Source: an uncultured Faecalibacterium sp.
Lineage (GTDB): Bacteria > Bacillota > Clostridia > Oscillospirales > Ruminococcaceae
Assembly: GCA_934547065.1 (NCBI GenBank)
Contig: CAKTEF010000020.1
Location: forward strand, 1 to 30,246
Direction of reading: 5' to 3'
Length of the DNA: 30,246 nt
Below the pieces are notes generated by a model, which saw only the letters and a program-made list of their open reading frames with translations, had not been told where the DNA came from and did no database searches. Every line of letters begins with the position of its first letter. Within the stretch, counting starts at the first letter, position 1. Both the position numbers and the translations under genes were made by a program. Positions 1 through 30,246 of the stretch are shown one piece after another.

Positions 1-2244
1 AACAAGAACTCCGTCAAGATCATCGGCGACCATACCGACAAGTATGTTCAGGCATACTTCCAGTATGACTCCAAGAAGACCGGCGGCGTGACCATCAGCC
101 ACCTGCGTTTCGGCGACAAGCCCATCCGCAGCCCCTACTACATCAACCAGGCTGACTTCGTGGCCTGCCACAACCCCGCTTACATCCACATGGGCATGAA
201 GATGGTCCAGGATGTCAAGCCCGGCGGCGTGTTCATGATCAACTGCCAGTGGTCCGATGAGGAGCTGGGCCAGCACCTGAACGCCGAGGCAAAGAAGTAT
301 ATCGCTGACAACAACATCCAGCTGTATACCATCAATGCAATCGACAAGGCCATTGAGATCGGTATGGGCAAGCGCACCAATACCATCCTGCAGTCTGCAT
401 TCTTCAAGCTGGCTGACGTTATGCCCATCGAGGATGCCGTCAACTTCATGAAGCAGGCAGCTCAGAAGAGCTACGGCAAGAAGGGCCAGGATGTCGTTGA
501 GATGAACTGGAAGGCCATCGATGCCGGCGTTGACGCGATCCACAAGGTCGATGTCCCCGCTTCCTGGTCCAACCCCGAAGCTGATCCCGCACCCAAGGCT
601 CTTTCCGGCCGTCCGGAGCTGGTCAAGCAGATCCGTGATGTCATGGAGCCCATCGCCCGTATGGACGGCGACAGCCTGCCCGTTTCCGCATTCGTCAAGA
701 ATGCAAACGGCGAGTGGGAGCAGGGCGCATCTGCATACGAGAAGCGCGGCACCGCTGTGAACGTTCCCGAGTGGGACGCTTCCAAGTGTGTTGGCTGCAA
801 CCAGTGTGCATTCGTCTGCTCTCATGCAACCATCCGTCCGTTCCAGCTGACCGCTGATGAGCTGGCAGCTGCTCCTGCTCAGACCAAGAGCCGCGACAAC
901 AAGCCCGCAAACGAGTACAAGTTTGTGATGGCTGTGTCTCCTCTGGACTGCATGGGCTGCGGCGAGTGCGTCACCGTCTGCCCCACCAAGGCAATCGCTA
1001 TGGTTCCTCAGGAGAGCCAGGCAGACCAGCAGGCCGTGTTCGACTACTGCGTTGCCAACATCTCCAAGAAGCCCAGCAAGTTTGCGGATGACACCGTGAT
1101 CGGTTCTCAGTTCAACCAGCCGCTGCTGGAGTTCTCCGGCTCCTGCGCAGGCTGTGCCGAGACCTCTTACGCCCGCCTGATCACCCAGCTGTTCGGCGAG
1201 AAGATGTACATCTCCAACGCTACCGGCTGCTCCTCGATCTGGGGCGGTACCGCTTCCATCTCTCCGTACACCGTCAACAAGGACAGCGGCCATGGTCCTG
1301 CATGGTGCAACTCCCTGTTCGAGGATAACGCAGAGCATGGTCTGGGCCTGTACATCGGCCAGAAGACCGTCCGCGAGAACCTGATCAAGGAGATCGCAGA
1401 GGTTGCTGGTTCCGACAAGGCTTCTGCTGAGCTGAAGGCTGCTTACGAGCAGTTCATCGCAACCAAGAACAACACCAAGGCCAACGACGAGCCCGCAAAG
1501 GCCCTGATCGCTGAGCTGGAGAAGGCTGCTGCTGCCGGCTGCGAGAAGTCTGCAGAGATCCTGAAGAGCAAGCAGTACATCGCCAAGAAGTCCGTCTGGA
1601 TCTTCGGCGGCGACGGCTGGGCATACGACATCGGCTTCGGCGGCCTGGATCACGTCCTGGCTTCCGGCGAGGATGTCAACGTCATGGTCTTCGATACTGA
1701 GATGTACTCCAACACCGGCGGACAGGCTTCCAAGGCTTCCAACATCGGCGAAGTCTGCCAGTTTGCTGCTGCTGGTAAGGAGATCAGCAAGAAGAGCCTG
1801 TCTGAGATCGCAATGACTTACGGCTACATTTATGTTGCTCAGATCGCTCTGGGCGCTAACATGAACCAGGCTGTCAAGGCAATTGCTGAGGCTGAGGCTT
1901 ACCCCGGCCCCTCTCTGATCATCGGCTACGCTCCCTGCGAGCTGCACGGTGTTAAGGGCGGCATGACCAACTGCCAGAACGAGATGAAGAAGGCAGTTGA
2001 GGCTGGTTACTGGAACCTGTTCACCTTCAACCCGGCCAACAAGGCTCAGGGCAAGAACCCGTTCACTCTGACCTCCAAGGCTGTGGATGGCGAGAAGTAT
2101 CAGGCACTGCTGGCAAACGAGACCCGTTACAGCCGCCTGACCCGCGCTTTCCCCGACCGCGCAAAGACCCTGTTTGCACGCAACGAGCAGGTTGCAAACG
2201 ACCGTTACGAGCATCTGACTCGCCTGGTCGAGCTGTACAAGTAA
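1..2244 (+). CDS. nifJ: Pyruvate:ferredoxin (flavodoxin) oxidoreductase, C-terminal part (5' end outside window)
   Basis: Oxidatively decarboxylates pyruvate to acetyl-CoA and CO2, passing electrons to ferredoxin in the cytoplasm. The frame is open from base 1, so the gene starts upstream; 747 residues are visible of a family length near 1,180. Domain order is that of single-chain PFOR: end of the gamma domain, an inserted 2[4Fe-4S] ferredoxin domain (first motif CVGCNQC at visible residue 263, second CMGCGEC near 317), then the thiamine-diphosphate domain with SGSCAGCAET, ATGCSSIWGG, GDGWAYDIGFGG and the DTEMYSNTGGQ signature. It ends at a TAA with no coding neighbour close behind. It probably donates electrons to ferredoxins such as the one at 12272-12442. 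Codon use is strongly biased to preferred codons, as expected of a highly expressed gene. Very confident. Confidence 0.97.
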   Translation, partial: NKNSVKIIGDHTDKYVQAYFQYDSKKTGGVTISHLRFGDKPIRSPYYINQADFVACHNPAYIHMGMKMVQDVKPGGVFMINCQWSDEELGQHLNAEAKKYIADNNIQLYTINAIDKAIEIGMGKRTNTILQSAFFKLADVMPIEDAVNFMKQAAQKSYGKKGQDVVEMNWKAIDAGVDAIHKVDVPASWSNPEADPAPKALSGRPELVKQIRDVMEPIARMDGDSLPVSAFVKNANGEWEQGASAYEKRGTAVNVPEWDASKCVGCNQCAFVCSHATIRPFQLTADELAAAPAQTKSRDNKPANEYKFVMAVSPLDCMGCGECVTVCPTKAIAMVPQESQADQQAVFDYCVANISKKPSKFADDTVIGSQFNQPLLEFSGSCAGCAETSYARLITQLFGEKMYISNATGCSSIWGGTASISPYTVNKDSGHGPAWCNSLFEDNAEHGLGLYIGQKTVRENLIKEIAEVAGSDKASAELKAAYEQFIATKNNTKANDEPAKALIAELEKAAAAGCEKSAEILKSKQYIAKKSVWIFGGDGWAYDIGFGGLDHVLASGEDVNVMVFDTEMYSNTGGQASKASNIGEVCQFAAAGKEISKKSLSEIAMTYGYIYVAQIALGANMNQAVKAIAEAEAYPGPSLIIGYAPCELHGVKGGMTNCQNEMKKAVEAGYWNLFTFNPANKAQGKNPFTLTSKAVDGEKYQALLANETRYSRLTRAFPDRAKTLFARNEQVANDRYEHLTRLVELYK

Positions 2245-2310
2245 TTTTTCCGGCTGAAGTTCTGGTTTTCTGCGCCGCAGCGGCACCCTGGTCCGAAAGG
2301 CGGCTGCTCC

Positions 2311-2670
2311 GCACTGGCGATTACTGCGCAACGCAGCAGTGCGAAACTGTGGCAGCGAAACATCTGCTTTTGTTGGAATGAGGAACGTGCAGGCTTTGCA
2401 CCTTGCCTTTTGCAGGCAAAAACCTGATTTCATTCCCTCGCCGGGTGCGGCACTGATCCGTACCCGGCAGGGTGTTTGAAATACCAAAGCGCCCGCGAGG
2501 GCCCTTGAAAGCACACCGCGTGTGTGTCGGGAGCATAAGGTCTGCTGGCAGATACCTTGCTCCGCCCGCTGCATAAGACCTGCTTTGCAGAGCAGGGATC
2601 TTGCCGCAGGAAAAACGAGATGCGTTTTAGCGCCCCATCCATTGTTTCAGTGGATGGGGCGTATTTTTTT
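2311..2670 (+). ncRNA. Candidate structured non-coding RNA (or long structured 3' UTR of nifJ)
   Basis: No credible gene lies between the nifJ stop and the small RNA at 2741. The stretch folds into successive hairpins on the + strand: GCACTG/CAGTGC (2311-2342) around CTGCG/CGCAG; GGAATGA (2375) with TCATTCC (2430), enclosing GTGCA/TGCAC and TTGCCT/AGGCAA hairpins; an 11-bp stem 2440-2450/2458-2468; closing CCCTC/GAGGG (2435/2497); GGAGC...GCTCC with inner AAGGT/ACCTT (2530-2563); and AAGA-CCTGCT/AGCAGG-TCTT (2575-2602). It ends in the strong terminator at 2631-2670. I see no clear promoter, so a processed 3' UTR is as likely as an independent RNA. By eye it is not tmRNA, SRP RNA or RNase P RNA. 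Confidence 0.4.
2631..2670 (+). terminator. Intrinsic terminator after nifJ / structured RNA
   Basis: Perfect 11-bp stem CGCCCCATCCA (2631-2641) with TGGATGGGGCG (2651-2661), a 9-nt loop, then TA and seven T (2664-2670). Confidence 0.9.
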
Positions 2671-2728
2671 GCCGGAGCATTTTACAGTTTCTTCATAGCT
2701 TTTTCATGAAATCAAATGTGAAAACTGC

Positions 2729-2734
2729 TATACT
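2729..2734 (+). promoter_or_regulatory. -10 box of small RNA copy 1
   Basis: TATACT at 2729-2734 places a start near 2741, just before the first stem. No good -35 is seen; the best fit is a TCATGA-like hexamer about 18 bp upstream. The same TATACT lies at the same place before copy 2 (9068-9073). Confidence 0.6.
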
Positions 2735-2740
2735 ACGGAC

Positions 2741-2852
2741 ATAAGGAACCGGGGCCGCAACCGATTCCTTGTACATGATTCCTCCTCACACCAAGGCAAT
2801 ATCCAAACAGAAGACCCTTTCCAGTGTTCCGCAAGCGCTGGAAAGGGTTTTC
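2741..2852 (+). ncRNA. Small RNA copy 1 with anti-Shine-Dalgarno core
   Basis: About 110 nt. The 5' stem is AAGGAA (2743-2748) with TTCCTT (2765-2770), its loop containing GGGGCCGCAACCG. Next comes an unpaired segment holding ATGATTCCTCCTCACACCAA (2775-2794). A terminator stem follows, 2814-2826 with 2836-2848, loop TTCCGCAAG, then a short T-run. Copy 2 at 9080-9200 has the same layout, with compensating base changes in both stems and a fully conserved linker core. CCTCCT complements Shine-Dalgarno AGGAGG, so pairing with mRNA leaders is the obvious hypothesis. It sits between the nifJ terminator and the mgtE promoter. The family is not recognised. Confidence 0.75.
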
Positions 2853-2896
2853 TGCGTTTTGCCGGAAAATTCCCGCTTCTTTCGGAGGATTGAGGG

Positions 2897-2925
2897 TTGA
2901 CCGGTGTTTTGGCGGGCGCTATAAT
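2897..2925 (+). promoter_or_regulatory. mgtE promoter
   Basis: TTGACC (2897-2902), 17-bp spacer, TATAAT (2920-2925). Near-consensus sigma-A promoter; start expected near 2932, giving an mgtE leader of about 268 nt. Confidence 0.88.
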
Positions 2926-2931
2926 AAAAAG

Positions 2932-3199
2932 TAGAAAAGAATTTTAGGAGGTGAACGCAGGACAATGGACCCGGATCATAGTCGAAGACGCGGATCAGGA
3001 ATGATGGGACACAAGGCAAAAGGAACTGCGTTCGCCTTTTTTGCCCGGTAAGAGGTGCCGGCAGGTACTTCTCAGCGGGGAGAAAGGGCGCGGCTTTCTG
3101 CGCCGCAGCGGCCTTACCGGGGCGCTGCGGGCAGAGTGCGGCGCTTTTTGTTTTGCGGCCTGACCGGTCCCGCCGGAACACGGTAAGGAGGAACGCAAA
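2932..3199 (+). promoter_or_regulatory. Structured mgtE leader with two potential terminators (putative metal-responsive attenuator)
   Basis: GGTGAACGCAG (2950-2960) pairs with CTGCGTTCGCC (3026-3036) and six T follow at once (3037-3042), so an 11-bp closing helix is also a terminator. Inside lie ATCAT/ATGAT (2975/3000) and other short helices. A competing hairpin GGCAAAAGG/CCTTTTTTGCC (3014 to 3044) would remove that helix. Downstream, CCCGGTAAG (from 3044) pairs with CTTACCGGG (3113-3121), and GCGCTGC (3122-3128) with GCGGCGC (3138-3144), followed by T5-G-T4. Leaders of Mg2+ transporter genes are often M-box riboswitches, but I do not see the M-box signature. The class is therefore unknown; a NiCo-type or new element is possible. 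Confidence 0.55.
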
Positions 3200-4771
3200 A
3201 TGGAACAAGAGGAAAAGAAAATCGCTGCGGCGGAGGCTTCGCTCCCGGCGCAGGAGCTGCCCGCCGATATCCCTGCGGAGGTGCGGCAGAAGCTGGCCGA
3301 GGACCTGAACGAGGAGGCCACCGAGGACCTCAAGCAGGACATCCGCGAAGCCGAAAAAGAAGAAGCCAGGGATGAAGAAGTCAAGGCGGACCCGGAGATG
3401 CTGACCAAGAGCCGCCTGCTCAAGATGCTGGTCAAAAAGCAGTACGTCAAGCTGCGTGAGGTGACGGAAGAAGAACAGCCCGCCGACCTGGCCGAGCTGC
3501 TGGAGGAGCTGGACGAGAACAACCGCCTGGTGGTGTTCCGCCTGTTGAAAAAGGACGTTGCCACCGAGGCATTCGCCTATATGTCGGACGAGGCCCGCGA
3601 TGACCTGGTCAACGCATTCTCGGACGTGGAGCTGGTCAGCGCCATTGAGGAAATGAGCCTGGACGATGCCGCCGACCTGCTGGAAGATATGCCCGCAGGC
3701 GTGGTCAAGCGGGTGCTGGAAAAATCCTCCAGGCAGACCCGTGAGAGCCTGAACAAGCTGCTGAACTACCCCGAAAGCTCGGCCGGCAGCCTGATGACCC
3801 CCGAATATGTCCGCCTGAAAAAGGAAATGAACGTGAGCGAGGCGCTGGCTGCCATCCGCCGCCAGGGCGAAAACGCTGAGACGGTCTACACCAACTATGT
3901 GGTGGAGCGCAACCGTCTGTTGGGCGTTGTCTCGGCCCGCAGCCTGCTGTTGGCCGATCCGAAGACCCCCATTGCCGACATCATGGACGATAACGTGGTC
4001 ACCGTCAAGGTCACGGACGACCAGGAGTTTGTGGCCCGTGAAATGCAGCGCTACGACTTTACCGCAATGCCCGTTCTGGACAATGAGGGCATGTTCGTGG
4101 GCATTATCACCATCGACGATGCAATCGACGTTCTGACCGACGAATCCACGGAAGATATGCAGAAGATGGCCGCCATTCTGCCGGATGACGATGCCACCAC
4201 CTATTTTGGCACCAGCGTCTGGACCCACGCCAAGCAGCGCATCCCCTGGCTGCTGATCCTGATGCTGTCCGCCACCTTTACCGGCATGGTCACCACCCAC
4301 TATGAGGAAGCCTTTGTCAGCCTGCCGCTGCTGGTGTCGTTCATGCCCATGCTGATGGATACTGCGGGCAACTGCGGCAACCAGATCAGCACCCTGATGG
4401 TGCGCGGCCTGGCCCTGGGCGAGGTGGAACCGTCCGATTTCCTGCAGGTTCTGGGGAAGGAGCTGCGTGTCTCGGCCATTGTGGGCGCGGTGCTGGGCCT
4501 GGTCAACGGCCTGCGCATCTACCTGATGTACAACTTCATCTTTGCCGGGCAGTACGAGAACGTGATCGGCTACGCGGTCGTGGTCAGTGTGTCGCTGTTC
4601 TTCAGTGTCATTCTGGCAAAGCTGGTGGGCGGTATGCTGCCGCTGGCGGCCAAAAAACTGGGCGCTGACCCCGCTATCATGGCGACCCCGTTCATCACCA
4701 CCATCGTGGATGCATGCAGCCTGATCCTGTATTTCCAGATCGCACAGCTGGTGTTCCGCAACATGATGTGA
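3200..4771 (+). CDS. mgtE: MgtE family magnesium transporter/channel
   Basis: 523 residues; a membrane Mg2+ (possibly Co2+) channel gated by cytosolic Mg2+. The ATG follows AAGGAGG at 3185-3191, setting the start. Order: a highly acidic Glu/Asp-rich extension of about 65 residues, longer than usual; MgtE_N superhelical domain (about 70-200) containing repeats such as DPADLAELLEEL-like and SLDDAADLLEDM; a CBS pair (about 200-325, including DNVVTVKVTDDQEFVAREMQ); then five membrane segments from about 349. The selectivity region TAGNCGNQ lies near residue 387, and the last membrane segments carry TPFITTIVDACSL. It is a single gene with its own promoter, structured leader and terminator. Confident. 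Confidence 0.96.
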   Translation: MEQEEKKIAAAEASLPAQELPADIPAEVRQKLAEDLNEEATEDLKQDIREAEKEEARDEEVKADPEMLTKSRLLKMLVKKQYVKLREVTEEEQPADLAELLEELDENNRLVVFRLLKKDVATEAFAYMSDEARDDLVNAFSDVELVSAIEEMSLDDAADLLEDMPAGVVKRVLEKSSRQTRESLNKLLNYPESSAGSLMTPEYVRLKKEMNVSEALAAIRRQGENAETVYTNYVVERNRLLGVVSARSLLLADPKTPIADIMDDNVVTVKVTDDQEFVAREMQRYDFTAMPVLDNEGMFVGIITIDDAIDVLTDESTEDMQKMAAILPDDDATTYFGTSVWTHAKQRIPWLLILMLSATFTGMVTTHYEEAFVSLPLLVSFMPMLMDTAGNCGNQISTLMVRGLALGEVEPSDFLQVLGKELRVSAIVGAVLGLVNGLRIYLMYNFIFAGQYENVIGYAVVVSVSLFFSVILAKLVGGMLPLAAKKLGADPAIMATPFITTIVDACSLILYFQIAQLVFRNMM

Positions 4772-4795
4772 CCCCCTTTTTTCCCTGGATGCAGA

Positions 4796-4841
4796 TGCCT
4801 CCGCAGCCGGTTTCGTGCCGGTAGCTGCGGGGGCATTTTTT
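4796..4841 (+). terminator. mgtE terminator
   Basis: TGCCTCCGCAGC (4796-4807) pairs with GCTGCGGGGGCA (4824-4835), one G-U, followed by six T (4836-4841). The T-run abuts the first DnaA-like box. Confidence 0.92.
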
Positions 4842-5184
4842 GTGGAAAACCCAGGATTTCCGGCGGTTTTCCACAGGGCGGTTTTGAGCGGGAGGCAATG
4901 TTGAAAACTGGGACAAACTGCATTCCAGCCGGGAGAACCCGGAACACAGGCTCCGGCCGCTGCTGTAAAAAATAAATTTTAGGGTTCGACTTCCTTTCGG
5001 AAAAAAGGAGAAAAGCCCGCTTTTCTCCCCGGAGAGTGACCTGAAATTTTTCCGGAAATACCCCATGTATAAAATGCGCACTCTGAAAAAGTGGAAAACT
5101 CAGTGGAAAAAGTGGAAAACATCGTGGGAAAACCGGGGCTTTTTTCACAATTTCAGTGGAAAACCCTGTGGAAAAAGTGGATAA
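4841..5184. other. Cluster of DnaA-box-like 9-mers with a duplicated three-box module
   Basis: A 526-bp gap (4842-5367) with no gene. Matches to TTWTCCACW on either strand: 4841-4849 (minus), 4867-4875 (plus), and minus-strand boxes at 5090, 5102, 5111, 5155, 5167 and 5176. The last reads TTATCCACT, one base from the TTATCCACA consensus. Weaker forms are at 5141 and 5258. The six minus boxes form two copies of a three-box module with identical 12- and 9-bp spacing (5090-5119 and 5155-5184). An AT-rich stretch lies at 4966-4981. This could be a replication origin, a DnaA-titrating site or an operator. No dnaA or dnaN is in view, so an origin is not established. Confidence 0.6.
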
Positions 5185-5275
5185 ATCCATTTCGGGGAGA
5201 CAAAAATGGATACAACCTGCTGTTTTGGCACTCGGAGCCGCCGACAGCTAAGAGCCTTTGTTCACAGGGATTTCC

Positions 5276-5304
5276 TTGAACGTCCTGAAGAAACATGATA
5301 CAAT
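5276..5304 (+). promoter_or_regulatory. Promoter of rhomboid-like gene
   Basis: TTGAAC (5276-5281), 17-bp spacer, TACAAT (5299-5304). It lies downstream of the DnaA-like box cluster, which could therefore influence it. Confidence 0.75.
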
Positions 5305-5367
5305 AAAAGCTGCAAGCATTCCCCCCGGTGCGGGGCGGAAAATCTGTAAAAACGGAGGCACCTGCCT

Positions 5368-6006
5368 ATGAACTGGATCACCAAGCTGGAGCGGAAATAT
5401 GGCCGCCTGTGCATCCCCAACCTGATCAACATCCTGATCGGCGGGCAGATTTTGGTGTATGCCATTGAGCTGTTCGTCAACCAGTACATCTCCTTTTATC
5501 TTGATCTGGACCGCAGCGGTTTACTGGCGGGCCAGATCTGGCGGGTGATCACCTTTGTCCTGGTGCCGTTTTCCGGCGGCGGGCCGCTCAGTGTGATCTT
5601 GGGCATCTACTTTACCTGGTTCATCGGCAGTGCGCTGGAACGGGAATGGGGCGATTTCCGCTTCAACCTGTATGTCCTGCTGGGCATGGCGGGGGCCGTG
5701 CTGGCCTGCCTGCTGACCGGCTATGCCGATACCTACTGCCTTTCCCTTTCGCTGTTGCTGGCCTTTGCCATGCTCTACCCGGAACTGCAGGTGCTGCTGT
5801 TCTTTGTGGTCCCCATCAAGGTCAAGTATTTTGGCTGGTTCTCAGCGGCGCTGTGGGTGTTTGGCTTTTTGGGCATGGGCCCTGCGGGCAAGCTGAATTA
5901 TCTGCTGTGTATGCTGGGCTTTGCGGCCTTTTTTGGCCCGCAGGCGTGGCGCAGTATCCGTGCCTGGGTGCGCCGGGAGCAGTGGAAACGCAAGAACCGG
6001 CGCTGA
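5368..6006 (+). CDS. Rhomboid-superfamily integral membrane protein, catalytic residues absent
   Basis: 212 residues with about six hydrophobic segments and a basic tail (KRKNRR). GGAGG at 5356-5360 supports the ATG. Rhomboid-like features are the loop after the second membrane segment (SALEREWGDFRFNLYVLLG) and the segment LAFAMLYPELQVLLFFVVPIKVKY, quoted here only for its position in the middle of the protein (about residues 131-154). The expected GxSG serine motif is replaced by leucines and serines (SLSLLL), and the catalytic histidine of the last helices is missing. It is thus probably a non-proteolytic relative. Function unknown. It precedes holB by 48 bp and may share its transcript. 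Confidence 0.75.
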   Translation: MNWITKLERKYGRLCIPNLINILIGGQILVYAIELFVNQYISFYLDLDRSGLLAGQIWRVITFVLVPFSGGGPLSVILGIYFTWFIGSALEREWGDFRFNLYVLLGMAGAVLACLLTGYADTYCLSLSLLLAFAMLYPELQVLLFFVVPIKVKYFGWFSAALWVFGFLGMGPAGKLNYLLCMLGFAAFFGPQAWRSIRAWVRREQWKRKNRR

Positions 6007-6054
6007 ACCTCCTGATCTGCGGCAAAAAAGTAACGGCGGGAGCGGAGGACAGAA

Positions 6055-7020
6055 ATGCTGATCGAGCGATTGGAAGGCAATGCGGAACTGAAACGCAGCA
6101 TCCGGCTGATGCTGGACAGCCGCCGCCTGACCCACAGTGTGCTGCTGGTGGGCGAAACAGGCCTTGGTGCAGGCTTTGCGGCCCGGTGCGTGGCGGCTGA
6201 TTACCTCTACCCGGCCGGGGGCGCTCCGGCCGAAGCCCTGTTGCGGGGCGAGTGCTGCCGCGCTGTGGGCAAGCCCGGCAAGCGCGACAGCGGCCAGATC
6301 GAAACGGGGATCGTGCGGGAAGCCATCTCGGTGGAGGGCATGGGCGCGGGAGGCCGGTATCTGGTCAGCCAGGTCACGGCCATGCGCAGCGAGATTTTCA
6401 ACACCAGCCTTTCGGCCGAGGGCCGCGCTGTCCTGCTTTACCATGTGGAGCGGATGAACGAGGAATCCGCCAATGCCCTGCTCAAGGTGATGGAGGAGCC
6501 GCCGGAGGGCGTGCTGTTCCTGCTGACGGCGGATTCGCTGGCGGGCGTGCTGCCCACCATCCGGAGCCGCTGTGTCAGCTTTGCCATGGCTCCGGTGCCC
6601 CCTGCGGCCTGTGCCCGCTACTGCGCGGCGCAGGGGGTGGACAAAGCCGATGCCGACCTGTACAGCGAGCTGTTCGATGGTCACATCGGCACCGTGCTGG
6701 CCGCTGCAAAGGACGAAGCCCGCCGCCAGCAGGTGGAAAAGGCCCTGGCTCTTGCCAAGGCTGCTGCGGCCAAGGACAGCTACGCAGCCGCTGTGCTGCT
6801 GGCCCCCTATGAAAAGGAGAAAGCCGGGGCAGCCGCCCTGCTGGCCGACCTGCGCGCTGTGGCAGCGGCCGGGCTGCGGGAAAGCCCCCGCGCCCCGGTG
6901 CGGGGCGAGGGGGCCGGCAGGCTGATCGCAGCCGCCGATGCCGCGATTCAGCGGCTGCAGGCCCAGGTGAATCCGAAGATCACCTTGACGGTGTTTGCAT
7001 CGCGGTTCAGAGCACTGTGA
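6055..7020 (+). CDS. holB: DNA polymerase III delta' subunit
   Basis: 321 residues. Part of the clamp loader that loads the beta sliding clamp. The AAA+ fold is recognisable: N-terminal RLEGNAELKRSI and LTHSVLLVGETG, a degenerate Walker A (GETGLGAGF, no Lys-Thr) as expected of the non-ATPase delta' subunit, YLVSQVTAMRSEIF, and the sensor region NEESANALLKVMEEPP followed by TIRSRC. The zinc-binding loop is reduced (GECCRAVGK). The ATG follows GGAGCGGAGGAC, giving a ribosome site. In Bacillus holB sits directly before ricT; here ricT is more than 5 kb away on the other strand. Confidence 0.9.
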   Translation: MLIERLEGNAELKRSIRLMLDSRRLTHSVLLVGETGLGAGFAARCVAADYLYPAGGAPAEALLRGECCRAVGKPGKRDSGQIETGIVREAISVEGMGAGGRYLVSQVTAMRSEIFNTSLSAEGRAVLLYHVERMNEESANALLKVMEEPPEGVLFLLTADSLAGVLPTIRSRCVSFAMAPVPPAACARYCAAQGVDKADADLYSELFDGHIGTVLAAAKDEARRQQVEKALALAKAAAAKDSYAAAVLLAPYEKEKAGAAALLADLRAVAAAGLRESPRAPVRGEGAGRLIAAADAAIQRLQAQVNPKITLTVFASRFRAL

Positions 7021-7026
7021 TAAAAG

Positions 7027-7056
7027 AAAAAAGCAGCTGCGATGCAGCTGCTTTTT
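7027..7056. terminator. Bidirectional terminator between holB and the carboxypeptidase gene
   Basis: GCAGCTGC (7033-7040), GAT loop, GCAGCTGC (7044-7051), with six A before and five T after, so it works for both convergent genes. Confidence 0.88.
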
Positions 7057-7071
7057 CGATCGAGTTCAACT

Positions 7072-8361
7072 TCAGCGTCTCCGCACCTGTTTCCGGCGGC
7101 CAAGATTCAGCGAGCCGCCGCCGGCCACCATGGTCACGAATCCCAGAACGATCAGGATCACGACCAGGGCGGCCATCAGAAAAAGAGTGCTTTTCAGGTC
7201 GGTGCGAAAGTCCGAGAGATACTCCCGGTGCGTCACCAGATCCACGGTGCCCACCTCGTAGCCGTCCAGGAACACCGTAGCCGTGCCCAGCACCGCCCCG
7301 GATTTGACGGTGGCAGAGAGGTTCTCCTGCAGATCAAAGGTGCAGGTCACCTTGTCGTCGGCGTGGCCGTAGCCGCTCAGCGGGGCGGCAGCATAAAGCT
7401 CCACCTCCGGGTCGGTGCGGCATTTGTTCAGGGGGGCCGTGGTCAGCACCGTTTCGGTGTCGATCAGCTGCCGGTCTGCAAAGCTGGCAAAGGCCCAGTC
7501 CAGGATCTCCGAAGCTTCCTTATAAATGTTGTCCAGGTCCGAGCCCAGCACCACCAGTCCATAGGTGTGGCCGTCTTTCTGGGCAAAGGTCACATAGCAG
7601 CGCCCCGCCAGGGTGGTAAAGCCGGTTTTCATGCCGCGGATGTAATCGCGGTAATAGGCGTATTCCGGGTTGAGCATCAGGTTGGTGGAGGAGATCGTCC
7701 GCTCATTCTGGTGCAGGTTGGTGGCGGGCAGCGTGTAGCTCAGGGTGTTGGCGACGTTCATGTAGGTCTCATTGGCGGCACAGGCGGAGGCGATCAGCGC
7801 CAGGTCATGGGCCGTGGAGACATTGCCGTAATCGTACAGGCCGTGTACACAGGTAAAGCTGGTGCCGGTGCAGCCCAGCTCTTTGGCGCGCTGGTTCATC
7901 CGGGCCACAAAGGCGGTCAGGTCGCCGTCTGCCACGTCGCTGGCGATCACGCTGGCGGCATCGTTGGCGCTGGCGACCAGCAGGCCGTACAGCAGGTCGA
8001 TCCGGCGCACCGTCTCGCCGATGCGCAGGTTCATGGTGCTGCCGTTGGCATTCTGAATGTCCCGGAACTCCTGCGTCAGGCTGGTGGGAACGGTGACCTC
8101 CGCATTCAGGTCCTTGCCGCTTTCCAGAAACAGCAGGGCGGTCATCATTTTGGTCAGGCTGGCAATGTAGCGCTGCTGGTCGGCGTTCTGTTCCAGGATG
8201 GGTTTGTCGATGTCCGCATTGAACAGATAGACCGATTCGTTCTCATTGACGGTCTGGATGGGCATTTCGTACACGGCAAAACCGGGCAGAACCGCCGCAG
8301 CGGCCAGTGCAGCGGTGAGCAGCAGCGCGGCCGCCCGGCGGAAGAAAGATGATCTTTGCAT
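7072..8361 (-). CDS. dacF: D-alanyl-D-alanine carboxypeptidase (penicillin-binding protein 5/6 type)
   Basis: 429 residues. Trims the terminal D-Ala of peptidoglycan stem peptides outside the membrane. The start at 8361 follows GGAGG and gives an N-terminal signal peptide (RR, then an Ala/Leu-rich core to about residue 29). Peptidase S11 motifs: S68-L-T-K71, S131-A-N133 and K245-T-G247. A C-terminal beta domain follows, then a membrane anchor at about 392-413 with a basic RRKQVRRR end. A C-terminal transmembrane anchor replaces the amphipathic helix of E. coli PBP5. The symbol dacF is by similarity of type; dacA or dacB paralogues cannot be separated here. Confidence 0.9.
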   Translation of the reverse strand: MQRSSFFRRAAALLLTAALAAAAVLPGFAVYEMPIQTVNENESVYLFNADIDKPILEQNADQQRYIASLTKMMTALLFLESGKDLNAEVTVPTSLTQEFRDIQNANGSTMNLRIGETVRRIDLLYGLLVASANDAASVIASDVADGDLTAFVARMNQRAKELGCTGTSFTCVHGLYDYGNVSTAHDLALIASACAANETYMNVANTLSYTLPATNLHQNERTISSTNLMLNPEYAYYRDYIRGMKTGFTTLAGRCYVTFAQKDGHTYGLVVLGSDLDNIYKEASEILDWAFASFADRQLIDTETVLTTAPLNKCRTDPEVELYAAAPLSGYGHADDKVTCTFDLQENLSATVKSGAVLGTATVFLDGYEVGTVDLVTHREYLSDFRTDLKSTLFLMAALVVILIVLGFVTMVAGGGSLNLGRRKQVRRR

Positions 8362-8451
8362 AGTGTATCCTCCGGAAGCTTTTCCTTCGATCGATTCAAC
8401 TATATAAAAGAATACCATAAATGACGAAAAAGAGAAAGGTGGTTTTTCACA

Positions 8452-8979
8452 ATGCTGCTGTCTTTTGGTGGAAAAACGCCCCGCGATGCGGGTGCGGTGT
8501 TCGTGGCCCCCAATGCCACCGTGCTGGGGGATGTGGTGCTGCAGAAAGGTTCCAGCGTCTGGTACGGTGCGGTGCTGCGGGGCGATGACGGCACCCTGAC
8601 CCTGGGGCCGGATACCAATGTGCAGGACAACGCGGTGCTCCACTGCGATCCGGGCGGGGCGGTCACCCTGGGCCGCGGGGTCACGGTGGGCCACGGCGCT
8701 CTGGTACACGGCTGCACCGTGGGCGACGGCAGCCTGATCGGGATGCACGCTACCCTGCTCAACCATTGTGTGGTGGGAAAAAACTGCATCATCGGGGCCG
8801 GGGCGCTGGTGCCGGAGGGCATGGTCATCCCGGACAATTCGGTAGCCGTGGGCATCCCGGCGCGGGTCATCAAGACGCTGAGCCCGGAACAGGCGGCCCA
8901 CAACGCGGAAAATGCGGCCCACTATGTGGCCGAAGGCGAGCGCCATGCCAAGGCTCTGGCCGGGCAGAACGCGCTTTGA
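8452..8979 (+). CDS. Gamma-class carbonic anhydrase family protein (left-handed beta-helix)
   Basis: 175 residues of hexapeptide repeats forming a left-handed beta-helix, then a C-terminal helix. Members form trimers binding one metal per interface through three histidines. The expected residues are present: H64 (AVLHCD), H81 and H86 (VGHGALVHGC), with R43 (YGAVLRGD) and the Q58/D60 pair (NVQDN). The C-terminal AVGIPARVIKTLS is typical. It may hydrate CO2 or, as with YrdA/PaaY relatives, be of unproven activity. AAAGGTGG precedes the ATG. It diverges from the carboxypeptidase gene across 90 bp. Confidence 0.9.
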   Translation: MLLSFGGKTPRDAGAVFVAPNATVLGDVVLQKGSSVWYGAVLRGDDGTLTLGPDTNVQDNAVLHCDPGGAVTLGRGVTVGHGALVHGCTVGDGSLIGMHATLLNHCVVGKNCIIGAGALVPEGMVIPDNSVAVGIPARVIKTLSPEQAAHNAENAAHYVAEGERHAKALAGQNAL

Positions 8980-9067
8980 TCCCCAAAACAGGTGATTTTG
9001 CGCGAGGATTAACATATTTTTCACAAGATTTCACAAGGAATGTAATGACTTTTGCGCCGAAATCGGG

Positions 9068-9073
9068 TATACT
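9068..9073 (+). promoter_or_regulatory. -10 box of small RNA copy 2
   Basis: TATACT about 10 bases before the first stem of the small RNA; the -35 is poor. It matches the arrangement at 2729-2734. Confidence 0.6.
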
Positions 9074-9079
9074 ATACAT

Positions 9080-9200
9080 CACAAGGGAGCGGGGCCGCAA
9101 CCGTCTCCCTTGCACATGATTCCTCCTCACACCAAAGCAATACCCCAAAAGCAAGGATCCCCTCCGGTGTACCGCAAGCGCCGGAGGGGATCCTTGTTTG
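9080..9200 (+). ncRNA. Small RNA copy 2 with anti-Shine-Dalgarno core
   Basis: Same architecture as the RNA at 2741-2852. The 5' stem is AAGGGAG (9083-9089) with CTCCCTT (9105-9111), loop containing GGGGCCGCAACCG. The linker holds an identical ATGATTCCTCCTCACACCAA (9116-9135). A 17-bp terminator stem follows, AAGGATCCCCTCCGGTG (9153-9169) with its complement at 9179-9195, loop TACCGCAAG. Both stems differ from copy 1 by paired changes, while loops and linker are conserved. That indicates selection on RNA structure. It lies between the carbonic anhydrase gene and the 3' end of birA. Confidence 0.75.
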
Positions 9201-9275
9201 TGCCAAAAACAGCCGCCCGGCGGGCCCAGACAAGGGCCGCAGCCGGGCGGCTGCTGTTTTTTTGGAGAAAGCGGC

Positions 9276-10043
9276 TTACACGGCCCCGTAGATGCCGTGT
9301 ACCGAAACTTCGCCGGTAAAGACGTGTTCTTCTCCGCGGTCGGTTCGCACCACCAGGCGGCCCTCGTCGTCCACATCCACGGCTTCGCCTGCGCCCTGGC
9401 TGCCATCGGGCAGGTCAAAGGTGACGCGGCGGCCCAGGTTGATGCAGGCGGCCTTGTATTCGCTGCGGAACGGCGCAAAGCCCTCCCGCGCAAAAACGTA
9501 CAGCGGGCGGTCAAAGCCAAAATCGGTCAGCGCTTCGGCCAGCCACTGCGGGTCGGCGGCCAGGTCCACGGCGGCCCCCTGCAGGGCCAGCGAGGTGCCG
9601 TGGGGCAGACCGGCAGCATCAAAATAGCTTTGCGGCTGGGCCAGGTTGATGCCAATGCCGCACAGGATGCCGCGCCCCTGCTGCTGGTAGCCATAGCAGA
9701 CGCTCTCACACAGGATGCCCACGATCTTTTTGCCGTTCAGCAGCAGATCATTGGGCCACTTGATCTGGCACTCCACGCCGTAGCGCAGCTGGAGCTGGCG
9801 GCGCACGGCCAGGCTGGCCAGCAGCGGCAGGGTGGCAGGCTGAGCCAGCGGCTCCCGGATGGCGACCGTGTAATACAGACCCTTGCCCTCGGCATTCACC
9901 CAGCTGCGGCCCAGGCGGCCGCGCCCGGCGGTCTGGTTGGTGGTGTAAACGGCTCCCACCGGGCCGAATTCCTCAAAATGCTCTTTGGCATAGGCGTTGG
10001 TGCTGCCGCATTCGGGCAGATAACGCACCTCGTTGATGCTCAT
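9276..10043 (-). CDS. birA: Biotin--[acetyl-CoA-carboxylase] ligase, class I without HTH domain
   Basis: 255 residues. Activates biotin as biotinyl-AMP and attaches it to carrier proteins. Seen: STNAYAKE near the N-terminus, the adenylate loop GRGRLGR (40-46), KWPNDLLLNGKKIVGIL (K95 onward) and GIGINL, then the small C-terminal SH3-like domain. It starts directly with the catalytic domain, so it lacks the DNA-binding repressor domain of E. coli BirA. Start 10043 was chosen because its ATG overlaps the upstream stop as ATGA, indicating translational coupling with the phosphodiesterase gene. Confidence 0.93.
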   Translation of the reverse strand: MSINEVRYLPECGSTNAYAKEHFEEFGPVGAVYTTNQTAGRGRLGRSWVNAEGKGLYYTVAIREPLAQPATLPLLASLAVRRQLQLRYGVECQIKWPNDLLLNGKKIVGILCESVCYGYQQQGRGILCGIGINLAQPQSYFDAAGLPHGTSLALQGAAVDLAADPQWLAEALTDFGFDRPLYVFAREGFAPFRSEYKAACINLGRRVTFDLPDGSQGAGEAVDVDDEGRLVVRTDRGEEHVFTGEVSVHGIYGAV

Positions 10044-10528
10044 TGTCTCGGCACCTCTTTGTGTTCGTGGTGGAAGATCTGGCCCTTGTCCAGCGTCAGC
10101 ACGCCGTAGGTATTGGGGCCTGTGTAGCACCGGCCGCAGGAGCCGGGGTTGAACAGGAACACACCGCTGCGCTGCTCCGCTACCGGGATGTGGGTATGGC
10201 CGAACAGGGCCACCTCCGCGCCGCGGGCTGCTGCGGCATCGGCGAGCGTGTCCAGATCGTATTTTACGCCGTACATGTGACCGTGCGTATAGAAAACGAT
10301 GACCTGATCGAACGCGGCCAGCCCGTCCAGCGGCTCCAAAGCGCCAAAATCGCAGTTTCCGGCCACCGCATAGACCTTGAGCTTGGGGTATAGCGTCAGT
10401 GCTTCTTCCAGGTCACGCAGACCATCCCCCAAAAAGATCACGGCATCGGCATCGCTTTCGGCGTGCAGGATGCGCTCCACCGCACCGGTGCTGTTATGGC
10501 TGTCACTCAGGATCAAAAGTTTCGTCAC
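10040..10528 (-). CDS. YfcE/MJ0936-type metallophosphodiesterase
   Basis: 162 residues. The calcineurin-like metallophosphoesterase motifs are all present: D9-S-H11, GD (D35), GNCD (N58), THGH (H82, H84) and GHTH (H111, H113), a full dinuclear metal site. Small stand-alone members hydrolyse phosphodiesters in vitro, but natural substrates are mostly unknown. The start is GTG, supported by GAGGAGG ten bases upstream. It lies 62 bp after rsmI and overlaps birA by four bases, so it is probably part of one leftward transcript. Confidence 0.9.
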   Translation of the reverse strand: MTKLLILSDSHNSTGAVERILHAESDADAVIFLGDGLRDLEEALTLYPKLKVYAVAGNCDFGALEPLDGLAAFDQVIVFYTHGHMYGVKYDLDTLADAAAARGAEVALFGHTHIPVAEQRSGVFLFNPGSCGRCYTGPNTYGVLTLDKGQIFHHEHKEVPRQ

Positions 10529-10590
10529 GGGACAACGTCCTCCTCATTTTTACATTCTTTAGGGTTCCGGGGGCGGCGGGCGCAGGGGGA

Positions 10591-11430
10591 TCAGTCATCC
10601 TGCCGGGCCAGCATCTGTTTATAGACTTCGCTCTTGGAATACGGGGTGCCCTGCGCTGCTGCCTTGGCGGCCGCCGAGGGCGCATAGCCGTTGGCGGCCA
10701 GTTCCAGCGCCCGCTGGGCGGCCTGTTCCAGGGTCGGCGCTTCCTCCGCTTCCGCAGCCGGGGCTCCGGCCATCACCAACACATACTCGCCGCGCGGCTC
10801 GTTGGCGGCGTAGTGGGTCTGCGCTTCGCCCAGGGTGGTTTTCCAGATCTCCTCATGGAGCTTGGTCAGCTCCCGGCACAGGGTGATGCTGCGCTCCGGG
10901 CCAAAGGCGGTGTTCAGGTCGTCCAGCGTGGTGCGCAGCTTGTGGGGGGCCTCATAAAAGATGACTGTCCGCTTTTCGCCCTGCAGCTCGGCCAGGCGCT
11001 CCCGCTTCTGCTTTTTGTTCACGGGCAGAAAGCCCTCGAACACCCAGCGGGAGGTGTCCTGGCCCGAAACGGCCAGTGCCGTCACGCAGGCCGAGGCCGC
11101 AGGCACCGGCACCACCTTGATGCCGCGTGCCAGGGCATCCCGCACGATCACCTCGCCGGGGTCGGAGACGCAGGGCATCCCGGCATCGGAGCACAGGGCG
11201 CAGTTCTCCCCCGCCTCGATCCGGCGCAGGATGCCCTCGCCCTTTTGCAGCGCGTGCTCGTAGTAGCTGACCATGGGCTTTTTCAGGCCCAGAAAGTTCA
11301 GCAGCTTCATGGTCACGCGGGTGTCCTCAGCAGCAATGAAATCTGCTGCGCCAAAGGTGGCAGCCACGCGCGGCGGCATGTCGTCCAGGTTGCCGATGGG
11401 GGTGGCGACAATATAAAGAGTACCTGCCAT
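10591..11430 (-). CDS. rsmI: 16S rRNA (cytidine(1402)-2'-O)-methyltransferase
   Basis: 279 residues. Methylates the ribose of C1402 in the ribosomal decoding centre using SAM. Tetrapyrrole-methylase fold with N-terminal YIVATPIGNLDD, AAEDTRVT, the glycine/aspartate loop CSDAGMPCVSDPG, the central SGQDTSRWVFEGFLP and ERSITLCRELTKLHEE. A C-terminal helical extension ends TPYSKSEVYKQML, typical of the family. GGAGGGA precedes the ATG. It directly follows trmN6 (36-bp gap), as in the Bacillus trmN6-rsmI neighbourhood. Confidence 0.95.
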   Translation of the reverse strand: MAGTLYIVATPIGNLDDMPPRVAATFGAADFIAAEDTRVTMKLLNFLGLKKPMVSYYEHALQKGEGILRRIEAGENCALCSDAGMPCVSDPGEVIVRDALARGIKVVPVPAASACVTALAVSGQDTSRWVFEGFLPVNKKQKRERLAELQGEKRTVIFYEAPHKLRTTLDDLNTAFGPERSITLCRELTKLHEEIWKTTLGEAQTHYAANEPRGEYVLVMAGAPAAEAEEAPTLEQAAQRALELAANGYAPSAAAKAAAQGTPYSKSEVYKQMLARQDD

Positions 11431-11466
11431 AGGGATCCCTCCAACAATTCAAAATCAGCGCACGGC

Positions 11467-12138
11467 TCAACCGTACAGTGCCGCCCCGGCCGAGATCAGC
11501 ACATCCGGCTCCACCCGCAGCCCGGTTTTGCGGTTCTTCTGGGCTTCCACCAGAAACAGCCAGGGGGCGGCATCGGGGCGGTTTTTCACAAAGGCCAGGC
11601 GTTTTGGCTCCAGGCGGCTGGCCCGCAGCACGGCCAGCACCTCGGCCAGGCGTTCGGGCCGGTGGCACAGCGCCAGCCGCCCGCCGTCTTTCAGCAGGCG
11701 GAACGCACACCGGCAGACATCTTCCAGCGTGCAGTCGGTTTCGTGCCGGGCCGTGGCGCGGGCCTGGTTGGCGCTTTGCAGCCCGGCCGTGAAATAGGGC
11801 GGGTTGCAGGCACACAGGTCAAAGCTGCCCTCCCCCTGCCGGAAGCCGCGCAGATCGGCGCAATAGGGGGTAATGTGGTCGATGCCCTGCTGCGCCAGCG
11901 CCTGCGCCAGCAGGGCGCTGGCGGCGGGCTGCAGCTCCACGGCGGCGCATTCGCCCCGGTGGCCGCTGTCGTGCCATTCCAGGCTGACGATGCCGCAGCC
12001 GGAGCACAGGTCGGCGGCTTTCTGCGCCCGCTTGGGCGGGGCAAACCGGGCCAGCAGCAGCGCATCGGAGCCAAACCGGTGCTCGGCGGAGCAAAAGACC
12101 TCTGTTTTATTATACAAAATCTCGGTGGAATGTTCCAT
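11467..12138 (-). CDS. trmN6: tRNA1(Val) (adenine(37)-N6)-methyltransferase-like
   Basis: 223 residues from the chosen start. Class I SAM methyltransferase with motif I DLCSGCG (43-49) and the N6-adenine motif NPPY (112-115). The flanking FGSDALLLA and a C-terminal HRPERLAEVLA region are as in the YfiC/YabB family. The frame stays open to 12291, but homology begins at ILYNKTEVFCS-like residues, so ATG 12138 is preferred; ATG 12153 is possible. The ribosome site is weak for either. It lies downstream of the ferredoxin terminator and upstream of rsmI. Confidence 0.85.
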   Translation of the reverse strand: MEHSTEILYNKTEVFCSAEHRFGSDALLLARFAPPKRAQKAADLCSGCGIVSLEWHDSGHRGECAAVELQPAASALLAQALAQQGIDHITPYCADLRGFRQGEGSFDLCACNPPYFTAGLQSANQARATARHETDCTLEDVCRCAFRLLKDGGRLALCHRPERLAEVLAVLRASRLEPKRLAFVKNRPDAAPWLFLVEAQKNRKTGLRVEPDVLISAGAALYG

Positions 12139-12203
12139 ATCCGTGCCGCACATCCTTTGCCAAAATATCGGGCGCGAAACGCCGGGAAAATTGTGCATGA
12201 AAG

Positions 12204-12241
12204 AAAAGCAGCAGACCCGCTTTGGCAGGTCTGCTGCTTTT
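12204..12241 (-). terminator. Ferredoxin gene terminator
   Basis: Perfect 14-bp stem AAAAGCAGCAGACC (12204-12217) with GGTCTGCTGCTTTT (12228-12241); on the minus strand the stem ends in a T-run. It separates the ferredoxin gene from trmN6. Confidence 0.85.
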
Positions 12242-12271
12242 GATGCGTTTTTACAGTGTTCGCCGTGAAGA

Positions 12272-12442
12272 TTATTCAGCGGTGATCGCACCGGTGGGGC
12301 AAGCGCCCTCGCAAGCGCCGCAATCGATGCAAGCGTCTGCGTTCACAACTGCGACACCGTTCTCAACGGTGACAGCACCAACGGGGCAAGCGCCCTCGCA
12401 AGCGCCGCAGCCAACACATGCGTCAGAAACCTTGTGTGCCAT
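12272..12442 (-). CDS. Small 2[4Fe-4S] ferredoxin
   Basis: 56 residues. A clostridial-type electron carrier with two near-identical halves. Cys 9, 12, 15 and 19 (CVGCGACEGAC then P) and Cys 38, 41, 44 and 48 (CIDCGACEGAC then P) form two 4Fe-4S sites in the standard CxxCxxCxxxCP pattern. The ATG is preceded by AAAGGAGAG. It is likely an electron acceptor of PFOR (1-2244). The cysteine motif is repeated almost word for word at the DNA level, showing an internal duplication. It has its own promoter and terminator. Confidence 0.97.
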   Translation of the reverse strand: MAHKVSDACVGCGACEGACPVGAVTVENGVAVVNADACIDCGACEGACPTGAITAE

Positions 12443-12538
12443 AATAAAACTCTCCTTTATCGCCCGTGCCCTTATTTTAGGAAGAAGCCGGCCCTTGCAC
12501 GGTGTCAGCCAGCCTCCCCGGAATTCATCCTTGTCTGC

Positions 12539-12567
12539 ATTCTAACAAAGTGGATAAAAAAAGGCAA
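12539..12567 (-). promoter_or_regulatory. Ferredoxin promoter with an internal DnaA-like box
   Basis: On the minus strand: -35 TTGCCT (12562-12567), 17-bp spacer, -10 TAGAAT (12539-12544). The spacer contains TTATCCACT (12549-12557), the same 9-mer as in the DnaA-like cluster at 5176-5184. The rest of the 12568-12731 gap is AT-rich, with a GTTAGT/ACTAAC inverted repeat at 12682-12701 and no gene. Confidence 0.7.
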
Positions 12568-12731
12568 GACTAACCTGGACCCACAAAAGTCAAACGAATC
12601 ATTTTTGGTGGGTTGCACAAAAGCAAAGGCTAACTTTGGGGGAAAATTAAAGAGAATTTTTAGCAAAAATCACGAAGAATAGTTAGTTTTAACAGACTAA
12701 CCTCCGTAATATCCCACTATTTTTCTGGGAA

Positions 12732-13670
12732 TTATTTCTCTTTTTTGGGGCAATTGCCGCATCCGGGATTGCCGTTTGCATCGGCAGCTGCCACCACCGG
12801 CGCGGGGTTGCGCACGCCGGAATAATCGTCGTCCGGGTCCGGGCGGCGGGGGGCGCGCTTGCCGCCGCTGACATACTCGCACACGCCCACCTTATAGTAG
12901 CGCGGGGTCAGGGCCTCGGTGCCGCAGCGCACCCGCAGGTAGCCGGAAATGGGGTTGACTTCCAGCACGGTGCCCAGGCCGTCGGGGGTGCGCACGGTGC
13001 TGCCCACCATGGGCATGATGCTGTTCAGGTACTCGTAGGCATTTTCCTCATAGGCCAGGCAGCACATCAGGCGGCCGCAGGCACCGCTGATCTTGGTGGG
13101 GTTCAGCGAAAGCCCCTGCTCTTTGGCCATCTTGATGGAAACGGGCTGAAAATCCTTGAGGAAGCGGCTGCAGCAGAACGGCTGGCCGCAGATGCCAAGG
13201 CCCCCGATCATCTTGCTTTCGTCGCGCACGCCGATCTGGCGCAGCTCGATCCGGGTGTGGAAGATGCCGGCCAGGTCCTTGACCAGCTCCCGGAAATCCA
13301 CCCGGCCGTCGGCCGTGAAATAGAACATGATCTTGGAGCGGTCCAGCGTGTACTCGGCCTCTACCAGCTTCATTTCCAGCCCGTGGCGGGCAATGCATTC
13401 CTGGCAGGTGCGGAACGCGCGCTTTTCGTCCTCGCGGTTCTGGCGCATCCGGCGCACATCCACGCTGTCGGCCATCCGGGTAATGGGCTTCAAAGCCTTG
13501 GGCACGGCGGCATCGGCCACCTCTTTTACGCCCTGGACCACTTCGCCGCATTCAATGCCGCGGGCCGTTTCCACAATGACGTACTCGCCGGTGTGGATCT
13601 CGGCCCCGGCGGGGTCAAAATAATAGCTTTTTCCATTTTCCTTGAAACGGACAGAGATGATTTTTTTCAT
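12732..13670 (-). CDS. ricT: PSP1-domain regulator RicT (YaaT family)
   Basis: 312 residues. In Bacillus RicT works with RicA and RicF as an iron-sulfur-bearing complex that helps RNase Y process mRNAs and affects phosphorelay signalling. The PSP1 core is clear: FYFTADGRVDFRELVKDLA, then RIELRQIGVRDESK and the cysteine clusters C161-x4-C166-C167 and C198-x4-C203-C204, followed by a C-terminal beta domain and a low-complexity tail ending CGNCPKKEK. The ATG follows GAGGAAC. In Bacillus it lies next to holB; here that link is broken. No ricA or ricF homologue is visible in the window. Confidence 0.93.
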   Translation of the reverse strand: MKKIISVRFKENGKSYYFDPAGAEIHTGEYVIVETARGIECGEVVQGVKEVADAAVPKALKPITRMADSVDVRRMRQNREDEKRAFRTCQECIARHGLEMKLVEAEYTLDRSKIMFYFTADGRVDFRELVKDLAGIFHTRIELRQIGVRDESKMIGGLGICGQPFCCSRFLKDFQPVSIKMAKEQGLSLNPTKISGACGRLMCCLAYEENAYEYLNSIMPMVGSTVRTPDGLGTVLEVNPISGYLRVRCGTEALTPRYYKVGVCEYVSGGKRAPRRPDPDDDYSGVRNPAPVVAAADANGNPGCGNCPKKEK

Positions 13671-13747
13671 AGCGTTCCTCGCGGGGGCAGCGCCCCCGAT
13701 CTCGTATCAAAGGCCCGCAAACGGGCCTGAAAATCCATTCTGAAGAT

Positions 13748-13753
13748 AGTATA
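13748..13753 (-). promoter_or_regulatory. ricT extended -10 promoter
   Basis: Minus strand TGTTATACT (TGN plus TATACT at 13748-13753), no clear -35. The 13754-13970 stretch upstream has no gene; it carries a CTTCCCGC/GCGGGAAG inverted repeat (13783-13814) and AT-rich sequence. Confidence 0.55.
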
Positions 13754-13972
13754 ACATAATCACGCAAAGATTTCCACGGAAACTTCCCGCAGGGGCTTTG
13801 GCGCAAGCGGGAAGCAGAAAAATTTTCCCCGGTGCAATGATCCGCTGCTCTGGGCCGTATGCATTTGTTGAATGCCGTCTCAAAATGCGGCAAAAAAGCA
13901 TCAAAAAGTTGAGATATCGTGCGGGTTTCACAAAAGATTCTCAAGATTTGCGAAAGATTAGCCAAGGAACGC

Positions 13973-14000
13973 TTGCAACCCATGCCCCTGTATGTATAAT
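13973..14000 (+). promoter_or_regulatory. Promoter of RND transporter gene
   Basis: TTGCAA (13973-13978), 16-bp spacer, TATAAT (13995-14000). Start near 14007 gives a 75-nt leader. The leader holds an unused Shine-Dalgarno-like TGAGGAGGAA (14028-14037), 44 bp before the ATG, plus a GCG...CGC hairpin. Confidence 0.8.
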
Positions 14001-14081
14001 AGGAGTGTATCATCTAAAAGATCCCTCTGAGGAGGAACAGCCGCGCAGATTCCGCGGAGAACACAGAAACGGTAGGAAAAA

Positions 14082-17000
14082 ATGGAAAGATTCAGTGTCA
14101 AAAAACCGTTCACAGTGCTGGTGGCGGTGGTCATGATCGTTATGCTGGGCTTTGTGTCCATCCAGAACATGCAGACCAACCTCTTGCCCAACGTGAGCAC
14201 CCCGTACCTGATGGTGGTCACGGTCTACCCCGGCGCAAGCCCGGAGCGTGTGGAGAGCGAAGTCTCCGACGTAATGGAAAACGCCCTGGGCACCGTGGCC
14301 GGTGTGCAGAACATCACCGCAACTTCGGCAGAAAATTACAGCCTGCTGCTGATGGAGTTTGCGGAAGATACGGATATGAACAGCGCCGTGGTCAAGGTGT
14401 CCAACAAGGTGGACCAGACCACTTCCAGCCTGCCAAGCACCTGTCTGGCCCCCTCGATCATCGAGTACAGCCTGAACATGAATGCGTTCATGACCGTGGC
14501 CGTCAGCCGCGAGGGCAGCGATGTGTATGAGCTGTCGGATTTTATCAACGATACGATGATCCCCTATGTGGAGCGCCAGGGCGGCGTGTCCAGCATCTCG
14601 GCCAACGGCCTGGTGGAAAAGATGGTGCAGGTCCAGCTCAGCCAGGAGAAGGTGGATGCCATCAACGAGCGTTTGCTGGAAGTCATTGATGCCCAGCTGG
14701 CCGATGCCCGCGCCCAGCTGGATGAGGCCGAGGCCCAGATCGAAGCGGGCCGTGCGGAGTACAACCGCCAGTTCAAGAACTTCAACAAGACCGTGTCCAG
14801 CACCGTGATGAACCAGCTCAGCGGTGAGGTGGGCACCGCCGTGGAAACGGTGCGCAAGCAGGCCCAGGCGCTGCTGGACAGTGTGAACCAGCTGATCGCC
14901 GTGGTCAAGGAGCCGGAGATCCAGCAGGCCCTGGTGGAAGTGCGCGACGGCCTGCAGCGCGTTATGGACCGCTTCAACGAAACGGGCATGAAAGACATCG
15001 ACTCCCTGATCGACATTGTGGCGGAGCTGCGCGATATCACCGATAAGCTCACCGATGCCTTGCAGCAGCTCCAGACCCGCCTGAACACCGAGACCGGCAC
15101 CGAGGGCAGCACGGTCACCGATCTGGCGGACGATCTGCAGGTGCAGCAGAGCCTGGATGTCATTTATAAGACCCTGGAAGATACCATCAAGGCCATGGAC
15201 GATGTGCCCGGCCTGATGAATACGTTCTCGCAGGCACTGGGCAGCTACTCTCAGCAGCAGCTGGAAGCCTATATGCAGTTCACCGAAGCCCGCGAGATGC
15301 TCAACGATTACGAAAAGCAGCTGGAAACGGCCAAGCAGACCTATGAGGATGCCAAGGAAAAGGCCATGGCCAGCTCCGATGTGGCCAAGATGCTGGACAT
15401 CGACACCCTGGCAACGCTGATCTACGCCCAGAACTTCTCGATGCCGGCCGGTTACGTTTCGGATGCCAGCGGCAAGTCCTGGCTGCTGAAAGTCGGCGAG
15501 GAGTATGACAGCGTGGAGGACATCTCCGGTACGTTGCTGCTGCATGTGGACGGTTTTGGCGATGTGCGCCTTTCGGATGTGGCGGACGTTGAGGTGATCG
15601 ACAACGCCGAGGCCAGCTTTACCCGCCTGAACGGCCAGCGCTCGGCTGTGCTCAAGATCTTCAAGAGCACCACGGCCAGCGCCAGCGATGTTTCCGGCAA
15701 CTGCCTGAAAGCCTTTGAGGATCTGGAATCCCGGTACGACGGCGTACACGTGGTGGTGCTGTCCAACCAGGGCAATTACATCAACATCATCGTCAAGAGC
15801 ATCCTCAGCAGCATGATCATCGGCGCAGCCCTGGCCATCATCGTGCTGGCCCTGTTCCTGAAAGATCTCAAGCCCACCCTCGTGGTCGGCATCAGCATCC
15901 CGCTCTCGGTGCTGTTTGCCGTGGTGCTCATGTACTTCACCGGCCTGGATATGAACATCATGACCCTGGCCGGCCTGTCGCTGGGCATCGGCATGCTGGT
16001 GGACAACTCCATCGTCGTCATCGAGAACATCTACCGCCTGCGCAGCCGCGGCGTGCCCGCCGCCCGCGCGGCCGTGCAGGGCACCAAGCAGGTGGGCATG
16101 GCCATCGTGGCTTCCACCCTGACCTCGGTGTGCGTGTTCCTGCCGGTGGTGTTCTCGTCCAGCCTGGTCAAGAACCTGCTGCAGCCCATGTCCCTGTGCA
16201 TCGGCTACTGCCTGGCGGCTTCGCTGATCGTGGCCGTTACGGTGGCCCCGGCGGCTGCTTCCACCGTGCTGAAAAAGGCCGAGCCGAAGGAGCTGAAGTG
16301 GTTCGACAAGCTGCAGGAAAAGTACGGCAGGAGCCTGGAGTGGTGCTTCAAACACCGCGCCGTGCCGCTGGCAGCGGCCATCCTGCTGCTGGTGTTCTGC
16401 GGCTGGCGGCTGCTGTCCATGGGCATCGACCTGTTGCCGACCATCACCAGCAACGAAGCCATCGTGACCCTGTCCACCGAGAAAGACCTCAGCAAGGAGG
16501 ACTCTTACGCCATTGCCGAGCAGGCCATTGATGCCCTGTTGGCCGTGGACAATGTGGAGGAAGTGGGCATCACCACCGATACCCGCGTCGCCGGGCTGGA
16601 CGTTGGCCAGCTGGGCCTGCCCCAGGCCATCACCGACCTGCTGAACGCTGCCAACAGCTACGGCAGCTACCAGATCAACGTCATGCTGGACGAGAGCCTT
16701 TCGTCCAAACAGATCGAGACGACCCGCCAGGCGCTGGAAGATGCGCTGGCCGGCATTGACCGGTGTACTGCCACCGTGGAGATCAGCGGCATGCAGGAGC
16801 TGACGGCCCAGCTGGATACCGGCCTGACCGTCAAGGTCTATGGCCCGGATGCCGAGACGCTGCAGAAAGTGTCCGAGAAAGTGGTGGACATCGTCAACAG
16901 CGTGGACGGCTATGCCAACGCCACCAACGGCCTGGGCAGCGGCGATGCTACCATCAACCTGCAGATCGACCGCGACAAGGTCCGCTCCTACGGCCTGACC

Positions 17001-18008
17001 GTGGCCCAGGTCTACCAGCAGATCGCGGCCAAGCTGACCACCACCACCACGGCCCAGACCCCTGTGGCCGTGGACGGCACCACCATGACGGTGGAGATCA
17101 CCGATACGCTGGACCCCGTGACCAAGGAAAACATGATGGAGATCCCCTTTGACACCAGCGTGATGAATGCCGATGGTACCACCACAACGGGCACCTGCAC
17201 CCTGGGGGATATCGCTACCTGGGTCACCGGCAGTGCCCCGAACTCCATCACCAGCCAGAACCAGACCCAGTTCATCTCGGTCACGGCCGATATCCTGGAA
17301 GGCACCAACACCACCGTGCAGGCCCGTACCCTGCAGAAGAAGCTGGACGAGTTCGCCGCTTCCGACGAAATGCCGGAAAGCTGCTCCATCACCCTGGGCG
17401 GCGGCTCGGAGCTGAACGATTTCATGGTCGATGAGATGACCCAGTGGATGGGTCTGGCCCTGCCCTTTGTCTACCTGGTCATGGTGGCCCAGTTCCAGAG
17501 CCTGCTCTCCCCGTTCATCGTGCTGTTCACGGTGCCGCTGGCCTTTACCGGCGGCCTGCTGGGCCTGCTGATCACCGGCCAGAAGCTGACCATGATCTCC
17601 CTGATGGGCTTCATCGTCCTGATGGGCACCGTCGTCAACAACGGCATCGTGTTCGTGGACTACGCAAACCAGCTGCGCATGGGCGGCATGGAGCGCCGTG
17701 CGGCCCTGATCGCCACCGGCAAGACCCGGATGCGCCCCATCCTGATGACCACCCTGACCACCGTGCTTGCCATGCTGCAGCTGGTGTTCAGCGGCGATAT
17801 GGCAAGCCAGCTGATGAGCGGCATGGCCATCGTCATCATCTGCGGCCTGAGCTATGCCACCCTGATGACCCTGTACGTCGTGCCCATCCTGTACGACCTG
17901 CTGTTCAAGAAGCCGCCGCTCAACATCGACGTGGGCAGCGACGATCTGGACGATATCCCCGACGATGCCGCCGAGTATATCGCACAGAACAGCGCCCAGC
18001 CGGAATAA
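14082..18008 (+). CDS. RND-family efflux permease with a large coiled-coil insertion
   Basis: 1,308 residues, longer than the usual 1,020-1,050. A proton-driven exporter of the AcrB/HAE1 type in the cytoplasmic membrane. N-terminal membrane helix at about 12-30 (TVLVAVVMIVMLGFVSIQ); extracytoplasmic porter domain with SVQ-like LPNVSTPYLMVVTVYPGASPE at the usual place; helices from about 570 and from about 1130. Helix 4 carries GMLVDNSIVVIENI (Asp-Asn where many HAE1 pumps have Asp-Asp). About residues 187-436 are almost entirely heptad-like helix (ARAQLDEAEAQIEAGRAEY and similar), inserted inside the first porter subdomain. No adaptor protein or outer-membrane channel gene adjoins it. Single gene, own promoter and terminator. 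Substrate unknown. Confidence 0.92.
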   Translation: MERFSVKKPFTVLVAVVMIVMLGFVSIQNMQTNLLPNVSTPYLMVVTVYPGASPERVESEVSDVMENALGTVAGVQNITATSAENYSLLLMEFAEDTDMNSAVVKVSNKVDQTTSSLPSTCLAPSIIEYSLNMNAFMTVAVSREGSDVYELSDFINDTMIPYVERQGGVSSISANGLVEKMVQVQLSQEKVDAINERLLEVIDAQLADARAQLDEAEAQIEAGRAEYNRQFKNFNKTVSSTVMNQLSGEVGTAVETVRKQAQALLDSVNQLIAVVKEPEIQQALVEVRDGLQRVMDRFNETGMKDIDSLIDIVAELRDITDKLTDALQQLQTRLNTETGTEGSTVTDLADDLQVQQSLDVIYKTLEDTIKAMDDVPGLMNTFSQALGSYSQQQLEAYMQFTEAREMLNDYEKQLETAKQTYEDAKEKAMASSDVAKMLDIDTLATLIYAQNFSMPAGYVSDASGKSWLLKVGEEYDSVEDISGTLLLHVDGFGDVRLSDVADVEVIDNAEASFTRLNGQRSAVLKIFKSTTASASDVSGNCLKAFEDLESRYDGVHVVVLSNQGNYINIIVKSILSSMIIGAALAIIVLALFLKDLKPTLVVGISIPLSVLFAVVLMYFTGLDMNIMTLAGLSLGIGMLVDNSIVVIENIYRLRSRGVPAARAAVQGTKQVGMAIVASTLTSVCVFLPVVFSSSLVKNLLQPMSLCIGYCLAASLIVAVTVAPAAASTVLKKAEPKELKWFDKLQEKYGRSLEWCFKHRAVPLAAAILLLVFCGWRLLSMGIDLLPTITSNEAIVTLSTEKDLSKEDSYAIAEQAIDALLAVDNVEEVGITTDTRVAGLDVGQLGLPQAITDLLNAANSYGSYQINVMLDESLSSKQIETTRQALEDALAGIDRCTATVEISGMQELTAQLDTGLTVKVYGPDAETLQKVSEKVVDIVNSVDGYANATNGLGSGDATINLQIDRDKVRSYGLTVAQVYQQIAAKLTTTTTAQTPVAVDGTTMTVEITDTLDPVTKENMMEIPFDTSVMNADGTTTTGTCTLGDIATWVTGSAPNSITSQNQTQFISVTADILEGTNTTVQARTLQKKLDEFAASDEMPESCSITLGGGSELNDFMVDEMTQWMGLALPFVYLVMVAQFQSLLSPFIVLFTVPLAFTGGLLGLLITGQKLTMISLMGFIVLMGTVVNNGIVFVDYANQLRMGGMERRAALIATGKTRMRPILMTTLTTVLAMLQLVFSGDMASQLMSGMAIVIICGLSYATLMTLYVVPILYDLLFKKPPLNIDVGSDDLDDIPDDAAEYIAQNSAQPE

Positions 18009-18019
18009 ACGGAACCTGC

Positions 18020-18056
18020 AAGGCCCCCGCCGCATCCCCGCGGCGGGGGCCTTTGT
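18020..18056 (+). terminator. RND gene terminator
   Basis: AAGGCCCCCGCCGC (18020-18033) with GCGGCGGGGGCCTT (18040-18053), then a short T-run. Very stable GC-rich stem. Confidence 0.85.
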
Positions 18057-18164
18057 GCTGCCCGCCTGCCTGCAGCCGGAGCCGAAAAAGCAAAACTACC
18101 AAAAAATATCTCGAAATATTGGATAGGAAACCTAAAAATTCGCCCACACAGAAGCGAGAAACTA

Positions 18165-18173
18165 TGATATAAT
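18165..18173 (+). promoter_or_regulatory. galM extended -10 promoter
   Basis: TGATATAAT: TG at 18165-18166 and TATAAT at 18168-18173, with no good -35. AT-rich surroundings; leader about 60 nt. Confidence 0.65.
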
Positions 18174-18239
18174 CATAATAATAAAGGATAAAACAGGAAG
18201 TGTGCTATCCGAATTTTTTACCAGAAGGAGGCGAGCCCT

Positions 18240-19313
18240 ATGGCACAGTTTCTCTCCAAGCCCTTTGGCGTGACCAAAGACGGGGAAAAGGTCAATGAGT
18301 ACATCATCTCGAACCCCGGCGGGCTGGCGGTCAGTGTGCTGAATTATGGCTGCGTGATCAAAAACATTTTCGTCCCCACAAAGCATGGGCCGGTGGATGT
18401 CGTGGTGGGCCACGATACCTTTGCGGACTACCGTAAGGATTTTGAGTCCGCCGGCAGTACCTGCTGCGGTGCCTTTGTGGGCCGGTATGCCAACCGGATC
18501 GAGAACGCACAGTTCAGCATTGGCGGCAAGCTCTATCAGCTGGAAGCCAACAACGGCAAAAACCACCTGCACGGCACGTTTCCCCGCAAGCTGTACGAGG
18601 TCAAGGCGTTCGGTGATACCCTGCTGATGGAGGCCGAGAGCCCGGCGGGCGAGGATGGCTTCCCCGGCAGCCTGAAGATCTCGGTGCGGTATATCCTGAC
18701 GGAGGACAATGCCCTGCGGATGGACTACCGCGTTTCGTCCGATGCCGACACCATCATCAATCTGACGAACCACACCTATTTCAACCTGGACGGCGGCGGT
18801 GATGTGCTGAACCAGAAGCTGCGCATCTATGCGTCCCGCTATCTGGAAGGCAACAACGAGACCTGCCCCACCGGGCGCATCCTGCCGGTGGAGAACACCC
18901 CCATGGATTTCCGGGCGGGCAAGCCCATCGGCCGCGAGATCGACACCGGCTTTGCCCAGACCACCATGGTGGGCGGCGGCTACGACCACTGCTTTGTCAT
19001 TGACCGCGGCCGGGGTTCCAGCCAGAGCCTGTGCGCATGGGCTTCCAGCGATAAGACCGGCATCAGCATGAAAGTTTACACCACCCAGCCGGGCGTGCAG
19101 CTTTATACTGCAAATTTTTTGCAGGACTGCCCCAGCCCCGGCAAGGGCGGCGTACCCATGCAGAAATACGGCGGCTTTGCGCTGGAGACCCAGCATTTCC
19201 CCTGCAGCCCCTCCCACCCGGAGTTCCCCTCCACGCTGCTGCGGGCCGGAAAAGTGTTCCGCGCCAATACCACCCTGCGGTTCTTCACCGGAAAGCAGTG
19301 CGGCAAACTGTAA
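18240..19313 (+). CDS. galM: Aldose 1-epimerase (galactose mutarotase)
   Basis: 357 residues. Interconverts alpha and beta anomers of aldoses, feeding the Leloir pathway. Signature residues: NHLHG (catalytic-region His), TNHTYFNLDG (general acid His) and the C-terminal general base Glu in ALETQHFPCSP. GGRYANRI appears as VGRYANRIENA. AAGGAGG lies just upstream of the ATG. galE follows after an intervening terminator and its own promoter, so the two are neighbours in function but separate transcription units. Confidence 0.95.
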   Translation: MAQFLSKPFGVTKDGEKVNEYIISNPGGLAVSVLNYGCVIKNIFVPTKHGPVDVVVGHDTFADYRKDFESAGSTCCGAFVGRYANRIENAQFSIGGKLYQLEANNGKNHLHGTFPRKLYEVKAFGDTLLMEAESPAGEDGFPGSLKISVRYILTEDNALRMDYRVSSDADTIINLTNHTYFNLDGGGDVLNQKLRIYASRYLEGNNETCPTGRILPVENTPMDFRAGKPIGREIDTGFAQTTMVGGGYDHCFVIDRGRGSSQSLCAWASSDKTGISMKVYTTQPGVQLYTANFLQDCPSPGKGGVPMQKYGGFALETQHFPCSPSHPEFPSTLLRAGKVFRANTTLRFFTGKQCGKL

Positions 19314-19345
19314 CAAAAATCAGCCGAACCTGTGTCCGGATCTGG

Positions 19346-19372
19346 GCGCTCCCTTTTATGGGGGCGCTTTTT
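19346..19372 (+). terminator. galM terminator
   Basis: GCGCTCCC (19346-19353) with GGGGGCGC (19360-19367), one G-U, then TTTTT. Confidence 0.85.
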
Positions 19373-19495
19373 CATTTTTTTCTCTTTGCACAAAGCGGGC
19401 CATCGCTCCATGTCAAAACGGTGAAAAGAAGCTGTAAATCAATGCGGGTCAAAATAAGATGCAACAAAAATGCATTCAAATAAAATTCCCGTCAC

Positions 19496-19524
19496 TTGAT
19501 TCTGCGGCAAAAACGCGGTATCCT
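19496..19524 (+). promoter_or_regulatory. galE promoter
   Basis: TTGATT (19496-19501), 17-bp spacer, TATCCT (19519-19524). Confidence 0.65.
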
Positions 19525-19599
19525 TTAGGCAGAAAGCGGGCCGCAGCCCGCACAAACAATTCGAGGCAAATTTGGTGACGAGAAGAGAGGTACTTTGCT

Positions 19600-20625
19600 A
19601 TGGCAATTTTGGTTTCCGGCGGCGCTGGTTATATTGGCAGCCATACCTGCATTGAGCTGTTGAATGCAGGCTATGACGTTGTGGTTGCGGACAACTACTA
19701 CAATGCTTCCCCTGTGGTCCTGGACCGGGTCAGGCAGATCACCGGCAAGGACTTCCGCTTCTATCAGGCGGACATGACCCGGCACGAGGACGTGGAGAAG
19801 ATCTTTACCGAGTGCCCGGACATCGACGCGGTGATCCAGTTTGCCGCCTATAAGGCCGTGGGCGAGAGCGTTTCCAAGCCCATTGAGTATTACTACAACA
19901 ACCTCAACTGCACCCTGGTCATCCTGGACGTGATGCGCCGCCACGGCTGCCACAACTTTGTGTTCAGCTCCTCCGCTACCGTTTACGGCGATCCGGCCAG
20001 CGTGCCCATCACCGAGGACTTCCCCGTGGGCGCTACCACCAACCCCTACGGCACCACCAAAGCCATGACCGAGCGCATCCTGCAGGATGTCTGCAAGGCG
20101 GACCCGGAGCTGAACGTGGCCCTGCTGCGCTACTTCAACCCCATCGGTGCCCACAAGTCCGGCCTGATCGGCGAGGACCCCAACGGCATCCCCAACAACC
20201 TGATGCCCTACATCGCCAAGGTGGCTGTGGGCAAGCTGGAAAAGGTACACGTCTTTGGCAACGACTACCCCACCCCGGACGGTACCGGTGTGCGTGACTA
20301 CATCCATGTGGTCGACCTGGCCCGCGGCCATGTCTGCGCCATCCGCAAGCTGGAAACAAAGTGCGGCCTGTTCATCTGCAACCTGGGCACCGGCCATGGT
20401 TACAGCGTGCTGGATGTGATCCATGCCTTTGAAAAGGCCTGCGGCAAGACCCTCCCCTATGTCATCGATCCCCGCCGCCCCGGTGATATCGCCGAGTGCT
20501 ACGCCGACCCCACCAAGGCCAAAAACGAGCTGGGCTGGGTGGCGGAGTACGGCATCGAGGAGATGTGCGCTGACAGCTGGAACTGGCAGAAGAACAACCC
20601 CGATGGCTACCATACCGTGAAGTAA
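19600..20625 (+). CDS. galE: UDP-glucose 4-epimerase
   Basis: 341 residues. NAD-dependent interconversion of UDP-glucose and UDP-galactose. Extended short-chain dehydrogenase fold: Rossmann motif GGAGYIGSH (8-16), ADNYYNAS, FAAYKAVGES, the SSSATVYGDP segment supplying the catalytic Ser/Thr, and the NPYGTTKAM motif with Tyr-x3-Lys. The C-terminal RRPGDIAECYADP is the usual sugar-nucleotide region. A purine-rich GAAGAGAGG precedes the ATG. Pairs functionally with galM. Full length. Confidence 0.97.
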   Translation: MAILVSGGAGYIGSHTCIELLNAGYDVVVADNYYNASPVVLDRVRQITGKDFRFYQADMTRHEDVEKIFTECPDIDAVIQFAAYKAVGESVSKPIEYYYNNLNCTLVILDVMRRHGCHNFVFSSSATVYGDPASVPITEDFPVGATTNPYGTTKAMTERILQDVCKADPELNVALLRYFNPIGAHKSGLIGEDPNGIPNNLMPYIAKVAVGKLEKVHVFGNDYPTPDGTGVRDYIHVVDLARGHVCAIRKLETKCGLFICNLGTGHGYSVLDVIHAFEKACGKTLPYVIDPRRPGDIAECYADPTKAKNELGWVAEYGIEEMCADSWNWQKNNPDGYHTVK

Positions 20626-20639
20626 ACCGGATCAACCTG

Positions 20640-20680
20640 AAAACGCACCGCTGAACGTAAAATTCGGCGGTGCGTTTTCC
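20640..20680 (+). terminator. galE terminator
   Basis: CGCACCGC (20644-20651) with GCGGTGCG (20667-20674), flanking A and T runs, an inner GAA/TTC extension, then TTTT. Confidence 0.88.
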
Positions 20681-20764
20681 TTTTGTCCGCAACGGCGTGG
20701 AACAGGGAAAAGGATTTTACAAAAAAACAGCGGGAACAGGTAAAAATTTTTGCTTCTTCCTGCC

Positions 20765-20793
20765 TTGACAACGAGAAAAAGTTCGTCTATATT
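20765..20793 (+). promoter_or_regulatory. feoB promoter
   Basis: Consensus TTGACA (20765-20770), 17-bp spacer, TATATT (20788-20793). An iron-responsive repressor would be expected here, but I do not see a clear Fur-type palindrome. Confidence 0.85.
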
Positions 20794-20841
20794 AAAACTG
20801 TTCACATAGGCTAACAATTTGTCGAAAGAAAGGCATCTGGA

Positions 20842-23181
20842 ATGACATTAAAAGAACTGAAGATCGGCGAAAGCGCAGTGATCCGCACGGTGGGCGGAAC
20901 GGGTGCGCTCCGCCAGCATTTTCTGGATATGGGCCTGATCCCCGGTGAAAGGGTCACGCTGGTCAAATTTGCACCCATGGGCGACCCCATGGAGCTGCAG
21001 ATCCATGGCTATGAGCTGACGCTGCGCCTGGATGATGCGGCGCAGATCGCGGTGGAACCGGCGGAAGCCCCGGCAAAGGCCCCGGCCCGGAAAGAACGCC
21101 GGATGGTGGAGCACCCCGGCCTTGGCGAGGGTGGACGCTACCACACCAAAAAGGGCGAACATCCCCTGCCGGACGGCACGGTGCTCACCTTTGCGCTGGC
21201 GGGCAACCAGAACTGCGGCAAGACCACCCTGTTCAACCAGCTTACCGGCTCCAACCAGCATGTGGGCAACTTCCCGGGTGTGACGGTGGACCGGAAAAGC
21301 GGTGCTATCCGGGAGCATCCGGACACCGAGGTGACCGATCTGCCCGGGATCTATTCCATGTCGCCCTACTCCAACGAGGAGATCGTGACCCGGCAGTTCA
21401 TCATCGGGGAAAAGCCCACCGGCATCATCAACATCGTGGATGCCACCAACATCGAGCGCAACCTGTACCTGACCATGCAGCTGATGGAGCTGGACACCCC
21501 CATGGTGCTGGCCCTGAACATGATGGACGAGGTGCGCGGCAACGGCGGCACCATCCGGATCAATGAGATGGAGTCCATGCTGGGCATTCCCGTGGTGCCC
21601 ATCTCGGCGGCCAAGAACGAGGGCGTGGAGGAACTGGTGGACCACGCCCTCCATGTGGCAAAGTATCAGGAGCGCCCCGGGCGGATGGATTTCTGCGGCG
21701 AGGACGACCACGGCGGCGCGGTGCATCGCTGCATCCATGGCATCATCCACCTCATCGAGGACCATGCCAAGGCGGCCGGGATCCCGGTACGCTTTGCGGC
21801 CACGAAGCTGGTGGAGGGCGATGCCCGCATCAAGGAAGCGCTGAAGCTGGACCGGAACGAACAGGAGATGATCGAGCACATCATCCTGCAGATGGAACAG
21901 GAGCGCGGGCTGGACCGCGCCGCCGCCATTGCGGATATGCGGTTCCATTTCATCCATCAGCTGGTCGATCAGACCGTGGTCAAGCCCCACCAGAGCAAGG
22001 AGCAACTGCGCAGCGCCCGGATCGACCGGGTCCTGACCGGAAAATACACGGCCATCCCGGCGTTCATCGGGATCATGGCGCTGGTGTTCTACCTGACGTT
22101 CAGCGTGATTGGAGCCGGGCTGCAAAGCCTGCTGGAAATGGGCATTGAGGCACTGACCACCCTGGTGGACAATGCGCTGACGGCGTGGAGCGTCAACCCG
22201 GCAGTCCACTCGCTGGTGATCGACGGGATCTTTACCGGTGTGGGCAGTGTGCTGAGCTTTTTGCCCATCATCGTCACGCTGTTTTTCTTCCTCTCGCTGC
22301 TGGAAGATACCGGATACATGGCCCGTGTGGCCTTTCTGATGGATAAGCTGCTGCGGCGCATCGGCCTTTCGGGCCGCAGCATCGTACCCATGCTCATCGG
22401 CTTTGGCTGCACGGTGCCGGGCGTGATGGCCAGCCGGACCCTGCCCTCAGAGCGGGACCGCAAAATGACCATCCTGCTCACCCCGTTCATGAGCTGCTCG
22501 GCCAAACTCCCCATTTACAGCCTGTTCTCCGTCACATTCTTCCCGGAGCACGCGGCCCTGGTGATGGTGGGCCTGTATTTCCTGGGCATTGCGGTGGGCA
22601 TCCTGGCGGCGTTCCTGCTCAAGGGCACGCTGTTCCGGGGCGAAGCGGTCCCCTTTGTGATGGAACTGCCCAACTACCGTCTGCCGGGTCTGAAAAATGT
22701 GTGCCAGCTGCTCTGGGAAAAGGCCCGCGATTTTCTGGAGCGGGCGTTCACCGTCATCTTCGTGGCGACCATCGTCATCTGGTTTTTGCAGAACTTTGAC
22801 CTGCAGCTTCGCCTGACAGCAGACCCGCAGAACAGCATCCTGGCCTTTGTGGCCAGCGGCATCGCGCCGCTGTTTGCGCCGCTTGGCTTCGCCGACTGGC
22901 GGGTGTCCACGGCCCTGATCACCGGCTTTATGGCCAAGGAAAGCGTCGTTTCCACCCTGACCATCCTGTTTGGCTCGGCGGCAGCACTGGGGGCTGCGCT
23001 CAGCCCGGCGCAGGCGGCTCCCCTGCTGGTGTTTTGCCTGCTCTACACGCCCTGCATCGCAGCGGTGGCATCGGTCCGGAGGGAGCTGGGCGGCCGCTGG
23101 GCTGCGGTCATGGTCCTGAATCAGTGCGCGGTGGCCTGGCTGGCAGCCTTTGTGGTGCGCCTGATCGCGCTGGCCGTCTGA
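20842..23181 (+). CDS. feoB: Ferrous iron transporter, FeoA-FeoB fusion
   Basis: 779 residues. Imports Fe2+ across the cytoplasmic membrane. Residues 1-75 form a complete FeoA SH3-like domain (LKIGESAVI, LRQHFLDMGLIPGE), joined by a basic/proline linker to FeoB. G-domain: G1 GNQNCGKTT (121-129), switch region HVGNFPGVTVD, G3 DLPGIYSM, G4 NMMD, G5 SAAKNEG. Membrane part from about residue 395, with both gate motifs (IGFGCTVPGVMAS and LVFCLLYTPCIAAVAS) and their conserved cysteines. No separate feoA or feoC is nearby. Likely supplies iron for the many iron-sulfur enzymes encoded in the window. Confidence 0.96.
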   Translation: MTLKELKIGESAVIRTVGGTGALRQHFLDMGLIPGERVTLVKFAPMGDPMELQIHGYELTLRLDDAAQIAVEPAEAPAKAPARKERRMVEHPGLGEGGRYHTKKGEHPLPDGTVLTFALAGNQNCGKTTLFNQLTGSNQHVGNFPGVTVDRKSGAIREHPDTEVTDLPGIYSMSPYSNEEIVTRQFIIGEKPTGIINIVDATNIERNLYLTMQLMELDTPMVLALNMMDEVRGNGGTIRINEMESMLGIPVVPISAAKNEGVEELVDHALHVAKYQERPGRMDFCGEDDHGGAVHRCIHGIIHLIEDHAKAAGIPVRFAATKLVEGDARIKEALKLDRNEQEMIEHIILQMEQERGLDRAAAIADMRFHFIHQLVDQTVVKPHQSKEQLRSARIDRVLTGKYTAIPAFIGIMALVFYLTFSVIGAGLQSLLEMGIEALTTLVDNALTAWSVNPAVHSLVIDGIFTGVGSVLSFLPIIVTLFFFLSLLEDTGYMARVAFLMDKLLRRIGLSGRSIVPMLIGFGCTVPGVMASRTLPSERDRKMTILLTPFMSCSAKLPIYSLFSVTFFPEHAALVMVGLYFLGIAVGILAAFLLKGTLFRGEAVPFVMELPNYRLPGLKNVCQLLWEKARDFLERAFTVIFVATIVIWFLQNFDLQLRLTADPQNSILAFVASGIAPLFAPLGFADWRVSTALITGFMAKESVVSTLTILFGSAAALGAALSPAQAAPLLVFCLLYTPCIAAVASVRRELGGRWAAVMVLNQCAVAWLAAFVVRLIALAV

Positions 23182-23218
23182 GGATCCCCCACAAAAGCAG
23201 CGTTTTGGATGCTTACGG

Positions 23219-23252
23219 CAGTCCTTCGCCTTTGGCGGAGGGCTGCTTTTTT
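23219..23252 (+). terminator. feoB terminator
   Basis: CAGTCCTTCGCC (23219-23230) with GGCGGAGGGCTG (23234-23245), TTT loop, then six T (23247-23252). Confidence 0.88.
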
Positions 23253-23279
23253 GTGCCCTCTTGACAAAGACGGGTGCCT

Positions 23280-24050
23280 ATGCCAAAATACTTCAAAACA
23301 TTTTTTGCTGGCATGGGGGCCGGCCTTGGCACCGGCTTTGCCGGAATGAGCGCGGCGGCTGTCATCAGCCCCATGCTCATCACGTTTCTGGGCATGGACC
23401 CGTACATGGCGGTGGGTATCGCCCTTTCCTCCGATGTGCTGGCCAGCGCCGTTTCGGCCTACACCTACCATAAAAACAAGAATCTGGACATCAAAAACGG
23501 CCTGATCATGATGGCCAGCGTGCTGGTGTTCACGGTAGTGGGCAGCTACCTTGCCAGCCTGCTGCCCTCGGCCACCATGGGCAGCTTTTCGGTGTTCATG
23601 ACGTTTTTGCTGGGTGTCAAGTTCATCGTGCGCCCGGTCATGACCACCAAAGAGGCCATGCAGGGCGTTTCGGCCCGGAAGCGTGCGGTCCAGTCGGTGG
23701 TGTGCGGTGTGATCATCGGCCTGATCTGCGGCTTTGTGGGCGCGGGCGGCGGAATGATGATGCTGCTCATCCTCACCAGCGTGCTGGGCTACGAGCTGAA
23801 AACGGCTGTGGGCACCAGCGTGTTCATCATGACGTTCACGGCTCTGACGGGGGCTGTCTCCCATTTTGCCATTGGCGGCGCACCGGACTGGACGGTGTTC
23901 CTCCTCTGTGTCCTGTTCACCCTGCTGTGGGCCCGCATTGCGGCTGTGTTTGCCAACAAGGCGGAACCCAAGACCCTGAACCGTGCCACCGGCATCGTTC
24001 TGGTGGTGCTGGGCATCGTGGTCATGGGCTTTAATTTCCTGGCAAAGTAA
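23280..24050 (+). CDS. TauE/SafE family sulfite/organosulfur exporter-like permease
   Basis: 256 residues, about eight membrane segments in two homologous halves. The paired loops GFAGMSAAAVISPML (near 19) and GFVGAGGGMMMLLIL (about 158) are the repeated family motif, facing each other in the fold. Members move sulfite, sulfoacetate or other anions; the substrate cannot be told here. ATG 23280 is preferred; GTG 23274 is in frame two codons earlier. The ribosome site is weak. A TTGACA sits at 23261-23266, only 14 bp before the start, so the promoter is unclear. Confidence 0.88.
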   Translation: MPKYFKTFFAGMGAGLGTGFAGMSAAAVISPMLITFLGMDPYMAVGIALSSDVLASAVSAYTYHKNKNLDIKNGLIMMASVLVFTVVGSYLASLLPSATMGSFSVFMTFLLGVKFIVRPVMTTKEAMQGVSARKRAVQSVVCGVIIGLICGFVGAGGGMMMLLILTSVLGYELKTAVGTSVFIMTFTALTGAVSHFAIGGAPDWTVFLLCVLFTLLWARIAAVFANKAEPKTLNRATGIVLVVLGIVVMGFNFLAK

Positions 24051-24064
24051 CAAGAATACGAAAA

Positions 24065-24104
24065 AAGGAACCCGCCCGGTGAGTGCATCCGGGCGGGTTC
24101 CTTT
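24065..24104 (+). terminator. TauE/SafE gene terminator
   Basis: GGAACCCGCCCGG (24067-24079) with CCGGGCGGGTTCC (24089-24101), A-run before and TTT after. Confidence 0.87.
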
Positions 24105-24107
24105 GCG

Positions 24108-24136
24108 TTGTTTCCTGTCAGATTTTGTGATATACT
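24108..24136 (+). promoter_or_regulatory. Promoter of small membrane peptide
   Basis: TTGTTT (24108-24113), 17-bp spacer, TATACT (24131-24136) with an extended TGA before it. Start near 24143. The leader has CTCCC/GGGAG (24158-24162/24169-24173), which covers part of the ribosome site. Confidence 0.75.
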
Positions 24137-24186
24137 TTTTGTGCTGCCCTTTACTTACTCCCGCAGCAGGGAGGAGGTGGATGGCG

Positions 24187-24285
24187 ATGGAATATCTCGT
24201 GAGTTTTTTAATCTCGGTCGGAGCACAGGTAGTCGGACATTTCCTGTGCAAGTGGCTTGACCCGGACATGAACAAGGGCGAGTAA
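24187..24285 (+). CDS. 32-residue membrane peptide, Fst-like type I toxin candidate
   Basis: Peptide MEYLVSFLISVGAQVVGH followed by FLCKWLDPDMNKGE. One hydrophobic helix (residues 3-21), then a short charged tail with KWLD, matching the length and plan of Fst-family toxins (33 residues, membrane helix then LDxxD-type tail). ATG 24187 lies nine bases after AGGAGG (24172-24177); ATG 24181 is too close to it. It has its own promoter, an SD-covering hairpin and a strong terminator. A convergent promoter downstream (24370-24397) could make an antisense RNA. The family assignment is inferred from architecture, not a search. It could instead be a membrane peptide with another role. Confidence 0.7.
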   Translation: MEYLVSFLISVGAQVVGHFLCKWLDPDMNKGE

Positions 24286-24292
24286 GCACGAG

Positions 24293-24329
24293 GCCCCCGG
24301 AGAGCGGACATCTCTCCGGGGGCTGTTTT
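24293..24329. terminator. Terminator shared by peptide mRNA and candidate antisense RNA
   Basis: GCCCCCGGAGAG (24293-24304) with CTCTCCGGGGGC (24312-24323), then TGTTTT on the + strand. The stem is also read by leftward transcription, but no T-run follows on that side. Confidence 0.8.
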
Positions 24330-24363
24330 GCGCGGATGGCTTAGAATCTCGTGAATTCTTTGC
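24293..24363 (-). ncRNA. Candidate antisense RNA (antitoxin) to the small peptide mRNA
   Basis: Predicted from the minus-strand promoter at 24370-24397. Its 5' end is complementary to 24346-24361, a near repeat of mRNA 24194-24209 (codons 3-8). That allows 16 consecutive pairs including two G-U. The left end is uncertain; it may stop in the shared stem or read on across the peptide gene. Confidence 0.5.
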
Positions 24364-24369
24364 ACTTCT

Positions 24370-24397
24370 AGTATATGCGATTCTTGAAAAAAGTCAA
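24370..24397 (-). promoter_or_regulatory. Convergent promoter for antisense RNA
   Basis: Minus strand TTGACT (24392-24397), 16-bp spacer, TATACT (24370-24375). It points away from trigger factor and toward the peptide gene, with no other gene to serve. Confidence 0.75.
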
Positions 24398-24433
24398 GTG
24401 GTACGCAAAAAGTTTACAGTTCCAACCAACGGC

Positions 24434-25729
24434 TTATTTTTCCGCGATGGTGGAGTGCTCGATCACCCAGTCGGCGGCGCGGCGGATGGCCTCATTGCGC
24501 TGCATCATGGGGACGTTGGCGTTGGCCTTGACTTCCTCCAGCGTCTTTTTGGTGCGGTCTGCGCGCTCCTGCAGGTTCTTGTCGATCTCCTCCACAGTGG
24601 GGACCAGGTTCTCGTTCTGTGCCACCTGCAGCAGAGCCATCCGGGCACGGGTGTTGCTGGCCGCAGCGGCGTGGACATTGGCGGTGAACGTCTCGCGGCT
24701 CTGGTGGATCTGGCTCAGGTAGCGGTCCAGGCTCATCCGCTGCATCTGCAGCTGCTGCTGGATGTTCTCCATTTCGTGCTGGTAGGTGCTTTCCACCAGA
24801 ACGCTGGGCAGCTCACCCTCTGCGGCATCGGCCAGCTGGGTCAGCACCTGATCCTTGGCACGGTTCAGGGCGCTGGCGTGTTTGCCGTCGTGAAGCTGCT
24901 TGCGGATCTGTTCGCGGAACGCCTCCATGGTGTCCACCTGGGCCACCTTTTTGGCAAAATCGCTGTTCAGGGCGGGCAGCTGGCGCACACAGACATCCAG
25001 CAGCTTGATCTTGAACACGGCGGGCTTCCCGGCCAGATCCTTGACATGGTAGCGGGCCGGGAACGTGACGGAGATCTCAAACTCCTCGCCGCCCTTGTGG
25101 CCCAGGATGCCGTCCTCAAAGCCGGGGATCATCCGGCCGCTGCCCAGCTGCAGGGTCTGGTTCTGGGCGGTGCCGCCCTGGAACGGCTTGCCGTCCAGCA
25201 GGCCCTCGTAGTCGATGTGGACGATGTTGCCCTTGACAGCGGGGCCTTTGTGGGGCACCAGCTCTGCGGCGGCAGCGCGGCGGCGCTCCAGCACAGCGTC
25301 GATCTCTTTATCGGTCACTTCGGGGGTGATGCACTCTACCTCAAAGCCGGAGGTCTGGTTCAGCTTCAGCTCCGGCTGCAGGGCGGTGGTGGCGGTGGCC
25401 ACAAAGCCCTCGTCCTTTTTGACGCTGACCAGGTCATAGCTGGGCTCGTCCACCGGGTGGAAGCCGTGCTCGGCCATGGCGGCCTCGTACAGGGCGGGCA
25501 CGTCGCGGTCCATCAGGTCGTTGATGGCATCGTACCAGAACGTGTGCTCGCCGCGGTCAGCCTCGATCTGGGCACGATCCGCCTCGCCCTTGGCAAAGCC
25601 CTTGATGGTGTAGCTGGCGCGGGTGCGCTCGTACACCGCATTGGCTGCGGCCTCCAACTCCTCAGCCGATGCGCTGAAAGTCATCTTGCAGACACTCTTT
25701 TCGGGAGTTTCCACGCTTACCAGTTTCAT
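24434..25729 (-). CDS. tig: Trigger factor (ribosome-associated chaperone / prolyl isomerase), divergent ribosome-binding loop
   Basis: 431 residues. N-terminal domain begins KLVSVETPEKSVCKMTF; PPIase (FKBP-like) domain at about 150-245 (GNIVHIDYEGLLDG, GSGRMIPGFEDGILGHKGGEE); then the long helical C-terminal substrate-binding domain. Start 25729 is set by homology and GGAGG upstream; an in-frame ATG lies 14 codons earlier. The usual ribosome-docking signature GFRxGKxP is here GFAKGEAD, so the key Arg and Pro are lost. It stands alone, without clpP or clpX, which often follow tig. It may be a second, specialised copy. Confidence 0.9.
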   Translation of the reverse strand: MKLVSVETPEKSVCKMTFSASAEELEAAANAVYERTRASYTIKGFAKGEADRAQIEADRGEHTFWYDAINDLMDRDVPALYEAAMAEHGFHPVDEPSYDLVSVKKDEGFVATATTALQPELKLNQTSGFEVECITPEVTDKEIDAVLERRRAAAAELVPHKGPAVKGNIVHIDYEGLLDGKPFQGGTAQNQTLQLGSGRMIPGFEDGILGHKGGEEFEISVTFPARYHVKDLAGKPAVFKIKLLDVCVRQLPALNSDFAKKVAQVDTMEAFREQIRKQLHDGKHASALNRAKDQVLTQLADAAEGELPSVLVESTYQHEMENIQQQLQMQRMSLDRYLSQIHQSRETFTANVHAAAASNTRARMALLQVAQNENLVPTVEEIDKNLQERADRTKKTLEEVKANANVPMMQRNEAIRRAADWVIEHSTIAEK

Positions 25730-25785
25730 AGGAATCCAACCTCCGTGTTGCCCCCAAAGGAGCAAATTCAAACATTAGTAAAAAT

Positions 25786-25818
25786 ATTATAGCACAAGTG
25801 GGCCGAAAGCGGTATAAT
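25786..25818. promoter_or_regulatory. Divergent promoters of tig (minus) and sdaAB (plus)
   Basis: Minus strand TATAAT at 25786-25791 with TGC before it (extended -10) for tig; plus strand TATAAT at 25813-25818 for sdaAB. Both lack a good -35 and are only about 25 bp apart, so polymerases may compete. Confidence 0.65.
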
Positions 25819-25916
25819 AAAAAGAAGAAAAAGTGCGGATCGGGCGCTTTTCAACGGCCAAAATGGGGCCGGGCGGCAGTTTTGGCCGCGCCAGACCGTG
25901 AAAGGATGGGTACAGG

Positions 25917-26600
25917 ATGCGCTTGTTTGATGTTCTTGGGCCGGTGATGATCGGCCCGTCTTCCAGCCACACTGCCGGGGCGGCCCGGATCGGCTATACA
26001 GCCCAGAAGCTGCTGGGGGAACTCCCGACCCAGGCGGATATTGGCTTATACGGCAGCTTTGCCACCACCGGCAGGGGCCACGGCACGGATAAGGCCCTGG
26101 TGGCGGGCCTGCTGGGCCTGCGCCCGGACGACCCCCGCCTGCCCGACAGCTTTGCGCTGGCGGCTCAGCGGGGCATGGCGTTCTGCATCCATCCGGTGGA
26201 GCTGCGCTCTGCCCACCCCAACACGGCGGTGCTCAAGCTGAAAAGCCGCACCGGGCGCGAGCTTTCCATGCGGGCGGCCTCGGTGGGCGGCGGCCGCATC
26301 CGGGTGGTGGAGATCGACGGAGTGCCAGCGGATTTTGGCGGCGACAGCAATACCCTGATCATCCACAACCAGGACACGCCCGGCTGCATTGCCGAGGTGA
26401 CCACCTGCCTGGCCATGCGTCGGATCAACATTGCCTCCATGCAGGTGTTCCGGGCGGGCACCGGCGATTATGCCGTGATGGTGCTGGAATGCGACTCCCA
26501 CATCCCCCATCCGCTGGAACAGCAGCTGGCTATGCTGCCCGGCATCCTGAAAGTGACCTGCCTGAACATCGACGAACCCGAAGAAACCGTGGAGGAATAA
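25917..26600 (+). CDS. sdaAB: L-serine dehydratase, iron-sulfur-dependent, beta subunit
   Basis: 227 residues. With the alpha subunit it converts L-serine to pyruvate and ammonia. N-terminal FDVLGPVMIGPSSSHTAGAARIG is the family signature. A central domain contains GSFATTGRGHGTDKALVAGLLG, and a C-terminal ACT domain (about 143-218) starts NTLIIHNQDTPGCIAEV. AAAGGATG precedes the ATG. The alpha subunit follows after four bases, so the pair is translated together. Pyruvate from this enzyme feeds PFOR. Confidence 0.96.
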   Translation: MRLFDVLGPVMIGPSSSHTAGAARIGYTAQKLLGELPTQADIGLYGSFATTGRGHGTDKALVAGLLGLRPDDPRLPDSFALAAQRGMAFCIHPVELRSAHPNTAVLKLKSRTGRELSMRAASVGGGRIRVVEIDGVPADFGGDSNTLIIHNQDTPGCIAEVTTCLAMRRINIASMQVFRAGTGDYAVMVLECDSHIPHPLEQQLAMLPGILKVTCLNIDEPEETVEE

Positions 26601-26604
26601 CGCC

Positions 26605-27480
26605 ATGTCTTTTTTATCCTGTGAAGAAATGCTGGCCGCAGCCCGCAGCCAGAACCTCTCGCTGGCTGAGACGATCCTCCGCAGCGATCTGGCCGAGAGC
26701 CGCCTGACCGAGGAGGCAAGCCGCCATGCCATGCGGCATTTGTGGCGGGTGATGCAGGCCACCAGCCGGGATTACGACCCCGCCCAGCGCAGCCGCAGCG
26801 GCCTGTCCGGCGGCGATGCTGCGAAGGTGGAACAGGCGCATCGGGAGGGCAAAAGCTATGGCGGCGACTATCTGGCCGCCGTAACGGCGGAAGCGCTGAA
26901 AACGGCCGAGTGCAACGCCTGCATGAAGCGGATCGTGGCGGCCCCCACGGCGGGCAGCTGCGGGGTGCTCCCGGCGGTGCTGCTCCCCCTTGCCCGTGCG
27001 GGCGAAGCCGACGAGGATGCCATCTGTGATGCGCTCTATGTGGCGGCCGGGTTTGGGCAGGTGATCGCCGCCCGCGCCACCCTGGCCGGTGCCGAGGGCG
27101 GCTGCCAGGCCGAGGTGGGGGCTGCCAGCGCGATGGCGGCCGCCGCGCTGTGCAGCCTGAAGCAGGGTACGCCGGAGCAGTGTGCCGCAGCTGCGGCCAT
27201 GGCCCTGGGCAATCTGCTTGGCCTGGTGTGCGACCCGGTGGCCGGTCTGGTGGAGGTGCCCTGCGTCAAGCGGAATGTTGTGGGGGCGGTGAACGCCGTC
27301 TCCTGCGCCAACATGGCCCTGGCCGGGGTGGATTACGCCATCCCCTGCGATGAGGTCATTGATGCCATGGGCCGCGTGGGCAGCCTGCTTTCGCCGGACC
27401 TGCGCGAGACCGGCCAGGGCGGCCTTGCGGCCACCCCGACCGGCGTGGCCATCGCCGCCCGCCTTGCAGAAAATGCCTGA
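26605..27480 (+). CDS. sdaAA: L-serine dehydratase, iron-sulfur-dependent, alpha subunit
   Basis: 291 residues. Carries the catalytic 4Fe-4S cluster; four conserved cysteines are seen at C119 (TAGSCGV), C167 (EGGCQAEVG), C209 (GLVCDPVAG) and C220 (VEVPCVKRN). Other family features are RIVAAPTAGSCGVLPAVL and the C-terminal GGLAATPTG. Four-base gap to sdaAB. No clear terminator follows in the 128 bp before the tRNA. Confidence 0.96.
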   Translation: MSFLSCEEMLAAARSQNLSLAETILRSDLAESRLTEEASRHAMRHLWRVMQATSRDYDPAQRSRSGLSGGDAAKVEQAHREGKSYGGDYLAAVTAEALKTAECNACMKRIVAAPTAGSCGVLPAVLLPLARAGEADEDAICDALYVAAGFGQVIAARATLAGAEGGCQAEVGAASAMAAAALCSLKQGTPEQCAAAAAMALGNLLGLVCDPVAGLVEVPCVKRNVVGAVNAVSCANMALAGVDYAIPCDEVIDAMGRVGSLLSPDLRETGQGGLAATPTGVAIAARLAENA

Positions 27481-27554
27481 CAAACGAAAAGACGTACTTT
27501 TTTGAAAAATCTCCCGCAAAATCAGAGAAAATCCAAAATATTTTCAAAAAACCG

Positions 27555-27583
27555 TTGACAAACTCGGCTCTGCGTGATAAAAT
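27555..27583 (+). promoter_or_regulatory. tRNA-Arg promoter
   Basis: Consensus TTGACA (27555-27560), 17-bp spacer, TAAAAT (27578-27583), start about eight bases later and about 18 bases before the tRNA. Confidence 0.88.
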
Positions 27584-27608
27584 ACATCATGTTCCGAACG
27601 GAACGTAT

Positions 27609-27685
27609 GCGTTGGTAGCTCAGCTGGATAGAGTGACTGACTACGAATCAGTAGGCCGGGGGTTCGAGTCCCTTCCATCGCACCA
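27609..27685 (+). tRNA. tRNA-Arg (anticodon ACG), integration target
   Basis: 77 nt with encoded CCA. Anticodon stem ACTGA/TCAGT around loop CTACGAA, giving ACG; TTCGAGT T-loop; D-arm GCTC/GAGT. The acceptor stem GCGTTGG/CCATCGC has one T-T mismatch at pair 4, and the T-stem has two G-U pairs, so the molecule is somewhat weakened. The copies of the 3' part at 29738 and 29841 have the same CCATCGC, so the odd base is T4 in the 5' half. From the anticodon loop onward it is duplicated at 29738-29784. Confidence 0.93.
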
Positions 27686-27687
27686 AG
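27641..27687 (+). repeat. attL: 47-bp direct repeat in tRNA-Arg 3' half
   Basis: Starts CTACGAATCAGTAGG and ends CATCGCACCAAG; identical to 29738-29784. Confidence 0.9.
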
Positions 27688-27689
27688 TA

Positions 27690-27736
27690 AAATCCCACGA
27701 TTGACCGTTGAAAATGCGGTGTAAATCGTGGGATTT
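27690..27736 (+). terminator. Hairpin after tRNA-Arg
   Basis: AAATCCCACGATT (27690-27702) with AATCGTGGGATTT (27724-27736); only a broken T-run follows. Element-side sequence that could terminate the tRNA transcript. Confidence 0.6.
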
Positions 27737-27769
27737 CTTGCTTTACATAGGCTTCAAAAGGGCTGGAAA

Positions 27770-27833
27770 GTGCCTTATTTGTGCCTTATGGCTCAAAAAA
27801 ATGCCTTGCCGTGTGCCTTACAGAGTGCCTTGT
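27770..27833 (+). repeat. GTGCCTTAT repeats near attL (candidate arm-type integrase sites)
   Basis: GTGCCTTAT at 27770 and 27781, GTGCCTTAC at 27813, GTGCCTTGT at 27825, and a weaker ATGCCTTGC at 27801. The 20-bp pair GTGCCTTATTTGTGCCTTAT recurs exactly at 29612-29631 near attR. Confidence 0.7.
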
Positions 27834-27840
27834 GCCGGAT

Positions 27841-27959
27841 GCCCGGCGGGGCGGGTGTTGTGCCTGAACCATAACAAAGGATAACAGGTTGGAATACTAA
27901 CTTTTACTAACCTTTTTCGCCTGTTCGGATGCTAACATTTGCTAACAGGCCCGCCGGGC
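27841..27959. repeat. 10-bp inverted repeat bracketing part of the phased array
   Basis: GCCCGGCGGG (27841-27850) and CCCGCCGGGC (27950-27959), enclosing the first three pairs of TAAC-type repeats. Confidence 0.6.
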
Positions 27960-28038
27960 AGATGTTACCTTTTGTCACCCTGCGGATGTTTTGAAATGTT
28001 AAGTTTTGTTAAGGTCTAAACTTCAACATTCTTCAACA
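27871..28038. repeat. Array of paired 6-8 bp direct repeats spaced exactly 10 bp
   Basis: ATAACA at 27871/27881; TACTAAC 27895/27905; GCTAACA 27931/27941; TGTTACC/TGTCACC 27963/27973; ATGTT 27986/27996; TGTTAAG 27997/28007; CTTCAACA 28021/28031. The left pairs contain TAAC and the middle-right ones its complement GTTA. No gene overlaps (27688-28147 is non-coding). Phasing at one helical turn suggests paired protein sites, such as excisionase, integrase, initiator or oriT factors. Confidence 0.65.
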
Positions 28039-28042
28039 AAAA

Positions 28043-28096
28043 GAACCCTGCCCGGTGCGCTGCCGTGATGATCTGCGGCGCATTGAGGCGGGGTTC
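28043..28096. terminator. Bidirectional terminator at end of the leftward element genes
   Basis: GAACCCTGCC (28043-28052) with GGCGGGGTTC (28087-28096) and an inner GCGCTGC/GCGGCGC; T-runs lie on both sides (CTTTTTG rightward, TCTTTTTG on the minus strand). Confidence 0.7.
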
Positions 28097-28147
28097 AGTG
28101 CTTTTTGTGTGGGAATGTTCAGGTTTTATCAGGTTTTGGAGCGGATT

Positions 28148-28264
28148 TCAGTGTATCAGGTGGCTTGCATAGACCCACACAAGGCGCAGTTTGCGATAGT
28201 CGGCCTTATCCAGTAGGTCAATGATCGCGCGGGTCAGTTCTGCACGGGTGGGATGCTCAGGCAT
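28148..28264 (-). CDS. 38-residue protein, tandem paralogue with LLDKAD motif
   Basis: Small helical protein beginning MPEHPTRAELTRAIIDLLDK. ATG follows AGGGAG and overlaps the upstream stop by eight bases (ATGCCTGA), so the two are coupled. Its AIIDLLDKADYRKLRLVWVY segment aligns with AIVRLLDKADPEALHLIWIA of the preceding gene. Such short helical proteins are common accessory genes of Firmicute mobile elements; function unknown. Confidence 0.65.
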   Translation of the reverse strand: MPEHPTRAELTRAIIDLLDKADYRKLRLVWVYASHLIH

Positions 28265-28454
28265 TGGGTTTCACTCCCTTCCGGGTCAGGTTGCGCGCTG
28301 CAATCCAAATCAGGTGCAGGGCTTCCGGGTCGGCTTTGTCCAACAGCCGCACGATTGCTTCACGGCATGGGTTCTCTGTGCCGTTTTGCTTTACCCGGCG
28401 GCGGTGGCGTTCCTTGCGGATGCCCTGTTGATACCCAATGTTATAAACGGCCAC
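28257..28454 (-). CDS. 65-residue basic protein, tandem paralogue with LLDKAD motif
   Basis: Starts (GTG) VAVYNIGYQQGIRKERHRRR, so an Arg-rich front part, then REAIVRLLDKADPEALHLIW and a basic end. The GTG start lies inside the end of the sigma-like gene (14-bp overlap). The frame is open further upstream with plausible residues (NLTFLLVAVYN), so the true start may be earlier or the gene may be 5'-damaged. Function unknown. Confidence 0.55.
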   Translation of the reverse strand: MAVYNIGYQQGIRKERHRRRVKQNGTENPCREAIVRLLDKADPEALHLIWIAARNLTRKGVKPNA

Positions 28455-29061
28455 CAGTAGAAAAGTCAGGTTGTCGGTGCTCTCTGGGGTCTCTCCGTGG
28501 CACTGGAATAGCTGCCAGCTTGTTCAAGGCTTCTTCCAGCGCGGCGTGAAGTTCCTCGTTGTAGATCTCATTTTCGGCCTGCTGGAACTCGTGAGCGGCT
28601 GCAGGGTCTTCCTGAAGATCGCCTAAAGCGGTGTCGCTGCCATCCTCGCCCACAGGAGTATCAAGGCTGGTGCATTCGTTCAGCGGGTTTGCAGACGCTT
28701 GCACACGTTTCCCTTCGCTGGTTTCAATGATGCGGTAGTGCTCCCCGCATGTGGCCGAACGAACCTGATTCATAAGGGCATAGCCCAAAACGGTGGTAAA
28801 ACTGCCGCGCTCTGGGTCGTAGTGTTTGGCGGCATAGTCCACAGCAAAATACCCTTCCTGCACAAGATCATCAAAGGACAAGCCCGCTTTGTCGGCTATG
28901 GGCCGGTTCTTCTCGTACCACTGCCACAGCTGCCGCCGCACAAAGCCCTTGTTGACTTCCCACAGCTGGCCCAGTGCGAAGCTGTTCCCGGCGGCTGCAA
29001 GAGCTGCAAGGGCTGCGTTTGTGGCCTGCTGGTCGGTCTGCTTGGGTCGATTCTGTTCCAT
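28441..29061 (-). CDS. Sigma-70-like factor lacking region 4 (probably truncated)
   Basis: 206 residues. About residues 15-105 resemble sigma region 2: AAGNSFALGQLWEVNKGFVR, then LSFDDLVQEGYFAVDYAAKHYDP and GSFTTVLGYALMNQVRSA. An acidic linker follows (EDGSDTALGDLQEDPAAAHE). The expected region 4 helix-turn-helix is absent: after EEALNKLAAI the frame runs into PRRDPREHRQPDF and stops. Mobile-element sigma-like proteins of this type normally keep it. ATG is preceded by AAGGGGATG. Likely a 3' deletion fused to the next gene's region. Confidence 0.7.
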   Translation of the reverse strand: MEQNRPKQTDQQATNAALAALAAAGNSFALGQLWEVNKGFVRRQLWQWYEKNRPIADKAGLSFDDLVQEGYFAVDYAAKHYDPERGSFTTVLGYALMNQVRSATCGEHYRIIETSEGKRVQASANPLNECTSLDTPVGEDGSDTALGDLQEDPAAAHEFQQAENEIYNEELHAALEEALNKLAAIPVPRRDPREHRQPDFSTGGRL

Positions 29062-29106
29062 GCTGCATCCCCTTTTTTCGTTCGAGTTTTTTCGAGATTT
29101 CGGAAT

Positions 29107-29158
29107 AAGTAAACACGGCCACGCGCGCCCGCGTGTCGTGTCAACAAATTGTTTACTT
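29107..29158. repeat. Nested inverted repeat between the two element genes
   Basis: AAGTAAACA (29107-29115) with TGTTTACTT (29150-29158), inside it ACACG/CGTGT and ACGCG/CGCGT. Overlaps the last codons of the 81-residue gene and precedes the sigma-like gene: a possible attenuator or operator. Confidence 0.55.
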
Positions 29159-29398
29159 GTGTGAAGTGCTGCGCTTCTTTTTCCGCCTGCGCCAGCGTTG
29201 AAACTCTTTCCACTCGGCTTCCAGTTCTTCCTCTGCTTCGTAGAAATAGTGCATTTTCAGAATGATCTCCCGTGCGGACTGCTTCATATAGGCCCGCCGG
29301 GCGCGTTCAATGCCGCTGGCCTTGCCGCCCATCCGGGCTATCTCCCGGCGGCGTTCTGGTGGCAGGTCGGCCAGACTGCGGAGATTGTCAGGATTCAC
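29153..29398 (-). CDS. 81-residue basic protein with KGG-like motif
   Basis: Begins (GTG) NPDNLRSLADLPPERRREIARMGG; the PPERRREIARMGGKASG stretch resembles KGG-type repeats found in small stress and mobile-element proteins. It then forms a charged helix (YFYEAEEELEAEWKEFQRW) and a Lys/Arg tail. GGGGGC precedes the GTG. Function unknown; probably nucleic-acid associated from its charge. Upstream, 29399-29737 has no credible gene. It holds a possible coding relic on the minus strand (RTRDTLGAWGNLCALFE then stop, just before 29399) and AT-rich DNA. Confidence 0.6.
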   Translation of the reverse strand: MNPDNLRSLADLPPERRREIARMGGKASGIERARRAYMKQSAREIILKMHYFYEAEEELEAEWKEFQRWRRRKKKRSTSHK

Positions 29399-29611
29399 GA
29401 TGCTGCCCCCTATTCAAAGAGGGCGCACAGGTTGCCCCATGCGCCCAGCGTGTCACGTGTTCGACCGTGGTTCACTCGTTGTTCATCGGTGGTTAGTCGT
29501 TGTTCTTGATTTCAAAACTCATGCCGGACAGGTTCTGCCGCCCTCGTGAGCCGTCAACTTTTTTGCCTTCTTCATGGTGTCCGTTTTATAGGATGGTATG
29601 CCCTCTGGAAT

Positions 29612-29631
29612 GTGCCTTATTTGTGCCTTAT
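29612..29631 (+). repeat. GTGCCTTAT pair near attR
   Basis: GTGCCTTATTTGTGCCTTAT, identical to 27770-27789 and in the same orientation, 106 bp inside attR. Confidence 0.75.
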
Positions 29632-29737
29632 CGAATCGAAAAGAAGTGAAACGACCATGCACAAACAAACACAAAAACAACGATGAATATATATAAACTG
29701 CAATGACTGAAAACGCCGAAACTCATATAAAGGCCCT

Positions 29738-29784
29738 CTACGAATCAGTAGGCCGGGGGTTCGAGTCCCTTCCATCGCACCAAG
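29738..29784 (+). repeat. attR: 47-bp copy of tRNA-Arg 3' half
   Basis: Identical to 27641-27687. It lacks the 5' half of a tRNA, so it is not a functional gene. It runs into the palindrome at 29759-29841. Confidence 0.9.
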
Positions 29785-29841
29785 AAAACCGAGAGTACAT
29801 TGTACTCTCGGTTTTCTTGGTGCGATGGAAGGGACTCGAAC
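29759..29841. repeat. 83-bp palindrome (41-bp arms, 1-bp centre) containing the tRNA 3' end and a terminator
   Basis: Centre T at 29800. Arms read outward from GAGTACA/TGTACTC through CGGTTTTCTTGG to the acceptor and T-arm sequence ending GGGACTCGAA. It therefore contains two opposed copies of the tRNA-Arg 3' segment around a terminator-like hairpin. I checked pairing base by base: perfect over 41 bp. Confidence 0.9.
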
Positions 29842-29847
29842 AGGGCG

Positions 29848-30061
29848 GCGGCGCATAGCGCCGCAAGCAATCAGCCCAGTGGGCTGTTGCTTAGCCCGCG
29901 GGTTCCAACGCGTAGGAATGTCTACCGTGGAAGCTGTGGATCGAAAGATTTCGTGGCTTTTTTGTTTTGTAAGCCATGGCTGCACGGTTTTTGCACGGTC
30001 GGTGTTATCCATGTCCGATGATGTAGGGCGCTGTATTGCATTGCAATCAGTGCCCTTTTTT
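29848..30061 (+). other. Structured non-coding stretch ending in a terminator
   Basis: GCGGCGC/GCGCCGC (29848-29864), AGCAA-CAGCCC/GGGCTG-TTGCT (29866-29891), and a terminator GGGC...GCCC (30026-30055) with ATTGC/GCAAT inside and six T (30056-30061). No credible gene. It may be the end of a second element or a small RNA. Confidence 0.4.
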
Positions 30062-30064
30062 GCA

Positions 30065-30244
30065 TCAGGTGAGCAGTGCTAGGCGGAGCTTTGCCTTCAT
30101 TTCCGGGTCGGCATCCTTGAGCAATTCCAAGAGAGCCGTCATGGAGATGGTGGGTTCGCCTGCGGCGGGTAGACTTTGCAAGCAAAGTCGTGTGCCAACG
30201 AGCGTTCCGCCGCTCTTTGGATTCTTCCCGGCAGGGCACTGGAA
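30065..30244 (-). CDS. C-terminal end of an unidentified protein (5' end outside window)
   Basis: Open minus-strand frame entering from the window edge, about 59 residues, ending ISMTALLELLKDADPEMKAK then LRLALLT and TGA. The composition and the LLKDADPEMKAKLRLAL helix look like real coding sequence and echo the LLDKAD motif of the small element genes at 28148-28454. That suggests mobile-element cargo. Not recognised. Confidence 0.5.
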   Translation of the reverse strand, partial: FQCPAGKNPKSGGTLVGTRLCLQSLPAAGEPTISMTALLELLKDADPEMKAKLRLALLT

Positions 30245-30246
30245 AA

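Follow-up and report, generated by a model that had tools for sequence, protein, structure and literature searches.

The cassette at positions 24108-24397 of the window, by which we mean the whole 30,246-nucleotide stretch of DNA that was analysed, is very probably a chromosomal type I toxin-antitoxin locus of the par/Fst plan. It adjoins tig, the trigger factor gene, and its toxin is a peptide made of a transmembrane (TM) part and a charged tail. The locus is ordinary in its mechanism and less ordinary in its scale. We have high confidence that the window cassette works like par. The mechanism that we infer for it, from the two Faecalibacterium transcripts to the translation block, the differential stability, the toxicity and the reason why a chromosome keeps the cassette, would run as follows. 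A rightward mRNA would encode a 32-aa membrane peptide, and its leader would fold over the Shine-Dalgarno (SD) sequence. A short leftward RNA starting at about 24363 would copy the repeats DRb' and DRa' and the central hairpin, and would pair in trans with the repeats at the start site of the mRNA, so that translation would be blocked. If the cassette were lost, or if synthesis of the antitoxin dropped, the antitoxin would decay first, the peptide would be made and growth would stop. The parts of the cassette and of its surroundings are as follows.

24064..24104, both strands: perfect 16-bp hairpin behind the upstream gene
24108..24136, plus strand: toxin mRNA promoter, with a weak -35 (TTGTTT, 24108-24113) and a -10 (TATACT, 24131-24136), 8/12
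near 24143, plus strand: toxin mRNA start, placed from the promoter
24158..24173, plus strand: SD hairpin, CTCCC (24158-24162) with GGGAG (24169-24173), in the minimum free energy fold; overlaps the first SD bases
24170..24179, plus strand: Shine-Dalgarno sequence GGAGGAGGTG, read from the sequence
24179..24185, plus strand: DRa, mRNA copy GGATGGC, over the SD end and the first ATG
24187-24285, plus strand: toxin ORF MEYLVSFLISVGAQVVGHFLCKWLDPDMNKGE, 32 aa, stop codon 24283-24285, from the list of translated ORFs
24194..24209, plus strand: DRb, mRNA copy, codons 3-8 of the toxin
24287..24363, minus strand: predicted antitoxin RNA of about 77 nt, placed from the promoter position and the stem, and folded
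24293..24323, both strands: central terminator hairpin, stem 24293-24304 / 24312-24323, 12/12 pairs, 7-nt loop
24334..24340, minus strand: DRa', antisense copy, matching GGATGGC
24346..24361, minus strand: DRb', antisense copy, at the predicted antisense 5' end
24370..24397, minus strand: antitoxin promoter TTGACT-16-TATACT, 10/12

The original prediction, made from the letters of this DNA, had described a 32-residue helix-plus-charged-tail peptide with its own promoter, a hairpin partly hiding the SD, a strong terminator and a convergent near-consensus promoter. The ORF is present, and an in-frame ATG at 24181 offers an alternative start that would give a peptide of 34 aa. The sense promoter has a weak -35 and an extended -10, with TG one base 5' of TATACT; the CTCCC/GGGAG hairpin was found in the predicted fold, and the convergent promoter is where it had been placed. 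The strong terminator held in part: a stem with all 12 pairs follows the stop codon and would be expected to end both RNAs, but the leftward T-run behind it is poor (CTCGTGCTT), and a simple terminator scan of the window did not list the hairpin at 24293..24323. The U-turn motif (YUNR) was not seen by eye in the window terminator loops CGGACAU and AUGUCCG; according to passages of an Fst review, not all Fst homologues have this motif (PMC7472228). Elsewhere in the window, a 779-aa ORF at 20842-23181 has the look of a FeoA-FeoB fusion, judged by eye from its translation, and a tRNA gene lies at 27609-27682 (Rfam).

First, the repeats of the window cassette were compared. DRb and DRb' are identical at 14 of 16 positions, and because both mismatches become G-U in the duplex, 16 consecutive pairs would form, exactly as had been counted beforehand. 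The score of the window repeat was matched by none of 129 swaps and by 1 of 100 shuffles. The second and weaker repeat, DRa, which lies over the SD and the start codon, had been overlooked; taken alone it was not significant, with 5 of 60 swaps equally good. Predicted pairing between the two RNAs, which had been proposed as a check, was strong: the antisense 5' arm and the mRNA of the window gave -40.8 kcal/mol, whereas 50 arms swapped in from other loci averaged -19.1 and all fell short of the window's own value.

The anatomy was then examined across a set of cassettes gathered on the peptide alone, in which 232 of 289 model matches were kept (score of at least 20 and a start codon) and 188 were non-identical. 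Enough flank was available for 180 of these, which fell into 130 clusters by similarity of the start region. The data showed that repeats covary within loci. The mean own-repeat score was 13.7, compared with 7.3 for swapped and 7.2 for shuffled sequences, and in 92 of the 130 clusters the own repeat scored above all 129 swaps. One or both repeats outscored 59 or more of 60 swaps in 113/130 clusters, and DRa and DRb both reached that level in 48/130. Where significant, the median spans were -9 to +4 of the start codon for DRa and +8 to +22 for DRb, so that DRa is centred on the start codon and DRb covers codons 3-8. The order DRa' before DRb' was found in 64 of 67 cases, and the end of DRb' lay a median of 10 nt from the antisense -10 (n = 69), which is where the antisense RNA would have its 5' end. 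The predicted duplexes, calculated for 115 of the 130 clusters, averaged -38.3 for own and -18.8 for swapped pairs; the own duplex outdid 48 or more of its 50 swaps in 100 of the 115, and in 47 it outdid every one.

The promoters and the central stem also recurred. A leftward promoter of at least 10/12 was present in 71% of the family and in 4.6% of shuffles, and at a threshold of at least 9/12 the values were 92% and 28%; for rightward promoters they were 63% and 18%. The central stem was found in 128/130 clusters, and the sequence flanking it was rich in T (4.1 of 9 positions on the right and 4.4 of 9 on the left, compared with about 2.5-2.7). The leader was more stable than shuffled leaders in 122/130 clusters, but pairing of the SD exceeded that in shuffled leaders in only 84/130, and swapped leaders were as good in 43%. 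The probability that the SD is unpaired was 0.21, compared with 0.25 in shuffled leaders, and was lower in 82/130 clusters. Burial of the SD across the family is thus little better than chance. A leader alignment took in 15 of 19 and was inspected by eye. The search for relatives of the peptide that had been suggested bore out the reading as a par of pAD1 type locus, with the repeat, the convergent promoter and the stem recurring in the family. Two Fst-type loci, Lpt of L. paracasei and one annotated as Fst, served as positive controls; analysed by a similar script, both had this plan, with 0 of 60 swaps as good.

Next, the peptide itself was analyzed. In 131 ORFs with KWLD, pN was 0.185 and pS was 0.51, and pN was below pS in 467 of 471 pairs, which are not independent of one another; the toxin peptide of the family is under purifying selection. 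A tryptophan was found among the last 20 residues, between the TM helix and the charged C-terminus, in 167 of 180 family peptides, and it is W25 in the 34-aa form of the window peptide. The P/D/S/TXXXG motif of the TM part, which according to passages of PMC7472228 is present in the 'majority' of Fst/Ldr toxins, was found in one of its four forms in 58 of 180 family peptides, short of a majority. The PXXXG motif was present in 2 of 180 peptides of this branch, which we call 'CKWLD', compared with 6 of 6 in the Fst comparison set.

Neither Pfam nor NCBIfam assigned the window peptide to a family, their matches to its relatives were weak, and a PDB profile search with the peptide family gave no match. 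The curated Fst models PF13955 and NF033608 did not match the window peptide. Among 24 family members, PF13955 matched none and NF033608 matched one (E 0.12), and the cut-off was exceeded in 0 of 31 genomes; Lpt, a known Fst-type toxin, is itself below the cut-offs of both models. Alignment of the branch profile with the Fst profile by hhalign gave 57.6%. The real alignment scored 20.3; the best of 60 full shuffles scored 13.8, but when the TM part alone was shuffled, 13 of 60 reached 20.3. The profile similarity to Fst thus appears to rest on W-L-D and the charged tail. A further model, NF047374 of the C. difficile family (cut-off 60 bits), was rejected, since it matched 4 of 24 members with a best E of 0.0055 and was over its cut-off in 0 of 31 genomes.

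The distribution of the peptide was patchy. The window peptide found matches at E<=0.01 in 10 of 31 Faecalibacterium genomes, with up to seven in one genome. A 24-row profile was used for wider draws of genomes, which overlap in part and were read at different cut-offs: it matched 34 of 297 genomes of the host's family at E<=0.01, where some of the matches fall within long ORFs. At E<=1e-5 it matched 26 of 394 genomes of the order, 20 of 391 of the class and 14 of 398 of the phylum. Several profile matches in these draws run across an in-frame stop, and may be the ends of shorter toxins or broken copies.

Plasmids and viruses carried the peptide as well. A tblastn search with the window peptide matched 72 plasmid records, 53 of them from Enterococcus (E<=1), and with an E. 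hirae member it matched 485 plasmid records at 772 places, 450 of them from Enterococcus (E<=0.01). Among 60 matches of the E. hirae member that were listed, none had an annotated gene underneath, one record being unannotated and the gene table incomplete. Three inspected plasmid copies were near rep, ParA or RelE/ParE genes, and others were near an IS6 transposase, a mobV relaxase, or an ABC transporter and hypothetical genes. Five phage records were matched in the peptide search, and three of these are inoviruses (L223, L224 and L253; Inoviridae by record, bajarodino viruses from rodent faeces), in which the cassette is present and not annotated as such. The other two were MT837713 and MT837624. 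A reading of MT837624 as a microvirus was dropped, because its genes by eye look like those of a chromosome and the same peptide occurs in a Faecalibacterium genome (L054). In IMG/VR the pattern YICKWLD was found in 67 stretches. Scoring took in 29 of 38 rows (eight had no start codon in range and one was cut), a few of which share one peptide, and in 28 of the 29 cassettes the own repeat outscored 59 or more of 60 swaps.

We also compared 25 tig loci, all in records titled Faecalibacterium, and inspected 12 of the 25 sites; in two of the loci (L016 and L020) fewer than 250 bases lie beyond tig, so that a cassette could not show. The window is like Faecalibacterium DNA, its trigger factor sharing 90% identity with the F. 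hattorii protein. The peptide was found at the same place in one of the 25, F. prausnitzii CNCM I 4541 (L004). The original prediction had named loss of the repeat in relatives that keep the peptide as evidence against it. In this same-site relative (L004/L030) the letters of the repeat differ from those of the window (TACATCATCGAGTT), yet both own copies match, so the repeat was kept with changed letters. All 19 Faecalibacterium clusters likewise have a strong downstream repeat; in the family as a whole, 17 of 130 clusters do not, which speaks against the par/Fst reading. By eye, the same permease adjoins tig in the window and in L001, L004, L005, L007 and L008; among these six loci the cassette is present in two, a remnant in one and neither in three (L005, L007 and L008). 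The remnant is in F. hattorii (L001). An alignment of three loci at this site, in which L001 aligned to window positions 24290-24400, showed that the hairpin and the leftward promoter were kept and that the toxin ORF and its promoter were lost. That the toxin is gone and the antitoxin half is left is what a toxic gene would predict, in one case only.

This last observation bears on the idea that the peptide does a harmless job in the cell, as a small conserved membrane protein under the control of a par-like antisense RNA. The chromosomal site of the window copy and the purifying selection acting on the peptide would suit such a protein. Its presence is patchy, however: 10 of the 31 Faecalibacterium genomes have it, and some genomes carry several copies. 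Plasmids and phages carry it too, and the deleted copy in L001 kept its antisense half. Furthermore, the plan closely matches that of Lpt, a tested toxin reported to be toxic in E. coli (PMC5608710). We therefore consider a non-toxic function unlikely, and the toxin of a par-type cassette remains the preferred reading.

Several stretches carried more than one cassette. L205, L208, L203, L204, L212 and L220 have runs of 2 to 6 cassettes, many of them about 300-460 nt apart, and the largest arrays were in L205 (six cassettes) and L208 (four). In 12 stretches with several cassettes, the own antisense-mRNA pairing was the best in both row and column for 33 of 35, so the predicted pairing is orthogonal.

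Among the 17 clusters with no strong downstream repeat, four (L066, L148, L151 and L076) have a repeat upstream, 97-153 nt before the start codon. In the coordinates of the oriented loci, these divergent loci are as follows.

about 1501: L066
about 1495: L148
about 1489: L151
about 1495: L076

In each of the four, the upstream repeat abuts a leftward promoter of 11-12/12, and a hairpin was seen beyond it by eye. A test of upstream repeats, which took in 126 of 130 clusters, showed that swapped upstream stretches reach a score of 13 in 2 of 1260. With longer upstream stretches, 1 to 4 of 40 swaps equalled each of the four loci, so that the adjoining promoter carries much of the case. To judge from this arrangement, the antitoxin half in these four loci looks to be upstream and divergent, perhaps as a leftover of a tandem pair. 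Six loci with upstream repeats included two, L173 and L174, that were rejected as tandem toxin paralogues. Of the other 13 clusters, some, such as L212 and L141, show a repeat once the limits are widened, and in some the match is to a neighbouring copy. A trans-acting divergent variant of par was not met in the literature searched.

These loci also bear on a second alternative, in which the leftward RNA passes the central hairpin and reaches the hairpin at 24064-24104, so that silencing is by full-length cis-antisense and the repeats are by-products. The poor leftward T-run in the window speaks for it, as does the perfect leftward hairpin at 24064-24104: read on the minus strand, its stem closes with three T and is followed by three more, so it could stop leftward read-through. 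A full-length overlap, however, would not need repeats that are kept by covariation; T is enriched to the left of the stem family-wide; and in the four loci with an upstream repeat the leftward RNA would share only the repeats with the mRNA. Full-length silencing is thus quite improbable, and pairing in trans through the repeats is preferred.

Decay of the window copy, such that it is no longer active, is also improbable, and slightly more so. The six permease-tig loci, with two cassettes, one remnant and three sites with neither, and the short DRa of the window would be compatible with decay, but the ORF, the SD, both promoters, the stem and the 16-pair DRb are all intact. A chance arrangement of a spurious small ORF, a fortuitous repeat and promoter and leftward read-through from tig is hardly credible, given that 130 clusters share the plan and have repeats matched to their own loci, and that pN is below pS. 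In its favour, tig runs leftward toward the cassette, and from tig to 24370 no terminator on the minus strand was listed by the scan.

The par-type cassette of the window was compared with known systems. Passages of PMC7472228 describe the par/Fst plan as convergent promoters, a central bidirectional hairpin and DRa/DRb pairing over the translation start, and state that DR sequences are poorly conserved between loci and that two tested par loci gave no cross-protection. The cassettes here resemble par of pAD1 and the Fst/Ldr systems, as far as those are described there, in the two promoters, the hairpin and DRa and DRb over the translation start, and also in the peptide of about 33 aa with a TM part, the tryptophan before the charged tail and the variable letters of the DR sequences between loci. 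In contrast to par/Fst, the branch has CKWLD, rarely has PXXXG and has no matches to Fst models; it also forms tandem arrays and has four loci with the antitoxin half upstream. Lpt of Lacticaseibacillus plasmids (PMC5608710) has the same layout with a repeat over the start and first codons, but its peptide is of the PXXXG Fst type.

A link to pneumococcus came from Rfam. SpF66 (RF02442) corresponds to srn502/spd_sr109, a toxin mRNA with the antitoxin Srf-27, and srf-27/spd_sr109 and srf-28/spd_sr111 are tandem pneumococcal pairs downstream of fucR, according to four papers (PMC6212727, PMC9812572, PMC12323649, PMC3395615). In this literature, the toxin mRNA exceeded the antitoxin RNA in all tested conditions by RNA-seq and Northern blot, and the authors considered the system possibly 'on'; the D39 annotation files the pairs as Fst family by orthology (Fozo 2010), with srf-27 undetected there. 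The SpF66 covariance model matched plasmid loci of Enterococcus, Streptococcus and Lactococcus and IMG/VR contigs of the branch. Among 10 sources it matched L027 and L028; on 11 others it lay over the cassette above the gathering score in five and below it in four, and two gave no match. The loci with SpF66 matches were L027, L028, L275, L251, L248, L310 and L247. The Faecalibacterium sequences (the window, L030 and L220) do not reach the model. Its consensus line, read by eye, holds ugCAaAUGGCuaGAc, the codons for CKWLD. Since SpF66 both matches the branch and is a transcribed pneumococcal Fst mRNA, a transcribed member of the branch has already been filed under Fst. The pneumococcal pairs are alike in the SpF66 match and the tandem arrangement, whereas the hosts here are Clostridia. 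On the layout and the SpF66 link, the cassette may be filed as of the par/Fst kind, with common descent of the TM part left open.

CD2517.1 of C. difficile and its kin share a small TM peptide, a convergent antisense RNA, several copies per genome and highly specific antitoxins, but PMC6563280 and PMC7699646 describe toxins of 50-53 aa or 34-47 aa with a lysine-rich tail and overlapping genes. The term 'direct repeat' is absent from both texts.

The suggestion that the plan may be undescribed in such a genome was partly upheld. The plan is known, commensal Clostridia are named among Fst hosts in passages of PMC7472228, and a pneumococcal member is annotated as Fst; neither this locus nor the Clostridial branch, on the other hand, was found described in the open-access literature among the matches listed, and the branch may stand in the tables of Fozo 2010 and Weaver 2009. 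By titles and the starts of abstracts, no type I toxin-antitoxin locus of Faecalibacterium was indicated in that literature, and 'CKWLD' had only an unrelated occurrence. A 2019 review (PMC6563280) cites a single earlier search in which Fst-like sequences turned up in just two Clostridial species, and within Clostridia it reports experimental type I data for C. difficile only. Clostridial type I loci have thus been thought sparse by homology, and the branch here is numerous yet missed by curated models. What is new is this large 'CKWLD' branch in gut Clostridia, Enterococcus plasmids, inoviruses and viral contigs, together with the tandem orthogonal arrays and the four loci whose antitoxin half lies upstream in divergent orientation.

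A wider reading, which we hold to be evenly balanced between true and false, is that these gut Clostridia, Enterococcus plasmids, inoviruses and viral contigs share one large par-type pool that diversifies fast. In it the repeats would be an exchangeable address, paralogues would be mutually blind even in head-to-tail arrays, and the antitoxin could be moved upstream and made divergent, as in the four loci, where its pairing would be through the repeats alone. The tandem arrays of orthogonal pairs provide a natural data set on the divergence of antisense specificity, and with the divergent loci it can be asked directly if pairing of the repeats suffices for control when no terminator is shared. 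The 'sRNA' label of SpF66 in Rfam would be better changed to toxin mRNA.
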